Shown: positions 1 through 64,000 of the stretch, piece after piece
Position numbering within the stretch: the stretch's first letter is position 1
How the letters are laid out: each line of letters opens with the position of its first letter
DNA from: an uncultured Candidatus Poseidoniales archaeon
Lineage (GTDB): Archaea; Thermoplasmatota; Poseidoniia; Poseidoniales; Poseidoniaceae
Reading direction: 5' to 3'
NCBI GenBank assembly: GCA_905182185.1
Contig: CAJJAP010000005.1
Span: 1-64,000, forward strand
Length of the DNA: 64,000 nucleotides
The notes under the pieces: generated by a model
Database searches by the model: none
Seen by the model: only the letters and a program-made list of their open reading frames with translations
What the model was told of the DNA's origin: nothing
Program-made: the position numbers and the translations under genes

Positions 1-199
1 ATTGAAGCATTAGAGCTGTAGTCTGGATGAGCCCTTGAATTCCTAGGATGTATCGCTGGTCAGCCTCTCTCGCCTTGAGAGACTTCCACATCTCCTCCCA
101 GTCCTCGTGTGCGTGCCAATAGCGGCCTGTATTGAACTCGGTAATGCCGCCATCAAGCCACCTCTGCTCTTGTTTAGAAAGTGGGCATTTAACCGCCAT
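1..199 (-). CDS. DUF309 family protein, N-terminal part (runs off left edge)
   Basis: The gene reads leftwards from an ATG at 199 and is open to the first base of the window, giving 66 residues. The translation contains FNTGRYWHAHEDWEEMWK followed by the segment ILGIQGLIQTTALMLQ, which is the signature of the DUF309 family (small helical proteins; the conserved FNxGxYxxAHExxExxW block and the later GLIQ block). The family has no firmly assigned biochemical role. The C-terminal half lies outside the window. A second, degraded copy of this gene and of its upstream region lies at 3299-3780. The reading frame here has no break, so this copy is probably the functional one. Recognition rests on motif memory, not on a search. 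Confidence 0.72.
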   Translation of the reverse strand, partial: MAVKCPLSKQEQRWLDGGITEFNTGRYWHAHEDWEEMWKSLKAREADQRYILGIQGLIQTTALMLQ

Positions 200-274
200 G
201 GTTTGCGCTTCACTTGTTTGCTTTCAAGTTACGCCCCTACAGACCTTTATTGGTGAAAGTTTCGCTTGCGCTGT
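1..274. repeat. Long direct repeat, left copy (DUF309 gene start plus upstream region)
   Basis: Bases 1-274 align along their length to 3500-3780 in the same orientation. The aligned coding part differs by scattered substitutions and several one-base insertions in the right copy. The block 221-262, upstream of the DUF309 start, is identical to 3732-3773 over 42 bases. The two copies flank a GC-rich block of about 3.2 kb. Confidence 0.85.
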
Positions 275-315
275 TAATATCAAGTGATGTAATCAACTGT
301 GTAAAAGAATATGCT

Positions 316-338
316 CGGACCCTTGTGAGGCGAAACCC
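316..338 (+). promoter_or_regulatory. Promoter/leader element, copy A
   Basis: A 23-base block directly in front of the ATG at 339 matches 2781-2803 at about 20 positions (core CGGACCCTTGTG, then CGAAACCC). Both copies are preceded by an AT-rich TGTAAAA stretch that could serve as a TATA box. This suggests a shared transcription start or leader sequence for genes of this block. It is inferred from the repeat alone. Confidence 0.4.
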
Positions 339-479
339 ATGTTCTCCGCTCACCTTACCCAAGTAGCTCAACTCGAGGCCATCATTCGATCTGCCCAGGC
401 CTTGCTTCAAGCAGGACTCATCGATGAGGCAACAAGCCTCCTGAGCCGCCTTTTCGACCGAAGTTCAACCGAACATTAA
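339..479 (+). CDS. Small helical protein, 46 residues
   Basis: A short open frame begins at ATG 339, immediately after the leader element at 316-338, and stops at TAA 477-479. The product (begins MFSAHLTQVAQLEAIIRSAQ) is predicted to be almost wholly alpha-helical, with two amphipathic helices and a short polar tail; the pattern resembles a single TPR-like helical hairpin, but no family is recognised. Its codon use is GC-rich like the transporter downstream. The promoter-like element and compact leaderless arrangement support a real gene. It could still be a chance frame. Confidence 0.45.
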   Translation: MFSAHLTQVAQLEAIIRSAQALLQAGLIDEATSLLSRLFDRSSTEH

Positions 480-644
480 CCGAAGTTCGCATCGGTCCAC
501 ATCAACCTGGTCTGGACGACTCGCTGGGACCCGAAAATCCACGCCAGCGAAGACGCTCGCATGGACATGGGCATTTGGGATTGAGGCGGAACGCCTCAAA
601 CAGGCGTGAACAATCTTGAAGATGAACAGGGCCACCCTTCGTCC

Positions 645-2756
645 ATGCGACCGGTTCATCTTTTGTTGATGCTGGTCGTTCTCGCACCGGTTACCGGATG
701 CCTCGGCGGCGGTGGAGGTGGCTCAGAAACGACCGGCACCTACACGGTTGAGTCGACCATGACGTCCATTGAATTGGAGACTAAATCCGCTGACTATCAA
801 GACGAAGCAACCGTTGAATGGAGCCTTGATTCCTCAACCATCGTCGAAACCATTGAGGCGGCTGGTGGCCACGTTGTCGGCGTTCTCTTCTCCCTTACAT
901 ACGGTGAAGACGAGACCTCGGGAGGTCCGCTCTGTACGGGCGGCGAGGCCAATGCACCCGACACGATTACAGGAACTGCTACCAAGGGTGAATGGACCCT
1001 TTCGGGGTCGGGAGAAAATCCCGGGTCCCATGAGGTGAACCTAACTTGGCACAACGCTTCCCTTCTCTCAGGTGTTATCGAAGGATTGACCAAGAGTGAA
1101 ATCGAAGACCAGTTGGCCTTTGGTGAAGATGCATTGGGTGTCTACAATCTTGCTGTAACGGTTGATGCGGAGGCCTTCAACAGTGCCTTCTGTTCACACA
1201 ACGACGATGGCGAAGAGGTCGCCTCCGTGGTCAGTCTGCTCGTGTTGGACTTCACCATTCTCGATGAAGACGGTGAAGCGTTGACGGGCATGGCAGTCGG
1301 TGACGGTTCTCTCCCAGTCTTCTTGTTTGCAGGATGGATCTTCCCCGTTGTGTTCCTCGTCGGTTATGTCTCCACCAAGCAGCGCGACCGATTCCATCTT
1401 GACCTTGATTTTGGCGAACCGGAAACCGAGGTTGTTGAGGGCGAATCCACCTCCGACGGTGAAACCCTCGTCGACAGCTACCGTGCTCGCGTCATCACCC
1501 TTTCCGCCTTGTATGTGGCCCAAGGCGTTCCGTGGGGCTTCATCACCGTGACGATGGTCACTTTCCTCGCTGCAGAGGGTGCTGACGCCGGCGACCTCGC
1601 CTACCTGTTGACCCTCGGCACCTTGCCATGGTCATTCAAGTTCCTTTGGGGTCCCATCATTGACCGCTTCCAAGTACCGGCTCTTGGACGCCGTCGTCCC
1701 TGGATCCTCATCGCCCAAACGGGCATGGTGGCGCTGCTCGTGACCATGCTGATGGTTCCCGATTTGACCAATAACATCTCACTCCTCGGTGCGCTGTTCT
1801 TTGTCTACAACGTGTTCACGGCCCTGCAAGATGTTTCAACCGACGCCCTTGCTGTTGATGTGCTCCAATCTCACGAATTTGAGCGTGTCAACAGTTACAT
1901 GTTCACGGCCAAGTCCTTGGGTGGTATCATCGGCGGCGCAGGGCTCGGCACCATCATCGGTGTTGTTGGCATCCGCGGCGCCTTTTTGATTCAGATTCCG
2001 ATTTTGGTGGCCATCATGATGGTGCCGCTCTTCATGCGTGAACGTCCCGGTGAGAAGCGCTTCCCGTGGGACGAGGGTGACGCTGTTGAGAAGGTCGACG
2101 ATGCCGAGGAAGGCGCCGAGGAAGTTCGAGACTTTAGCGTCATTTTGGGCAACATCCGAACGGCCTTTTCGGTTCGTTCAGCCCAACTCGGTATCGTGGT
2201 CAGCCTCGTCATTTCCCTCGCCTTCATTCTCATTCCCATTCTTCCGTTGCTCTTCCTCCAAGAATTGGGTTGGACCCAAAAAGAGTTCAACGCCACCAAG
2301 GGCGGCATCATCCTTGTGGTGACGATGTTGGGGGCCATGGCCGGTGGCGAACTTGGTCGTCGCTTTGGGGGGAAATCCACGCTGATGTTTGCGGCCCTCA
2401 GTGCTTCATTGACAACCTTAACTTGGGGCATGCTCGATTTTATGTGGGGCGAAGGTTGGTTCATGATGTTAGTGTGGATTATTCACACCTTCCTCTGGGC
2501 CATCGTCTCCATCTGTGCCTATTCCCTGATGATGCGGGTCACCTGGGCCGAAGTGGGTGGAACGCAATTCACGGGCTACATGGCGATGATGAACCTCTCC
2601 GCCATCATCGGCTACCAGTTGGCGCCCATCTTTGCCGCCCAGTACGACTATCAGACCATCTTCTACATCGCTGCCGTGCTCGAAACATTCGTGATCTTCG
2701 CCGCCTTGTCCATCGACCCAGAGGAGACGGACCGGACGCTCAACACCGGGGTTTGA
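645..2756 (+). CDS. Lipoprotein domain fused to an AmpG-like MFS transporter
   Basis: With the ATG at 645 the product is 703 residues (an upstream GTG at 606 would add 13). Residues 1-19 form a lipoprotein signal ending in a lipobox-like PVTGC with Cys19, followed by a glycine run. Residues about 20-220 are a Thr/Glu-rich extracytoplasmic domain of unknown fold. A membrane segment follows near 220-243, then an acidic linker, and from about 278 a major facilitator domain with AmpG-type signatures: QGVPWGF in the first helix, LPWSFKFLWGPIIDRF, and LGRRRPW in the loop between helices 2 and 3. AmpG proteins import muropeptides in bacteria and relatives carry acetyl-CoA; the substrate here cannot be told. 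The fusion with a lipid-anchored outer domain is unusual. Codon use is richer in G and C than in genes from 3.9 kb onwards, which suggests transfer from another lineage. Confidence 0.85.
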   Translation: MRPVHLLLMLVVLAPVTGCLGGGGGGSETTGTYTVESTMTSIELETKSADYQDEATVEWSLDSSTIVETIEAAGGHVVGVLFSLTYGEDETSGGPLCTGGEANAPDTITGTATKGEWTLSGSGENPGSHEVNLTWHNASLLSGVIEGLTKSEIEDQLAFGEDALGVYNLAVTVDAEAFNSAFCSHNDDGEEVASVVSLLVLDFTILDEDGEALTGMAVGDGSLPVFLFAGWIFPVVFLVGYVSTKQRDRFHLDLDFGEPETEVVEGESTSDGETLVDSYRARVITLSALYVAQGVPWGFITVTMVTFLAAEGADAGDLAYLLTLGTLPWSFKFLWGPIIDRFQVPALGRRRPWILIAQTGMVALLVTMLMVPDLTNNISLLGALFFVYNVFTALQDVSTDALAVDVLQSHEFERVNSYMFTAKSLGGIIGGAGLGTIIGVVGIRGAFLIQIPILVAIMMVPLFMRERPGEKRFPWDEGDAVEKVDDAEEGAEEVRDFSVILGNIRTAFSVRSAQLGIVVSLVISLAFILIPILPLLFLQELGWTQKEFNATKGGIILVVTMLGAMAGGELGRRFGGKSTLMFAALSASLTTLTWGMLDFMWGEGWFMMLVWIIHTFLWAIVSICAYSLMMRVTWAEVGGTQFTGYMAMMNLSAIIGYQLAPIFAAQYDYQTIFYIAAVLETFVIFAALSIDPEETDRTLNTGV

Positions 2757-2780
2757 GTTATCTCCTATAATGTAAAATTC

Positions 2781-2803
2781 CGGACCCTTGTGCATCGAAA
2801 CCC
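2781..2803 (+). promoter_or_regulatory. Promoter/leader element, copy B
   Basis: Second copy of the element at 316-338, located 24 bases after the transporter stop and about 100 bases before the zinc-ribbon gene at 2901. It follows an AT-rich CTATAATGTAAAATT stretch. It probably marks the start of the transcript for the gene at 2901. Confidence 0.4.
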
Positions 2804-2900
2804 TTTGGATTAGTGAGTATGCATAGTAACTACCAATGTATACACGAAACTGACACATTCTCTGAATACAAATCAAATACATGCAGTCGAAGCGCCCAAT

Positions 2901-3161
2901 ATGCGCTTGGAATGGCCCGTCTATGCATTTACTGCCGGTGTTTTCCTCGCCTTTGCTCTAAGTGTTCAGTTTCTCTCTCTTGGCACCTTTACCGTCGTTG
3001 GCCTGTTCGTGCTGCTGACCGTGGCCTATGCCTGGGTCGCCTGGCTGATGATCAAGCAAAAGGCCGTCCTCGAACTTCACGCCTACATCAACTGCAATAC
3101 GTGCGGTGAGTTGACGCCTTCACAAGGCAAGCACTGCATGAACTGCGGCGCCGACTTGTAG
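2901..3161 (+). CDS. Small membrane protein with C-terminal zinc ribbon
   Basis: The 86-residue product has two hydrophobic helices (about residues 5-27 and 30-50) and then a cytoplasmic zinc-ribbon with two cysteine pairs, CNTCG near residue 69 and CMNCG near residue 80. Such short two-helix proteins with a terminal zinc ribbon are common in archaea and have no defined role. The gene shares the higher GC content of the preceding transporter and has the shared leader element upstream, so the two may belong to one transferred block. Confidence 0.7.
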   Translation: MRLEWPVYAFTAGVFLAFALSVQFLSLGTFTVVGLFVLLTVAYAWVAWLMIKQKAVLELHAYINCNTCGELTPSQGKHCMNCGADL

Positions 3162-3298
3162 TCAAACATACAACGGTGGCCCTTGTAGTCGTCTGCAGAT
3201 GTAACGGTAGCGTTTGCACCGACCCACTGCAACCCCTTTGATTTGTCAATACTTGAGCAATGGGTATTCGGATTTCGCAATCCCTCAGTCAGATTAGA

Positions 3299-3704
3299 CT
3301 ATCCGTGTTTCGGTTTGAGCCCCCAAGTGGGTTCCTCGGCGGATTGCTTGCGGGAAAGATAGCCCAGCACGTGCTTGCAAAGCACTTTTGGAATGTCCAC
3401 ACACCATAACATCTCGAACAAGGGTGATTCAGGCGTGCCTATTTTATCGGTCAGTTTACCCCACATCTTGACGATGCCTCGGGTTTTTTGCTCGCTCATA
3501 TTGAAGCATTAGAGCTCCAGTCTGGATGAGCCCTTGAATTCCTAGGATGATATCAGCTGGTCAGCCTGCTCTCGCCTTGAGATGACTTCCACATCTCCTC
3601 CCAGTCACTCGTGTGCGTGCCTATAGCGGCCTGTATTCAACGCGGTTCTGCCGCCATCAAGCCACCTTTGCTCTTGTTCAGAAAGTGGGCTTTTCAACCG
3701 CCAT
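3299..3704 (-). pseudogene. Degraded second copy of the DUF309 gene
   Basis: Reading leftwards from the ATG at 3704, the sequence aligns to the intact copy at 1-199, but the frame is broken at once (stop after eight codons) and again by several extra bases in the stretch 3540-3610. The last part, 3299-3499, is open for 66 codons in one frame (contains KLTDKIGTPESPLFEMLW) and most likely represents the C-terminal half of the DUF309 protein, of which the N-terminal half is seen in the left copy. The extra bases are not confined to homopolymers, which favours true decay over read error. The upstream 42-base block is nevertheless unchanged. Confidence 0.75.
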
Positions 3705-3780
3705 GGTTTGCGCTGGGTGCTACTTCGTGTGCTTTCAAGTTACGCCCCTACAGACCTTTATTGGTGAAAGTTTGGCTTGT
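3500..3780. repeat. Long direct repeat, right copy
   Basis: Counterpart of 1-274, in direct orientation, covering the 5' half of the DUF309 pseudogene and its upstream region. It ends about 80 bases before the SPFH gene. Together with the left copy it brackets the GC-rich block 300-3300 and could allow its loss or duplication by homologous recombination. Confidence 0.85.
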
Positions 3781-3861
3781 GAGTCTAAACTTGAACACCC
3801 AATCTATCAGTGAATAAATAATGCAGGAAATCTTAATTATTAACGAATTTACCCCCTTTAC

Positions 3862-4800
3862 ATGCAGCCAGCGCCAGTTCCAATAACTCCTGAGCATAAA
3901 TTGTCCAATGATGAAATAATGTTCAAAGATGCCAGAATAAAAACACTGAATGGGTTTTTGGGTTTGGCCATTCAATGGATTGCTGTACCAGTCATTTTCG
4001 TGTGTATGTTCGTCACTTACGCGTGGACACCATTGATGGTTATTGGAATAATATTACAAATCGCAATTGCAATTGTTTGGTTTCTAATGTTCAACAGCTA
4101 TTTAATCATAAATCCGAATGAAGGTGCTGCCATCCAATTTTTTGGTGAATATGTAGGAACAGTTGATGAGCAAGGATTCCATTTCTTCATTAATCCATTA
4201 TACGAAAAACAAAAAATATCTCTAAGAATTAGAAACTTTGAATCGGCCAAACTCAAGGTCAATGACGTTAATGCAAATCCAATTGAAATCGCCGCAGTAG
4301 TAGTTTGGAAGGTTGTAGACACCGCCGAGGCTTTGTTTGAAGTTGATAATTATCAGAATTATGTTCAAATCCAAAGTGAAGCAGCACTCCGTGCTATGGC
4401 AACAAAATATCCCTATGATATCATCGAAGAAAAAGACATAGGCGGAATTGCACTATCAAGTCACCAAGAAGTCATTGCCCAAGAACTGCAAATTTCAGTT
4501 GAAGCAAGATTGAAGAGAGCAGGAATTCAAGTCTTAGAGGCTAGAATCAGCCACTTAGCATATTCACAAGAGATCGCACAAGCAATGCTTCGCCGCCAAC
4601 AAGCAAGCGCAGTGGTTGCAGCACGTAGTGAAATCGTCAAAGGTGCAGTTGGAATGGTTGAGATGGCTTTAGAGCAATTAAGTGCTAAAAACATCATCGA
4701 ATTAGATGAAGATAAGAAGGCTTCAATGGTTAGTAATCTACTAGTAGTATTATGTTCGGAAACCGACACGACACCAATCGTAAACACCGGTTCTCTATAA
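3862..4800 (+). CDS. SPFH / band 7 domain membrane protein
   Basis: The 312-residue product has a short cytoplasmic N-terminus, two hydrophobic stretches (about residues 30-55 and 55-80), then NPNEGAAIQFFGEYVGT and an SPFH (stomatin/prohibitin/flotillin) domain to about residue 260, with the late EARISHLAYSQEIAQAMLRRQQA helix region typical of slipins. SPFH proteins form ring-like scaffolds on membranes and organise protease or channel partners. No NfeD or FtsH-type partner lies next to it here; the next gene, on the other strand, ends seven bases downstream. Codon use is AT-rich, unlike the block to the left. Confidence 0.9.
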   Translation: MQPAPVPITPEHKLSNDEIMFKDARIKTLNGFLGLAIQWIAVPVIFVCMFVTYAWTPLMVIGIILQIAIAIVWFLMFNSYLIINPNEGAAIQFFGEYVGTVDEQGFHFFINPLYEKQKISLRIRNFESAKLKVNDVNANPIEIAAVVVWKVVDTAEALFEVDNYQNYVQIQSEAALRAMATKYPYDIIEEKDIGGIALSSHQEVIAQELQISVEARLKRAGIQVLEARISHLAYSQEIAQAMLRRQQASAVVAARSEIVKGAVGMVEMALEQLSAKNIIELDEDKKASMVSNLLVVLCSETDTTPIVNTGSL

Positions 4801-4806
4801 TATTCG

Positions 4807-5868
4807 CTAATTGCTAACAGCACTCGATTCATGTGCTGAAAATCTGGCTGAAATAATACAGTGGTCTGATGCTTCTAGTTCACAATCGGTTGAGAATGAA
4901 CCAAGGTACTCATCAGACCCGCCATCGCCGATAATCATCCGGTCATATGCACAAGATGATGATTCAGCAGTGTTGGTATTGGTTCCATCGGGAATTATCC
5001 ATTGATAGTCTCCATTGCGAATAGCCAATTCATCTAATTCTGAAGACCTTGCATAACTGCAATCTGCATTCAGGTCTCCAAGCAAAATGAAGTCGTCTTC
5101 ACCAGGATATTGGAACTTAGCCCATTCGAATACATTTACCAGTGCTTCAGTCTCATTCAATACATCATCTGGGTCAATATGTAAGGTAATTAATACAAAG
5201 GTGTGGTTGAACTCAACAGATACAAACCTTGCTGCAAATGGTTCCCTGGTATATTCACAGTCATTATTTGGATAGTGATTACCAGAATCTAAGGATCTTA
5301 TGGTTTTGACATCATAGTAGAAAGCATATTGTTCCGAAATTTGGGAACTTGACTTGTTTTCACAAAATGCTCCAGTCCGATTGGATAGAACCATTCCAAA
5401 CTCTGAGATTTCGTCAATTCCATCTTGGAGGATGTAGGGTGCTGTTTGTTGTATATCTTTTATTTCCTGAACAGCGACGATATCATAGTTGCTAATTTTA
5501 CCTGCCATCTCAGCGACTCTCGCCTCATCTTCAGCACCTGAAGGGCCGAATCTCTTCACATTCCATGAAGCGATTTCAAGATCATGTAGGCAGTCTCCGT
5601 CTCTGATTCCAGATTCGTTAAGTACGGATAGTTCTTGATCACTCGAAAATAAGGATGGGTTTTCTGAACAATCAGATACCTTTTCAACAATATCTGCTAC
5701 TGGGGAAAAGGGTGCAAGAACTACCATTAAGGCCACACAAACAGAAACTATGCCAAATCCTAATCCGAGATGTATCCAACGAGTAGTCCCCTCGTTTTCT
5801 AAGGCCAAAATCCGCTTTTCAATAGTGGATTGCCGAAAGCCACCTGAACTCTTAACCAGCTCTGTCAT
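4807..5868 (-). CDS. Membrane-anchored endonuclease/exonuclease/phosphatase (DNase I-like) enzyme
   Basis: The 353-residue product has a cytoplasmic N-terminus, one membrane helix (about residues 33-55), and an outer catalytic domain of the endonuclease/exonuclease/phosphatase fold. Expected catalytic positions are visible: SWN at 101-103, QE with Glu135, His230 in TLHIDP, GDLNAD with Asp265 and Asn267, and SDH with Asp335 and His336. Several cysteines (67, 93, 169, 203, 270, 306, 329, 337) could form disulfides, in keeping with an extracytoplasmic location. The likely role is breakdown of nucleic acid outside the membrane; phosphodiesterase activity on other substrates is possible in this fold. 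It converges with the SPFH gene. Confidence 0.85.
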   Translation of the reverse strand: MTELVKSSGGFRQSTIEKRILALENEGTTRWIHLGLGFGIVSVCVALMVVLAPFSPVADIVEKVSDCSENPSLFSSDQELSVLNESGIRDGDCLHDLEIASWNVKRFGPSGAEDEARVAEMAGKISNYDIVAVQEIKDIQQTAPYILQDGIDEISEFGMVLSNRTGAFCENKSSSQISEQYAFYYDVKTIRSLDSGNHYPNNDCEYTREPFAARFVSVEFNHTFVLITLHIDPDDVLNETEALVNVFEWAKFQYPGEDDFILLGDLNADCSYARSSELDELAIRNGDYQWIIPDGTNTNTAESSSCAYDRMIIGDGGSDEYLGSFSTDCELEASDHCIISARFSAHESSAVSN

Positions 5869-6072
5869 GATGTACCCTCAATGACAAAAGGTATCAACAA
5901 TCCGCAATCAATACCATCTTTTCGTAGTTAAATTAAGGCTTGTGAGCCTGACTCGAAAAGAAAATAGATTGTACAACAAGGAAGAGAACTAACTTTCAAG
6001 TGTATCCCTAAGCAAAAGCAAATGAAGATAATGATGTTTAAATCATTCTCGTTTATCGTGAACGTGCTGTGG

Positions 6073-6927
6073 TTATTGAGAAAGACGCTCTACTAGATCT
6101 GCTTTCTTGCCGCCAACAGGTAGTCCCGCTGCCTTGCAACGTTCTTTGAGTTGCGCTACAGATAGAGAAGATAGGTCTTCGTCGTGGTTGCAGTTCTCAT
6201 CGTGAACATGCTCTTCTTCTGTTTCCTCAGTTTCTTCAACACCGAATCCACGAGGTTCGTGAACTTCAACGAATGAAACCTTGGAAACATCAGTGATTGC
6301 ATCACGGATAGTTGTTACCAAACGGAACTTGAGCATTGCTGCATTGGTATCAAAGAGCATTGTTTGTGGTAGAGTGATAGCAAGGTCATCGCCAGTGAAT
6401 TCTACGCCAAAGTCAGTGTGACCTGTGTTAGATTCTAGTAGTGCTGTAACCTTTTCTTCCTTTCCTTCTACAACTGCGATGATCTTGAAACTGTACTTCA
6501 AAGTTTTTCCAGCCATTGGGTGGTTGTAATCAATACGAGCGCGTCCTGCAGCAAGGTAAGATAGAGTTCCTTGCTTCCCACCGATGTTTACCGGTGCTCC
6601 GATGTAAAGTGACTTAGGGTCTTTTACAGATTGAAGGAGTTTGTCGATACTAACTGTGTCGATTAACTCTGAATCCTTCTCACCATATCCGTCTTCAGGA
6701 GCGATAGTGCATTCTGTTTCTTTGCCTACTTTTGCTCCTGCTAATGCTTCTTCGAAACCTGCGATTAGCATTCCTCCACCAACGATACAGACCATTGGTG
6801 AATACGTACGCCCTTCTTGGTGAACTTCGTGTTCTTTAGCGACCTCTTCGCGAGTAGTTTCGATAATAGTACCGGTTTCTCCGTTATATAGTTCGTAATC
6901 GACGTGGATAATTGTTCCTTCTTCCAT
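6073..6927 (-). CDS. Long archaeal FKBP-type peptidyl-prolyl isomerase fused to a SAP domain
   Basis: The start is taken at ATG 6927, six bases after a GGAGG ribosome site. The 284-residue product begins with an FKBP domain with an inserted flap (residues 1-155; GGMLIAGFEEALAGAKVG, PEDGYG, and YNHPMAGKTL), followed by the extra C-terminal domain found in long archaeal FKBPs (about 155-228). Then comes an acidic, His-containing linker (229-250) and a SAP motif (251-284, SSLSVAQLKERCKAAGLPVG, KADLVERL). FKBPs speed proline isomerisation and act as chaperones; SAP motifs bind DNA or RNA. The combination suggests a folding factor tied to nucleoid or transcript. It lies downstream of ccmF on the same strand, 70 bases away. 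Confidence 0.88.
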   Translation of the reverse strand: MEEGTIIHVDYELYNGETGTIIETTREEVAKEHEVHQEGRTYSPMVCIVGGGMLIAGFEEALAGAKVGKETECTIAPEDGYGEKDSELIDTVSIDKLLQSVKDPKSLYIGAPVNIGGKQGTLSYLAAGRARIDYNHPMAGKTLKYSFKIIAVVEGKEEKVTALLESNTGHTDFGVEFTGDDLAITLPQTMLFDTNAAMLKFRLVTTIRDAITDVSKVSFVEVHEPRGFGVEETEETEEEHVHDENCNHDEDLSSLSVAQLKERCKAAGLPVGGKKADLVERLSQ

Positions 6928-6997
6928 GTATAAGCCTCCCTTAGGGGTAGTTCGGCGACCGACGCCCCCTTGATAATGGCATTGGCTGAAAGAAGGT

Positions 6998-9568
6998 TCA
7001 CTCCTCTTGCTCCATATGGGATTCTTCAAGGCTCAGTGGGCTCTTTTTTAGTTTTGAAACGATTGCGATTTGAGCCATACCGATTAACATCAAACTCCAG
7101 CCGGACCAAACAAGATGAGAGTTCGGCAAATCATAGATAGTCACTCTGACCATTTTGATAGAGTCTAATCCATCTGTTGTCGCCTGTTGCATCAAGCCAT
7201 TTGCTTGTGAACCATCAAAGATGAATACTATATCTCCGTGCCATCGTGATAATGTATCAACTTCAGAACGTGCTGTTCCAGATGAGTCGAATCTAAGCAT
7301 CCCGGGCTCTACAATAGCGATTTGAGTGAAATCTATTGTTCCATCTGCATTTTCAGTAAACTCGTAAACAGCGATTCTAATACCAACATAGCCATCTCCG
7401 ACTTCAAGCCCATCATCTTTAAGAATAATTTCTAAGAATTCGAAACCGTAATCGCCATTGATAGTAATTTCATCTTGAACCAATGAAACGCGATGGCTTG
7501 CATCTCCCCTATTGACCAGTGTAGTAGTGAAAATATGGCCGACCATTAGCAATATCAAGCCGAGGTGGACTACATGAGCTCCAACTGGGATTCTCTTCAA
7601 AATAGATGTTTTTGATTTGCGTTGAATCTGGGTGATTACCTCATTGACCATAGGCGCTATCGTGACCAAAAGCATTGGTAATGAAATCCACGCGATTGAA
7701 CCTCTGGTTATGTATTCAGAAACTGTGGTCTCTGCATCGCTTCCCAGCCATTCGGGAGCAAAAATTGCAAGGGCTATTGAAACGATTAGAACCGCCAATG
7801 CCACTGAAAGAGTAGTCTTTGGTTGCTCTTTTCTCATCGTATAGGTAAACATTGCAAGGGCGATAGCAAGCATGAACGGTGCACCGTATAATTCGTGAGC
7901 GGTCAGATTGATCGAGTCAATGCTAGCCAACAAGATTGCTAGTGTTAAGATCAAATATAATCCCGAAACAACAACAGTGGCCCAAAGTGCTAATCTCTGT
8001 TGGTCTCTGCGAGAAGTTATGTTAAAGCGTTTAGTAGATTTTGTTTTATCCTCTTCAGCCAATAGCCAAGGTGATACAAATACAATCAATACTGCTGCTG
8101 CAACTGGAAGTTCCACCAATCCGGCCCAGGCAGAAGATAGAGCCAACATTATTCCTGCACTTGCCCAACCCCATTGTTTGGTTGGATTTACTGAATAATA
8201 TAATGGGGTAAAGAAAATCAAACAGACTAATGAAAAGAATACATCTCCGTTGATAAAACTCAATATAATTGGAGTAACCATCAAAATTGGTACGATTTTA
8301 GCAGCTGGAAATTGCCATTCTAATGGCAAGCGGTTTTCTTCTTCCCTATCATTTGAAATATCAAACGCCAACTGCAAATATACAACTATTGGGAAAATGA
8401 ATACTGGAATAAATGAATATATCTCCAGTTCAAATAAGAATGCGAATGTGGCTAATAACAATGGTACAGCGAAGATATAAATGCCATTTTGATTAATTTT
8501 GCTAGTTCTAATTGTACGCCTCTGCATGGTTAGCCAGACTCCTATGAAGAGCAAAATAATCATCAGATAAGATATTACTTCCACCCCTGCTGAACCATCT
8601 CTTAGAACCATGAAACGACCGAATACCTCGGAAGGGGGAGTTCCTCCTTCATTGACTACGAAAGTATGTACTGATGATGCCCATACTCCTCCTGACCTAG
8701 TGACCAGTGTTGCGAAAATTGCTAGTCCACCTGCAACCAATCCAGATCCCATCCAGATATTATCGGAGACCTTGCCCGGGCGAGTTCTCAAATGAACGAT
8801 AACCACTAATGCTAGCCAAGGCAAAAAGGAACCTGTTTCAACTGGGTCCCATGCCCAATATCCGCCCCAATCGAGAATCAAATAGGCCCATAGCCCACCT
8901 AGGCCAACACCAAGTGTTGTGAAAAACAATGCAGGGCGAGCGACTGTTAGGATACGAGAATCGAGTTCTTGTCTATCACTGGAGTAAAAACTGGAGATAG
9001 AAATTGCTGCAATATGCAGGCATAAAGAATATGATAAGAAAATAAGTGGTGGATGTATAACCATCAAATCGGTTTGCAATAGTTCATTTAAGCCCTGTCC
9101 TAGCCAGTTATACTCATTGACTCTAAATGGGTCTAAGGTCAGTGAAATTATCAACAGTAACAAACTGAAACCATGAACTAATCTGAGCCTTAATTGATGA
9201 GCACTAGGGCCTTGTTCGACTTCTACATTTTCACCCGACAATGGTTTACGCCAAATCCAAGATAGTAATGACATCCAAAGAACCCACAGTAAAATCGGCC
9301 CTTCTCTAGCGGCCCAAGTGGCGGCAAAGCGATACTTGAGGGGGAGAGCGGCTCCTCCGTATGCTGCTACGTGTACAATCGATGTATCATTGACCAAGAA
9401 GCGGCTTGACAGTGCAATAAACGGTACCGCCAAAGCAAAATGACAAAGAAAAGACAATAATTTACTCCTCTCATGCAACTTTGGCTGCAAAATGAGGAGG
9501 GCGGCAGCAAAAACTGCCAGCCACAATGTCAGTGTCCACACAGACGAGGCTAACCACCACACCTTCAT
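6998..9568 (-). CDS. ccmF: Cytochrome c maturation heme lyase CcmF
   Basis: The 856-residue polytopic membrane protein carries the tryptophan-rich heme-handling motif WGGYWAWDPVETGS near residue 235, conserved flanking segments (HPPLIFLSYS, GRFMVLRDG) and a C-terminal large outer domain before the last helix. CcmF joins heme to apocytochrome c in System I. It is longer than most bacterial forms (about 650 residues). No ccmA-E, ccmG or ccmH gene lies beside it. The gene is upstream of the FKBP-SAP gene and both may share a transcript; a folding factor would fit a cytochrome maturation context, although the FKBP lacks a signal peptide. Confidence 0.93.
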   Translation of the reverse strand: MKVWWLASSVWTLTLWLAVFAAALLILQPKLHERSKLLSFLCHFALAVPFIALSSRFLVNDTSIVHVAAYGGAALPLKYRFAATWAAREGPILLWVLWMSLLSWIWRKPLSGENVEVEQGPSAHQLRLRLVHGFSLLLLIISLTLDPFRVNEYNWLGQGLNELLQTDLMVIHPPLIFLSYSLCLHIAAISISSFYSSDRQELDSRILTVARPALFFTTLGVGLGGLWAYLILDWGGYWAWDPVETGSFLPWLALVVIVHLRTRPGKVSDNIWMGSGLVAGGLAIFATLVTRSGGVWASSVHTFVVNEGGTPPSEVFGRFMVLRDGSAGVEVISYLMIILLFIGVWLTMQRRTIRTSKINQNGIYIFAVPLLLATFAFLFELEIYSFIPVFIFPIVVYLQLAFDISNDREEENRLPLEWQFPAAKIVPILMVTPIILSFINGDVFFSLVCLIFFTPLYYSVNPTKQWGWASAGIMLALSSAWAGLVELPVAAAVLIVFVSPWLLAEEDKTKSTKRFNITSRRDQQRLALWATVVVSGLYLILTLAILLASIDSINLTAHELYGAPFMLAIALAMFTYTMRKEQPKTTLSVALAVLIVSIALAIFAPEWLGSDAETTVSEYITRGSIAWISLPMLLVTIAPMVNEVITQIQRKSKTSILKRIPVGAHVVHLGLILLMVGHIFTTTLVNRGDASHRVSLVQDEITINGDYGFEFLEIILKDDGLEVGDGYVGIRIAVYEFTENADGTIDFTQIAIVEPGMLRFDSSGTARSEVDTLSRWHGDIVFIFDGSQANGLMQQATTDGLDSIKMVRVTIYDLPNSHLVWSGWSLMLIGMAQIAIVSKLKKSPLSLEESHMEQEE

Positions 9569-9607
9569 GTCGTTTTCTTATCTTAACCCACATAGGGTAC
9601 TGGAGGA

Positions 9608-10846
9608 TTACCAGCCAAAGTGCTTAGCCCTTGAATATCCAAAGGAGAGAAGAACTGGAATTACCCGCTTGGTCAGCAGTATTGGCTTTTTGAACAATAT
9701 TTTTATCCCGATTCCTAATTTCTGTAGCGGAGACATATTGCCTAACTCTTCCGGCAGACAGTGAGCCATAACCGACATTTCTTCATCACTCAAGTCATAC
9801 AATGCAGTCTTACCTTTGAGGATTTTATTGTATGGTGGGAAACGCTTTAACCAAGCCTTTTGATATACCATCAAGCGTTTTTGAGAAAGATCGTTTTCTG
9901 CAATCGCTTGTGTAATTACTTGTGCAGCCTCTCGTCCCGACCAAAGTGCAAGATGCGAGCCTCCCTCAAATAGAGGAGAAGTGAAACCTGCAGCATCACC
10001 AACTAAGATGACCCCGGTTTCAACTGTGATTTCTCTTGGCCCAGAGATTGGGATTGTGCCGCCGAATGGCTTAATTTTAATTCCATCCTTGCGCCAAGGA
10101 GGATTTACTTTGGGTTTACCGGCCAAGTATGTGTCTTGAATAAAGTCCTCTAGATACTTTATTGCACCTTTCTTATCGGTCGTTACCAAACCAACATTTG
10201 CCCTTCCACCCTCTTTGGGGATCATCCAAACATAACCATGTGGAGAATATTTAGGCCAGAGATAAAAGTCAAGGTATCCATCATTTGGAACATCAAGCAT
10301 TTCGTATTGGAATCCTGCTATGACTTCAACTTCAGTCTTCATATCAAGTATTTTTGAAGCCGCACCTGCCACTCCAGAGGCATCGATTACAGCGCGGCAT
10401 TCAATTGGAAATTCATTTCCTCTCCCGTCAATTTTCCAATTGGTAAATTGATTTTCGCTATTGAAAACTCTCTCCATCGAAGTTACCCTGTGAGAGAGTA
10501 GTAATTCCGCACCGATATCGCATGCTTCCTGAACCAACCATCTTTCAAAAAGATGCTTGTCCAAAACATATCCTGTTTCAGAAAGAAGCTTCTTTGTTCC
10601 GTCTGGGAAAATAATCCGTATTCCTTTTACATCAAGGGCTTTGACATGATCTGGCAATTCTAAATCCAAATTATCGACTGCCATTTGGCTAAGGCACTCA
10701 CCACAATGAACTGGCGTCCCTACTTCCGGGTCAGCTTCTACAATTATTGTTGAAAGTCCTGCTCTCCTCAGATGAAGAGCAGCGGAACCACCACCTGGAC
10801 CAGCACCTATTACGAGAACATCGCAGTAACTCACTTCGCCCCCCAT
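9608..10846 (-). CDS. Geranylgeranyl reductase family flavoprotein
   Basis: The 412-residue product starts with an FAD-binding dinucleotide fold (VIGAGPGGGSAALHL, residues 12-26, then EADPEVG), a Cys pair motif HCGECLS near residue 48, and the later GDAAGFTSPLFEGG segment that binds the flavin. This is the pattern of geranylgeranyl and digeranylgeranylglycerophospholipid reductases, which saturate the isoprenoid chains of archaeal lipids or quinones. The neighbouring UbiD-UbiA pair, read divergently from 10940, makes prenylated quinones, so side-chain saturation of a quinone is an alternative to lipid hydrogenation. Confidence 0.88.
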   Translation of the reverse strand: MGGEVSYCDVLVIGAGPGGGSAALHLRRAGLSTIIVEADPEVGTPVHCGECLSQMAVDNLDLELPDHVKALDVKGIRIIFPDGTKKLLSETGYVLDKHLFERWLVQEACDIGAELLLSHRVTSMERVFNSENQFTNWKIDGRGNEFPIECRAVIDASGVAGAASKILDMKTEVEVIAGFQYEMLDVPNDGYLDFYLWPKYSPHGYVWMIPKEGGRANVGLVTTDKKGAIKYLEDFIQDTYLAGKPKVNPPWRKDGIKIKPFGGTIPISGPREITVETGVILVGDAAGFTSPLFEGGSHLALWSGREAAQVITQAIAENDLSQKRLMVYQKAWLKRFPPYNKILKGKTALYDLSDEEMSVMAHCLPEELGNMSPLQKLGIGIKILFKKPILLTKRVIPVLLSFGYSRAKHFGW

Positions 10847-10939
10847 AGCCTTCGGTTGTAAAGGGCAGCCCTTGAAACCAACGGTCTTTATTCATTGCAG
10901 AAAGTTGTAAAAATTAGCAAATATCTGTGAAAACTAACA

Positions 10940-13009
10940 ATGCGAGAAGTGAAAGGTGACACTCCCCGTAGGGGAGTTATGGCGTGGGTAACGATGGGGC
11001 GATGGCTTGACCATCTCAAATCTCAAGGAGAGTTGCTCTACATAGACCGCCCAGTGGATGTTGAGTATGAAGCGGGCGCTATTGCAGAACTATTAGTAAA
11101 AAATAATGGCCCCGCAGTACTCTTTTCTCAACCAAGATTAGCCGATGGTTCAATTTCTAAAATACCACTGGTGATGAATTTATTCGGAGGCGAGGAAAGA
11201 ACAATGCAAGCACTTGGAGTTAGCCGAGAAGATGAAATTGGCCAGCGGATGGTTGCTATGATGAAACCAGACATTGGATTATTTTTCAAAAAGCCATGGA
11301 AAGCATTGCCGCTACTCAAAGACGCAATGGCAATGCCGCCAAAGAAAAAGCGAATAGGTGCTTGTCAACGCGTCAAGTTACCACTAGATTTAACAAAATT
11401 ACCGATTCCTAAAACATGGCCCTTAGATGGAGGAAACTTCGTCACCCTACCCCTAGTGATCACAAAAAATCCAAAAACTGGAGAACACAATATGGGTATG
11501 TATCGGGCTCAAGTATTCGGCCCAAAGGAAATAGGTCTACATTGGCAAATACACAAACATGGAGCTGACCATGCCGCTATGCTTGGAAAAGATGCAAAAA
11601 TGCCAGTGGCGATTTGTATTGGAGGGCCGCCAGAACTAATCTTTTCAGCAATTTCCCCCCTACCTGACAATTTATCCGAGTATCAATTTGCCGGAATTCT
11701 CGGACGAAAATCCCTACCAATAACCAAAGCATTAACTCAGGATTTGATGGTTCCTGCTAATGCTGATATAGTCATAGAAGGATATTGCATTCCTAGTGAA
11801 ACTCGTACCGAAGGGCCTTTTGGTGACCATTTCGGATTCTATTCCCTAACTGGACAATACCCTGTTCTACACGTTACTGCGATCACTGCAAGAAAGGATG
11901 CAGTATTGCCTGCAACAATCGTAGGCCTTCCTCCAATGGAAGATGGATATTTGGGTGAAGCGATTGGCCGTCAATTTTCTCCTGTGCTGAAGTTCCAGCA
12001 TCGAGATGTTAGCAGTGTTCATCTACCGATGGAGACCGGCTTCCACAACCTTGCCATCGTTGCCAGTAAGCAGAGATATCCAAGACAAGCGAGAAAAACT
12101 GCTCTCGGTTTATTAGGTGCTGGACAAATGATGTTCCTAAAATCGATAATTACAATCGATGAGAACCAAGACCCAAGTGATTTGGAAGCGTTGTTGGATT
12201 GCCTAAATGACAAAGTAGACCCTGCTACCGACATTATAGTCCTACCAGGCCAAGTTGCTGATGCATTAGAAGCTGCGAGTAATTACGAAAATGTCCATGA
12301 TAAATTAATCATTGATGCTACTACTTTGGCCAAGAACGATCCGCGTGCCGATAACGAGCCTTTGGAAGGCTCATTCCCTCAGCACACTCCTAACTGGAGG
12401 CGCCATGCTGGCACTGAATTAGCATCACAATATCCTGCACAAAAACCTGATGACATCCCTTCGTTTATCAGAGAAGTATTGCGACTTGATTTAGTAAGCG
12501 ATGCGAGAATGTTACGAGATTCGATGTTGGTTGTTAGCACATCTATTGCAGGAAGACCTGATGTCAAAACAGGTTGTGACCCTTCACAATTGAATGATGA
12601 AGAAAACGCCCTTCTAGATTCCCAAGAATTAGCCAGAAGAGAACAAATTATTCAATTGCGAAATTCAATTTGGCAATTGGACAACGAAAATGCACTTCGT
12701 TGGTTATTTATTACCGATGATGACCTAGATTTGCATGTTGCAGGAGCAAAGAAGAGATTGCTTTGGCAACTTACTTGTAGATTTGATGTTGAAAGAGGAT
12801 TGTCCTTCGACGAAGATAAGGCTAGATTATGCTGGAATGCAACTACGCCAATTCCAAGCAAAGCGCATGGAACTCGTCGCTGGCCTGCGATTACACTACA
12901 CGATGAAGAGACATTACAGAAGGTTGCATCACATCCCGAATTAGCCGGCTATAGTTGGCCTCAGCACCTTACTTTCCATGATTCAGCAACTTCAAAGAGG
13001 GGTGAGTAA
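10940..13009 (+). CDS. UbiD-family decarboxylase (long form)
   Basis: UbiD enzymes use prenylated FMN to remove a carboxyl group from aromatic or unsaturated acids. The product shows LKSQGELLYID at the start, NMGMYRAQVF, and SETRTEGPFGDHFGFYS with the catalytic glutamate region. At 689 residues it is about 190 longer than typical UbiD; the C-terminal third still shows UbiD-like FITDDDLDLHV. The start may instead be ATG 10979, which has a GGGGAG site five bases ahead; ATG 10940 would be leaderless. The stop codon is directly followed by the ATG of the UbiA-type gene, so the two are co-translated and act in the same quinone-type pathway. The prenyl-FMN supplier UbiX is not in the window. Confidence 0.87.
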   Translation: MREVKGDTPRRGVMAWVTMGRWLDHLKSQGELLYIDRPVDVEYEAGAIAELLVKNNGPAVLFSQPRLADGSISKIPLVMNLFGGEERTMQALGVSREDEIGQRMVAMMKPDIGLFFKKPWKALPLLKDAMAMPPKKKRIGACQRVKLPLDLTKLPIPKTWPLDGGNFVTLPLVITKNPKTGEHNMGMYRAQVFGPKEIGLHWQIHKHGADHAAMLGKDAKMPVAICIGGPPELIFSAISPLPDNLSEYQFAGILGRKSLPITKALTQDLMVPANADIVIEGYCIPSETRTEGPFGDHFGFYSLTGQYPVLHVTAITARKDAVLPATIVGLPPMEDGYLGEAIGRQFSPVLKFQHRDVSSVHLPMETGFHNLAIVASKQRYPRQARKTALGLLGAGQMMFLKSIITIDENQDPSDLEALLDCLNDKVDPATDIIVLPGQVADALEAASNYENVHDKLIIDATTLAKNDPRADNEPLEGSFPQHTPNWRRHAGTELASQYPAQKPDDIPSFIREVLRLDLVSDARMLRDSMLVVSTSIAGRPDVKTGCDPSQLNDEENALLDSQELARREQIIQLRNSIWQLDNENALRWLFITDDDLDLHVAGAKKRLLWQLTCRFDVERGLSFDEDKARLCWNATTPIPSKAHGTRRWPAITLHDEETLQKVASHPELAGYSWPQHLTFHDSATSKRGE

Positions 13010-13918
13010 ATGGATTTCAAACAAGTAGCAAGTTTTGTAAAAATTGAACACACTCTGTTCTCCTTACCGTTTGTTCTGATCGGCTATTTCATTGCCCTTG
13101 TGCAATTCAATATCCCTCCGAGTATAGATCTGCTCTGGATTCTTCTTGCAGCTGTCGGAGCAAGAGGACTTGCAATGGCATTGAACCGTATTATCGATAA
13201 AGACATTGATGCTGAAAACCCACGCACTGCTGGAAGACATCTTGCTTCAGGTTCAATGACGATGAATACCGCTTGGACGCTATGCGCAGTATTCCTTGTA
13301 ATGCTACTGTTCGGTGCTTGGCAACTCAATGAAGTGGCGTTGATGATGTCTTGGCTACCTGTACTCGTCTTCATCATCTACCCATACATGAAAAGATACA
13401 CTTGGCTTTGCCACATATGGTTGGGTCTTTGCCTGGGATTGGCACCTGCAGGCGCCTGGGTTGCTGTTGCTGCTGACGTACATGGTTGGGCAGCTATCAC
13501 TGGAATGCACGATGGATTTAGCGAATTAATGTGGTATCCGACAATATTCTTTATCTCACTAGGAGTGATGTTTTGGATTGCTGCCTTTGACATTAATTAT
13601 GCTAGAATGGATGTTGAAAGTGATAAAGAAAATGGTATTCATTCATTCCCTGCGCAGTTCGGTGAAATCGCTACAACAAGGACCTCTATTCAAATGACTC
13701 TGCTTTGGTTTGCTTGTTTTGCAATCTCCAACCCTATGGACGAAGCATGGTTCTTAATGGCTGCAGGAACGATGGCTATCCTCAACATTATTGTAATATT
13801 GAGGCATCAAAAGTTAGCCGACTTCCAAACAACACTATTCAGAATATCAATGCTCACAGGATGGGTTCTTCTCGCAGCAGTTCTAGCGATGGACCCAACC
13901 CCTGGGACATTCGATTGA
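13010..13918 (+). CDS. UbiA-family polyprenyltransferase
   Basis: The 302-residue membrane protein has both aspartate-rich motifs of the family: NRIIDKDID near residue 61 and DINYARMDVESDKENG near residue 197, followed by IHSFPAQFG. UbiA enzymes join a polyprenyl diphosphate to an aromatic ring within the membrane, as in ubiquinone and menaquinone synthesis. The start codon abuts the UbiD stop codon. The 4-hydroxybenzoate or menaquinone branch cannot be told from sequence by eye. Confidence 0.9.
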   Translation: MDFKQVASFVKIEHTLFSLPFVLIGYFIALVQFNIPPSIDLLWILLAAVGARGLAMALNRIIDKDIDAENPRTAGRHLASGSMTMNTAWTLCAVFLVMLLFGAWQLNEVALMMSWLPVLVFIIYPYMKRYTWLCHIWLGLCLGLAPAGAWVAVAADVHGWAAITGMHDGFSELMWYPTIFFISLGVMFWIAAFDINYARMDVESDKENGIHSFPAQFGEIATTRTSIQMTLLWFACFAISNPMDEAWFLMAAGTMAILNIIVILRHQKLADFQTTLFRISMLTGWVLLAAVLAMDPTPGTFD

Positions 13919-13948
13919 GTGATACTATCTGCCACTGGATGTAGGCGA

Positions 13949-14443
13949 TTAGAATAATTCTTCTTCAGTCCTAAACAGTACTGCTGCCGCTATAACTGCA
14001 GTGATTGATGGTAATGAGATAAACGGCATGTACGACTCATCATCCATCATTTCATCGATAACAGGATCTTCTGTGGTGTTGTTTTCTGCGGGTGGCAAAG
14101 GATTGACAATTATTTGTCCGACCATACCGACGCTACGATGAGGCTCACAAAAATAATCAAAAGTACCATTCAAGCCAGCAGTGAATAAGAAACTGTAATC
14201 TTCATCGGAGGCTGTATCACCTGAATCAAATGTTTCATTCACTTCTACAGCATTATGTGGTAGTAATTGCCCATCCCAAAAGAAGCGGATGGTTTCTCCT
14301 TCTGTAATAGTTACTGTAGAAGGGCTAAAACGAAGATTCGTACTATCAACAGTAACAATTGTGGCATTGGTGGTATTGTCAGCGCTGACAACCGGAATAG
14401 CGCAAAAAACAATCAAAACTACTACTACAAGCGCGAGTCTCAT
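13949..14443 (-). CDS. Secreted membrane-anchored cupredoxin (halocyanin/plastocyanin-like)
   Basis: With the start at ATG 14443 the product has 164 residues (an ATG at 14461 would add six). A signal peptide ends near residue 20, then a Thr/Asn-rich stretch, then a blue-copper domain. The four type 1 copper ligands are visible as His63 in LPHNAVE and Cys99, His102 and Met107 in FCEPHRSVGM. A hydrophobic helix near the C-terminus (residues about 141-155) anchors it to the membrane. Such proteins carry electrons between respiratory complexes on the outer face of archaeal membranes. It converges with the UbiA gene. Confidence 0.9.
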   Translation of the reverse strand: MRLALVVVVLIVFCAIPVVSADNTTNATIVTVDSTNLRFSPSTVTITEGETIRFFWDGQLLPHNAVEVNETFDSGDTASDEDYSFLFTAGLNGTFDYFCEPHRSVGMVGQIIVNPLPPAENNTTEDPVIDEMMDDESYMPFISLPSITAVIAAAVLFRTEEELF

Positions 14444-14638
14444 AGTGTTAAGAACAACCACATCATACTTATGCTATTGTTTCCAAATTAGAACGATTTC
14501 CCATTCAAAGCAAGAGTCATGAGTAAAATGACCCGTTCTCGAGTACACTCCCCTAAGGCCACATACTTGTCAGCACGTGAATCGTGAGTTGATTCAATGA
14601 CCAACATATTCAATTCATACTGATTCATCGCCCACCTT

Positions 14639-15517
14639 ATGCGAGTTCTTTTACTCGGTGCATCCGGTTTTATCGGCCGAAGCCTTGTATCAAAGGTACC
14701 CGCGAATATCGAATTAACTGGCACATATAATACAAACAAGCCAGACTTTGGAAAAATTAACATTGAACAATTAGATTATCTTGATGCAAATATTGATTGG
14801 CTGCAAATCGTAGAGAAGTATCAATGCATAATCGTAGCAGCACGTGCTAATGCTGGAACAGAAACGGTTCGCGAGAAGATTTCCAAAAGGGCACAATCTG
14901 CATTCGAACAACTAACTAAAGCAGTGATAGAGAGCAAATCAAAGCCTTTTATCGTAGCGCTTAACGGTAGTTTGAGTTATGGCCATCGCGCTGAAGAACC
15001 GGTAAAAACTGGAGACAAAATCAACCCAACTGGTTTTGCGAGATCTTATGCGATTGCTGAAAAACCATTCAGAGACTTTTTAGCACTAACAAATAAAATC
15101 GCCATAATTAGAGCACCATGGGTCATCGGTCCGGGTTCCTGGTTCTATCAGATGTATCTAGAACCAGACAAAATACCAATTATCGGACAAGGAAAGCAGT
15201 GGGTTTCGGTGGTTTCCGTAGAAGGTTTAGCCGAATTTGTCTGGCAAGTAGTTGAGTCACAGAGAAATGGCATTCTTCATCCAAAATTGATCTATAGATG
15301 TAGGCAAAAAGAGTTTGCGAGTCTCGTTAAAGAAGTCACTAAAAAACAAACTCACAAACTTGGTAGATTCAAATTGATGTGGATGGAGAAGCAAATGCGT
15401 GAATCTGTTCTTGCCTCGATTAAACTGGATGATGGCATGGGCAATCAATCGGAAAACCAAACTTCAAAAATGAATTTGAAATCCGCCATAGAGGAAATTT
15501 ATTCCGGTTTTTCATAA
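14639..15517 (+). CDS. NAD-dependent sugar epimerase/dehydratase-like protein (extended SDR)
   Basis: The 292-residue product opens with the Rossmann motif LLGASGFIGRSL, has ALNGSLSYG and the YAIAEKPF segment in place of the usual YxxxK, and ends with a substrate region resembling dTDP-4-dehydrorhamnose reductases. It is the first gene of a probable surface-glycan cluster (14.6-19.1 kb). Its 3' end overlaps the convergent methyltransferase gene by 19 bases. Confidence 0.8.
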   Translation: MRVLLLGASGFIGRSLVSKVPANIELTGTYNTNKPDFGKINIEQLDYLDANIDWLQIVEKYQCIIVAARANAGTETVREKISKRAQSAFEQLTKAVIESKSKPFIVALNGSLSYGHRAEEPVKTGDKINPTGFARSYAIAEKPFRDFLALTNKIAIIRAPWVIGPGSWFYQMYLEPDKIPIIGQGKQWVSVVSVEGLAEFVWQVVESQRNGILHPKLIYRCRQKEFASLVKEVTKKQTHKLGRFKLMWMEKQMRESVLASIKLDDGMGNQSENQTSKMNLKSAIEEIYSGFS

Positions 15518-16299
15518 ACATATAGGCTATATTCGCCAAGATTCCAAAATGGAGTCCACTGCAGTACTGAGTCTAATGCGTACAAAAACTTGCTTCTCAG
15601 ACTTTGGTATGGAGCCCAGTGATGACGATACCATGCTGGATGAGTTATGCAGTAACCAAGGCGGAGTTTTTTCTTTAAATCTGTTCTAAAGAATCTATGA
15701 ATCTGCCTTGACGAATAACACCTTGAGGCTAAAAAACGAGTTGGTGAGTATCCTCCCCACACATCCCTCAACCGAGCTATTGCTTTTTTTGGTCTTAGCA
15801 TCATTAAATTCCATATTATGTCGAATGCATACCATTTGTTAACAAAAGTAGCCACAATTCTCCCACCTGGTTTGAGAACTTTCGACATTTCTGCGACTGC
15901 TTTTTCAAGTTCTGCACAAGTATTCAAGGCTCCGAAGAAGACATAGATTGTGTCAATAGAATTTGCCTCGAGATACTTTGTAGAGTCCTCAGGACCCCCG
16001 AGCAGTGGATTCATCTTCGACAGTTTTTCTGCTTTCTTTGAGACTATTTTGTGAAATTCTGGCGTTATATCAAGTCCACTGACAGTTTCCACTCCTTCAA
16101 CACCTGCAAACCAAACCATGTCAAGGCCAGGTCCGTAGCCAATTTCCAGTAAATGTTCGACCTCTCCTCGGAGGACTAATTGTCTAAACTTATTTCTAAG
16201 TGTCATCAATACATGATTGTCATTGGCACGAGATTCGAAACTTTCAGCCTCTTCGTCGTAGTAATCAGCAACAGATTTGTGATATTTCTCAGCGTTCAC
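15499..16299 (-). CDS. SAM-dependent methyltransferase (class I)
   Basis: The 266-residue product has the SAM-binding motif LLEIGYGPGLDMVWFAG near residues 48-64, an acidic LDITPE loop after it, and VLKPGGRIVATF as post-motif. It belongs to the Methyltransf_11/25 group; substrates in such clusters are often sugars or lipid-linked glycans. Its start codon overlaps the stop of the nucleotidyltransferase gene upstream (16296-16299), so the two are translationally coupled. Confidence 0.85.
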   Translation of the reverse strand: MNAEKYHKSVADYYDEEAESFESRANDNHVLMTLRNKFRQLVLRGEVEHLLEIGYGPGLDMVWFAGVEGVETVSGLDITPEFHKIVSKKAEKLSKMNPLLGGPEDSTKYLEANSIDTIYVFFGALNTCAELEKAVAEMSKVLKPGGRIVATFVNKWYAFDIIWNLMMLRPKKAIARLRDVWGGYSPTRFLASRCYSSRQIHRFFRTDLKKKLRLGYCITHPAWYRHHWAPYQSLRSKFLYALDSVLQWTPFWNLGEYSLYVYEKPE

Positions 16300-17159
16300 G
16301 ATATCGCCTCAATAACGTCGCTATATTCTGCTTCAATTCGAGTTTTGTGTGCATTTTCGTGACCCCTACATATCGACTTTGTGTAAATCGATTCCCCGGA
16401 TTTCGTTGAGGTGTTCAATTCTTTAATTCTTCTAGAAGCCTCCCAAGATTCAATTATTGAACCAAGAATTGGGGTTTTCATTACCTTCCACCACCACGGA
16501 TAATCTCGAATAGGGGTGAGGGCAAGTGGTTGCTTTTGAATTGCATTTGGCAGCATATCTTGCGCCCATTTGTTATTAGCATAGAGTTCAGTTATTCCAT
16601 CAACGTCCTTAATTGGAATCATTTGCATCATTTCTCTAGCACTATAGACACTTTCTTCAAACTCTAATGACTCTTCTGACATGACCATGTTCGGACAAAG
16701 TAAACTACCATTGGGATGTTTGTGCGAGAGGTATATCGCTAAGGCTCTCGTCCTCCAAACCCAGCCAGGTTTTGTGATTATTAGGACATCAACATCTCCG
16801 TCTTCAGCATTCACACCAGCTGCAACAGACCCGGTAATTGCAAGACCCGTGATTTGTTGACAAGAGTTGAGAATTGAAAGTACTTCTTTTGTGTCCTCAA
16901 GATTTTTAATTGCTAGTTTTTTAGATTGATTATGCTTTGAATTCCGAGGGTATTGTTTTGAAAGGACTACGCCATCCTCAATACTCAAGTGAGATGAATA
17001 TTCAATGGCCTCAATCAGATCTTTTCGGGATGACTTTACTCGCAAATTTCGCAAAATATCTTCAATGTTCATATGATGATTGAAAATACTAGAATAGGCT
17101 AAGACTTCGTCTACGCCTCTCTCTATTTCGTCACTCAATATAGGGCCCATTGTGAACAT
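16296..17159 (-). CDS. Nucleotidyltransferase-fold protein
   Basis: The 287-residue product contains the polymerase-beta-type signature: Gly110-Ser111 in ITGSVAAGVN and two acidic residues Asp122 and Asp124 in EDGDVDVLII. The N-terminal 75 residues look like a winged-helix segment. Proteins of this make are called minimal nucleotidyltransferases; targets may be small molecules or proteins. The coupling to a methyltransferase gene and the divergent glycosyltransferase point to glycan work. The divergent intergenic space to 17250 is 90 bases. Confidence 0.75.
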   Translation of the reverse strand: MFTMGPILSDEIERGVDEVLAYSSIFNHHMNIEDILRNLRVKSSRKDLIEAIEYSSHLSIEDGVVLSKQYPRNSKHNQSKKLAIKNLEDTKEVLSILNSCQQITGLAITGSVAAGVNAEDGDVDVLIITKPGWVWRTRALAIYLSHKHPNGSLLCPNMVMSEESLEFEESVYSAREMMQMIPIKDVDGITELYANNKWAQDMLPNAIQKQPLALTPIRDYPWWWKVMKTPILGSIIESWEASRRIKELNTSTKSGESIYTKSICRGHENAHKTRIEAEYSDVIEAIS

Positions 17160-17249
17160 TTATGCCATCGCCTATTAGTTTAAGAATTGATGGCATAGAG
17201 TTTTGATTAGAGAAGCCGTAAAAAGGCGAGGGAACTTCGAATAGAATAG

Positions 17250-19145
17250 ATGGGGGATAATTTAAGCCTTGGCCACCAATTAACCCTACAACTAATGCCT
17301 GTTTTGATGTTTATTGGAGCCATAATGTCGCTTGGCGCGAGTTTTTGGTTGCCTCCTATTTTTCTCATCAGTGCAACAGTTTTATTCATTTTGTATTGGA
17401 TTTATAGCATGAGGGGACTTCGCTTTGAATGGAAAGATCTAAGATTTCTAATTCTTCCAACCGTCGTACTGAGTGCAGGATTCCTAACCTATTATCATCT
17501 AACGCCCGCATTTTACGATCAAGCATATCATCTGCAAATTTCCAACAGAATCCTCGACAGGTGGGATTGGGAACCAACACATCAAGGAATGAGTTACTCG
17601 TTCAGACCAGAAATAGTCCCTGGAATCGCAGCGGTTGAACTTTGGTTTACGGGAAATACCTCGTCAGTAATTGTAGTACCGACCCTCATCTTAATTTCTG
17701 CTGCGTGGTCAATTCAACATCTCGGGGAGCACTACAGTAATCGGATGTATGGATTCATTGCAGGAGCAATTTTCTGTATGTTCCCAATTGTGATTATATA
17801 CGGCAGGACTATGCTGCTTGATATTGCAGTGGCTGGAATGATAGTTTCGGTCTTTCATCATCTTGAGTTAATCGATAGATCTGAACGCTACAAACTTGTC
17901 TTAATAGGAGTATTATCTGCGATTATTGGGTTGACTAAATACCCCTATCTCTATCTTGGCGGTTGGATTATTGTCCTCTTTTTACTAAGAAAGAAAATTG
18001 AGGAAAGTAAGTTTATTGCACTCGGTTACGCGATTATAATTACCCTATTCCTGTTAAAGAACCAAATACACACAGGTTGGATATTAGGTCCCTTACAATC
18101 ACAAATAACAGGAACTATGGCCAGCGTTGATGCAATCTCAGCGAATACCATCAGTTACACGCCGCAGCGATTTATTTCTGAGTATATTGAACAGTGGTCG
18201 ATTGTTTTACTGTGTATCGCGTTATACGGTACTGCCTTAATTGTGAAAAGAGAAAAAGAATACATTCTCAATTATTGGGTTTTAATTCTCCCAGCAATAT
18301 TCTTGCATGGATATATCTTAGATTTTGGCTGGCCACGTTATTCAACCCCTTGGTTAGCCTTGCTTTGCGTGGGTATTCCAGCAGCCATAATGTACTCTAA
18401 AGATGAGTTTGGTGACAGACTAAGGCGCTGGAAAGTACCATCAGCAGTGATAAGTATTCTTATTTTGAGTTCCATTAGCCCGGTACTTCTTGCAATCGAA
18501 GATATCGAGTCATATTCAGAATATCAATATAAGACCAAAAAAGGCTGGTCTGAGATATACATAGAATTGGGTTCTGATTTGAATGAACAATCGACAGTTA
18601 TTACAGGTAGAGATATCACATTGGGGTTGTATTCGGAAACACCTAGCTTCAGATATGAAGATCCAAAATATCCAATGCTACAAGCGATAAATAAATTTGA
18701 CGCAACTCATATATTCACCCAAGATAAGCACTACAGGTATGATATCGATGCCAACAGAACTTTCTTGTTTGGCTCACCAATAGAGCCAGTTAAGGTCTAC
18801 TCATCCGATTATTACACAGGAAGATTGTGGCAGGTAGATCCAGTAAGACTTGACCAGTCTGACTGGTGGAGAAACAGCACCATTGAAATTAATGGTAGTG
18901 GTGCGCATTATGGAGATTTTGTTTGGTTAGAAGTTGGTTCTAATTTCAATCTGCTGAATAATACTGCAATGTATAGAATATACGAAACAGATTCTGCACT
19001 CGTTTTAGGAGATGTATTTGATGTACTAAGTAACAATACTCAAACTCTGCTTTGTGACTCGGTAGAAAGTTGTTCATCGTTCCTCAGGAATGACCACCTC
19101 GATCAGAATTGGGCTGTTTGGATGACTAAAACAAATTCACAATGA
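17250..19145 (+). CDS. GT-C fold membrane glycosyltransferase (PMT/ArnT-like)
   Basis: The 631-residue product has about ten membrane helices in the first 400 residues and a mainly extracytoplasmic C-terminal domain with many aromatic and Asn-Xaa-Ser/Thr sites. An acidic motif in the first outer loop, FYDQAYHLQIS near residue 91, matches the DxD-like site of GT39/GT83-type enzymes, which use polyprenyl-phosphate sugars. It would add a sugar to a protein or lipid on the outer face. The gene closes the cluster 14.6-19.1 kb. Confidence 0.8.
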   Translation: MGDNLSLGHQLTLQLMPVLMFIGAIMSLGASFWLPPIFLISATVLFILYWIYSMRGLRFEWKDLRFLILPTVVLSAGFLTYYHLTPAFYDQAYHLQISNRILDRWDWEPTHQGMSYSFRPEIVPGIAAVELWFTGNTSSVIVVPTLILISAAWSIQHLGEHYSNRMYGFIAGAIFCMFPIVIIYGRTMLLDIAVAGMIVSVFHHLELIDRSERYKLVLIGVLSAIIGLTKYPYLYLGGWIIVLFLLRKKIEESKFIALGYAIIITLFLLKNQIHTGWILGPLQSQITGTMASVDAISANTISYTPQRFISEYIEQWSIVLLCIALYGTALIVKREKEYILNYWVLILPAIFLHGYILDFGWPRYSTPWLALLCVGIPAAIMYSKDEFGDRLRRWKVPSAVISILILSSISPVLLAIEDIESYSEYQYKTKKGWSEIYIELGSDLNEQSTVITGRDITLGLYSETPSFRYEDPKYPMLQAINKFDATHIFTQDKHYRYDIDANRTFLFGSPIEPVKVYSSDYYTGRLWQVDPVRLDQSDWWRNSTIEINGSGAHYGDFVWLEVGSNFNLLNNTAMYRIYETDSALVLGDVFDVLSNNTQTLLCDSVESCSSFLRNDHLDQNWAVWMTKTNSQ

Positions 19146-19342
19146 ATATAAAGAAGAAATATTTCGGTTTTGCCCTCTAAATCTACAATCTCAGATTCGC
19201 TCATGAAGGCACCGTAACCGGTGTATTGGTGTTGAATATATTTTGTATCTTGTGGGTCAACTCACTTTGTATCAGAACCATTACCCATGAATTCAATTTC
19301 CAATTCTGCGATGGTTTCTGCAGTTTGATTGTTTTCATTCAT
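19146..19342 (-). pseudogene. Small coupled gene interrupted by an in-frame TGA
   Basis: An ATG at 19342 overlaps the stop of the membrane-protein gene (ATGA), a sign of translational coupling. The frame runs 26 codons, meets TGA at 19262-19264, then stays open in the same frame (containing YIQHQYTGYGAFMSESEIVD) towards the end of the glycosyltransferase gene. No family is recognised. Either one base change created the stop or the remainder is the relic of a longer gene cut off by the convergent glycosyltransferase. A TGG-to-TGA substitution would explain it. The ends given are approximate. Confidence 0.4.
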
Positions 19343-20263
19343 GCTTCTTGTTTTTTCATCTGTGATTGCTGAGCCAATCGCGCAGTTACCAACAACGAGG
19401 AAATCAGCACCGATGCGAGTAGTACTTCTCCCACTCGGTCATAGTCTGAACCGACCATCATGCCACTTAGCAGAATCATGTCGAGCGAGAGCAGGATAGC
19501 GACTATCGTTAGTGGGAGCGTTCCGGTGAGTGTAAGTGATGCCTGCCATGGCAACGGTGTAGTGCCCACGCTCGGCGCCTTTGCGTTCAGTGGATCGCAA
19601 TAGAACGCGAACGCTACGCCCGATGCTGCGCCCAAGGAATTGCTGATTAAGTCGGTCACCGTATTTGTGTAACCCCCTTGGTCAATCGTATAGAAAAATA
19701 CCTTACCAAAGAACTCGTAGACCTCGTAACCCATTCCGATAGCGACGGTGAGTGAGAAGCAGATACCTGCTATCATGCGTGAAGAAATCTCCCAACCGTT
19801 GTGGTCGGAAACTCTGCGCCATGCGAATGACCAAGCGATAGCGGCGGAGGCGCTGTTCATTCCGTGGACCACTTTGTCCCACCATGGGTGGACGTGATAC
19901 ATTCCGTTTACGCCGTCAGCACACAACCATTCTCCCCGGTTGCATGCCTTCGAAGCAGAAGGGTCCTGGGCCGCTGTCTGCAGCGCCGAGCGAACCACCG
20001 ACGAAGTGCAGTAAAGTCGTAGCATAGCCGATCCACAACGGAAATGCAGGAATGCGCATACGCCCGCTCCACAAGAAGGTTAGCGCCATCAAGGCCATTA
20101 CCGCACCTCCGAGATTGTATCCCGCCCAGAGATTCAGGCCGCGGTTATAATTCCAGATGGCGAGGATGGTGCATGTTAGAATCAAAGTGAGCAATGGTGC
20201 GCGTTCGGGAACCCGTGCTTTTTCAGATGACAAGATAGTGGCCTCTCTATTAGACTGCCCCAT
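19339..20263 (-). pseudogene. Multi-pass membrane protein (DUF2238/YjdF- or VanZ-like), frame broken
   Basis: Two frames make one protein. The N-terminal part (20263 to 19916) has three membrane helices and runs into a stop after FCFEGMQPG. The C-terminal part reads from the overlapping frame (…GEWLCADGVNGMYHVHPWW) to 19339 and has at least four more helices, with DKVVHGMNSA, GYEVYEFF and TDLISNSLGAASG in the order seen in DUF2238-like proteins. Removing one G from the GGGG run near 19937 joins the frames. The region is distinctly richer in G and C than its neighbours on both sides, so transfer from elsewhere is likely. The break may be a read error or real decay. Confidence 0.65.
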
Positions 20264-20414
20264 CTTAACGCTGTCATAAAGTTTCAGCCGGTAATAGAAA
20301 GAGGGGATTCAAACTGGCTAACATTTCAACCCACCATAGCAATTAATACGAAACCACACTACATTGCATCTGCTAATTACAAGCATTCATTAGATTGACT
20401 TCCATAGAGGTATT

Positions 20415-22064
20415 GTGAACAAGGCAATTTACGCGTATTTATTCACAATCATGTTTGTATTACCCGGCTGTTTTGGTAATGGAGGCGGTTCAGATGATGG
20501 CGACGATGGAGGTGTTGACGAAATCTTTGGCTGCATGGATAGTGATGCAATCAATTTCAATATTGAAGCGAATAGTGATGACTCTTCTTGCGAATATATC
20601 GCCATCCCGCCTGCTGATCTAAATGCAACGATTCATTTCGCTGAAGAGTACGGTCGGATTGCGCCAATTCATGGCGTCAATAATGGTCCATTGATTAGAA
20701 ACTCCTGGGAAATAGAGGATTGCCAACAGATTTGGTATGGTTCTAATTATACCGAAGAATATAACGAAATGCAAATTCCATCTTCCCGTACACATGGTGA
20801 AGGCCCTGGAGATATGAACCGGATATGGGTACATGCTGACGAAGATGGAGTGCCGGTTTATGATGGATATGACCCCCTTAATCTTTCAAATTATGACTTC
20901 ACTGAAACTGACCAGAGAGTTCAAGCTACGATGGCGACCACTCATACGAGTGTCTATTGGCGAATGGGCTACTCTAAAGCATTCCCAGCCTACCAAGATT
21001 GTTCTGATTGGCGGAGTCCTCCAGACAATTTCACAGTCTATGCACAAGCGGCAGTCCAAGTATTGAAGCATTATCGACAGGGTTGGAATGATGGATTTTA
21101 TTATGATGGTTTTGATGTGGTTGAAGTTTGGAATGAACCGTATTTGTCCGATTGGTGGAGCGGTACTGCGGAACAATATTATGAACTCTATCATGCAGTA
21201 AACTCAGCGGTTACCAATGAATTTGGTGATGAAATTGATGTTGTCGCTGCCATTACATTAGGAGATGATGGATTTTCTCATAGTTTTATGAAATTGGCTC
21301 AACAAAACAATGAACCCATAGATGCCGTTTATGTTCATTTGTACAGGGTAAACCCCTCTCAAACAACCTATTTTTTCACTCACGAAACTGAGTCACTCGG
21401 AGTGTTTTTGGAACAATATGGCTATTCAAAAAACACCCCTGTTTACATTACAGAATGGAATCGGAATATTCCAGTTTATGCGCAAAGTCCTGCCAGTCAA
21501 GCCTATTTGACCAGTGTTTTAACAATCTACAATGATCTATGGGAAGGGAATGAAGGAAATTCATCCTATGATGTGAGTACCCTAAGGATGGCACATTTCT
21601 TCGCAGCGAGAAGTTTCTTTTGGGAGGAAAATGGGCGGATTAAGCCACCTGGAATCACCTGGAGTGTGTACGGTGAAATGGTTGTTAATACCCCTATCAG
21701 ATTACAAAACGAAGGAGGATTTCCATCAGATTCTATTGATTCAAACGAGTTTAATATTCTGGCTGGAAAATCTGAAAATGGTTCTCAAGTAAACATCTTA
21801 CTTTCTCGTTATGTCGATGAAAATGCAAGTCAACCCAACGGTTTTAGCGAATTTAACGATACTGTCAATCTCTCAATGGATGGATTGGATGCCTCTTGTA
21901 CTTACACTTGGCAACATTGGGGAATGGTCAACAGCGATTCTGAACCTTGGCAATTAATCGCAGAAGGTGACTTTACTGGGAACACGTTCGAGATGTCAAA
22001 CTTTGAAATGAATCAGCGCTCATTCCATTTCATTCAATTGAATTCGAATTCATCTTGTCAATAA
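20415..22064 (+). CDS. Secreted lipoprotein with GH39-like glycoside hydrolase domain
   Basis: The 549-residue product begins (GTG start) with a lipoprotein signal ending in VLPGC at residue 19, then an acidic glycine-rich tether and a short FGCMDSDAINFN cysteine module. From about residue 55 there is a clan GH-A (alpha/beta)8 barrel: VEVWNEP near residue 238 gives the acid/base glutamate and VYITEWNRN near residue 345 the nucleophile. The motif spacing and the N-terminal TSVYWRMG region suggest GH39 (xylosidase/iduronidase-like). It would cut polysaccharides at the cell surface. The C-terminal 120 residues form a beta domain. Confidence 0.8.
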   Translation: MNKAIYAYLFTIMFVLPGCFGNGGGSDDGDDGGVDEIFGCMDSDAINFNIEANSDDSSCEYIAIPPADLNATIHFAEEYGRIAPIHGVNNGPLIRNSWEIEDCQQIWYGSNYTEEYNEMQIPSSRTHGEGPGDMNRIWVHADEDGVPVYDGYDPLNLSNYDFTETDQRVQATMATTHTSVYWRMGYSKAFPAYQDCSDWRSPPDNFTVYAQAAVQVLKHYRQGWNDGFYYDGFDVVEVWNEPYLSDWWSGTAEQYYELYHAVNSAVTNEFGDEIDVVAAITLGDDGFSHSFMKLAQQNNEPIDAVYVHLYRVNPSQTTYFFTHETESLGVFLEQYGYSKNTPVYITEWNRNIPVYAQSPASQAYLTSVLTIYNDLWEGNEGNSSYDVSTLRMAHFFAARSFFWEENGRIKPPGITWSVYGEMVVNTPIRLQNEGGFPSDSIDSNEFNILAGKSENGSQVNILLSRYVDENASQPNGFSEFNDTVNLSMDGLDASCTYTWQHWGMVNSDSEPWQLIAEGDFTGNTFEMSNFEMNQRSFHFIQLNSNSSCQ

Positions 22065-22111
22065 TTTGTTTTATCTTGCTAATCTGACAGTTTCTACCCT
22101 ATGGAAGATTC

Positions 22112-22522
22112 ATGAGCCTTAGTCTATCACGGAGTAACATGAACCCTATTGTTGCATCTCTTCTTGAGTTCAATCAAGCCTTTGACATCCCTAAACTTGA
22201 CTCCCCTGATATTGGACCAGAAGAATTGATTGAATTAAGAATAAAGTTACTCAGAGAAGAAGTTGAGGAGTATGCTGAAGCTGCTCGTGCAGGTGATCTC
22301 GTAGAAGTTATTGACGCTCTTGCCGATATCGGATATATCTTGGCTGGAACAATCCTAAACCACGGAATGCAGAACATCTATGATGATGCATTTGACGAAG
22401 TACACCGTTCAAACATGGCAAAACTGGTTGATGGTAAGGTCTTGCGCAGAGAAGATGGAAAGGTCATGAAACCGCAAGGTTGGACTGCTCCACAACTGGC
22501 TCAATTCGTTATCAAAGAATAA
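22112..22522 (+). CDS. MazG-like nucleotide pyrophosphohydrolase
   Basis: The 136-residue product (start at 22112 or ATG 22139) has an all-alpha pyrophosphohydrolase core: LLREEVEEYAEA near residue 50, then VEVIDALADIGYILAG and DEVHRSNMAKL. The EExxE and ExxD motifs bind Mg and cleave nucleoside triphosphates to monophosphates. The VHRSNMAK helix is typical of the phosphoribosyl-ATP pyrophosphohydrolase-like branch seen in phages and bacteria. Likely a house-cleaning enzyme. Confidence 0.82.
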   Translation: MSLSLSRSNMNPIVASLLEFNQAFDIPKLDSPDIGPEELIELRIKLLREEVEEYAEAARAGDLVEVIDALADIGYILAGTILNHGMQNIYDDAFDEVHRSNMAKLVDGKVLRREDGKVMKPQGWTAPQLAQFVIKE

Positions 22523-22624
22523 CTCTTTACCCATCTATGGTAGTTATTGCAACATAATGTAATCCCCCTAATCTGCTGTCTTGCTTGAATGAAACCTATA
22601 TGTGCGATACTTTGTGATTAGCAT

Positions 22625-23455
22625 ATGGCTAATCCCACTACATCGGATGTCAAGGCAACCTCCTCGACAATGAAAGAAAAGATTCACGAAGTAATCTTTG
22701 AAGCAGATACGCCATCAGGGAAATATTTCGATATTGCATTATTACTTTCAATCATAGTTTCAGTTATCGCCGTTTCATTGGAAAGTATAGAATCGATTGA
22801 CAAAGTATATCATTCACAGTTGGTTATGATAGAATGGTTTTTCACAATTCTATTTACAATTGAATACATATTACGCCTTTATTCTACCGAGCATTCGGTA
22901 AAATATTCCACTTCATTCTTCGGAGTTGTTGATTTATTGGCTATTTTACCGACATACCTCAGTATTTTTATTCCCGGAGCGCAAAGTCTTCTGGTCATTA
23001 GAGGACTCAGATTATTACGCATTTTTAGAGTGTTCAAATTATCCCGCTATCTAGGTGAAGCAAATATCCTTAGTGAAGCCATCATTCAATCTAGAACAAG
23101 AATTGTCGTGTTTTTATCGACTATTACAGTACTCAGTTTCATCACCGGTGCTGGTATGTATCTTGTCGAAGGTCCAAAGCACGGATTCACCTCAATACCT
23201 CAAAGTGTCTATTGGGCCATTACAACGCTTACCAGTACCGGCTATGGCGATACTGTTCCGATCACTCCAATCGGCAAATTACTGGCTATTTTCATCATGA
23301 TTATGGGTTATAGTTTGATTATAGTCCCTACTGGAATCATCTCAACAGAAATGATGAAATTGGGAGACATCAGTACTCAGGCTTGTAAGAATTGTTCAAA
23401 AGAAGGGCATGATTTCAATGCTAAATTCTGCAAACACTGCGGTTTTGAACTGTGA
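22625..23455 (+). CDS. Voltage-gated potassium channel subunit with C-terminal zinc ribbon
   Basis: The 276-residue product has six membrane segments. S4 carries regularly spaced arginines (RGLRLLRIFRVFKLSRY near residues 126-142), the pore helix is WAITTLTS and the selectivity filter is TGYGD near residue 202. The pattern matches KvAP-type archaeal Kv channels. After S6 a short cytoplasmic tail carries a zinc ribbon with CKNCS and CKHCG, which is not part of classical Kv channels and may sense metal or redox state, or aid assembly. Confidence 0.9.
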   Translation: MANPTTSDVKATSSTMKEKIHEVIFEADTPSGKYFDIALLLSIIVSVIAVSLESIESIDKVYHSQLVMIEWFFTILFTIEYILRLYSTEHSVKYSTSFFGVVDLLAILPTYLSIFIPGAQSLLVIRGLRLLRIFRVFKLSRYLGEANILSEAIIQSRTRIVVFLSTITVLSFITGAGMYLVEGPKHGFTSIPQSVYWAITTLTSTGYGDTVPITPIGKLLAIFIMIMGYSLIIVPTGIISTEMMKLGDISTQACKNCSKEGHDFNAKFCKHCGFEL

Positions 23456-23516
23456 AATATTGACTCACATCGGAATTGAATAATCTCAAATCAGCGGTTG
23501 GTTTGATGACTTAGTA

Positions 23517-24263
23517 ATGTTTGGCAAGGGCATGAGCCGCCCTATTGCATTGGTAACTGGAGGCGGCCGTGGAATTGGCGCTGCGACTAGTAAACGCTTA
23601 GCAGAGGATGGATACGACATCTTGTTGACCTACAATACATCTTCAAAACCTGCCGAGATGGTAGTTGATGATATCAGAAGAACTGGTGCAGATGCATTGG
23701 CGGTCAAAGTGGATTGTAATGACGATGCAGAAGTTGCTCTACTGGGAATTCACCCTTGGATGCATAGAGAAATTGATGCTCTGGTATTGAACCATGGCCG
23801 ATATGAGAGAGTAGCTGCTGAAGATATGACTATAGCAGGACTAAGGACTACAATGAAGACTAATTTTGAAGGCGCTGTTGCAGTCTGGAAGGCAGTCCAA
23901 CCTCATCTAACCGCTAGTGCAAGAATCGTTGTTGTTGGCTCTCAGTTAGGCACACGTGGCTCACCGCATGGCGCCGATTATTCTGCATCGAAAGCAGCAT
24001 TAGCAATGTGGGCCCGTTCTTTAGCACAGGCGGTTGGACCTCAGGGGAAGAGAGTCAATATCCTTGCACCTGGATTTGTTGATACTGCTATATTGGCTGG
24101 AGATTCAAAGCAAAAAAGAGCGGAGCGAGAGCAACTTGTCCCATTGAAACGTGTAGCAACACCTGAAGATATGGCTGGAACTATCTCATTCTTAATCGGA
24201 CCTGATTCATCATATATCACAGGCGCAATCATCCATGTTAATGGGGGATTATACCTCCCTTGA
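23517..24263 (+). CDS. Short-chain dehydrogenase/reductase (FabG-like)
   Basis: The product (248 residues; ATG 23535 is an equally good start) is a classical SDR. It has the NADP-binding TGGGRGIGAAT, an NHGRYE variant of the NNAG motif, the catalytic Ser in VVGSQLG, the YSASKAAL with Tyr and Lys, and the C-terminal SSYITGAIIHVNGG. Such enzymes reduce 3-oxoacyl groups or other ketones; the substrate is not known here. Confidence 0.85.
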   Translation: MFGKGMSRPIALVTGGGRGIGAATSKRLAEDGYDILLTYNTSSKPAEMVVDDIRRTGADALAVKVDCNDDAEVALLGIHPWMHREIDALVLNHGRYERVAAEDMTIAGLRTTMKTNFEGAVAVWKAVQPHLTASARIVVVGSQLGTRGSPHGADYSASKAALAMWARSLAQAVGPQGKRVNILAPGFVDTAILAGDSKQKRAEREQLVPLKRVATPEDMAGTISFLIGPDSSYITGAIIHVNGGLYLP

Positions 24264-24335
24264 ATGTGTTTTAGGACATACTTCAAAGCCAGTTGTTTTC
24301 TAAATTGATTAATCATTAAATTGGAGAGGATAAGT

Positions 24336-26795
24336 TTGGTTGAGGAATGGGATGATGATGGCACCTTTGAGCAGGTTGCTAACCATAATACCGGTGATTC
24401 AGATTTATTGGAACGTGATCCATTTGATATTTCCAGAGCATTGGAAGGTGCTGCTTTTGAGCATTTATCACCAGATGTAAAACGATTTGTTCTACATTCT
24501 GATTTCGAACCTGCAGGCGACCAGCCAAAAGCAATTGAAAATTTGATTTCTCAATTGGAAAATCAGCAGTCAAGATGCGTGTTATTGGGAGTTACAGGAA
24601 GCGGAAAAACATTCGCTATGGCCAAAGTTATTGAAAAACTCAATATCCCGACACTAATCATTTCCCACAACAAAACATTAGCAAGGCAATTACACCACGA
24701 AATGGTTGGCTATTTCCCTCAAAATGCAGTTGAATACTTCGTCTCCCATTATGACTACTATCAACCCGAGGCATACTTGGCCAAGAGGGATTTGTTTATT
24801 GACAAAGAACTTTCAATCAATGAGAGAATTGAGCAGGAGAGATTCGCTTCTGTTGCCAGTTTAGTTACCCGCCCTGATTGTGTAGTAGTATCATCTGTTT
24901 CATGCATTTACGGGTTGAATCCTCCTGAGACATTCCTTGAGTACCACATAAGGTGTCACGTTGGACAACAAATTGAAACAAGGGACTTGCTAAAGGAATT
25001 GATCGCTCTACAATACCAAAGAAGCACCAGTGATTTGACCAGAGGACAATGTAGGGTCAGAGGCGAAGTAATCGATATTTGGATGCCGAGCCGTGATGAC
25101 CCAATCCGCATCCGCTTCGGCCTAGATGGTGTGGAAAAGGTGCAAGTATGCGACCCAGTAACTTGGGAAGTCCTCGATGATTTACATGAAGCATGGATCC
25201 ATCCAAAACAATTCTTTATGACCGATCCTGACAAATTCGAAACCTCATTGGTCTCTATTGAAGATGAACTTGATAATAGAATCGCACACTATGCAAGTGA
25301 AGGAAGAGAATTGGAAAAGCATCGCATTGAGCAGAGAACAAGATATGACTTAGAAATGATGAGAGAGATTGGCCATTGTAATGGCATGGAGAACTATTCA
25401 TTACATTTCGATGAAAGAAAGACGGGCGAACGGCCATATTGTATGCTGGATTTCTTTGCAGCCTGTGCAAAGCAGTTTCATGGTGATAAGGATAAATTCT
25501 TGGTAATAATGGATGAATCACACGTATCATTACCACAAGTCGGAGGAATGTATTTTGGAGACCGGTCACGCAAGATTAGTCTCATTGAACATGGATTTAG
25601 ACTCCCTACCGCTGCAGATAATAGGCCATTGAAAATGCCTGAATTCCAGTCACTGATACCACGCATGGTCTATGTTTCAGCAACACCTGGCGAACGAGAA
25701 TTAAGGCATCTGTGCGAAATAACTGGCCAGAAAATCCCTAATGGTTTACTTCATGCAAAGTCAGGTGGTGGTGCATTTGCACCAGACCTTGAGAAGAAAC
25801 ATCCACAAGCGGAAGCAATGTATGACATGCTACAAACTATTGAAGGGATTTCAAAGATGGAAATCCGACCGACTGGATTACTTGACCCAAAGATTGAGGT
25901 TAGAAGTACCACTGGCCAAATTGCAGACTTACTATCTGAAATAAATGCTAGAATCTTGATTGGTGAGAGAACTCTGGTCACCGTATTAACCATCAAATTC
26001 GCTGAAGAAGTAGCAGCCTACCTCAATCAAATGGGAGTCAAAGCACATCATCTTCATTCTGAAATAGATACTATTGAAAGAACTGAGATCATCAATGCAC
26101 TCAGGATAGGACACATCGATGTAATCGTTGGAATCAATCTACTGCGTGAGGGTTTGGACATACCAGAAGTGAGTTTAGTTGCAATCTTTGATGCTGACCG
26201 GCAGGGATTCCTAAGAAATGAACGCTCGCTATTACAGACTATTGGGCGAGCTTCAAGAAATGAGAACGGGCAAGTTTTGCTATACTCTGATGGTTTTAGT
26301 CCGGCGATGGAAGCCGCTATTCGACAAACACTTGAACGCAGAGAACGCCAACATGCACACAATATTGCCAATGGAATTATTCCAAAAACCATCGTAAAAG
26401 CCCTACCTACAATGGGAGCAGATACTGAGAATTTAATCGCAGGAACTACGTCTGGTTCCGAAGGTAAACGCCTTATCGCCAAGAAGGGTGGTCGCAAAGA
26501 AGGAGATTGGGCTCAAGGCCTGAAATTGGGTGCTGGAGCATGGAGTAGTGGCTCTGGACAGGATGGTTCTACAGGAGCAATTAACAATGACGATTTATCA
26601 ATTGAAAAATTAAAAAATCAATTGACATATGATGAACCAGATGATGTCCTCAATGGACTTGATTTCCATCAAATTGAAACACTGATAGTGGAACTCAATG
26701 CAGAGATGAAAGTTGCTGCTAAAAACCTAGACTTTGAGCAGGCTGCACGACTACGTGATAGGGTTTACGAGTTGCAACAATTACTCGATATGTGA
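24336..26795 (+). CDS. uvrB: Excinuclease ABC subunit B
   Basis: UvrB is the damage-verifying helicase of bacterial-type nucleotide excision repair. The start is set at TTG 24336 because a GGAGAGG site lies six bases upstream; TTG 24321 is the alternative. Motifs: LGVTGSGKTF (Walker A), HYDYYQPEAY (beta-hairpin), MDESH (Walker B), VSATPG, IIRPTGL-like IRPTGLLDP, TIGRASRN, and a C-terminal UVR helix pair ending the protein. At 819 residues it exceeds the usual 670 because of an N-terminal extension of about 50, an insertion of about 35 before IRPTGL, and a glycine-rich linker before the UVR domain. uvrA and uvrC are not in the window. Confidence 0.95.
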   Translation: MVEEWDDDGTFEQVANHNTGDSDLLERDPFDISRALEGAAFEHLSPDVKRFVLHSDFEPAGDQPKAIENLISQLENQQSRCVLLGVTGSGKTFAMAKVIEKLNIPTLIISHNKTLARQLHHEMVGYFPQNAVEYFVSHYDYYQPEAYLAKRDLFIDKELSINERIEQERFASVASLVTRPDCVVVSSVSCIYGLNPPETFLEYHIRCHVGQQIETRDLLKELIALQYQRSTSDLTRGQCRVRGEVIDIWMPSRDDPIRIRFGLDGVEKVQVCDPVTWEVLDDLHEAWIHPKQFFMTDPDKFETSLVSIEDELDNRIAHYASEGRELEKHRIEQRTRYDLEMMREIGHCNGMENYSLHFDERKTGERPYCMLDFFAACAKQFHGDKDKFLVIMDESHVSLPQVGGMYFGDRSRKISLIEHGFRLPTAADNRPLKMPEFQSLIPRMVYVSATPGERELRHLCEITGQKIPNGLLHAKSGGGAFAPDLEKKHPQAEAMYDMLQTIEGISKMEIRPTGLLDPKIEVRSTTGQIADLLSEINARILIGERTLVTVLTIKFAEEVAAYLNQMGVKAHHLHSEIDTIERTEIINALRIGHIDVIVGINLLREGLDIPEVSLVAIFDADRQGFLRNERSLLQTIGRASRNENGQVLLYSDGFSPAMEAAIRQTLERRERQHAHNIANGIIPKTIVKALPTMGADTENLIAGTTSGSEGKRLIAKKGGRKEGDWAQGLKLGAGAWSSGSGQDGSTGAINNDDLSIEKLKNQLTYDEPDDVLNGLDFHQIETLIVELNAEMKVAAKNLDFEQAARLRDRVYELQQLLDM

Positions 26796-26855
26796 AAGCA
26801 TATTCGACCGACCAATATCGCGAGTTTGATATGAGGGGCACACCAGCCCTTGCAC

Positions 26856-27860
26856 ATGGCAATTGACCCTGAGTCCTTTGACGTCCCGGTAGTGGACTAT
26901 GATTTCTCGGCCCTAACCACCCCTTCCTCATTGATAGACCAAATGGCAACTGCTGGCGGATTTACAGCAACAAAACTTGCTACTGCGAGAGATATTCTAC
27001 GTGATATGAAATCTGAAATTGACGCAGTAGATGGTGATATCACCAAGGTCTGTAACTGGCTTTCATTCCCCGCTTGTTTGTGTGCCACTGGAACTCGAGG
27101 ATTCTTTGTTGAAGCCTTAAAGCAACAGATGTTCAACGTAGTTTCAACAACTTGTGGAATGCTTGACCACGATATTGCCAGAGCTTACAAGCACTATTAT
27201 CACGGTTCTTTCGAATTGGATGATATCGAACTGGGAGAGCATTCATTGATGCGCCTAGGCAATGTAATCGTGCCAAATGAATCATATGGCGAAATTATTG
27301 AAGCGATGGTCATGCCAGCTTTGGAAGACATTTACAAATGCAGATTAGAAGAAACTGGAAAAACTGGTGCTGATGCATGGATTGGATTCGGTTCCATCCA
27401 ATTGGTTTGGGAATTGGGTAAGAGAATCGGAACACCTGACACCATCATTTACTGGGCTGCAAAACATAAGATTCCGATTGTAATTCCAGGAATTACCGAT
27501 GGTTCGATTGGAGCACAACTATTCATGCTCCGTCAAAAGCATCGTAGCTTCCACATCGACACCTTGGCTGATGAACAGTATATGTCCGACATAGCATGGG
27601 ATGTTGAGACATCTAACGCTTTGATGATCGGTGGAGGCATCTCAAAGCATCACGTTATCTGGTGGAACCAGTATCGTGGTGGACTTGATAGCGCAGTATA
27701 CATCACAACCGCTCCTGAACACGATGGTAGCCTTTCTGGTGCAAGATTACGCGAGGCTATTTCTTGGGGCAAAATGCGCCCTGACGCCCCTAATATTTGC
27801 GTAGAAGGTGATGCGAGCGTATTACTTCCGCTTCTCGGTAGTGATTTTTTTGGCCAATGA
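26856..27860 (+). CDS. dys: Deoxyhypusine synthase
   Basis: The enzyme moves the aminobutyl group of spermidine to a lysine of aIF5A, the first step of hypusine formation. ATG 26856 is preferred over 26850. The product of 334 residues shows the DHS core: CGMLDHDIARA, the NAD-contacting segment, and GGGISKHHVIWWNQYRGG with the active-site lysine near residue 265, followed by ITTAPEHDGSLSGA. It lies 60 bases after uvrB. It marks the genome as archaeal. Confidence 0.93.
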   Translation: MAIDPESFDVPVVDYDFSALTTPSSLIDQMATAGGFTATKLATARDILRDMKSEIDAVDGDITKVCNWLSFPACLCATGTRGFFVEALKQQMFNVVSTTCGMLDHDIARAYKHYYHGSFELDDIELGEHSLMRLGNVIVPNESYGEIIEAMVMPALEDIYKCRLEETGKTGADAWIGFGSIQLVWELGKRIGTPDTIIYWAAKHKIPIVIPGITDGSIGAQLFMLRQKHRSFHIDTLADEQYMSDIAWDVETSNALMIGGGISKHHVIWWNQYRGGLDSAVYITTAPEHDGSLSGARLREAISWGKMRPDAPNICVEGDASVLLPLLGSDFFGQ

Positions 27861-27878
27861 AAACTCAATGGTGATATT

Positions 27879-29321
27879 ATGAAAGCAGTTTTCAAGGCCA
27901 CTTTTCTAACGGTTCTAATCTCGATGTCGATGCTAGCAGGTTGCTTTGGCTCAGATGATTCTGGAGGAGAAACTGTTGAGGAAGATCTTTTCTTCACCTT
28001 TAAAGACCAATTGGGCAACAATACATGGTATCATTATCCTGGTGGATTAAATGCAATGAATAACACTTCAGCACTCGGTGGAGATAATATTCCATTCCTT
28101 TCCGCTGGAAGTTATTACGGCATTGGAATGAGTACCTTTGAGCCTACAATGGGCATCACGTCTGCAGGTAACCTATACATGGCCAGTCACGGCAATGGTC
28201 CTTCAGGTTCCACCGCAGTAGTACAATGCACAGGACTAACTTCGATGACTGCCGACTTAGATTATTCATGTCAAAATGTCTATGGCCCAGTATTACCAGT
28301 AGCTAATTCTAATGACCCTTACATCTATGTTGACCCATGGACGGACAGAATAATGAAATTTGACATGCATGCCCTACTTGGAATGACCGTAGAATGGTCT
28401 GATAACGAAGGCGAGTCGTGGGTTGGTCCAACTGTTGCCACAGGATACTCAGTACAAGATCACCAAACGATTGCTTCTTCACCATACCCTGCCTTATTGC
28501 ATGAAACTTTGTGGGTATTTTGTATCAATGGGAACTTCCCATTCCCTGTTTGCGCCGCTTCACAAGATGGTGGAGCAACTTGGGGACCAGAATTGCCTGG
28601 CGCCCCGATAGATTGCCAAAGCGGTGGTCTTTCAGCACACCTAATCGGAGCGGATAACGGAAACTTCTACAGAGGTCAAAACGGTTGTGATGGAAGCGGT
28701 TATTCAATGTACAAAACAGAAGATGGCGCTTTGACATGGAGTGAACATGTATTACCTACTGAAGTGAGTGGAACCGCTGATACTTGGAATGCAGAAGAAG
28801 CACAAGTTTCTGTCGATGGTGATTCAAATGTCTATGCTATGTGGATGGGAGTCGATAATTTACCATACTTCTCATATTCCCTAGATGATGCAAATACATG
28901 GTCTGAAGCGCAAATGATAGCCCCTTCGCATCTTGAAGGAACTGGTTTTCCAGTCATTATCGCAGGGGATACTGGAAAAGTTGCGTTCGGCTATGTTGGG
29001 ACAACTGGAGATGGGCTTTGGCATGGGTATATCTCCATGATGACCGATGCTTTCAATGAAACTCCACTGATTACTACTGTGATGGTAAACGAGGTAAATG
29101 ACCCACTTGATGATGCAAGTCCTACCTGTGGATACGAACGCTGCGGTGGCTTTGGCGATTTCCTTGATATGCAAATTGATGCAAATGGAAGAGTTTGGTT
29201 TGCTTTAGCCCACAACCCAACGGATTCGGGAATATATGGTAGTCTTACTATTGGCCCAAGCCTACGTGGAGAAGTTCTACCCCTTTCAGAAATGGCTGCT
29301 GGTGGACCTCAAACCCTGTGA
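27879..29321 (+). CDS. Lipoprotein with BNR/sialidase-like beta-propeller
   Basis: The 480-residue product starts with a lipoprotein signal (lipobox MLAGC, Cys near residue 23) and a short acidic tether. The rest is a beta-propeller with BNR-type Asp-box repeats: SDNEGESW, SQDGGATW, KTEDGALTW and SLDDANTW. Propellers of this kind occur in sialidases and in many binding proteins; the catalytic arginine triad of true sialidases was not identified, so an enzyme role is open. The start codon lies 18 bases after the dys stop codon, behind a GGTGAT sequence. Confidence 0.75.
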   Translation: MKAVFKATFLTVLISMSMLAGCFGSDDSGGETVEEDLFFTFKDQLGNNTWYHYPGGLNAMNNTSALGGDNIPFLSAGSYYGIGMSTFEPTMGITSAGNLYMASHGNGPSGSTAVVQCTGLTSMTADLDYSCQNVYGPVLPVANSNDPYIYVDPWTDRIMKFDMHALLGMTVEWSDNEGESWVGPTVATGYSVQDHQTIASSPYPALLHETLWVFCINGNFPFPVCAASQDGGATWGPELPGAPIDCQSGGLSAHLIGADNGNFYRGQNGCDGSGYSMYKTEDGALTWSEHVLPTEVSGTADTWNAEEAQVSVDGDSNVYAMWMGVDNLPYFSYSLDDANTWSEAQMIAPSHLEGTGFPVIIAGDTGKVAFGYVGTTGDGLWHGYISMMTDAFNETPLITTVMVNEVNDPLDDASPTCGYERCGGFGDFLDMQIDANGRVWFALAHNPTDSGIYGSLTIGPSLRGEVLPLSEMAAGGPQTL

Positions 29322-29322
29322 T

Positions 29323-30480
29323 TCAGGAATCTTCTTGATCATCTCGGAGATATTGAGTTGCACTTTCAAACACCGTATTACCTCTTGAGACAATTTTATC
29401 TTGCCAAACTGCATCATTTGGATTAAATATTCTAAGTAAATTTAACCTGCTCCAATGAGACTTTGCACCAGCCTCGTCCACATAGTCGCCCCATTGAGTC
29501 CATCGGTTTTCATCCCTATTGGCCCTGATTACTTTGATTGATTTGAAGGTACCAAACTCTTGTGTTAAATAAGTCCAAGAAATACCCGGGAAGCGATTGA
29601 CTAAGCCTTGATGAATATCCCCTTTTATCTCATAACCAACTCCGGTTTTGGATAATAATTCAATGTGGCCCGGGAATAATTGTTGCAATTCTACAAATTT
29701 ATCAAAGTCTTTATTCCTTAGTTCAAGTGGTAATAATAGCGTATCATGACCACTTGGACCCAGCCCTGTATGATGGTCGATTGCAAATATTTGTTTGACC
29801 TGAACAAGATTAGCGTTGAGCCAATCTATCAGCATAGAAGGTCCTTTTTCCAACTTTGAACCGCCATATTGAATCGCTGCAGGATACTGATACTGACCTT
29901 CTGCTACAGCTTGTTTAAGATTAGGATAACCATACTTCAAAATCAATAGAAGGGCCCGAATATTGAATGAGTATTCATTCTTCTTGGGAACCGTCTTTGG
30001 GTTAATGAAATCCTTAACCGCTTCATATCCATCGGGAACTCCACTATACAGTTCATCTAAGCGAAGGAAATTTCTATTCAAATCAACATTATTCTCATTG
30101 AACCGCCTCCACCAAGCCATTCCATAGGGATTGACTGCATGAATAAAAATTACGCCATGGTCATCAAAAGGTTCTGATTTTGCCAATTTATCCATTATCG
30201 ACAACTGAATTGCAGAGCCAGGATATCCTTCAACACCATGTACTCCGCTGCTTGAAATTATGGCCTTTCCACTGTCTAGTGAGCCTATTACTGCAATATC
30301 TATCGCTAATTCCTCCGCCTCTGGACCTTTCATTCCAAGTTTCAAACGTTGGTGGGTCACATTATGGCCTGCAGATGTCAAATCTTGGCAAGCAATTGCA
30401 AATCGTCCTGCCGCCTCGGCATAGGAATTTGAGAACCAACGACGTCCCATCACAACCAATGCCAGCAATGCCAAAGACAT
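29323..30480 (-). CDS. M14-like zinc carboxypeptidase (DUF2817)
   Basis: The 385-residue product has a hydrophobic N-terminal segment (residues 1-11), then a metallocarboxypeptidase-like domain: SSGVHGVEGYPGSA with the His and Glu zinc ligands near residue 80, the NPYGMAWWRRFNENNVDLNRNF block that binds the substrate carboxylate, and a later DHHTGLG histidine motif. This is the DUF2817 branch of M14. The substrate is unknown; peptide or amide hydrolysis is expected. The gene converges with the BNR lipoprotein with one base between stop codons. Confidence 0.82.
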   Translation of the reverse strand: MSLALLALVVMGRRWFSNSYAEAAGRFAIACQDLTSAGHNVTHQRLKLGMKGPEAEELAIDIAVIGSLDSGKAIISSSGVHGVEGYPGSAIQLSIMDKLAKSEPFDDHGVIFIHAVNPYGMAWWRRFNENNVDLNRNFLRLDELYSGVPDGYEAVKDFINPKTVPKKNEYSFNIRALLLILKYGYPNLKQAVAEGQYQYPAAIQYGGSKLEKGPSMLIDWLNANLVQVKQIFAIDHHTGLGPSGHDTLLLPLELRNKDFDKFVELQQLFPGHIELLSKTGVGYEIKGDIHQGLVNRFPGISWTYLTQEFGTFKSIKVIRANRDENRWTQWGDYVDEAGAKSHWSRLNLLRIFNPNDAVWQDKIVSRGNTVFESATQYLRDDQEDS

Positions 30481-30627
30481 GAGTTCTTCGCCTTTATTTC
30501 ATCCCACAAATAGTTCAAACTCTACTATTTTCTTGACATGCGTCCTTCCTCAGACCAGCTATTGATGATTTCAACAGTTTTGCCATAATATGATTGAGAC
30601 GTCCATGGCAGAATAACTATGCCGTTA

Positions 30628-31464
30628 TCATTGTTGTATCGCTCCAACTAAAAACACCATCAATGCACTGCGAATAGGCATTAGTGGCCTCCAACCATCC
30701 CCATCACATGCAACTAGTACTTGGTGAATTGATTCTAAATCTGGCCGTAACAAATACTCTTCACCGACCTCGCTCAATGTTTCAACCTCAATCTTTGGTG
30801 AAGAAGGAGTGGTAAGATGATGTGCCGAAAATTCCCCGCTCTTCCCTGCCATAGTCCTTGAAAATAAGATTCGCATCTCCTCTACCGTTTGATCATCTGA
30901 CCACGCCCTCCTACCTGAGATGTTAGCAATTTTAGGGAATGGTTGTTCGCTTACTAGAATCCTTACAATGGAGTCAACTACATCCATTTCTGAAACCCAC
31001 CAATGCCTTGGACGAGAATCAGATGCGATATTATCATTGTTTTTTATCGCCTCATACCAGTTTTGAAGTATTGGGCAACACCAAGAATCATCGAAACAAC
31101 TTGGAAGCATGTGATTGATTATCAGATGCGAATCTACCTCACTGGTATCTATTTCGGTATTATCAAAACCAGCAGTTACCAAGATCGTTTCGCTACCATC
31201 TGCACCGATTGAGGATTGTTCTACCCCATCTAGATATGGTCCTAGACCCAACAAAACCACCCTATGGCCTTCTGTAATCGGTGTTTGTTCCGAGACCATA
31301 AATTGTGATTGTGAATATACCAACTCGGTAGAATACATTTCGGTAGCCCATTGGTAATCCACATTTGGAATTACTATCTTAGCATCTGTACGAAGCAGTC
31401 GAGATATGGTTGCCCTGCCTATGCTGCTATCGCTGCCACGGAGATGGACGACTGGGGTTGCCAT
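30628..31464 (-). CDS. Degenerate NAD-dependent epimerase/Rossmann protein
   Basis: The 278-residue product begins VVHLRGSDSSIGRATISRLL, which resembles the dinucleotide-binding start of extended SDR proteins (GxxGxxG replaced by a looser pattern). There is a VVLLGLGPYLDGV strand and an RHWWVSEMDVVDSIVRIL segment like the C-terminal part of epimerases, but the YxxxK catalytic pair is not visible. It may bind a nucleotide without catalysis. Four cysteines lie close together near residue 138 (SCFDDSWCCP). Confidence 0.55.
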   Translation of the reverse strand: MATPVVHLRGSDSSIGRATISRLLRTDAKIVIPNVDYQWATEMYSTELVYSQSQFMVSEQTPITEGHRVVLLGLGPYLDGVEQSSIGADGSETILVTAGFDNTEIDTSEVDSHLIINHMLPSCFDDSWCCPILQNWYEAIKNNDNIASDSRPRHWWVSEMDVVDSIVRILVSEQPFPKIANISGRRAWSDDQTVEEMRILFSRTMAGKSGEFSAHHLTTPSSPKIEVETLSEVGEEYLLRPDLESIHQVLVACDGDGWRPLMPIRSALMVFLVGAIQQ

Positions 31465-31560
31465 ATTCTACCCAGCAGCCTTCATCATTTGAAAGCAACC
31501 ATAGTAAGATTATAACTGTCATAAAAAGTTGAATAAACATTAGTAAAGTACTTTGAAAAA

Positions 31561-31594
31561 CCAATTGAAAAATCGAATCTCCAATTGAAAAATC
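31561..31594. repeat. Tandem 14-base motif, two copies 20 bases apart
   Basis: CCAATTGAAAAATC occurs exactly at 31561-31574 and 31581-31594, and nearly again at 31899-31912. A spacing of two helical turns suits cooperative protein binding on one DNA face. Confidence 0.7.
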
Positions 31595-31821
31595 TTATCC
31601 AAGAGGCGATCTAAATCGATACTGAATTGACAGTACTTGCCCACACAAAATAGATCATTAACGCAACCTGGAACAATCCAATAACACCATCTTCCACTGC
31701 AATGAGTTTCCAATTGACAAATAGTTGATTTCACACTATTAGAACTAAAATTGCACCCCATTAGAATTGAAATAAATCCGCCACACAAACATGCCCAATA
31801 CATCCCTAATTCCTATTGTAA

Positions 31822-31898
31822 AATTAATTATACGACATTAACTAAAATTGAATTTACATCGTTTTTTCAATTGAAGTTAGAATTAATTATACGACATT
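31822..31898. repeat. Direct repeat AATTAATTATACGACATT, two copies
   Basis: The exact 18-base sequence lies at 31822-31839 and 31881-31898, 59 bases apart, in the same orientation and upstream of the promoter at about 31931. It could be an operator pair. Confidence 0.75.
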
Positions 31899-31995
31899 CC
31901 AATTGAAAATCGCTTTTTTACAGGCAAAGAGTATAAGACCCCCCACTAACGAGCATTAAGCAAGCCGAACCACAGCGGCACAAGGAGATGGGAAA

Positions 31996-32580
31996 ATGCC
32001 AAACGACAAATACGACATCCAGGAGTTACTCCAAAGAGATGTATATGTAAATGATAAGAAAGTTGGGACGATAGTCGGAGAACGACATCATCCTAACGAA
32101 GCCAGAGTGCAATCTATGAGGATTCAAGTCGATTCCGAGATAGCAGGAGAATACATGCGCAAGCCCGCAACACTTGCTCCACTACCAAAGGAATTAGTGC
32201 ATAGTATCCGCAATGATGGAACTATAAGGCTTTCAAAGTCAATGCGCGAATTACAACGCAGATGGAGAAACACAGTACGAATTGATGAGAAGTTGTATGC
32301 ACCTGACGAAATGCTAGATAGAGCTGTACTAGACAATCAAGGAGATGAAATCGGTGTTATCACCGATTTATTCAAAGTCAAGCGAACCTACAAGGGCGTA
32401 ATAGTCCAAACTAGAGTCGCAGTACAGAAACAATTCGGCGTCGACATGTTCATCCGAATCCCAATCACTGCCTTTTCACGCACAAGAGACAAACTTGACG
32501 AAGTAGTATTATCACGGACATTTGGCAAAGTATTGAACTTACCTTCATACATTACAATCAATGCTTTAGAAGAAGAGTGA
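31996..32580 (+). CDS. Protein with two PRC-barrel-like domains
   Basis: The 194-residue soluble product has two similar beta-rich halves: residues 1-95 (VYVNDKKVGTIVGERHHP) and 105-194 (AVLDNQGDEIGVITDLFK), each resembling a PRC-barrel. Archaeal PRC-barrel proteins include RNA-processing factors and the CdpB cell-division proteins that bind FtsZ/SepF; which applies here is not clear. It has its own promoter with TATA and a strong ribosome site, and long upstream repeats. Confidence 0.65.
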   Translation: MPNDKYDIQELLQRDVYVNDKKVGTIVGERHHPNEARVQSMRIQVDSEIAGEYMRKPATLAPLPKELVHSIRNDGTIRLSKSMRELQRRWRNTVRIDEKLYAPDEMLDRAVLDNQGDEIGVITDLFKVKRTYKGVIVQTRVAVQKQFGVDMFIRIPITAFSRTRDKLDEVVLSRTFGKVLNLPSYITINALEEE

Positions 32581-32640
32581 ATGTGGCAAAAACGCCATAT
32601 GATTCGCCTTGACAGCGAATGACAACAGAGCAGTATTATT

Positions 32641-32658
32641 CCGTCACTCTTATGACGG
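32641..32658 (+). terminator. Perfect 6-bp hairpin after the PRC-barrel gene
   Basis: CCGTCA-CTCTTA-TGACGG forms a six-pair stem with a six-base loop, 60 bases after the PRC-barrel stop codon and 26 bases ahead of the tRNA. No T-run follows, so a terminator is only one option; a processing signal for the tRNA transcript is another. Confidence 0.4.
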
Positions 32659-32684
32659 GGTTGCGAGTCGGCGGAATTACCCAA

Positions 32685-32761
32685 GCGCGGGTAGCTTAGT
32701 CGGTTGGAGCACCCGGCTGATAACCGGGAGGTCGCAGGTTCAAGTCCTGCCTCGCGCACCA
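32685..32761 (+). tRNA. tRNA-Ile (GAT)
   Basis: A full cloverleaf is present. The acceptor stem is GCGCGGG with CTCGCGC, the D stem GCTT with GAGC, the anticodon stem CCCGG with CCGGG around loop CTGATAA (anticodon GAT, isoleucine), and the T arm GCAGG TTCAAGT CCTGC. Discriminator A is followed by an encoded CCA at 32759-32761. There is no intron. Confidence 0.97.
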
Positions 32762-32822
32762 AATTTCATTTATTCTTGTGATTTTTAGCATCATCTGATT
32801 TCAGATTATAGAAGTAAAGAAC

Positions 32823-33809
32823 ATGAAGGGGCGGCGCCCACCCATACATGAGGCAGTCCCTATGGTAGTCCTATCCGGAAGTAATTCGAGGTTGCTAGCA
32901 ACCCAACTTGCTGAAACACTAGGATGGGCACATCATAGTCTTGAAACTAGACGTTTTCCCGACACTGAAGGCTATACCCGCATCCCAGAAGAGATAATAG
33001 ATGATGTCCGAAGTGGACCAGTAGTATTGGTTTCTAACACATTCCCTGATGCTGGAATTATTGAAACATTGCTAATGTTGGAAGCGATCAATGATGTCCG
33101 AAGTGGAAAAATGGAAAACCTCCGAGAAATCGGACCTCAGCAATTACCTGATGTCGGCCCAGGAATACTTCTTGCAATACCATACTTCGGATATTCTAGG
33201 CAAGATAAGAGATTCAAACCCGGTGAAGCGATTTCTGCACGTGCTATCGGTCAATTAATGGCATCTCGTTGTGATGGAATTGTAGTTTTTGACCTACATG
33301 CCCCTAAGGTACTAGAGGATTTGCCAGTTCCTGTAGCATTTACCTCGGCAATGCCTGAACTCGCCAAGCATTTACAGGATACTGTGGCACCTGATTTCAT
33401 CTTGTCACCAGATAAAGGTGCAATTGAGCGAGCCAGTGAAGTTGCAAAAACAATCAATTGCCAATTCAGTTATCTAGAAAAGACTCGAATTGACGCTCAC
33501 ACGATTATTCACAAGGCCAAGGATTTGGATGTTGATGGTAAGAAGGTTGCAATCGTCGATGATATGATCGCTACCGGCGGCACAATTTGCCGTGCGGCTG
33601 AAGCACTACGAAGTCAGGGAGCAATCGAAGTTCATGCTGCATGTTCACATGGATTATTCACCGGTGGCGCTATTGCCAGATTGCTAAGATATGTTGACGG
33701 AGTACATGCAACCGGTAGTTTATCCAACCCTAGAGATGTCATCTCCGGCGGACCTGCTTTAGCGCGCGGGGTCAACCAATTAATGGAAACTTTAGAATTG
33801 AATAATTAG
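32823..33809 (+). CDS. prs: Ribose-phosphate pyrophosphokinase
   Basis: The enzyme makes PRPP from ribose 5-phosphate and ATP for nucleotide synthesis. The 328-residue product has VVLSGSNSRLLA at the start, IPYFGYSRQDKRF (ATP/Mg region), FDLHAP, and the PRPP loop VAIVDDMIATGGTICRAA near residue 240. An ATG at 32862 is an alternative start that would match the usual archaeal N-terminus. The gene stands between tRNA-Ile and the ribosomal cluster. Confidence 0.95.
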   Translation: MKGRRPPIHEAVPMVVLSGSNSRLLATQLAETLGWAHHSLETRRFPDTEGYTRIPEEIIDDVRSGPVVLVSNTFPDAGIIETLLMLEAINDVRSGKMENLREIGPQQLPDVGPGILLAIPYFGYSRQDKRFKPGEAISARAIGQLMASRCDGIVVFDLHAPKVLEDLPVPVAFTSAMPELAKHLQDTVAPDFILSPDKGAIERASEVAKTINCQFSYLEKTRIDAHTIIHKAKDLDVDGKKVAIVDDMIATGGTICRAAEALRSQGAIEVHAACSHGLFTGGAIARLLRYVDGVHATGSLSNPRDVISGGPALARGVNQLMETLELNN

Positions 33810-33940
33810 GTCCAGTACACCTCTTTACTAGGGTTTACTAGGAGATTTAGTTCAAGATTTGGTTTATTGTCTTAACCGTCGCGCTTTAATATGTGAGTAT
33901 AGGCGCAAGACTGCCTTACATGAGGACGGAGTGATATCCA

Positions 33941-34312
33941 ATGAATGTACACGTTAAATTTGAAACACCAAGCGAAGTCTCTGATAAAATCTACGAGATG
34001 ATTACTGCAAACACAAACGGCCGCCTAAAAAGAGGCAGCAATGAAGTGACTAAGACGGCTGAGCGCGGGACCGCTCAATTCATCATTCTTGCAGAAGATG
34101 TGAACCCTCCAGAACTATTGGCTCACATTCCTCTAATTTGTGAAGAGAAAGGAATCCCATACGGATATGTCCCTACTCAAGAATTCCTTGCTTTGGCAGC
34201 AAACCTTCCAAAGGGTGTCCAAGCAGCATCAATCGCTGTTATGGAAATAACCAAAGGTGCACAAGAAAAATTCAATGAAGTTGTAGAGCTCATCACAGCC
34301 TTAAAGGCGTGA
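33941..34312 (+). CDS. rpl7ae: Ribosomal protein eL8 (L7Ae)
   Basis: L7Ae binds kink-turns in 23S rRNA, box C/D and H/ACA RNAs and RNase P RNA. The 123-residue product shows the RNA-binding segment RLKRGSNEVTKTAERG and ILAEDVNPPELLAHIPLICEE, both diagnostic. It is the first gene of the conserved L7Ae-S28e-L24e-Ndk-aIF5B cluster; a GGACGGAGTGATATCC leader lies in front of the ATG. Confidence 0.97.
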   Translation: MNVHVKFETPSEVSDKIYEMITANTNGRLKRGSNEVTKTAERGTAQFIILAEDVNPPELLAHIPLICEEKGIPYGYVPTQEFLALAANLPKGVQAASIAVMEITKGAQEKFNEVVELITALKA

Positions 34313-34339
34313 GTTCATTATTATTAGGAGATGAAAAAT

Positions 34340-34564
34340 ATGAGCGAAGAACTAGGTGGATGGCCTGCTGAAGTAGTAGAGATTGTTGGTCGTACAGGTA
34401 TGACCGGAGAAGCTACTCAAGTCAAGGTCCGTGTCAACGATGCGCCAAACCCACGTGACGTGGGTCGCATTATTACTCGAAATGTTTTGGGCCCAATTCG
34501 CGTTGGCGATTTATTGATGCTCAAGGATACAGGTCGCGAGGCCCGTAAGATTGGTGGACGGTGA
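34340..34564 (+). CDS. rps28e: Ribosomal protein eS28
   Basis: Small-subunit protein with an OB-like fold. The 74-residue product (ATG 34340; an ATG at 34331 adds three residues) has [20 protein letters not shown] and [11 protein letters not shown], the family signatures. A TTAGGAGATG site lies just before the upper ATG, which leaves the choice of start open. The stop codon is followed within five bases by the eL24 start. Confidence 0.95.
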
Positions 34565-34569
34565 TTATT

Positions 34570-34758
34570 ATGCCTGAACGCAGAATTTGTACTTTCTCTG
34601 GTGAGGAAATCGAGCCTGGGACTGGGATGATGTTTATTCGACGTGATGGAAGCATCATGTGGTTCAAGAACTCCAAGGCCCGCAAGAACTTAATCAAACT
34701 AAAGAGAAATAGCCGTAAGGTAAAGTGGACACGCCACTTTGTCAAGGGCGGAATTTGA
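34570..34758 (+). CDS. rpl24e: Ribosomal protein eL24
   Basis: The 62-residue zinc-ribbon-type ribosomal protein starts PERRICTFSGEEIEPGTGMM and contains MWFKNSKARKNLIKLKRN. The first cysteine of the zinc site is present (RIC) but the usual CxxC partner is reduced to a single Cys, as in zinc-free versions. It follows eS28 closely in the same operon. Confidence 0.94.
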   Translation: MPERRICTFSGEEIEPGTGMMFIRRDGSIMWFKNSKARKNLIKLKRNSRKVKWTRHFVKGGI

Positions 34759-34786
34759 TTTCTCTCTCAGAGATTATGATCCGACA

Positions 34787-34801
34787 GTCCCTTTTTGGGA
34801 C
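34787..34801 (+). terminator. Hairpin after eL24
   Basis: GTCCC-TTTTT-GGGAC, extended by ACA/TGT on either side with a two-base bulge, sits 28 bases after the eL24 stop codon. It may end or attenuate the ribosomal transcript before ndk. Archaeal termination usually needs a T-run only, so the call is tentative. Confidence 0.4.
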
Positions 34802-34908
34802 ACTGTTGCCAATAATAGCATGAATATATGTTATTGTAATGTTAATTCAAGTTTCATTGAGGGGTTTGATTTTAAAGGAGTCGCTGGTGGCTCGCTTTGG
34901 TGAACACT

Positions 34909-35355
34909 ATGGAGACTACATACATCATGATCAAACCTGACGGCGTACAACGTGGACTTGTTGGAGAAATTATCGGACGATTTGAGCGCAAAGGACTCAA
35001 ATTGGCTGCATTAAAATCTGTTGTACCAAGCAAAGAAATCGCTGAAACTCACTATGAATGCCACTCAGAACGCCCATTCTATCCAGGATTAATCAAGTTC
35101 GTAACATCTGGACCTGTAGTCTGTATGGCTTGGACTGGAGTCGATGCAATCGCTGTTGCTCGTACCCTTATTGGAGCGACTAATGGACGTGAAGCAGCAC
35201 CTGGAACTATTCGAGGTGACTTTGGCATGGACATGGGTTACAATATGATTCATGGCTCTGACGCTGCTGAAACTGCTGCGTTTGAACTCAACCTTTGGTT
35301 CCCTGAAGGTCTCATGCAATGGGACAACTTGATGGGCACTTGGGTCTACGAATGA
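34909..35355 (+). CDS. ndk: Nucleoside diphosphate kinase
   Basis: The enzyme balances nucleoside triphosphate pools through a phosphohistidine. The 148-residue product (ATG 34909; GTG 34897 is possible) has [37 protein letters not shown], and the active-site histidine in NMIHGSD near residue 118. It sits in the usual archaeal position between eL24 and aIF5B. Confidence 0.97.
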
Positions 35356-35397
35356 AACAAACCAGCTCAACCACCTGCTGGACGGACGGTGAGGAAT

Positions 35398-37350
35398 ATG
35401 ACGGAAGAGCAGGACAATTCTGATTCAATTGAGACTAATACTGCTGAGCAAGCGGTTGAGGAAGTTGAGAAGGGACATAACCGCCAACCAATTGTTTCTG
35501 TTTTAGGCCATGTTGACCATGGTAAAACCAGCGTTTTAGATTTAGTTCGTTCTATCGGTAGCGAAAGACAAGCAAGTGTAATGGATAGAGAGGCTGGAGG
35601 AATTACTCAGCACATTGGTGCTACCGAAGTTCCAGCCGATATTCTCAATGAAACCTGCTCAGAGATGATGCGAGGAAATAAATTCAAGTCACCGGGATTA
35701 CTTTTTATCGACACCCCTGGCCATCATTCATTCGTTTCACTTCGTAATAGAGGGGGCTCAGTATCTGATATCGCAATATTGGTCATAGATATCATGGAAG
35801 GGCTACAACCGCAAACTATTGAATCATTGAAGGTATTACGCGATTCAAAAACTCCCTTTGTAATCGCTGCTAATAAAATCGACAGGATTCATGGCTGGAT
35901 GTGCGAAAAGAACCGTTCTTTTAGTGAATCATTAAAAAATCAACGTGAAGATGTAATCGATTTGTTTGAAGCAAGATATTGGAAATTGCTTGGCCAATTT
36001 GCTGAAAATGGTTTTAATATTGAGCGATACGACCAGATCAAAGATTTCCGTAATAACGTCGCACTGGTCCCAATGAGTGCTAAAGAAGGTGAAGGACTTC
36101 AAGATTTGTTGACGGTCACTGTTGGTTTGGCTGAGAGATTCTTGGAGGAGAGATTAACTGATACTTTGGGCTCAACCCAAGCGACTGTTCTTGAGGTTAG
36201 GGAAGAAATAGGAATGGGCAAAACCATTGATATTATTCTTTACCGAGGCGGATTAAAGGTTGGAGACAAGATAATGCTGGCAGGTCCTGATGGCCCATAT
36301 CAAACACATATCAAAGGATTAAAACGTCCTAAGGGTATGTCTGAAATGCGTGACGCTGGTAAGCGTTGGGTCAATTACGATGGTGTCGAGGCTGCTTGCG
36401 GAGTCAAAATTGTTGCACCTAATCTAGAGGGTACAATTCCTGGAACTACTCTTCACATTGCAAATACAAAAGAAGAAATAAAAGTTGCCAAGCAAGCAAT
36501 ACGAGATGAATGGAGAGGTGTTTTCAATCAAATGCCAATTATGTGCACTCAATGTAGTGAAGTATTCTCACGGACTGACTTCAAGACCCATACACAAGAG
36601 GTAGGTCCTTGCCAAGATGCTGAAGAAGAAAAGAAAGGAATTGTCATCAAGGCTGATACTGTTGGTGGCCTAGAAGCACTCGCATTCGAATTATTCAAAT
36701 TGAAGATTCCTGTTCGCAGAGCAACGGTTGGAGTCGTAAATAAGAAAGATATTTTGATGGCTCAGAGTGCTCATGACCCATTATACAAAATAATTTTAGG
36801 TTTTTCTACCAAAGCAAATTCCGAAGTTACTGATGGTTTGAAATCAGGAGACTCTGAAATTAATTTCATCAGTGGTGAAATCATTTACCACGTCTTAGAT
36901 GAATATGAAGAGTGGAGAGAGAAGTTACAGGCTGAAATTGAGGCTGAATTAAGAGAATCGTTAGTTTATCCAGGTCATCTCCTCTATCTTAGAGACCACA
37001 CATTCAGAGCCAAAGGTCCAGCGATTGTCGGAATGAGAGTTGTTGGTGGAAGAGTTCACATCGGTCAGAGAATTATGAAGTTGGATGGAACTCCTGTTGG
37101 TCAAATCAAATCATTGAGGACGCGTGGTGGGGATGATGTCAAAGAAGGCTCTACTGGTGATGAGTTGGCTGTTGCAGTCCATGGGCCAACCGTTGGAAGA
37201 CATATCGAGGAATTGGATGAATTCTATGTCGATGTACCTGAATCCCATGCAAAGCGATTGAAGAATATAGAATTAGATCCTAAAGAACAGGAAATTTTTG
37301 AACAATTAATCAAATTACACCGCAAAGAGAATCACTTCTGGGGAAGATGA
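35398..37350 (+). CDS. infB: Translation initiation factor aIF5B (IF-2 type GTPase)
   Basis: aIF5B promotes subunit joining and initiator tRNA placement. ATG 35398 follows GGTGAGG and is preferred over GTG 35389. The 650-residue product has an acidic N-terminal tail, then the G domain: SVLGHVDHGKTSVLD, DTPGHHSF, and ANKIDRI. Domain II begins near TQATVLEVREE, and the C-terminal part shows LYLRDHTFRAKGPAIVG. A short cysteine motif (CTQCSEVFSRTDF near residue 383) lies between domains and may bind zinc. Confidence 0.96.
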   Translation: MTEEQDNSDSIETNTAEQAVEEVEKGHNRQPIVSVLGHVDHGKTSVLDLVRSIGSERQASVMDREAGGITQHIGATEVPADILNETCSEMMRGNKFKSPGLLFIDTPGHHSFVSLRNRGGSVSDIAILVIDIMEGLQPQTIESLKVLRDSKTPFVIAANKIDRIHGWMCEKNRSFSESLKNQREDVIDLFEARYWKLLGQFAENGFNIERYDQIKDFRNNVALVPMSAKEGEGLQDLLTVTVGLAERFLEERLTDTLGSTQATVLEVREEIGMGKTIDIILYRGGLKVGDKIMLAGPDGPYQTHIKGLKRPKGMSEMRDAGKRWVNYDGVEAACGVKIVAPNLEGTIPGTTLHIANTKEEIKVAKQAIRDEWRGVFNQMPIMCTQCSEVFSRTDFKTHTQEVGPCQDAEEEKKGIVIKADTVGGLEALAFELFKLKIPVRRATVGVVNKKDILMAQSAHDPLYKIILGFSTKANSEVTDGLKSGDSEINFISGEIIYHVLDEYEEWREKLQAEIEAELRESLVYPGHLLYLRDHTFRAKGPAIVGMRVVGGRVHIGQRIMKLDGTPVGQIKSLRTRGGDDVKEGSTGDELAVAVHGPTVGRHIEELDEFYVDVPESHAKRLKNIELDPKEQEIFEQLIKLHRKENHFWGR

Positions 37351-37359
37351 TTGCCAGTA

Positions 37360-37936
37360 TTAGATAAATCGTCCAATCAATACTCCAATGATTGCTGCTG
37401 CAATTATTTTGAGCATTAATGACACTTTTGTGGTTACAATATTACTTGCTAAGTCAACCCATTGCGTGTTACTATCATGGGAAAACCTCGTATCAACATC
37501 TTTCCAAATATTGCTTGGAGGCTTACGTCCAAATACAGATTCATATAATTGCAAAGTTTCAATGTAGTGCTGTCTATACTTCATTTCATCCTCCATCCCA
37601 CCAATTGTAGGACCATGATGTAACTCTTTACCAAGTAAATTAGGACAAAACCTACCCCAATAATCACTGGTATATGTCAAATGTAAGTGCCATGCTTGGT
37701 CAACATCTTTTGATGGGGTACAGACTTGATTGCCATGGGTGCACAAATATGCGAATCGTTTGTATTCTTCAACCACATAATCAGCATAACCATGACTCCA
37801 GCCATTTTCGTGAGCCAATCCTATGATTGAATGTTAATTCAATATCCACAGGACCAATATGATAATCCAGTAATTGGCGATGTGCATCAACAGGAATTAT
37901 TCCGTCAACCGGTGCATCAAGAATCTCAACTTCCAT
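37360..37936 (-). CDS. GRDP-like protein (DUF1399 type) with C-terminal membrane helix; one frame break
   Basis: The gene starts at ATG 37936 (MEVEILDAPVDGIIPVDAHR) and runs to FNHR near 37822, where one extra base shifts the frame; the rest reads LAHENGWSHGYADYVVEEYK to the stop at 37360, giving about 190 residues. The core has YKRFAYLCTHG and PSKDVDQAWHLHLTYTSDYW, the signature of glycine-rich-domain-protein-like (GRDP) proteins, whose biochemical role is not known. A membrane helix (KIIAAAIIGVLIGRF) closes the protein. It lies last in a three-gene set with the Cys/Gly-tail protein and the TPM protein. The part from 37818 on is open by itself from a TTG. Confidence 0.72.
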
Positions 37937-37949
37937 TATCGCACCTTCA

Positions 37950-38624
37950 CTATTCAGAAATCGCCGCCGCCGCCGCAACCGCCACCGCCGCAACCGCCGC
38001 CACACTGCCACCGCACTCGCCACCGTGCCGTACTACTGTTTCTGCGTTCTCTCGATAGCGATACATATTATTTCCATATTCATCAACACCTGAAATTGAA
38101 ACATTCCATCGCTTGGAAATTATCAATGCTGTAGTCATTCCCATCAGCACCATACCAGAAGATGACCGTTGAGCGTTAATATTGCTCCACCCTTTGGTTG
38201 CAATACCTTCTGGCATTGGTGGCATTGTTCTGTTCACAAGCCACGCCATTGGTAAAAATGGGCCACGCAGTTCTCTACGTGACATAAATGTCATCAGTAA
38301 ACCTATGCCAGAGGCAATGAAACTAATTATCAAAGCGAAAACAAAATTCTCAACACTAGTTGAGGAGAAAATGTGACCCGGAGTTCCGAACGAAATTATT
38401 ATGAATACTATTGGAATCACAAATAGAGATAAAGAATACTGTCCAAAAGAGGAGTATTTAGAAAATAAGTCATATTTCTTTAATTCGGCCAAATCACTAT
38501 CCACTTCGGCATAGTCTAATGGTAATTCATAGGAAATTCCGAACTCATCAGCCCTAGTATTTATTCCAATATTGGCCTTATCAAATTCTTCTTGTAATTT
38601 CTCTAGTTCACGAACCTTCGCCAA
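37950..38624 (-). CDS. TIGR04222-like membrane protein with Cys/Gly-rich tail; frame break in the tail
   Basis: The product has two membrane segments (about residues 65-82 and 92-115), a cytoplasmic N-terminal helix region and a C-terminal cytoplasmic region. After HGGECGGS the annotated frame continues as a Val/Ala run, but one frame over it reads CGGGCGGGGCGGGGDF and stops at 37954. That Cys/Gly tail is the hallmark of TIGR04222-type proteins, so one base is missing near 38002-38008. The tail may bind metal or be a site of modification. The gene overlaps the end of the TPM gene (38603-38624), which implies coupled translation. Confidence 0.7.
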   Translation of the reverse strand: MAKVRELEKLQEEFDKANIGINTRADEFGISYELPLDYAEVDSDLAELKKYDLFSKYSSFGQYSLSLFVIPIVFIIISFGTPGHIFSSTSVENFVFALIISFIASGIGLLMTFMSRRELRGPFLPMAWLVNRTMPPMPEGIATKGWSNINAQRSSSGMVLMGMTTALIISKRWNVSISGVDEYGNNMYRYRENAETVVRHGGECGGSVAAVAAVAVAAAAAISE

Positions 38625-39469
38625 TTGAACCAGTTACATATTTCTTGGCAGCATGACATGGCTTCTCTAATATCAATCAATTCCTTTCTATAATCTTGGG
38701 CTTCCAAAACAGTATTTAATTGATTTAAAAACTCCATTTGGAAGGTACCAGATTCTTTTTTATCCAAATGCTCCATTACCTTCATTCCTCTTGCCTTTGC
38801 CATTTCTTGAGTGATTCTTAGTGATGCCTTTCTCGCTTCTTTACCATCGTTCTTGTGGGGCTTCATCCTCATGTAGGAAAAATAAACAAGTGCAATAGAT
38901 ATCATCAATGGAATTAAAATTACCGCTAATGTCGCATAAACGGGGACCATTGGAACATCTTCAATAATATATTCCGCATTGTCAATCGCCATCCATGTTC
39001 CTACTTGCCAATTATCTGCCGCAAGATACGGCTTCACTTCATTTTCATAGACATCACCAGACCTTTGTTGATTGGGAACTTCATGATCTGGCATCACGAA
39101 TCTGAATTTTCTATCTTGTTCTGAAAAGGTAATTAATAGGGCTTTTTCTTCATTTCCTTCCATGTTGTAGTGTTGAAACATTTGTCTTGCATATCCACCA
39201 TCACCCATGAAATATTCACGACCTTCATCTACTCCATAATCAGCCATCGATTCTATTGTAACGACTCTAACAAGTGTATTTGTCCGATTCCTAATATCGG
39301 ATAATTCACTACTCATCTGCATTTCAGTTCGATTATCCAAGACATCTGCAGCATCTAAAACATACCATTCTCCTTCCGGTTCAACTGGAAATGTTTGTTC
39401 TGCTTGGACAGAAGGCAGCAATAAGATGGTGATGATTGCCAACAATAGTTCTTTAGAAAAATGACTCAT
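38603..39469 (-). CDS. TPM-domain membrane protein
   Basis: The 288-residue product has a signal peptide (cleavage after SVQA, residue 23), an extracytoplasmic TPM domain (residues 35-165; YVLDAADVLDNRTEMQMSSEL at its start, VRVVTIES, then KALLITFSEQDRKFRFV), a membrane helix (about 177-200), and a cytoplasmic helical tail with paired cysteines (SCCQEIC). TPM domains occur in photosystem II repair proteins and in YgcG-like bacterial proteins; phosphatase activity has been proposed for some. It is the first gene of the minus-strand set facing away from moxR. Confidence 0.8.
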   Translation of the reverse strand: MSHFSKELLLAIITILLLPSVQAEQTFPVEPEGEWYVLDAADVLDNRTEMQMSSELSDIRNRTNTLVRVVTIESMADYGVDEGREYFMGDGGYARQMFQHYNMEGNEEKALLITFSEQDRKFRFVMPDHEVPNQQRSGDVYENEVKPYLAADNWQVGTWMAIDNAEYIIEDVPMVPVYATLAVILIPLMISIALVYFSYMRMKPHKNDGKEARKASLRITQEMAKARGMKVMEHLDKKESGTFQMEFLNQLNTVLEAQDYRKELIDIREAMSCCQEICNWFNWRRFVN

Positions 39470-39650
39470 ACCCTTGTGATTTCAATTGCCCCCTTAAACA
39501 TTGTTCCGACATGGTGAATAATATCGGGTTATAGGATGCAATGCTGCGTTTGGCTGAAGAGTTATTGGCATGAGATTTAACGACATAATTACCGCGCACA
39601 TTCATATAAGGAAAGGTAGGGACGCAATATGTCCTTAGGGGTTAATTATC

Positions 39651-40661
39651 ATGGAAGCAGGATTTCAACCAACACTGGCTGCAGCACCAGCAGGCCAAGC
39701 ACAAGACTTGATAGCCACAGTAGCAGCAATTTCTCACAGTTTGATGAATGAAGTTAGTAAGGTTATCATCGGAAAGAATGAGAACTTGAGAAGAGTTACT
39801 GTAGGTATACTGAGCAATGGAAACATGTTGCTTGAAGATTTCCCTGGACTAGCAAAGACACTTCTCGCCAATACCTTTGCTCAAGCACTTGGATGTAAAT
39901 TCAAGCGTGTTCAATTCACCCCAGATTTACTTCCTTCAGATATTATGGGTACATACATGTATGACCAAAAGTCTGGAGATTTCAAACTACGTGCTGGACC
40001 TCTATTCACCAACATTCTACTGGCTGACGAGATTAACAGAGCGCCTCCAAAGACTCAAGCAGCTTTGCTTGAAGCGATGGAAGAAAAGCAGGTTACTATT
40101 GAGGGTATCACTCATAAATTACCTGCACCATTCGTTGTTATTGCAACTCAAAACCCTATCGAACAAGAAGGTACATATCCGCTTCCTGAAGCACAAATGG
40201 ACCGTTTCTTAATGAAGATGAGTATGGGTTATCCAGACCGTGCTGAGGAAAAAGCGATCTTGGCTCGCAGAAAGATGCGTGGAAAAGATGGTCATGATGT
40301 TGAGCAAATTACTTCTCCAAAGAAGGTCGTTGCAATGCAGAAAGCATTGGAAACCGTTCATGTAGACCCTGCAATTCTATCCTATATCGTTGAAATCGTC
40401 CAGAGAACACGTGAAGACCACCGAGTAACAAATGGTGCATCACCTCGTGCTTCACAGGCATTATTCAAGTCTGGACGTGCAGCAGCAGCAATTGCTGGAC
40501 GCAACTATGTCATTCCAGATGACATCAAAGGTATTGCACTACAAATTATTAGCCACAGAATTAACATGAAGCCGGAAGCGAAGATACGTGGAATTACTGG
40601 TATGCATATTGTCAGGAAAATCCTGTCCGAAGTTCCAGTGCCTGTTATTCAATCGGCTTGA
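39651..40661 (+). CDS. MoxR-family AAA+ ATPase
   Basis: The 336-residue product is a MoxR-type AAA+ chaperone: LLEDFPGLAKTLLANTF (Walker A), ILLADEINRAPPKTQAALLEAM (Walker B and insert), IATQNPIEQEGTYPLPEAQMDRF (sensor 1), and RASQALFKSGRAAA (sensor 2). MoxR proteins usually act with DUF58 and von Willebrand A proteins to mature or insert metal in large complexes; none of those is adjacent here. Instead it faces the TPM gene across a 181-base divergent space, and ParA follows. Confidence 0.92.
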   Translation: MEAGFQPTLAAAPAGQAQDLIATVAAISHSLMNEVSKVIIGKNENLRRVTVGILSNGNMLLEDFPGLAKTLLANTFAQALGCKFKRVQFTPDLLPSDIMGTYMYDQKSGDFKLRAGPLFTNILLADEINRAPPKTQAALLEAMEEKQVTIEGITHKLPAPFVVIATQNPIEQEGTYPLPEAQMDRFLMKMSMGYPDRAEEKAILARRKMRGKDGHDVEQITSPKKVVAMQKALETVHVDPAILSYIVEIVQRTREDHRVTNGASPRASQALFKSGRAAAAIAGRNYVIPDDIKGIALQIISHRINMKPEAKIRGITGMHIVRKILSEVPVPVIQSA

Positions 40662-40730
40662 TTAAGCCAATTATGAGGCTTGCATTGAAAGGGGAGGAGT
40701 CCCCTCATCAACATCGTAAGAGGTGAACAC

Positions 40731-41714
40731 ATGAATCCGTACAAAATGGTTGTAGCAGTTGCAAATCAAAAAGGAGGTTGTGCAAAGACTACTACTGCTG
40801 TTAATTTAGCGGCAGCCCTTGCGAAGGGAAATCGGAAAATGGGACTACCTCCTGCAAAAGTTCTGCTAATCGATTTAGACCCTCAAGGAAATTGTGCAAC
40901 ATCATTTGGTGTGGAGAAGAAATCAGTCAAAAAAACCACATACGATTTACTGAGTAACGATTTAGGTGATGAATTACCACTGATGGATGAATATCTATTA
41001 TCTCCTAGAAAATTAACAGAGGCGATGAGGGCAGCTTGGAGCCTACGTAATGGAGGCAAAAAAGCACCTGAGAATATTTCATCAGGAAATCTTTGGCTAT
41101 TGCCAAGCGATATCCATTTGTCTGGGGCTGAAATAGAATTAAGCCACAAGATTGGAAGAGAAACGCGACTTAGAGAAGCATTACTTCCAATCGTTGACAA
41201 TTTTGATTATATTATCATCGATACACCGCCTAGTTTGGGATTACTTTCGATAAATGCAATGTGTGCTGCTAACTGGGTAATGGTCCCTGTTCAAGCAGAA
41301 TACTATGCCCTAGAAGGATTTAGCATGCTGATGAATTCGATCAAGATGATACAGAGAAGAATTAATCGCCAATTGAAGATTTTTGGAGTGGTGATGACCA
41401 TGGTTGATTCACGCTCTAAATTGAGTCGCCATGTTTGTGACCAAGTCAATACTAAAATGCCTAATAAACTATTCAATACCACCGTTAGAAGATTGGTAAA
41501 GGTTGCAGAAGCCCCATGGAGTGGTGCACCTACTGTGATTCTCAATAAGCCAACAAACTCTGGCTCTGGAGCAGGTTCACTAGAATACTGGACCTTGGCT
41601 AAAGAGTTCCATCAAAGAACCTTAGAGATGAGGAGAGAGTTTGGAGTTAATGAAGTTCCAAGACTATTATTGGATCGACAAAATCGTCAAGAACCGACCG
41701 TTCCGCCTAACTAA
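40731..41714 (+). CDS. ParA-family partition ATPase
   Basis: The 327-residue product has the deviant Walker A motif NQKGGCAKTTTAVNLA at residues 10-25, LLIDLDPQGNCATSFG and DYIIIDTPPSLGLLS. It belongs to the Soj/ParA group that moves DNA or protein cargo on the nucleoid. A small RHH-like protein follows 87 bases downstream, as in type Ib partition cassettes. No parS-like repeat was seen nearby. Confidence 0.9.
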   Translation: MNPYKMVVAVANQKGGCAKTTTAVNLAAALAKGNRKMGLPPAKVLLIDLDPQGNCATSFGVEKKSVKKTTYDLLSNDLGDELPLMDEYLLSPRKLTEAMRAAWSLRNGGKKAPENISSGNLWLLPSDIHLSGAEIELSHKIGRETRLREALLPIVDNFDYIIIDTPPSLGLLSINAMCAANWVMVPVQAEYYALEGFSMLMNSIKMIQRRINRQLKIFGVVMTMVDSRSKLSRHVCDQVNTKMPNKLFNTTVRRLVKVAEAPWSGAPTVILNKPTNSGSGAGSLEYWTLAKEFHQRTLEMRREFGVNEVPRLLLDRQNRQEPTVPPN

Positions 41715-41801
41715 AAAGGTAGCACAATTGCTAATTATTACTAAACTTGCTTCGCGTGGCTTAAGTATGCTATAGAACGCACAGCGTAACAGGGATGAGA
41801 T

Positions 41802-42044
41802 ATGACTGCAGAAGGAATGACATCGATTAGCGTAAGTTATGAAGTAAGAAGACAACTTAACACAATGCGCACCAGTAGTGGCCACAAAAGTGTAAATGAA
41901 TTGCTAAACGACATGGTACGTGCTCATAAAATCGCAAAGATGCAAGGTGAAATTGACACTTTGCGCCAGCGAATGAAGGATATTGCGAATGTTCCGGTTG
42001 AGCAATTGGCTGACCGGCTAAATCTAGCCCCATTCAAGGTGTGA
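41802..42044 (+). CDS. Small RHH-like protein with coiled coil, possible ParA partner
   Basis: The 80-residue product begins with a beta strand (SISVSYEVRRQL) and two helices (KSVNELLNDMVRAHK) in the layout of ribbon-helix-helix DNA-binding proteins, followed by a heptad helix (QGEIDTLRQRMKDIA). It lies just after parA and its stop region overlaps the next gene (GTGA). It may be the centromere-binding partner; an antitoxin-type regulator is the alternative. Confidence 0.6.
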   Translation: MTAEGMTSISVSYEVRRQLNTMRTSSGHKSVNELLNDMVRAHKIAKMQGEIDTLRQRMKDIANVPVEQLADRLNLAPFKV

Positions 42045-42049
42045 AATTT

Positions 42050-42304
42050 ATGATGGATTGGAGACCAAATGGATTTGAATTTAAAGCGGCCAATTTAGTC
42101 CGTGCATTATTTGATACCAATACCGAAGAAGGAAAATTACTCGAAGCTGCTGCATGCGGCCATGTTGAAATATTCGTCGCACCGAATGCCTGGAATGGTG
42201 TTCTGTGGCTGATAATGAATACTCTAAAAGTTGATGGAAAGCCAGTTTATAGTGGTGAAGAACTCGGCGCATTAAAGCAATCATTACCAATCGTTTGGTT
42301 ATAA
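42050..42304 (+). CDS. Small hypothetical protein
   Basis: The 84-residue product (ATG 42050 or 42053; GTG 42041 overlaps the stop of the previous gene) has an alpha/beta pattern with FVAPNAWNGVLWLIMNTL, and ends in PIVWL. No family is recognised. The overlap with the RHH-like gene suggests one operon with parA. The layout could suit a toxin-like partner of the RHH protein, but there is no catalytic motif to support that. Confidence 0.5.
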   Translation: MMDWRPNGFEFKAANLVRALFDTNTEEGKLLEAAACGHVEIFVAPNAWNGVLWLIMNTLKVDGKPVYSGEELGALKQSLPIVWL

Positions 42305-42388
42305 TTCTTCATTTTATTAATTCTTATAAATCGATTCCATCATAGTAATTAATGGATTTGGGATATCCCAAGACTCCCTTTGTTTTGA

Positions 42389-42396
42389 TTAATATA
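42389..42396 (+). promoter_or_regulatory. TATA box for the 53-residue membrane protein
   Basis: TTAATATA is centred about 28 bases before ATG 42420, the right distance for a leaderless archaeal transcript. Confidence 0.45.
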
Positions 42397-42419
42397 CTTC
42401 GGGTAACATATAAATAAAC

Positions 42420-42581
42420 ATGCAAAACCTTACAACACCAAAAAGAAAATTGACAAAAACTATCATTATTACATTGATATGTTTGTTAGCACCGTTGACT
42501 GGATTTGAGATTGGTATCACACTGGGTAGAGTCTATCATTTACCACTGATTAGGGCGTTATTGATTATCGACAAAACATGA
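42420..42581 (+). CDS. Small membrane protein, 53 residues
   Basis: The frame runs from ATG 42420 to TGA 42579-42581. The product has a basic N-terminus (TPKRKLTKT) and one hydrophobic helix (IIITLICLLAPLTGFEIGI, residues 15-33), then a second weak hydrophobic stretch. The positive-inside charge pattern and the well-placed TATA box support a real gene. The surrounding 42305-42643 holds nothing else recognised. Confidence 0.45.
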   Translation: MQNLTTPKRKLTKTIIITLICLLAPLTGFEIGITLGRVYHLPLIRALLIIDKT

Positions 42582-42643
42582 ATCCCTTCTAAATTGACCA
42601 ACTCACCAGAATCAGCGTGGAACCTGAATGTATGCAGCGGACA

Positions 42644-45100
42644 TCACTTAGCATTCTTGGCAATCCATTCGTGGCCGAACCATTGCCATTGTTCCATAGT
42701 CCACCCATCCGGCAATCCACCTTCTGGTAGTGGTGCAGTCTGTGCAGGTGGTTGACTAGGTTCAGGGGCTGCTGCGGCTACTTCCTCAACAGGTGCTTGT
42801 GATTGCGGCATTCCTGCAATATCCTCAATTGAACTTGAATCACCATATATTGAATCAGGATCTATTTGACCTGCATCTACAGTATCTGTTTCCAAACCAT
42901 CTACCTCTAAACCTGATTTGTTTTCTAACGAGAAATCGAGGCTATCAATGCTGTCTTCCCATCCGGAATCAGCTTCTACGCCACCCATTGCTGAAGAACC
43001 GGCTGAACCTTGTAATGCTTCTAAACTAGCAGAAGATTCCTTTGGCACATATGGAACTCCATACATTTTTATTAATCCTGCAATCTTTCGCTTTCTGACC
43101 ACCATTGCGATCACTAGTATTACCACTGTGAGTGAGATAAAGGCAATTCCACCAACGGTAGCCACTTGAGCCAAAATACCTTCATCAATTTCACCTGGCT
43201 CGGATAACGTTCCTGCATTTTTGCTTTCATTCCAAGCAAAGAATGACATAACGGTTTGATTAACTTCTCTATCACGCGATAAGTATTTTTGATAATCGCC
43301 TGAACGCCATCCTTCACATTGGCTACTGAGATCATCATAATTGAGATTACAATGGTCTTGCTCTGTTTGTATCAATGGCTTATTGTCATCGTAATCGGAA
43401 TTGGAACCAGCACCATCACCGTCTGCATCATAGTGCTCATTAGGGTCTGTTTCCATACCTTGTGATTCGGAGAAATCAACCCAACCATCGCCATCGAGGT
43501 CTTCACAGCCATAGGCAGTAACTTCTGTGAAGCCAACAACTGAACTTTCATTTAACAACCAAGATTTTACCGAAGTACCTGCTTGCCAAGGACAAGCATC
43601 AGGTTGTAGTCCGTCCGCATTATCACCATATCCATCTCCATCTCCGTCAAGCCATTGACTTCCTTGATTTGGCAAAGCATCTGCACCATTAGAAATACCC
43701 CAATCCGAGGATGGGTTAGAATACCCATCTTGATCTGAATCTAAACATCCAAATCGATCAATAGTTGAAAACCCATTTATTTGAGGGCATCCATCTGGGT
43801 TTAAGCCGACTGGGTTATCTCCAAATCCATCCTGATCAGTATCTTCCCATTGAGTTGGTTCATCTGGGTATTTGTCACCCATTTGGCCATTTTCATTATC
43901 TCCGTAACCATCTCCATCACGGTCTTGCCATTGGTCGGCATTATTAGGGAATAAATCGCCTTCAAATCCGATAGGTGAATCACCATGGCCATCACCATCA
44001 GTATCAATATGCTGTGAGATTTGTTGTGGGAATGCATCTGGAGCAAAGCCAAGAGGGTTATCTCCATATCCATCTTCATCTGCATCATCCCATTGAGTTG
44101 GTTCATTAGGGAACTTGTCCAAACGGTCAGTTACTCCATCAGAATCCGAGTCAATGTCGAAAAGGTAAATTTTTGAACCTGTAGGAGTTGTACTTGCTAC
44201 ATAAATTGCAGTAGTATAATATTGAAGTGAACCAATCACATACCCAGTTGCAACATGTGTGTTTTGCTCGCTAAGTGTTAACACATCTACTATACTTAGA
44301 TGACCACTTTTTGAACCGATTGCATATGTCGAGTTCTCATATTGCTGAATAGAAGATATCGCTTTACCATGTGAAAGAGTTAACGATTCAACCGCCCAAG
44401 AAGTTGTGTTATATCTGAGCAATTTTCCATTTGCAGTTCCAACGATTAAATCACCGTTTGAATCTTCAAATAATACTTTTATTATGGCATTTGAATCCGT
44501 CAATGAATACAACATTGAACCCCCATCATCATAGACGTAGACCTTAGTATCATAACTTCCAGTGATAATTCTTCCATCATTTAGAACTTGAAATGCGCTC
44601 AAACCGGCACTTACAGGGGTAGTATGTACTCCTGTAGAACCTTCTGGACTATACTCTTCAGCACGGCGCCTTCCCGCATAATGGGCTAGCCATAAATCGC
44701 CCTGATCGTCCCAATCCACTGAATCTACAGGCCATAACAACGAGATATTTCTATTGACTATTTGCAGACCCAGATGTATGATAGAGACTCCATTGTTATG
44801 AGCGACTGCAACTAATTGTTGAGCATCATCGAGCCTAGCCGAGTTTGCTGAAACATTCAAATCAATGTTCCACTGCAGAGCATGTTGGCCATTAGAAAAA
44901 CTGTTAACACTGAGGTTTCCAGTTTCATCCACCATCAAAATTGTGCCATCAGCCATCCTCTGCCAAAAAACTAATTCTTCATCAAATTCATCGGTAACTC
45001 CTGCTTCAATCAAATTACTTGTATCAGCAGAAATACTTGGTAATAATCCTGAAAGAGGTAGCAGCAAAAATGTTAGAATTAAACAAACGCCACGCTTCAT
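42644..45100 (-). CDS. Surface protein: beta-propeller, thrombospondin type 3 repeats, membrane anchor
   Basis: The 818-residue product has a signal peptide (residues 1-25), an N-terminal WD40/PQQ-like beta-propeller (about 30-325), then about seven Asp-rich calcium-binding thrombospondin type 3 units (DTDGDGHGDSPIGF, DRDGDGYGDN, DTDQDGFGDNP and others, about 330-570), a membrane helix near 655-680 followed by RKRK, and a cytoplasmic tail ending in LPDGWTMEQWQWFGHEW. That last motif recurs at the C-terminus of marine group II proteins. The protein probably senses or binds at the surface, stiffened by calcium, and signals through the small tail motif. Confidence 0.85.
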   Translation of the reverse strand: MKRGVCLILTFLLLPLSGLLPSISADTSNLIEAGVTDEFDEELVFWQRMADGTILMVDETGNLSVNSFSNGQHALQWNIDLNVSANSARLDDAQQLVAVAHNNGVSIIHLGLQIVNRNISLLWPVDSVDWDDQGDLWLAHYAGRRRAEEYSPEGSTGVHTTPVSAGLSAFQVLNDGRIITGSYDTKVYVYDDGGSMLYSLTDSNAIIKVLFEDSNGDLIVGTANGKLLRYNTTSWAVESLTLSHGKAISSIQQYENSTYAIGSKSGHLSIVDVLTLSEQNTHVATGYVIGSLQYYTTAIYVASTTPTGSKIYLFDIDSDSDGVTDRLDKFPNEPTQWDDADEDGYGDNPLGFAPDAFPQQISQHIDTDGDGHGDSPIGFEGDLFPNNADQWQDRDGDGYGDNENGQMGDKYPDEPTQWEDTDQDGFGDNPVGLNPDGCPQINGFSTIDRFGCLDSDQDGYSNPSSDWGISNGADALPNQGSQWLDGDGDGYGDNADGLQPDACPWQAGTSVKSWLLNESSVVGFTEVTAYGCEDLDGDGWVDFSESQGMETDPNEHYDADGDGAGSNSDYDDNKPLIQTEQDHCNLNYDDLSSQCEGWRSGDYQKYLSRDREVNQTVMSFFAWNESKNAGTLSEPGEIDEGILAQVATVGGIAFISLTVVILVIAMVVRKRKIAGLIKMYGVPYVPKESSASLEALQGSAGSSAMGGVEADSGWEDSIDSLDFSLENKSGLEVDGLETDTVDAGQIDPDSIYGDSSSIEDIAGMPQSQAPVEEVAAAAPEPSQPPAQTAPLPEGGLPDGWTMEQWQWFGHEWIAKNAK

Positions 45101-45181
45101 GTATTACACGAAAACGCATTTAGATATGAAATAGACTGCTAAAAGTGTAATGAATCTGCTCTGGAGGTCAATAATTACTCA

Positions 45182-47449
45182 TCAATTATCTTCTTCTTTA
45201 GAAGGTTGCATCTTTTTTCTCTCGATTTTAAGAGGGGTCCTTTTTTTGATTGGAATCAATGTTGCCATTGCAGTTTCAACATTCATTTTCACTGGTGGAC
45301 CGGACATTGCTGCTGGTTTCTTAACACTCGATACAGGTGGACCGGACATTGCTGCTGGTTTCTTAATAGCCGATACAGGTGGACCAGACATTGCTGCTGG
45401 TGATTCTGTTTTGTTAACCGGTTGTAATTGTCTTACCGGAGTTAATGATGCTGCTTTTTGTTGTTGTGGGTTTGCAACCGAAAGTTTAGTTGTGATCGGA
45501 TTAAGTAATGCTGTCTTTGGTTCATCTTCAAGTTCCGTAACTAGTTCTTCTAAGATTACTTCTACCATTTCATCTTCAATGTCAATTTCTGTAATCTCAT
45601 CTTCAATATCAATTTCTGCAATCTCTTGTTCCGCCACAATCTCTTCAACTTGTTCAATTGGCTCTACAGGTATTGAAGTGGGTTGAACAATAGTAGGTGA
45701 TTGCTCAATCTGAGTAACCGGCTGAACTTGTGGCTGAATTGGAATTATTGGAGAGCGTACAACTCTCTGATGAATAGGCTCAGGCAATGCAGATGCAGTA
45801 GCAGCGCTAGTTTGTTGATTGACCAGAGGTGATTTGACAGGTCTAGCCATTGATAATGCCGACGAAAGTGGTTTTGCACTTGTCGTAGGTGATCTCATTC
45901 CAGCCAACCCCATTCTTGGTTGATGTTGTTGTGCAGCAGCACCTAAAGTGCCGCCTAATGCTCTTCCACCTGATTGTGCTCCTTGGCGTGCTCCCAATGC
46001 AAATGGGTCCATCCCAGTTGCTTGCATTCCTTGAGTTCCTTGACCCGAAATTGCTTGCATCCAAGTTTGGCGCTTGTCAACCTTATTGTCTTGGGTTTGT
46101 AATTCTTGGAATTCTTGTTCACGGCTTTGAAGGACTGATTGTTCGCTATCGATTTCACCTTGGATTTGATTGGTGACCGCGTCGCGCATCTTCTCTTCTG
46201 CCATTTCCTTGAATGAATCCATCTTCTCACTTAGGCCACTTAGGCGGTCACGAATTTCTGCACGCTTGAGTCCAAGTTGTGCTTCGATTTCCGCTCTGAT
46301 TGCAGCTTCTCTTTTTCTGACATCGATGAGAGCCTTGTTTCGCATAATCTCTTCACGTTTGTCAAGTTGCCTTTCAAGTTGAGTAGCGACTTCATTTTCT
46401 TTGCGAGCCTTGAAATCGTTAAGCCTCTCTTCCATATCAATTTCAAGTTCGAGAGAAGTCTCTTCCTTCAATAGGTCAAGATCGGTTTCAAAGGTCAAGC
46501 GTTCATTGCGCAACCCTGCATCAACTTCGGACATAATCGCCTTTCTCGCTGCTGATTCTCGTGATTGGAATTCAAGTTCAAGTCGTTCTGACCAATCGAC
46601 CTTCTTGGCTTCATATTGAGCGCCCAATTGATCACGTAACTCAGATTCCCGGTCATATCTAAAGCGGGCGAGACGGTTTTGAATTTCTGCTTCTCTAGCA
46701 CTACGATAATTAGTGAATTCTTCTTCCATTCTAAGGTCGAGTTCAGACTCAACCTCTGTCTTCAATGAATGGGAGATATCATCGACTGCCTTTGAAAAGG
46801 TGATATCATACTTTTCGCGAAGTCGTGATTTCCTTTCACTGAGTCTTTCGGAATGGCGCTCCTCTAATTGACGAGCGATTTCTACACGCAACTCATCACG
46901 ACGTCTCGCTATTGCAAGTTCGACATCTTCTCGCATGTTCTCTTCAAGATCGTCTGTTTCTTGTCGCAAACGACCTTCTAGTTCCTCTTGTAGTTGTTGA
47001 GCAATATCTTCTTCTAAACGTAGGCTACGGCGTTCGTATTCTGATTTGAGCCTAGCTTCTCTTTGCTTTAGTCGTCCTCTAAGTTGTTGCTCCAGGCGAG
47101 TTCTAATACCTCTGCGCAATTGTTCTTCTCTTTCTGCTAGACGAGCGATGTGGCCTTCTTCTAGACGGTTGATTTCAGCACTTTCCATTTGTTTGAATCG
47201 TGTTTCCATTTCAACTTCTATGTTGCCTTCAATCTCTCTAACCCTTCGTTGTAATTCTTGATTATATTCAAGAGATAATCTCTCTTTTTGAATATCGAGA
47301 CGCTGACGATGCTCTTGTTGCAATTGTGCCTCAATATTGGACTTTATCTGCTCTTTATGTTCAACGAGCCTTCTGTCTTGCTCAACTTCAATTCCTTCAC
47401 GTAATGAGTCTAGTTGGCGATTGAGGCGCAAATCTAGTTCCATTCGCAT
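45182..47449 (-). CDS. Giant coiled-coil protein, main part
   Basis: This 755-residue frame continues the gene at 47397-47825; the two are one protein of about 880 residues separated by a frame break near 47455-47467 (after ERESLIQ the sequence goes on as EEGRMRMELDLRLNRQ in the other frame). Residues to about 440 are an almost unbroken charged coiled coil rich in Arg, Glu and Gln with repeating LEERHSERLSERKSRLREK-like units. After a Gly/Gln-rich hinge comes a Pro/Val/Glu-rich segment and a tail with three AAMSGPPV units. No membrane segment or known domain is seen. It could be a structural or scaffold filament; the tail may be a docking site. Confidence 0.78.
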   Translation of the reverse strand: MRMELDLRLNRQLDSLREGIEVEQDRRLVEHKEQIKSNIEAQLQQEHRQRLDIQKERLSLEYNQELQRRVREIEGNIEVEMETRFKQMESAEINRLEEGHIARLAEREEQLRRGIRTRLEQQLRGRLKQREARLKSEYERRSLRLEEDIAQQLQEELEGRLRQETDDLEENMREDVELAIARRRDELRVEIARQLEERHSERLSERKSRLREKYDITFSKAVDDISHSLKTEVESELDLRMEEEFTNYRSAREAEIQNRLARFRYDRESELRDQLGAQYEAKKVDWSERLELEFQSRESAARKAIMSEVDAGLRNERLTFETDLDLLKEETSLELEIDMEERLNDFKARKENEVATQLERQLDKREEIMRNKALIDVRKREAAIRAEIEAQLGLKRAEIRDRLSGLSEKMDSFKEMAEEKMRDAVTNQIQGEIDSEQSVLQSREQEFQELQTQDNKVDKRQTWMQAISGQGTQGMQATGMDPFALGARQGAQSGGRALGGTLGAAAQQHQPRMGLAGMRSPTTSAKPLSSALSMARPVKSPLVNQQTSAATASALPEPIHQRVVRSPIIPIQPQVQPVTQIEQSPTIVQPTSIPVEPIEQVEEIVAEQEIAEIDIEDEITEIDIEDEMVEVILEELVTELEDEPKTALLNPITTKLSVANPQQQKAASLTPVRQLQPVNKTESPAAMSGPPVSAIKKPAAMSGPPVSSVKKPAAMSGPPVKMNVETAMATLIPIKKRTPLKIERKKMQPSKEEDN
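45296..45401. repeat. Tandem 42-bp repeat coding for MSGPPV units
   Basis: Three copies with a 42-base period start at 45296, 45338 and 45380 and encode 14-residue units KPAAMSGPPVSSVK on the minus strand. The first and second copies are nearly identical in DNA, which points to recent duplication. Confidence 0.85.
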
Positions 47450-47825
47450 CCGTCCTTCTTCTCTGGATCAAGGATTCACGCTCCATTTCAGCGAGTTCTT
47501 GTTCCATGTCTTCTCGCATTTCTTTCTCTAATGCGTCCATCGTAAGTTCGTGACTAACTGCTAAATCTGTAGCAACTGAATCTTTCATCGCTGCTATTCT
47601 TTCATCCATTGCTTGCTGACGTATTCGCTTTTCTCTACGAAGATCGCCGCGCAGCCTCTCTTCTTGGCGGAAACGTGCGCTACCTAATGTCGCTTGGTCA
47701 AGTGACATTGTTTTGCTAGAAGTGAATTGAGATCTCAATGACGATAAGGATACTGAATCAGACCCATTGAGAGCAGGAGGGCTTGCGCCAACTGCGTCAA
47801 TCGTCTTGCTTTCGCTGACTCCCAT
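47397..47825 (-). CDS. Giant coiled-coil protein, N-terminal part
   Basis: The frame from ATG 47825 encodes a Ser-rich head (about 40 residues) then coiled coil (RFRQEERLRGDLRREKRIR and on). The last 22 residues after ERESLIQRR are off-frame product; homologous coiled coil resumes in the frame that ends at 45182. An extra A or a two-base loss in the GAGAAGAAGG stretch explains the break. GAGAGGTTGGATGGG precedes the ATG. Confidence 0.7.
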   Translation of the reverse strand: MGVSESKTIDAVGASPPALNGSDSVSLSSLRSQFTSSKTMSLDQATLGSARFRQEERLRGDLRREKRIRQQAMDERIAAMKDSVATDLAVSHELTMDALEKEMREDMEQELAEMERESLIQRRRTDANGTRFAPQSPTRLIT

Positions 47826-47963
47826 TGTATCCCATCCAACCTCTCATCCTCGTCTCATCATAGTTAAAGAGCGCGACTAAAGAGACCCATAAAATGCAGT
47901 TTTTCGCATGGTTATACGACTAGCCAAACTATCTTATTGAAAACAATACTTTTGATAATTTTA

Positions 47964-48155
47964 TTATTCTTCAGATGAAACTGAATCGTCAATTTGTTTG
48001 GACTTTTCAACGACTTGTTTACCTGAGATGATGTAGGCTAGAACCAATAGTGCTGAAATAATAAATAGATAGAAAGATAAATTCAAACCTTCCATTTCAT
48101 GACCATGTTCAGATTTAGTGGTATGAATTAACGCTGATGTTATCGCAACTAGCAT
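47964..48155 (-). CDS. C-terminal part of the phosphatidyltransferase gene (off-frame piece)
   Basis: The 63-residue frame has two hydrophobic helices, the second reading FYLFIISALLVLAYIISGK, which matches the last helix and YxxSG ending of CDP-diacylglycerol-serine phosphatidyltransferases. It therefore completes the gene at 48115-48864, joined through SVIQ-SAMLVAITS with a break near 48158-48166. As a separate gene it would be a small membrane protein, which is less likely. Confidence 0.6.
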   Translation of the reverse strand: MLVAITSALIHTTKSEHGHEMEGLNLSFYLFIISALLVLAYIISGKQVVEKSKQIDDSVSSEE

Positions 48156-48864
48156 AGCGGACTAATTGTATGACACTCAATTTCATAGGAAGCCCTCCTT
48201 TCAATTTTGACATCGGTCTATCCGCTATCATCAATCCACCGCTGATGAACATCAATGGCAACATCATAAAATCAAAATATGGTTTCGGTGTACCTTTTCC
48301 AAAACAGATTGAACAATCCCAAGTTGTTAAATCTGGGCCAAAACCTACTGATGGTTGAATCCAAATAAGGCCTGCAAAACTTAGTATCAATAATGCATTT
48401 CCGGGGCTGGATAAACCTACAAAATAATTAATTTCTGAGCCATCATCATACTGGAAACGTGCTAACCTTAACATTCCAGTAGCAATTATCCAACAACTAG
48501 CAATTCCTAAAGATATTGTCCAAAATGGTGATGCTTCCCCCCACCGGCCGAACATTACGAATATCAATAATGCTGGAGCAACGCAAAATGAAATACAATC
48601 AGACATTATATCCAAGGAACCGCCGAGTAGTTTTCTTTTTGAATAGCGTCTAGCGATAGGTCCATCGATGATATCACCGATTACCGAGGCTAGAATACAG
48701 AGCATTGCCAACCAAATATAATGTGTTTTCAAGCCACCCTGGTAGTATGGTTGGTGTAAATCTTCAACTGCTAAAATGATGAACAAGATAGCAGCAGTTC
48801 CGAGTAATCCATTGCACAACGTGATGTAATCGGCGATTCCCATCATTCGATATGTTGTTTTCAA
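48115..48864 (-). CDS. pssA: CDP-alcohol phosphatidyltransferase (archaetidylserine synthase-like)
   Basis: These membrane enzymes swap CMP of a CDP-activated lipid for a polar head group. The product has the full motif DGPIAR(x8)GGSLD(xxx)D: IDGPIARRYSKRKLLGGSLD then IMSDCISF. With the LVGLSSPGNALL-like FVGLSSPGNALLIL segment it resembles the serine-transferring PssA branch. The annotated frame ends in an off-frame tail (LVRYASCDNISVNSYH); the true C-terminus is in the frame 47964-48155. The zinc-ribbon gene lies ten bases upstream. Confidence 0.85.
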   Translation of the reverse strand: MKTTYRMMGIADYITLCNGLLGTAAILFIILAVEDLHQPYYQGGLKTHYIWLAMLCILASVIGDIIDGPIARRYSKRKLLGGSLDIMSDCISFCVAPALLIFVMFGRWGEASPFWTISLGIASCWIIATGMLRLARFQYDDGSEINYFVGLSSPGNALLILSFAGLIWIQPSVGFGPDLTTWDCSICFGKGTPKPYFDFMMLPLMFISGGLMIADRPMSKLKGGLPMKLSVIQLVRYASCDNISVNSYH

Positions 48865-48873
48865 ATTCTCACC

Positions 48874-49275
48874 TCAAAATTTAACTTTGAATGATGTGGA
48901 ACAGGCAGGGCAATCAATATCTCGTTCACCTGGTTTTATTTTCATTCTTAAACGGCGATCGCATCCTGGGCAGGCGACTTCGGTACGAGGTATATTTTTC
49001 GCGACCGTGAAGTGTGTTGAACAAGAGGCGCATTGTAGGTGGGCTGGCCTCTTGTCAATTCCAACTATGAGCACTTTAGAGCATTCGGGACATCCGATTT
49101 TTTCATCTTTCCAATTACGTCTAGTTACAGGGTGTTCAACTTTGACTTGTGATGAACAAATGGAACAGGTTAACACACCCAAATCTGAAGGTAGTAGTGA
49201 AGAACATTTTGGACAGGATAATGCAGGTGGTGCAATCCTTGATTCTACAATTGCTGCTTCTCCTTCTTCTTCCAT
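48874..49275 (-). CDS. Triple zinc-ribbon protein
   Basis: The 133-residue product has six CxxC pairs (CPKC, CSIC, CPEC, CASC, CPGC, CPAC), enough for three zinc ribbons, with an acidic N-terminal tail. No catalytic domain is seen. Such rubredoxin-like arrays are found in transcription- or ribosome-associated factors of archaea. It sits between a winged-helix regulator and the phosphatidyltransferase, all on the same strand. Confidence 0.75.
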   Translation of the reverse strand: MEEEGEAAIVESRIAPPALSCPKCSSLLPSDLGVLTCSICSSQVKVEHPVTRRNWKDEKIGCPECSKVLIVGIDKRPAHLQCASCSTHFTVAKNIPRTEVACPGCDRRLRMKIKPGERDIDCPACSTSFKVKF

Positions 49276-49318
49276 GCCTAGGCCACCTTCATATTGTTCT
49301 TGGTTATTATTGAACTAA

Positions 49319-49828
49319 TCATCGACTCTTGCCGATTAATGCGATTCCACCTGGAACGAAAGTGAACGGTAGGTTGAGTTCGATACCGTAATCGTTGGCT
49401 AATGCCTCAAGCATTTTCTTTGCTCCAATTTGCTCACGGGAACCATCTAAATTGACAATGTGTATGTCTCTTCCTTCGGAAATTGCAGTTGCTAATTCAC
49501 TTGGAAGCCCCGTGGTATCAATTTCACTAGCGGAGACGTTTGCTACTGGTTGTGCTGCAACCGGTACGTTGCTACCAACGATTCCCGGTAGAGTAACGCG
49601 CTGAGTGATTTTCCACCAACGTGCCCTTCCTACATCTCTATGATTTTCAACCAAATTTAGAGATGCTAATTTCTTTAGATGGTGGTATAAATTGTATCTG
49701 TCAACATTGACTGCTGCTTGAAGTTGAACTGTACTCATCTCTTCAACCGCCATTAATGCAGAGTAAAGATTTCGCCGTGTAGGGTGTACTAATGCAGTAG
49801 TCACAGGGTCTGCGTGTAGTCGTGCCAT
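49319..49828 (-). CDS. Winged-helix (ArsR-like) transcription regulator
   Basis: The start at ATG 49828 follows GGTGAG; an ATG at 49870 adds 14 residues. Of 169 residues, the first 75 form a winged helix: HPTRRNLYSALMAVEEMSTVQLQ, VDRYNLYHHLKKLASLNLVE and GRARWWKIT. A linker and a C-terminal alpha/beta domain (about 110-165) follow. There is no cysteine metal site, yet its position just downstream of a metal P-ATPase gene on the same strand fits a regulator of that pump or of lipid genes. Confidence 0.8.
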   Translation of the reverse strand: MARLHADPVTTALVHPTRRNLYSALMAVEEMSTVQLQAAVNVDRYNLYHHLKKLASLNLVENHRDVGRARWWKITQRVTLPGIVGSNVPVAAQPVANVSASEIDTTGLPSELATAISEGRDIHIVNLDGSREQIGAKKMLEALANDYGIELNLPFTFVPGGIALIGKSR

Positions 49829-50036
49829 TGTCTCACCAAGTGGGAAGAGGCACGCTTTAGGTATGAACATATCGCGGGAAATTAGTTAGAACGATACTTC
49901 AAAAATAAGGCATCGAAGGAAGTTCTAGTATCAAAATATAATGATTTGAAGATTTGAGATAGTAATTGTAATGCCCCAGAATTTCCTGCAAGCCTTGCAC
50001 CATTCAAAATGACGACTATTACCGATGCTTCATGAA

Positions 50037-51422
50037 TCAGACTCCAACCCATAATTGGTCATACATGCCGTTGATTACCGCGAAAACTAATGCTATTGTT
50101 ATCGCAACCGAGAATACCAGGTTTCCAATTAAGATTCGTTGTGCCTTTCTCGCTAAATCAATCAAGTCGCATAACATGCTTGGATCTTCTGCAGGTATCA
50201 ATACATCAGCAGCCTCTAAATTTACTGTTTCCCCACAACCAACCGCAACTCCAACATCAGAAACAGCTAAGGCTGCAGCATCATTGAATCCATCTCCAAC
50301 CATCATTGTAATGTGCGTTTTACTTCTACCCCTTACCCACTTAACTTTGTCTTCAGGGCTCAAATTACCATGGGCAGCGGCTTCTGGTAATCCTACGCGT
50401 TTAGCAAACTTTGATACTGCTGCTTGAGAATCTCCACTGAGGATTTCAACATTTATTCCTCGCTGATATAATTTAGGAATTAGTGTATCTGAACCTTTAC
50501 GAGTATCATCGTGAATAAATGTAAACAATGCAATAGGAATTTCTTCTTTGCACAGAATACTTGCACCGTGCCCTTGTTTGTTGGCTTGATCAAGCGCAGT
50601 TTGAATTTCCTTTGGGATTTTAATTCCTAATCCGGCTAACTTATCAGGTCGTATTAACGATACTTGCTTTCCTGAACTCATACCAACAACTCCAGCCTCA
50701 ACATCACTATGCCCATGAATCGGGCTTGGTTTGTATCCTTTTTCCGTTGCCAAATCCATGATTGCAAGCGCATAGGGGTGGTTAGAGCGAGCCTCTAGTC
50801 CAGCAGCGATTTTTATTGCAGAATCACTGCGCTTGCCCTTTGCTGTAATTATTTGGCCGATTTTTGGTTTACCAGATGTTAATGTTCCAGTTTTATCTAG
50901 CAATACGTGATTTACTTTGCTCAGTCGTTCCAATACACTGCCCCCGCGTGCGATTACTCCCATGTGTGCAGCATTTGCTAATGCCGCAGCATGTGGCACT
51001 GGTGTTGCCAATAAGAGGGCACACGGGCAAGACACAACCCATAACAGAAGAATAACTTTCCAATTATCTGGGAACATCAGATACCAAACAACAAAGGCAC
51101 CAAACAGAACTGTTGGCACCCAAATCGCAGTAAATTTCTCAATACCACTTTGAATACGCGGTGATTCTTCTCTGAAAGTATGAACCGCTTCAATTAATCC
51201 CGATAATCTAGTATTGTCGCCAACTGCGGTTACCTTGATGACCAGTGGTCCCTTTGCAAGAACCAAACCTGCTTGAATTTCTTCTCCTTTTGAAACCTCT
51301 ACTGGAACTGATTCTCCGGTTAAAGGCGCTTTATCCAAAGCGCCGATTCCATCTAGAATGATTCCGTCACAAGGAATTAATTCACCACTTCTAATCTCTA
51401 TTTGATTACCTACTCGAATCAA
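50037..51422 (-). CDS. P1B-type ATPase, catalytic piece
   Basis: This 461-residue open piece holds the actuator motif LTGESVP, the ion-binding helix WVVSCPCALLLATPVP, the phosphorylation site DKTGTLTSGKP, the ATP-binding RSNHPYALAI (HP motif) and the hinge MVGDGFNDAAAL. All catalytic residues are intact. The protein is cut at both ends by frame breaks (near 51445 and 50040). CPC plus the C-terminal context points to Zn2+/Cd2+ export. Confidence 0.88.
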   Translation of the reverse strand: MIRVGNQIEIRSGELIPCDGIILDGIGALDKAPLTGESVPVEVSKGEEIQAGLVLAKGPLVIKVTAVGDNTRLSGLIEAVHTFREESPRIQSGIEKFTAIWVPTVLFGAFVVWYLMFPDNWKVILLLWVVSCPCALLLATPVPHAAALANAAHMGVIARGGSVLERLSKVNHVLLDKTGTLTSGKPKIGQIITAKGKRSDSAIKIAAGLEARSNHPYALAIMDLATEKGYKPSPIHGHSDVEAGVVGMSSGKQVSLIRPDKLAGLGIKIPKEIQTALDQANKQGHGASILCKEEIPIALFTFIHDDTRKGSDTLIPKLYQRGINVEILSGDSQAAVSKFAKRVGLPEAAAHGNLSPEDKVKWVRGRSKTHITMMVGDGFNDAAALAVSDVGVAVGCGETVNLEAADVLIPAEDPSMLCDLIDLARKAQRILIGNLVFSVAITIALVFAVINGMYDQLWVGV

Positions 51423-51467
51423 ATCGATTGGACGACCTCAACACCTCACCTTCATCTTGGCAGGTTG

Positions 51468-52004
51468 CTAACGGCCCAGTTCCAGGAGTGATGTCGATAG
51501 TATCAGGAACCATTTGTAACGAAAATCCACTTGTTTTATCGCTTGATCGATTCCTTGTTGATTGAGTAACTTGCTTCCAGATAATCTTCTGGCTGTGCGA
51601 GGTAATCTATCCAAGCCGCCTTGCATTGCCTCCCTCGCTTTGATGAGTGCATCGCCTTCTAAATGGGCTGTAAAGGCAACTAGTATAGCCACGATAAGCG
51701 CTTCCTCCCACATTCCTAAGATTCCTGCACCGATAACTGCTAGACTAGTGAGAACTTGAAAACCGAGTTGGCGATTTCTAATACTTGCAATGGCTTCTTT
51801 GAACATCTGTAATCCACCTAATACCAATCCAGGTAGAGCGATTATTGCAATTAAAGTAGGTGAGAGCGAATAAAACTCCGCGATAAGAACTATCAACAGA
51901 ATTGGAAGTGCCAAACCGCCACCAATTAATCTCCATTGATCGGGGCGTATTTTTGCACTTTTTGCTTCAACATATTTTGGGGCCGCCCCTAATATTACAT
52001 CCAA
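51468..52004 (-). CDS. P1B-type ATPase, membrane-domain piece
   Basis: The 178-residue open piece contains four membrane helices and the cytoplasmic approach to the actuator domain (EGDALIKAREAMQGGLDRLPRTARRL). True coding continues in another frame from about 51505 (GFSLQMVPDTIDITPGTGPL) to the catalytic piece. Its start is TTG within an overlapping frame and is not a natural gene start. Confidence 0.7.
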   Translation of the reverse strand: MDVILGAAPKYVEAKSAKIRPDQWRLIGGGLALPILLIVLIAEFYSLSPTLIAIIALPGLVLGGLQMFKEAIASIRNRQLGFQVLTSLAVIGAGILGMWEEALIVAILVAFTAHLEGDALIKAREAMQGGLDRLPRTARRLSGSKLLNQQGIDQAIKQVDFRYKWFLILSTSLLELGR

Positions 52005-52261
52005 TGCAGAATCTCTTGCTTCAATAATTGCGATGATGTATCACTAACCAGTTGTACCAAAATACGATTGTCGGAATCAATTTCACAATCGAGTATTCCT
52101 GGCTGTAGACGAATAACTTTCTCCAATTTCCTTACTTCAACACCATTTCTTCTCGCAACACCGCCAGCACTGATTCCAACCAATTGGTGATGCTCAACAT
52201 TTGGTGCATGGCCAAGAGAATGGAAAATTGAGGATATTTCTGAAATTGAACCATCGGCCAA
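51995..52261 (-). CDS. P1B-type ATPase, metal-binding-domain piece
   Basis: The 88-residue piece has HMA-like halves (SEISSIFHSLGHAPNVEHH and KLEKVIRLQPGILDCEIDSDNRILVQL) typical of N-terminal regions of Zn/Cd pumps. Upstream, in another frame, is the GMDCPDC site (52380-52310). Not an independent gene. Confidence 0.6.
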   Translation of the reverse strand: MADGSISEISSIFHSLGHAPNVEHHQLVGISAGGVARRNGVEVRKLEKVIRLQPGILDCEIDSDNRILVQLVSDTSSQLLKQEILHWM

Positions 52262-52733
52262 ATCAACAGTTGCCCTTACTTCACCAGATGTTGCCGAAAC
52301 TAATGACTGTTTTGACCTGTGGCAGATAGGACATTGCCCTCATTGCTTTTGATGCACAGTCAGGGCAATCCATTCCTAGTAGTGGCCAAGCGACGTCATA
52401 AACACCACCAGATTGTGTCATGATTTCAGCATCTAATATCTCGCCATCAAAAACTTCCTCTTCTGGAGTTTTTTCTACGTTTCAACGATTTTTGGCTTCT
52501 CCTTTGTGACTTTTTTAGCTTTGGAAAACCTTGGTTTTTTATCCTCTAATGAGTTGGTCATCGTCTTCGATGGAAAGGAAAACCTCAGCATCATCGTCTC
52601 CGACCATATACACTGCTCCAACAAAACTCATTTGAAGGCTAGTATCCAATTTCACCTCAAGTTGATAAAAATTAATAAAAATTGTAATGCCTCTTTGCCA
52701 AACTTGATGAAAACATGGCTGTTGCCCATACAC

Positions 52734-53451
52734 ATGCAGTGGCTTCCAGATGATTGGAGACCGAAGGTCGTCGCCGTCGACATCGATGGAACTCTAACCG
52801 ATGAAAATAAGCGCCTCAATACGGATGCTGTTCTAGCACTGAGGAGACTTGAAGGGGCTGGAATACCAGTTATTCTTGCTACTGGAAATGTCAGAGCAAT
52901 CACCTATGGGCTGTGGAGGTTTTTACAACTCAGTGGCCCGATTTGTTGTGAGAATGGAGGAGTTCTATGGCATCTACAATGGCCGGAAGTCGTTATGCGT
53001 GCAAATGGTGAAGAGGCAAAGGAGGCGGCTTTATGGCTCGCCGAAGAAATACCAGGTCTTGATCCACAAGGAATTGAGAGCAATGCTTGGAGAGAAAGCG
53101 AGTGGTGTTTATTTCCTTCAGAAGATTTACAATTGATAGAACAAAAAATTTCGCAAAGCAAGTGGTCGCATCTAAATGTAATTCGTACTGGCTTTGCCAT
53201 TCATTTGATGTCTCCTCAACTGTCAAAGGGCAAGGGTATAGAATTCATCTTGGATAGAATGAATTTATCGCCTCAAGATTTGTTATGTGTTGGAGATGCT
53301 CCAAACGATTTGTCAATGTTTGAACTAGCCAATTGGTCAATTGCAGTCGGTGGTTCTTTTCAAGAAATTAAAAGACGCAGCAGATGTAATTTCACCGTAT
53401 CCGCATGGTGATACTTTTCAACCACTTGTAGATGCAATTCTAAACCAATAA
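52734..53451 (+). CDS. Phosphoglycolate phosphatase (archaeal HAD type); frame break near the end
   Basis: The enzyme removes phosphate from phosphoglycolate. From ATG 52734 (ATG 52707 possible) the product has VVAVDIDGTLTDENKRL (HAD motif I), LATGNVRA (motif II), SKGKGIEF (motif III lysine) and VGDAPNDLSMFE (motif IV). The frame breaks at the AAAA run near 53370: the first frame stops at 53411, while the next frame continues as DAADVISPYPHGDTFQPLVD to a stop at 53451, as in family members. The gene is divergent from the P-ATPase with an AT-rich shared promoter region around 52665-52690. Confidence 0.85.
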
Positions 53452-53518
53452 GAAAAACCATATTGGTAAAAAGACTTGTCCAAGAGTGTTTAATGAGAAG
53501 AATATTTTATGTTATATC

Positions 53519-53662
53519 GTGGAACAGAAATTACACGTAGTAACTGGTGTATTTGGTTACTCAGGGAGATGGGTTAACGAACATGGACCTACCTTTGGAA
53601 ATAGATATCAAAATGATTTGAAAGTGCGAAAATATAGTGATCCAAAACAAAGTAACAATTGA
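53519..53662 (+). pseudogene. Fragment resembling the start of a NAD(P)-binding protein
   Basis: From GTG 53519 a 47-residue frame reads LHVVTGVFGYSGRWVNEHG, like the first strand and glycine loop of NmrA/complex I 39-kDa-type SDR proteins, then loses similarity and stops just before the tRNA-Leu. It may be the stump of a gene lost at the tRNA. The rest of 53452-53687 shows nothing recognisable. Confidence 0.35.
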
Positions 53663-53687
53663 GATATTACTCAATAATCAGTTATTT

Positions 53688-53772
53688 TGGTGCCGAAGGC
53701 AGGATTTGAACCTGCGAAGCATTATGCAGAGGAGCTTGAATCCACCCCCTTTGACCACTCGGGTACCTCGGC
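53688..53772 (-). tRNA. tRNA-Leu (CAA)
   Basis: Class II cloverleaf on the minus strand. Acceptor GCCGAGG pairs with CTTCGGC, D stem CCC with GGG, anticodon loop TTCAAGC (CAA), a long variable arm around GCATAATGC, and T arm GCAGG TTCAAAT CCTGC. Discriminator A and encoded CCA (53688-53690) fit leucine. The anticodon stem GTGGA/TCCTC has one T-T mismatch where TCCAC is expected, perhaps another base error. No intron is needed. Confidence 0.88.
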
Positions 53773-53805
53773 TAGTAGTTGAGGCGTGATGCCTTCTCTT
53801 CTTGA

Positions 53806-54168
53806 CTATTCCTCTTGACTATTTTCATCTAAATCCACAGGCCTTGGGGGAGCCTGAACTCTAGACTGAACGGAGCGAGAAGAGGGTGAATGGGCAGAGG
53901 TGTGTATTGCGACCAATCGCTCAATTCTCTTCATTTCGTATTCATCAACCACTCGTTTTCTCTTTTGGCTTGCCATGAATAAGCCAATTGCTGAGAATAA
54001 GACCATCAGAATTGAAAGGCCTAATAATCCGATGTTGGATAGGACTTTCGGATTATCTGCACATTGGCAAGCGGTATCGGCACTTGCCCTGTTTGGTTGA
54101 GGATTTGCAATGTTAAGCCAAGTCTTCCTGTTTTCCAGGCTTCTATTGTCCAGTTGAATTGCTGCCAT
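53806..54168 (-). CDS. Giant surface protein, C-terminal anchor piece
   Basis: From about residue 28 this piece reads ASADTACQCADNPKVLSNIG, a membrane helix (LLGLSILMVLFSAIGLFMA) and a charged cytoplasmic tail (SQKRKRVVDEYEMKRIERL). It continues the frame ending at 54021 after a break near 54100 (ILNQTG then RASADTA). The Cys pair before the helix and the basic stop-transfer tail are a typical surface anchor. Confidence 0.7.
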   Translation of the reverse strand: MAAIQLDNRSLENRKTWLNIANPQPNRASADTACQCADNPKVLSNIGLLGLSILMVLFSAIGLFMASQKRKRVVDEYEMKRIERLVAIHTSAHSPSSRSVQSRVQAPPRPVDLDENSQEE

Positions 54169-55565
54169 TGACCCGATTCAAGATAGACGATTTCTGTTGC
54201 GTATATCTTGCCATCGGAGTCGGTTAACAATAAGGTGATTTCACCACCCAAAACCCCTTCATTTACTACTCGTGTTGTGATATTTATTTCCTCTCCAATG
54301 GTCGGACGGTAAGGTGTTGCTTGGATAATATCAAATCTTGGTTCAAAGTCAATCCATCTAAATAATGGTTGAACTGGTGATAATGAACTACCATAGCCTT
54401 GTAATTCATATCCCGCTTTATCCGTAGCCTCAAACCAAATCTCAACACGGTCAAAGGCTTGCAATACAGATTGGTCTTCTAAGGCCATATCGACTATTGC
54501 CGAGAAGGTCGTAGTAGTCCCTGAATGTGAATTATAGGAAACTATAGCTTGCCCATGACTCCCCATGACTATTTGATTTGCTCGACGGAAATGCCAATTC
54601 ATTGTGATTTCCGTGTATTTCATCCCACCTGAATCAGAAATTAATACAACGACATCAACATTTTCCATTTCATCAGAATTTATAATTGTCAAATAACCTG
54701 TTGGGACTGTTAATAATGGCGGAGATTCATCTATTGTCATATTGATTACTAGTGGTTGAGGGATGGCAATGCTGGTTTCAGAAATAGATAATTGCAAAGT
54801 TGCAAATCTATGCTTAACAATTTCACTATCAATCTCCAATAAAAGGTGAATATTACCATCGATACCAAGTTCAATTACACCATATGAATCTCTCTCGCCA
54901 TCACTTAAATGCCAATTCAATACTGCTTCAGACGGGAAATATTCTGCTGCCAATCCAGTTCCCTTGTGCATTAATGTTGCGAATAGTTCAATCTCATCAC
55001 CTCTGAGTAGCCACATATTGTTAGATTCAATAACTCCAACTGGATCTGTAATATCTTTCAGATTAATGAGTTCCATTTCAACATCATATGATGGTTGCCA
55101 CAAGAAAATACTTATTTTGCTAAGGCCAAGGCCAAGGTCTTGACCTTCATCAAATATCTTTAGAGAAGGAATTCCTCCACTTTGTGCTGAATTATATGAA
55201 CCGTTCCAATCCAATCTAAATGTGAAATCAACATTCCAAATCGCAGATTGTGGATGATTCGTAATAATCACTCGCGGTGTTGAAATTATACAAGATTGGT
55301 CGTATTCAATTACCATATTCCTCGGGAAGTATGTGATGAAGCAGTTTGAAGAATCATCTCTTCCCAGCAATGCCAATTCGATTCTATCAAGTGTTTGGAT
55401 ACCATTTCCATCTGTGAGGTTGAAAGAAAAGTGGTGTTCTTTTCCTGCTAATAAAGTTCCTTGTATCGTATCAAACTCCAGAGAATCTAGGTCGACTACC
55501 GTATCCTGACGGTTGGCAACAGTGATTGTGGCGAGGTCATTTTCCTCGCCGAACTGAACCACCAT
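54021..55565 (-). CDS. Giant surface protein, middle piece
   Basis: This 514-residue piece is a series of beta-sandwich domains (Ig/CARDB-like; FEPRFDIIQATPYRPTIGEE, then NITTRVVNEGVLGGEITLLL). It is joined upstream to the piece ending at 55537 (break near 55550) and downstream to the membrane anchor. No enzyme motif is seen. The start codon at 55565 is not natural. Confidence 0.75.
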   Translation of the reverse strand: MVVQFGEENDLATITVANRQDTVVDLDSLEFDTIQGTLLAGKEHHFSFNLTDGNGIQTLDRIELALLGRDDSSNCFITYFPRNMVIEYDQSCIISTPRVIITNHPQSAIWNVDFTFRLDWNGSYNSAQSGGIPSLKIFDEGQDLGLGLSKISIFLWQPSYDVEMELINLKDITDPVGVIESNNMWLLRGDEIELFATLMHKGTGLAAEYFPSEAVLNWHLSDGERDSYGVIELGIDGNIHLLLEIDSEIVKHRFATLQLSISETSIAIPQPLVINMTIDESPPLLTVPTGYLTIINSDEMENVDVVVLISDSGGMKYTEITMNWHFRRANQIVMGSHGQAIVSYNSHSGTTTTFSAIVDMALEDQSVLQAFDRVEIWFEATDKAGYELQGYGSSLSPVQPLFRWIDFEPRFDIIQATPYRPTIGEEINITTRVVNEGVLGGEITLLLTDSDGKIYATEIVYLESGQWQQFNWTIEAWKTGRLGLTLQILNQTGQVPIPLANVQIIRKSYPTSDY

Positions 55566-58500
55566 TAGCGATGTAATTCCCGGCTAAATCTTCACCAACA
55601 AAATATACACTAGCGCGGCCAACCATTTCGGAAGGTGCTTTGATTTGTTCATCATCCAATAATGGCAAATCAATATCGGTTGATAATAAACCGTTATTTA
55701 GTGTAACGCTAATTTCTCTGTATTCATTGGCTTGCATTATTCCATCGTTATTACTATCATCATGATTTTCTAGCCAATAATACATCTTTAGAGGACTTGC
55801 TAGCCCATCTGAATCCTCAATGAATAATCGTAATGCAAGAGATTGCCCCGACATCCAGACGTGCCCATCAGCCGGAGTGATTCCTCCGGAATCAAGTGCA
55901 TATATTGAAATTATTTTTGGTACTTCAATATCAATGATAAATGGGACAAAAATTGAGTTTGCAGTTGTATCAATACTAGTTGACGAATTCTCGCTTAATG
56001 GACCTACACGACTTATTGAAGGGCGTATTTCAAAACGGGTTCCACTAGGAAATTGTCCAAATGATTGAGGGACGACTAACTCTCGTTCAAATAGAGAATT
56101 TTGATTCAATGGCGAGTACCAGGTTTGCGACCAAATAACTGGCTCACCAATCCACTCATCTACCCCACCCGATTCATTTTTTGGAGGTACTGCCTTCATC
56201 TCAATTATTATCTCTGCTGAATCTTGTGGAGCCCATGCATTGGTAATACCTTCGAATCTAACTTTACCAGATACTGCTAGAGTTTGGTTTGACTGTAAAT
56301 GGAAAGGCCACATCGGATTAAACGCATCTCCTAATTGTTTGGAATCACCCGAAACAACATTGAAATCAATTATTTCTAAATCATTCTCAAATTCGTTAAA
56401 TGGCGTTGAACGTACTAAATGGCCTGGGCCAACTTCAAATCCTTCCTCATCTGTTGACAAAACCAAATAATGGATTTCATCGACATCATCCATTAGCCAA
56501 TGTGTATCGATTGACCAATCCACTTCTACACTATTCAGCATTACTTGGATTTGACAACCTGCGGTATTCAAACTTGCTAATCCAGTCCCCTTGACTTGGC
56601 GGAAGGTTGGGTTAGTTTGAATATTAACAACTTCAACCTCAACAAAGGAATCACTCTGTAAAGGTGAAGTCGATAGTGCTAATTTGATAGTATCTATTTT
56701 GGTTGGAAAGTCGAATAATGGGTCGCTGCTCTCTGTTCGCCAACTTAAGGTGGTCAGTTTTATGTTCTGCTCTGGAACCCAACGACTTGCACTGATTGAA
56801 GAAATACTATCCTCCATTATTGGCTCATCGACCCAACCAAAATCAACTTTAATTGCACCCCTTGACGTTTGGATGGTCATTGGAATTGTAACAACTTCTC
56901 TCATTCCTCCTTGGAAATATTGGTCTAATAAATTGTCAACTGATGAAGCGTTGACAGATTGTAGAATATCGTTGAACATCATTTGACCTGGACTCGCTTC
57001 AAAAATAACCAGACTATTACCGAGTGTTATTTTTGTATCTCTAGGTGCGAAAAGGCAATCTGGTTCAAACTGTACAGAGGTTATCTCATCACCTGCAAAC
57101 ATGGTTAGACTCAATGTAGTTGAGTTTCTATAGGAGGTACTGCTTGCCATTTCATAGATGGTTCTCGCTGGTGAACCCTCCCATTGTTGAAGATTAACGA
57201 TCAATCCTGGATGGGAGATGGTAGTGTTGTCACCAACGATAGTCAATCTTCCATTTTTCATCGGACACGCTGCGTTAATATCCCATGAAATTGAAGCCTG
57301 ACCAGTGGTTATGATTTCTGATCCACTCGAGTAATTAATATTGGATTGGCCAGAAATAGTATAATCTCTTGATTGATGTTGTAAGTGAAATACATCAAAA
57401 TATGAATTTGAACCGAAATTTAGATTTTTCAATAGTGGAGTTTGTAATGGAGAGTTTGTACTCATTCTTACTCTTACTTGGAATTGTGAATGAATACTAC
57501 GGTCTAAATCAATTGATAATGGAAGGGTTTTGTTCTGTAATCCTAAGATTTCACTTCCGTTTGCCGACAGGATATCGAATCTGATGTTGGTACCTTCTTT
57601 TTCTTCAACAAAACCGTCCAATATCCCACCATTTTGGAAATCATCATCAAATGAAATCAAATTTGAAATCCATTCTCCTTGTGGTTCGTAAACATCGATT
57701 TCAACACCTGCATCATCCAAATACCAGCCATCCAATTCCACATAGGTATCTGAGAAGAAAGTGAACCTCGCCCTAACACTTTGTCCGGTGAGGTTGCTGA
57801 TGTCTGATTGCTTCAAATCAAATCCTCTAACGACATTATGGCAACCACCATTGACTTTAGAACCATCAAATATTCCTTCACCATAGAATGGTGAAAGGGT
57901 ATTGACCTGAGATATTTGGTCATGGAATCCATTCATATCTGGTGGAATATACCACCAATTATCTCCACCATCTGTTGAAAGTGAAACCGCTCCTCCATCC
58001 CAAGATGCTTCGGTGCAAACCCAACTTTTGAAAGAAAGTCTTGCAGTAGCGTTTTCAGGAAGATCATAAATTGGAGTTATCAAATGAGTACGCATATTAC
58101 TGGTATATTTGTTGGCCAGATATATTCCTGCTCCATTATTTCCCGAAGGCCATGATGCTGGTCCAAATCCAGCAGCATTACTTACCGCACCAACTTCAAA
58201 TTTTCTGGTATCACTAGTTTGTACCGACCAACCTGCAGGTGCTAGGTTTCCGACATCAAAGTGGTAGAATATATCGTTTGGGCCATTGGCTCCTAGAAGA
58301 TTTGTCCAATTCCACTGATTGTCACTTGCTCCTGAATAATTTAGCCAACCACTTTGATTACCATAAAGGCCATCACTCGAACTGGTAAAATTAGCAATGA
58401 TTCTTTTTTGAGCACTTGATGTACTGCGGTTGGCATAAACCGCAATATCATCAATGGCCATTCCTTCCCAGCCAGATGAAGATAGTCCTCCATAATTTAC

Positions 58501-59883
58501 AATCAAATCGGTTTGAACAAGGAATCTGAATAGGGCATTACTTGCATTGACATGGCTAGACACATTCGCTGGTAGTGTATAACGAATTGGCACCCAACCA
58601 GTGGATTCGCTTTGGTGAAAGGTTCCTTGGTACCATATTCCGTTTCCTGGATGCCCTGGGGAAAGAGAAAGTAAAAACCAATTTGTTCCATTATCAAGTG
58701 ATAACCAAGTAGTCATTCCATCGTTATTACCGCCTTCAATATCCCAATTGGTAAATAACTCAACCTCTAATACTCCACTCAAATTACTAAGATTTGCTGG
58801 AACAATCAATCTTCCATTTGCATTTGGTGCATAATCTCCATTCAAACTTCCGTGTAGCCAGGCACCGGATTGGTCTCCATCATTGTGTAACCTAAACTCA
58901 TCAAAAAAGACTCCTGCACGGGCACTAGCAATTGAAGAAGTCTGTAAGCAGAACCTGATTTTGATTTCATTACTTTGTGATGAAATTATCGAATCTAATT
59001 GGAAACGCTGTGAAAGCCAGGCATCGCTTTGACCCGACCAAACCATTGAAGGTGAACCATTTAGTAAACTAGAATTGCTATAATTGGAATCTGGGGTGAT
59101 CACTTGCCAGATTCCCGAATCATTCATCGCCTCAATCCAAACAGCATCTGAATCTAAAAGAGAAAGCCATACCTTTGTTGTCAAAGAATAATTATTAACA
59201 TAATTAGGAACCTCAAATACTGATGAACTAAGGCAGGAATTGAAGTTTTGAGAAAGGTCTCCTAATGCCCTTGAACTCAAATATCCGATTCCTTGACTCG
59301 TACTAGGTGGTACAGACTGATTACTTGAAGTATTGAGTGAGTCTATCGTCGGACGTAATATATGCCAGATATCATCATTATCTCCATTTCCCATCCAGTT
59401 GACAGGAGTGTGGACATTCTGTTCAAAATCTGTTAATGTTCCAAGTGAAGAATTAGTCGCTAGCGTAAGCATTCCAGTATGTCCGATGCCATTGGTGCCA
59501 TTATGGGTGCCATTCCAATTATTAGCAGATTGGGGACCAAACATTGTTCCATTGCTGTTAGTTGAACTGAAAAGAGGTTGCATTGAAATTTCTGCTGTGC
59601 TAACGCTTTGATTATATGGAATATTAATAGAGGAATTGAGAGTTTGGTTCACACCGGTTTGGTTGGAGTTTGGATAGAACGAATCTGGCCCCGACCAATG
59701 CTCAATTAATGTTGATTTTGATGCATCTCCTGCTTTGAAATATGATGATTTTTCCAACATCTCATCTGGCTGGGAGTTTCCTATTAGAGGAGTATAGGCT
59801 GTGATTAATAAGATGAATACAATGAAAAGTGCAGCATTACATTGAGGGGTTTTATCACCTTTGAATCCTTTCTTAGCACTCAT
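55537..59883 (-). CDS. Giant secreted surface protein, N-terminal piece
   Basis: The start is taken at ATG 59883 (MSAKKGFKGDK); a longer frame to 59970 would run into the divergent promoter. About 1448 residues: a signal peptide with helix AALFIVFILLITAYTPLIG, then an Asn/Ser/Thr-rich region and several jelly-roll or MAM-like beta domains (repeated units such as GLSSSGWEGMAIDDIAVYAN and VELDGWYLDDAGVEIDV), followed by further beta-sandwich domains. Many Asn-Xaa-Ser/Thr sites suggest glycosylation. With the two following pieces it forms one protein of roughly 2000 residues ending in a membrane anchor. Likely an adhesin or cell-wall component. Confidence 0.8.
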   Translation of the reverse strand: MSAKKGFKGDKTPQCNAALFIVFILLITAYTPLIGNSQPDEMLEKSSYFKAGDASKSTLIEHWSGPDSFYPNSNQTGVNQTLNSSINIPYNQSVSTAEISMQPLFSSTNSNGTMFGPQSANNWNGTHNGTNGIGHTGMLTLATNSSLGTLTDFEQNVHTPVNWMGNGDNDDIWHILRPTIDSLNTSSNQSVPPSTSQGIGYLSSRALGDLSQNFNSCLSSSVFEVPNYVNNYSLTTKVWLSLLDSDAVWIEAMNDSGIWQVITPDSNYSNSSLLNGSPSMVWSGQSDAWLSQRFQLDSIISSQSNEIKIRFCLQTSSIASARAGVFFDEFRLHNDGDQSGAWLHGSLNGDYAPNANGRLIVPANLSNLSGVLEVELFTNWDIEGGNNDGMTTWLSLDNGTNWFLLSLSPGHPGNGIWYQGTFHQSESTGWVPIRYTLPANVSSHVNASNALFRFLVQTDLIVNYGGLSSSGWEGMAIDDIAVYANRSTSSAQKRIIANFTSSSDGLYGNQSGWLNYSGASDNQWNWTNLLGANGPNDIFYHFDVGNLAPAGWSVQTSDTRKFEVGAVSNAAGFGPASWPSGNNGAGIYLANKYTSNMRTHLITPIYDLPENATARLSFKSWVCTEASWDGGAVSLSTDGGDNWWYIPPDMNGFHDQISQVNTLSPFYGEGIFDGSKVNGGCHNVVRGFDLKQSDISNLTGQSVRARFTFFSDTYVELDGWYLDDAGVEIDVYEPQGEWISNLISFDDDFQNGGILDGFVEEKEGTNIRFDILSANGSEILGLQNKTLPLSIDLDRSIHSQFQVRVRMSTNSPLQTPLLKNLNFGSNSYFDVFHLQHQSRDYTISGQSNINYSSGSEIITTGQASISWDINAACPMKNGRLTIVGDNTTISHPGLIVNLQQWEGSPARTIYEMASSTSYRNSTTLSLTMFAGDEITSVQFEPDCLFAPRDTKITLGNSLVIFEASPGQMMFNDILQSVNASSVDNLLDQYFQGGMREVVTIPMTIQTSRGAIKVDFGWVDEPIMEDSISSISASRWVPEQNIKLTTLSWRTESSDPLFDFPTKIDTIKLALSTSPLQSDSFVEVEVVNIQTNPTFRQVKGTGLASLNTAGCQIQVMLNSVEVDWSIDTHWLMDDVDEIHYLVLSTDEEGFEVGPGHLVRSTPFNEFENDLEIIDFNVVSGDSKQLGDAFNPMWPFHLQSNQTLAVSGKVRFEGITNAWAPQDSAEIIIEMKAVPPKNESGGVDEWIGEPVIWSQTWYSPLNQNSLFERELVVPQSFGQFPSGTRFEIRPSISRVGPLSENSSTSIDTTANSIFVPFIIDIEVPKIISIYALDSGGITPADGHVWMSGQSLALRLFIEDSDGLASPLKMYYWLENHDDSNNDGIMQANEYREISVTLNNGLLSTDIDLPLLDDEQIKAPSEMVGRASVYFVGEDLAGNYIANGGSVRRGK

Positions 59884-59996
59884 CTCCAACTGACCTCGCT
59901 TAGCGAGGTTTGGTCTTTGAATATCAAAGTGAGTATGAAATGTGTGAAACGATTTTAGTGAAGGGTTCAAGAATCGTGGGCGACAGGGTTACCATA

Positions 59997-60731
59997 ATGT
60001 CGCCTCCACGAGAACTCGATAGCGCCCAAGCGCACGAGGTGGAGGAACAATTATTCACCACTAATCGGCAACAATCAGGGCGAAATGTTCCCATCAGTTT
60101 GCCGAGAACTGACTTCTGGGAAAACGTTAAAAAATTACTTTCTGACATTGATTTGGACATCCAAGATATGCTAAGGGTCGGTGCAACTGGTATTCGCTTG
60201 CAAAACCTCCAGAAAAGACAAGCAAATATTCGTCGCATTGCAAGTGATTTAGCGCGTAAAAGAATGGTCGCAATGATGCAACATGCTGCTAGTCAATCGA
60301 TGAGGGCCACTGCAAATACTGCTAAGAACCAAGAATTACCTTCACTTGATTGGCATCGTCACGATCCTGAAGAGAAAGCTTTCTATCATGCATTACAGAT
60401 TCAAATAGACCGCTTTAAGATGGGAGTTGATTGGAACGGAATGCAGAATGGTATTGCTGGGGAAGGAGGAATAAGCCAAATTCGCCATGCACCGGGAACT
60501 ATGCAATTAGATTCTTTCTCCAACAAGAACTTGACCGGTAACCCCCCTCCGGCTTTGGCTTTTGAAGATGATAAACCTGAAAAAATGGAAGTTACGGATG
60601 CTGATGAGGAAGAGCGTTTTAGTGATGCTGAATGGCCTGACCTAGATGAGCACATCCATGCTGATTTAGATGATAAGAAAAGAATTCAAGAAACCAGTTC
60701 TAGCGCCTTAAAGATGAAGATGAGGATATGA
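59997..60731 (+). CDS. GINS complex subunit (Gins51-like), N-terminal piece
   Basis: From ATG 59997 the frame encodes the alpha-helical A domain expected of GINS: LPRTDFWENVKKLLSDIDLD, NLQKRQANIRRIASDLARKR, and EEKAFYHALQIQIDRFK, then an acidic linker. It stops off-frame (KMKMRI) at 60731. Adjusting one base in the AAAG/ATGAAGATGAGG stretch near 60710 joins it to the 60728-61021 piece. GINS links the replicative helicase MCM to the polymerase. The gene is divergent from the giant surface protein. Confidence 0.7.
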   Translation: MSPPRELDSAQAHEVEEQLFTTNRQQSGRNVPISLPRTDFWENVKKLLSDIDLDIQDMLRVGATGIRLQNLQKRQANIRRIASDLARKRMVAMMQHAASQSMRATANTAKNQELPSLDWHRHDPEEKAFYHALQIQIDRFKMGVDWNGMQNGIAGEGGISQIRHAPGTMQLDSFSNKNLTGNPPPALAFEDDKPEKMEVTDADEEERFSDAEWPDLDEHIHADLDDKKRIQETSSSALKMKMRI

Positions 60732-61021
60732 CTTACTTCATGGAAGAAATAGCTGGTGAAGTACGTCATGCAGCAGCGATGGAACTAGCGCCATCTTCCA
60801 AGGCTAGTGAAATAATCTTAGAAGATACGATTGTGGCTCAAGAAGTTGAGGCTGAGACTGATGATTTAGTCCGAGTTAGAATTTTGGAGTCATTACCTGA
60901 AGCGATAATTAACGCTACGGGTGAAGAAGTTACTTTGGAAGTGGGTGATGTGCACTTCCTAGATTCACTAACAGCAGAGATGTTAGTCGATGGCGGGTTC
61001 GCAAAGATTGCAGCCCTATGA
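60728..61021 (+). CDS. GINS complex subunit, C-terminal B-domain piece
   Basis: Contains DLVRVRILESLPEAIINATG, EEVTLEVGDVHFLDSLTAEML and VDGGFAKIAAL, the small beta-rich B domain of archaeal GINS with the usual 'vLe.lP...G....L..GDv..L....a..L...g.A' pattern. It continues the helical A domain upstream; together they give about 340 residues. Confidence 0.72.
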   Translation: MTYFMEEIAGEVRHAAAMELAPSSKASEIILEDTIVAQEVEAETDDLVRVRILESLPEAIINATGEEVTLEVGDVHFLDSLTAEMLVDGGFAKIAAL

Positions 61022-61109
61022 ATGTAAGAATTACATTTCATTGGCCGAGTTAATCATCAAATTACTAGCCTTACGGCCAATGCAATTATTGACAATTGTT
61101 AACTACCGT

Positions 61110-61439
61110 TCAGTTAACTGCGCGCATTGAAAGTTCAATGCTTACAGTATCTGGGATTTGGATACGAGCTACTGCACGAAGTGCATTTTCGTCCTTACCA
61201 GAGGTAATGTCCATCTCAAGAAGACGCTTGTGAACTCTCAGTTCCCAGTGATCGTATGTCTCACTGCCTTCACCGGATGGTGCCTTACGAACTGGTACGA
61301 CTAAACGGCGTGTAGGTAGTGGGATTGGTCCACGAAGTGAAATGCCACCTGTTTCACAAATGTTCTTGATTTGTGCTGCGACTAAATCAATGTCAGAGTG
61401 GTTTTCACCGGTCAACTTGATAATTGTTACTGCTGCCAT
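61110..61439 (-). CDS. rps10p: Ribosomal protein uS10
   Basis: The 109-residue product has IKLTGENHSDIDLVAAQIKN, GPIPLPTRRLVVPVRK, the loop HWELRVHKRLLEMD and IQIPDTVSIELSM, all typical of archaeal S10. It follows the EF-1alpha gene by 33 bases, the standard archaeal order. Confidence 0.97.
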   Translation of the reverse strand: MAAVTIIKLTGENHSDIDLVAAQIKNICETGGISLRGPIPLPTRRLVVPVRKAPSGEGSETYDHWELRVHKRLLEMDITSGKDENALRAVARIQIPDTVSIELSMRAVN

Positions 61440-61472
61440 TAATCATTCCTCCAAAGTATCAGATGAAAACAA

Positions 61473-62765
61473 TCATGCCTTCTTTTCGATCTTTAGACAA
61501 ACACCAGCGGCGACTGTCTTACCCATGTCACGAATAGCGAAGCGGGCAAGTTGCGGGAAAGTGTCCAATTGCTCGATTGCAAAAGGCTTGGTAGGCTGGA
61601 AGCGAATCATTGCTTGGTCTCCAGTCTTTAGGAAAGCAGGATTGGCTTCCTTACCCTTCTTGTTGGTCTTTTCTAGAAGATCTAAGAAGCGGATTGCAAC
61701 TTGAGCAGTGTGAGCGTGGAATACAGGGGTGTATCCTACTGAAACTGCCTTTGGAATGCCCATAATACTAATCTGTCCAACGAATGTTTCGTCATGACGA
61801 ACGAATGTAGGTGCAGAGTCTGTGTATCCTGCAACGTCTCCACGGCGGATGTCAACAGCTGCTAGGCCACGAACGTTGAATCCAACGTTGTCACCAGGCT
61901 CTGCTCTGTCAACCATTGTGTGATGCATCTCAATAGACTTGACTTCAGCGGACTTCTGTGATGGATTGAAGACAACTGTCTTTCCAACGTTTAGAGTTCC
62001 GGTTTCGATCTTTCCTACTGGTACAGTTCCGATACCTGAAATCTTGTAGACATCTTGAATCGGCAAGCGAAGTGCTTTGTCAACTGGCTTAGGAGGCATT
62101 GTAACCTTGTCAATAGCCTCGAAAAGTGTAGGTCCGTTGTACCAAGGGCACTTGTCGGACTTGTTGTATACATTGTCTCCGTTTAGAGAAGATGCTGGGA
62201 TCATTGGTATGTCATCAGGCTTGTATCCTGCTTGCTTTAGTAGAGTACTAACTTCTGCACATGCTGCCTTATACTTGTCTTCGGACCAGTCAACACCAGA
62301 GATATCCATCTTGTTAACGTGGACAATGAGTTGTGAAACTCCTAACACTCGAGCAAGGAAAGCGTGTTCCTTGGTTTGGGAGTTAACACCATCATTTGCT
62401 GCACATAGAAGAACTGCTGCGTCAGCTTGTGAAGCACCAGTAATCATGTTCTTTACGAAATCTCGGTGACCTGGAGCGTCAATAACAGTCCAGTAGTAGT
62501 TAGGTGTGAAAAATTCCTTGTGAGCAACGTCGATGGTGATACCACGTTCGCGCTCTTCCTTTAGTCCGTCCATAACGTATGCAAGACCGAATCCAGCCTT
62601 ACCAGATTCTGCAGCGAGTTTTTCGTTCTTTTCGACTTCGTGAGTCTCGATGTGACCGGAGTCCAAAAGTAGGCGTCCAACAGTAGTGGACTTTCCGTGG
62701 TCTACGTGTCCAATAAACACGATATTCAAGTGTGACTTCTTTCTATCTTCCCATTGAGATCCCAT
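61473..62765 (-). CDS. tuf: Translation elongation factor 1-alpha
   Basis: EF-1alpha delivers aminoacyl-tRNA to the ribosome. The 430-residue product has FIGHVDHGKSTTVGRLL, EERERGITIDVAH, DAPGHRDFVKNMITG, and VNKMDI, then the two beta-barrel domains (VYKISGIGTVPVGKIETG and later FAIRDMGKTVAAGVC). No frame break is seen. The strongly biased codon use fits high expression. Confidence 0.98.
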   Translation of the reverse strand: MGSQWEDRKKSHLNIVFIGHVDHGKSTTVGRLLLDSGHIETHEVEKNEKLAAESGKAGFGLAYVMDGLKEERERGITIDVAHKEFFTPNYYWTVIDAPGHRDFVKNMITGASQADAAVLLCAANDGVNSQTKEHAFLARVLGVSQLIVHVNKMDISGVDWSEDKYKAACAEVSTLLKQAGYKPDDIPMIPASSLNGDNVYNKSDKCPWYNGPTLFEAIDKVTMPPKPVDKALRLPIQDVYKISGIGTVPVGKIETGTLNVGKTVVFNPSQKSAEVKSIEMHHTMVDRAEPGDNVGFNVRGLAAVDIRRGDVAGYTDSAPTFVRHDETFVGQISIMGIPKAVSVGYTPVFHAHTAQVAIRFLDLLEKTNKKGKEANPAFLKTGDQAMIRFQPTKPFAIEQLDTFPQLARFAIRDMGKTVAAGVCLKIEKKA

Positions 62766-62956
62766 ATTGATAACTCCTTAGCGAGTCAGCCGACAAGAAA
62801 CCCCTATTTGAAGACCGCGACTGTTTTTATCTAACTTAATGTAAATGAAAATAAACATAATCGTGCCACGGGGGGCTTGTTAATTCAAAATAATTGGTAA
62901 AATAATCTCAAATGACTCAAATTCGCAACATTAGCGAGAGCGGTTATTGCGGCCGA

Positions 62957-64000
62957 TTATTCGGCTCCAAGAATAGTTCCATCTTTGGAGATGCGATACA
63001 TTCGAATTGTACTAGTCACGCCCCTCATTGCAAGAGGGCTTCCTGAAATTGCCACTACACGATCTCCGAATTTGAGCCTTCCATCCGCCAAGAGCGCTGA
63101 GACCGCTGCCTCCATCGTATGCTGAACCGCGTTGATGTTCTTTGACAATTATACTATCAACGCCCGGCAATAATTGGACTCTTCTAGTCGCTCTAATTCT
63201 ATCACTAACCGCGGTAATTGGAATCCCTGGTTGGTGTCCAGCAACCAATCTCGGTGCATTTCCATGTTCAGTAGCAACAACAAGTCTTACCGCATTACTA
63301 ATTTTTGCTAATTCAACACCAGCATGTGCAACTGCTCTTGTTGCTTTGTATCTTACCAATCCGCTTGGACTGGCACCTGATGATTCCAATCCTTGTTCGG
63401 TGGCAATAGCAATTTTCGCCATCGTTTCAACCGATTGTAACGGATAGTTTCCAGAGGCGGTTTCACCCGAGAGCATCACAGCAGTAGCACCAAAACGAAT
63501 CGCATTAGAAATATCACTCACTTCAGCCCTTGTAGGCCGCGAATTGAGAATCATTGAATCCAGCATTTGCGTTGCTACAATCACTGGCATACCTCTTTGT
63601 AACGCACCATCGATGATTCTTTGTTGGGCCAACGGTACTTGTTCCAATGGAATTTCCACTCCTAAATCACCCCTTGCCACCATTACAGCATCAGCCACAT
63701 CTAGAATCTCTTCTAGATTCTCTAAAGCGGTTGGGTGTTCTATTTTAGCGATAATTGGAACATGTTGTCCAGCCTTTTTTATCGCTTCTTTAGCCGGCAA
63801 TAAATCTTCAGCAGTACGAACATAGCTGACCGCAATATAATCTGCACCATTTTCGAGTGCATGTTCTAATGCAAGTTTGTCATGTGGACCAATCGCTGGC
63901 AAATCTACCATTGTACCTGGAACATTGATTCCTTTCCTTGCACTAACAGGGCCTCCATCATCAACTTCACAAGTAACAATTCCTCCAGACTTGGCCTCAG
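62957..64000 (-). CDS. pyk: Pyruvate kinase, 3' part with one frame break (runs off right edge)
   Basis: The gene enters at 64000 in frame (EAKSGGIVTCEVDDGGPVSA, then RKGINVPG) and shows ADYIAVSYVRTAEDL, IIAKIEHPTALENLEEI, VARGDLGVEIP, and ATQMLDSMI with PTRAEVSDISNAIRFGATAVMLSGETA, so catalytic and C-terminal domains are present. Near 63140 the frame breaks after VDSIIVKE; the rest continues in the frame that ends at 62957 (INAVQHTMEAAVSALLADGR, then KFGDRVVAISGSP). The N-terminal part lies beyond the window. Pyruvate kinase makes pyruvate and ATP in the last step of glycolysis. Confidence 0.9.

Follow-up and report, generated by a model that had tools for sequence, protein, structure and literature searches.

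A patchwork of duplicated and acquired genes at a contig end of a Poseidoniales archaeon, and a possible family of single-gene cassettes with TA-centred hairpin ends

Introduction

Integron cassettes, recombined at attC sites and known also from archaeal integrons (PMC9668308), move as single genes, form arrays, pass between species and end in palindromic, hairpin-rich recombination sequences, in all of which they resemble the units described here. The attC crossover, however, lies at G/TT, whereas ours lies at TA; the units have ends on both sides of the gene and occur in both orientations, unlike integron cassettes; and the recombinase found nearby is a serine recombinase and not, as in integrons, a tyrosine recombinase. 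The main text of the archaeal integron paper (PMC9668308) mentions neither Thermoplasmatota nor Poseidoniales. Gene movement by serine recombinases at a 2-bp core, as we propose for these units, is the mode of the SCC cassettes (Ccr), but the units are of about 0.4-1.2 kb and usually hold one gene, unlike SCC cassettes, and the candidate enzyme is about half the size of CcrB (262 against about 540 amino acids). MITEs and the REP, BIME and ERIC repeats are, like the ends discussed below, dispersed intergenic palindromes with TA ends, whereas our units carry whole genes, have mosaic ends and count a recombinase gene among those carried. Mobile DNA in the same hosts (i.e., the Poseidoniales) has been described as Charybdis elements, which are circular, about 4.6 kb long and integrate beside tRNA genes with an integrase (PMC12324425), in contrast to single-gene TA units. 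A literature search among open-licence papers found none on Poseidoniales with integrons or serine recombinases, and no description of the cassettes.

The window analysed here comprises the first 64 kb of contig C5 in an uncultured Poseidoniales genome (63% complete, 11 contigs), its position 1 being base 1 of the contig; among publicly available genomes, the close relatives of this one belong to Poseidoniaceae, genus Poseidonia (marine group II). We consider it reasonably probable that the first kilobases of this window (Table 1) are a hypervariable intergenic patchwork assembled by at least three separate events, among them the arrival of a TA-bounded cassette, probably moved by a serine recombinase.

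Table 1. Features at the beginning of the window, with strand and the basis on which each was assigned
Positions	Strand	Feature	Basis
1..199	-	DUF309 copy 1, first 66 codons, intact, cut by contig end	PF03745
200..311	-	Upstream region of DUF309 copy 1, homologous to relatives	G001 match
316..338	+	23-bp direct repeat, left copy	
336..2785	+	Horizontally acquired segment	97.0% to L031, dS 0.05
339..479	+	46-aa helical ORF, repeated in some relatives	ORF from sequence; copies in G064
606..2756	+	Lipoprotein-like N-terminal domain + MFS transporter (AmpG/BT1-like), 716 aa	MFS_1, BT1
2781..2803	+	23-bp direct repeat, right copy	
2831..3209	+	Zinc-ribbon cassette, TA to TA	Homology boundaries, flanks in C4, G016, G060, G064, others
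2901..3161	+	86-aa membrane protein, C-terminal CxxC..CxxC zinc ribbon	
3208..3273	+	Dispersed hairpin-rich end (G-end), TA core, 66 nt	
3280..3790	-	DUF309 copy 2, pseudogene at ancestral address	Frameshifts, tree, order in G016
3862..4800	+	Band_7 (SPFH), conserved neighbour	PF01145 86.5 bits

Results and Discussion

The zinc-ribbon unit and its dispersed ends

The zinc-ribbon unit (379 bp) runs from a TA at 2831-2832 to another at 3208-3209, both of them inside hairpin-rich ends. Homology to it begins at 2829-2831 in many genomes; its left flank reads TA-CC(G/A) and TATACACG, its right flank ACAACGG with a hairpin and then CGG-TA, and the two ends have a short inverted motif in common. The encoded protein, whose matches to Zn-ribbon families are weak and below cut-off, is 84-98% identical in amino acids across relatives. 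A second copy of the unit (97% identical) lies on contig C4 of the same assembly, and many genomes hold close copies, the neighbours of which differ in nearly all cases; in C4, G016 and G064, inverted copies of a dispersed repeat with the foot GGTAGCG adjoin it. The zinc-ribbon gene behaves like a member of an apparently undescribed family of mobile single-gene cassettes across the Poseidoniales, and would itself be a small mobile cassette with its TA ends inside hairpin-rich sequences.

A profile of the dispersed end, built from 28 copies, gives 7-19 matches per genome at E<=0.1, and the end is present in 33 of the 60 sister-family genomes (10 of 11 genera), some of its versions being near identical between families. 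The TA is found in 85 of 89 unique copies. Copies placed head to head form palindromes of about 200 nt with CTAG at the centre, and other copies come after a second hairpin (such as CAAAGGGCCCCC) that finishes in CGG or GGG. Such mosaic, TA-centred hairpin repeats, seen across Poseidoniales (e.g., window 3208-3273, L241, L246, L238, L239 and L161), are not in Rfam, and a covariance-model search of window positions 1-12000 gave no Rfam match at E<=1. The consensus RNA fold of the repeat is weak (7 pairs, almost no covariation), and we treat the repeat as DNA. Gene orientation relative to the ends is weakly non-random; the idea that ends always lie 5' of genes was given up after a control (31/63 downstream, 24/63 the other way, 37% at random positions). 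A search of viral contigs gave no exact match to the end pattern, and a link to a nearby tRNA was sought and none found. Many copies lie about 0.1-5 kb from contig ends in G000, G008, G010, G014, G016, G044 and G064, which suggests that the repeat sites break assemblies.

TA-bounded units elsewhere and an empty site

Units of this kind are not confined to the zinc ribbon. A 1.3-kb query around the RDD gene (PF06271) of G060, searched in 63 genomes, finds a unit in G003, G075 and G021 with 93-97% homology from TA-GCG to GG-TA-CC; in G020 (98%) the right boundary is identical, the G016 copy (94%) lacks its left part, and the homology of the adjoining query segment to other places breaks off at the identical TA. 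The RDD unit has two different ends, which are hairpins rather than matching terminal repeats, and its left end is unlike that of the zinc-ribbon unit (TA-CCG). Two units stand tail to tail in G003, between DsrE-like and aminotransferase-like genes (names given from sequence), at a site that is empty in G004, where the joined flanks of G003 continue uninterrupted (91% over 505 nt) through AGAGGG-TA-CCCATTG with one TA. Different inserts start at the identical TA in G071 and G075, so that one and the same intergenic TA is filled in three genomes and empty in a fourth (L237, about 3012-4783, against L312, L325 and L326); G028 and G023 also have inserts at this gene junction, but with no such ends, and these were left out of the count. 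Three successive ends of the same orientation with one ORF between each are seen in G031, and arrays of units show mixed orientation. The filled site has a TA at both ends and the empty site a single TA, the same picture that site-specific recombination at a TA core gives, and the boundaries fall at the TA within GGTAGCG or GGTACC, not in the attC core (GTTRRRY). On this view, units with such ends would hold one gene each, be shared by several species with exact TA boundaries and adjoin one another in both orientations; that they go in exactly at a TA is seen for one insertion.

A candidate recombinase

An ORF of G016 directly after one of these ends encodes a serine recombinase of 262 aa (PF00239 and PF07508), with 106 bits against a cut-off of 23.3 for PF00239 and the YxRVS motif present (AYIRVSS). 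Its best NCBIfam match, CcrB, misses the cut-off (84.5 against 900 bits), as does IS607 (25.1 against 110 bits), and the nearest solved chain is the TP901-1 integrase. An end lies upstream of each of its four closest homologues (three in G016 and, in G026, one truncated at the end of its contig), whereas the more distant homologues examined have no end upstream; the window's own genome, 63% complete, has no recombinase homologue. The three recombinases of G016 belong to one subfamily (L323 2598-3383 and 4687-5472, L243 5911-6669), and their upstream ends are on the same strand.

Strand exchange by serine recombinases takes place at a central 2-bp core, which fits the TA, and a palindromic TA core would permit both orientations. 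Judging by this association, the serine recombinase encoded in some units is likely to be the mover of the units, and would exchange strands at the 2-bp TA core. The wider reading, i.e., a scattered system of mostly single-gene cassettes shared by the Poseidoniales, with hairpin-rich ends around a TA, moved by a small serine recombinase that is itself carried in such a cassette and exchanged freely between species and families, is one that we hold tentatively and with slightly more doubt than belief.

The units could instead be MITE-like passengers of a TA-targeting DDE transposase (of the Tc1/mariner/IS630 type), and a TA at both ends of the insert with one TA in the empty site is the mark of that family too. 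We find this rather unlikely, since the ends of the RDD unit do not match each other as terminal repeats and the one enzyme of recombination identified in a unit is a serine recombinase, the enzyme that the homologue searches covered. Plain homologous recombination between dispersed repeats is improbable: repeats that are near identical across the order would offer the homology, but the boundaries are found at the TA instead of being scattered at random over the repeat, and the empty site has one TA and no repeat.

Duplication and decay of DUF309

Compared with itself by BLAST, the window holds a direct repeat (1-268 against 3500-3779, 90.7% identical over 280 columns, E 3e-102) that is far beyond chance. 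The first-pass annotation had reported it as 274 bases at 1-274 and 3500-3780; the repeat itself stands, but its left edge is an artefact of the contig end and the alignment contains 1-base gaps. Because the contig edge truncates copy 1, the figure of 274 bases is a lower bound. Even so, copy 1 of DUF309 matches PF03745 (42.6 bits against a cut-off of 27), its coding part aligns to relatives without gaps, and window positions 1-311 match G001 at 90%. Copy 2 spans the whole gene (about 3299-3699) and shows six 1-base insertions and one 6-base insertion absent from copy 1 and the relatives, in addition to substitutions at otherwise invariant sites; with frameshifts and stops in every frame it is a pseudogene, and the whole-genome PF03745 search did not detect it as a domain. 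The earlier description of one intact and one decayed copy is accurate in this sense, copy 1 being open over its visible 66 codons. Between 3500 and 3720 the indels of copy 2 relative to copy 1 are insertions only, which is odd for a decaying gene. A structured RNA was considered for copy 2 and rejected, its folding being no better than that of shuffles on both strands (z 0.12 and 1.22).

The two copies are sisters in the gene tree (UFBoot 89), with G016 next and the branch of copy 2 about six times longer. The duplication at the DUF309 locus, suggested at first pass, therefore took place in the lineage of the window, and copy 1 did not arrive with a distant donor; by this tree, the event is probably younger than the split from G016. 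Band_7 directly adjoins DUF309 in G016 and lies 1.6 kb from it in G001, so that copy 2 is the one that keeps the ancestral address. Gene tree and sequence together establish the duplication and the decay, in which a DUF309 beside Band_7 would have been duplicated within the lineage, the new copy remaining intact and the old one decaying.

DUF309 is found in 25 of 63 genomes of the genus, 24 of which have a single copy detectable by a search that broken copies would escape; G030 has two, on separate contigs. The transporter adjoins DUF309 in no genome searched. Relatives with one DUF309 and no transporter insert, which the first-pass annotation proposed to look for, do therefore exist, and the opposite outcome (i.e., the same two-DUF309 order and composition in all close relatives) was sought and did not occur.

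A recently transferred transporter

The transporter matches MFS_1 (114.4 bits against a cut-off of 33.4) and BT1 with 56 bits. Its likeness to AmpG muropeptide transporters extends over residues 294-699 and stays below the cut-off of TIGR00901 (125.4 against 350 bits), and at its N-terminus, unlike AmpG, it carries an additional lipoprotein-like domain (about 290 residues), which is kept in Poseidoniales homologues and unmatched in planctomycete ones. The 46-aa ORF in front of it has a weak TPR-like match, below cut-off. This ORF is a repeated element in G064 (C13 and C21), and its counterpart in L034 (10278-10415) lies downstream of the transporter, not upstream as in the window.

At 97% identity and a dS of 0.05, the segment is far closer to L031, a locus of the Fram Strait MAG G060, than the rest of that genome would predict, since over 19.5 kb of adjacent window DNA the identity of G060 is 64-78% and that of the sister genomes G001 and G016 is 84-93%; the transporter of G016, for its part, is only 76% identical to that of the window. 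The segment was therefore transferred recently, and the foreign origin first suspected for the transporter is demonstrated. Six further loci are 91-95% identical to it. Versions of at least 91% occur in at least four other neighbourhoods (L031; L032/L036; L033; L034/L035/L045), and more distant clades hold the transporter in a fixed one. On the right, homology stops at the terminator of the gene itself (2785 in 4/7); on the left its end varies.

Composition points the same way with less force. Third-position GC is 0.66 in the transporter, 0.70 in the zinc ribbon and 0.58 in DUF309 copy 1, against 0.33-0.38 in the ordinary low-GC genes from 3.86 kb onward, and the jump reported at first pass is thus real. 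Nevertheless, the transporter has the GC of its neighbours in relatives with conserved synteny (L044, L046, L048, L060-L064) and is richer than its surroundings in other settings (L049, L043, L040 and the window); GC-richness was for this reason dropped as sole proof of foreign origin and is used only as support.

The 23-bp direct repeat (20/23 identical, a pattern expected 0.00 times in shuffles), absent from the first-pass annotation, brackets the transporter segment only. A similar motif lies upstream of DUF309 also where the transporter is not its neighbour, and the left copy may therefore represent the old target; the transporter would have been inserted by recombination at this repeat. 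The segment 336-2785, now between the 23-bp repeats, is a recent acquisition from another Poseidonia-type species.

The joins at 311-336 and 2785-2830 are seen on the window's contig alone, at the contig end, and one could suspect that 1-2830, or part of it, was wrongly joined from another species or strain in the sample, all the more so as the stretch opens a contig (its first 3 kb), belongs to an incomplete genome and lies in a repeat. Such a misassembly is nonetheless hardly likely: copy 1 of DUF309 is sister to copy 2, which puts the lineage's own DNA on both sides of the transporter, and related segments do move in other assembled genomes. Very doubtful, finally, is the proposal that transporter and zinc ribbon arrived at the DUF309 locus as one block, whether through tandem duplication or through homologous exchange, and left one copy broken, since, for all that DUF309 sequence lies on both sides and both genes are about 97% identical to G060, the order zinc-ribbon/DUF309/Band_7 is already present in the sister genome G016 and thus predates the event, each of the two has its own boundaries and its own relatives, and in G060 they are separated by about 6 kb and oppositely oriented.

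Conclusions

The patchwork reading of separate events gives, at the locus itself, a well-documented and ordinary kind of genome plasticity: a lineage-specific duplication, decay at the old address and the passage of one transporter gene between species whose remaining DNA is only about 70% identical. It is a snapshot of gene gain and loss in abundant uncultured archaea of the surface ocean. The cassette ends are the more interesting result. If TA-bounded cassettes are confirmed, they would constitute a gene-shuffling system in archaea other than the integron, and could help to explain both the frequent assembly breaks near such sites and the large genome differences between relatives.
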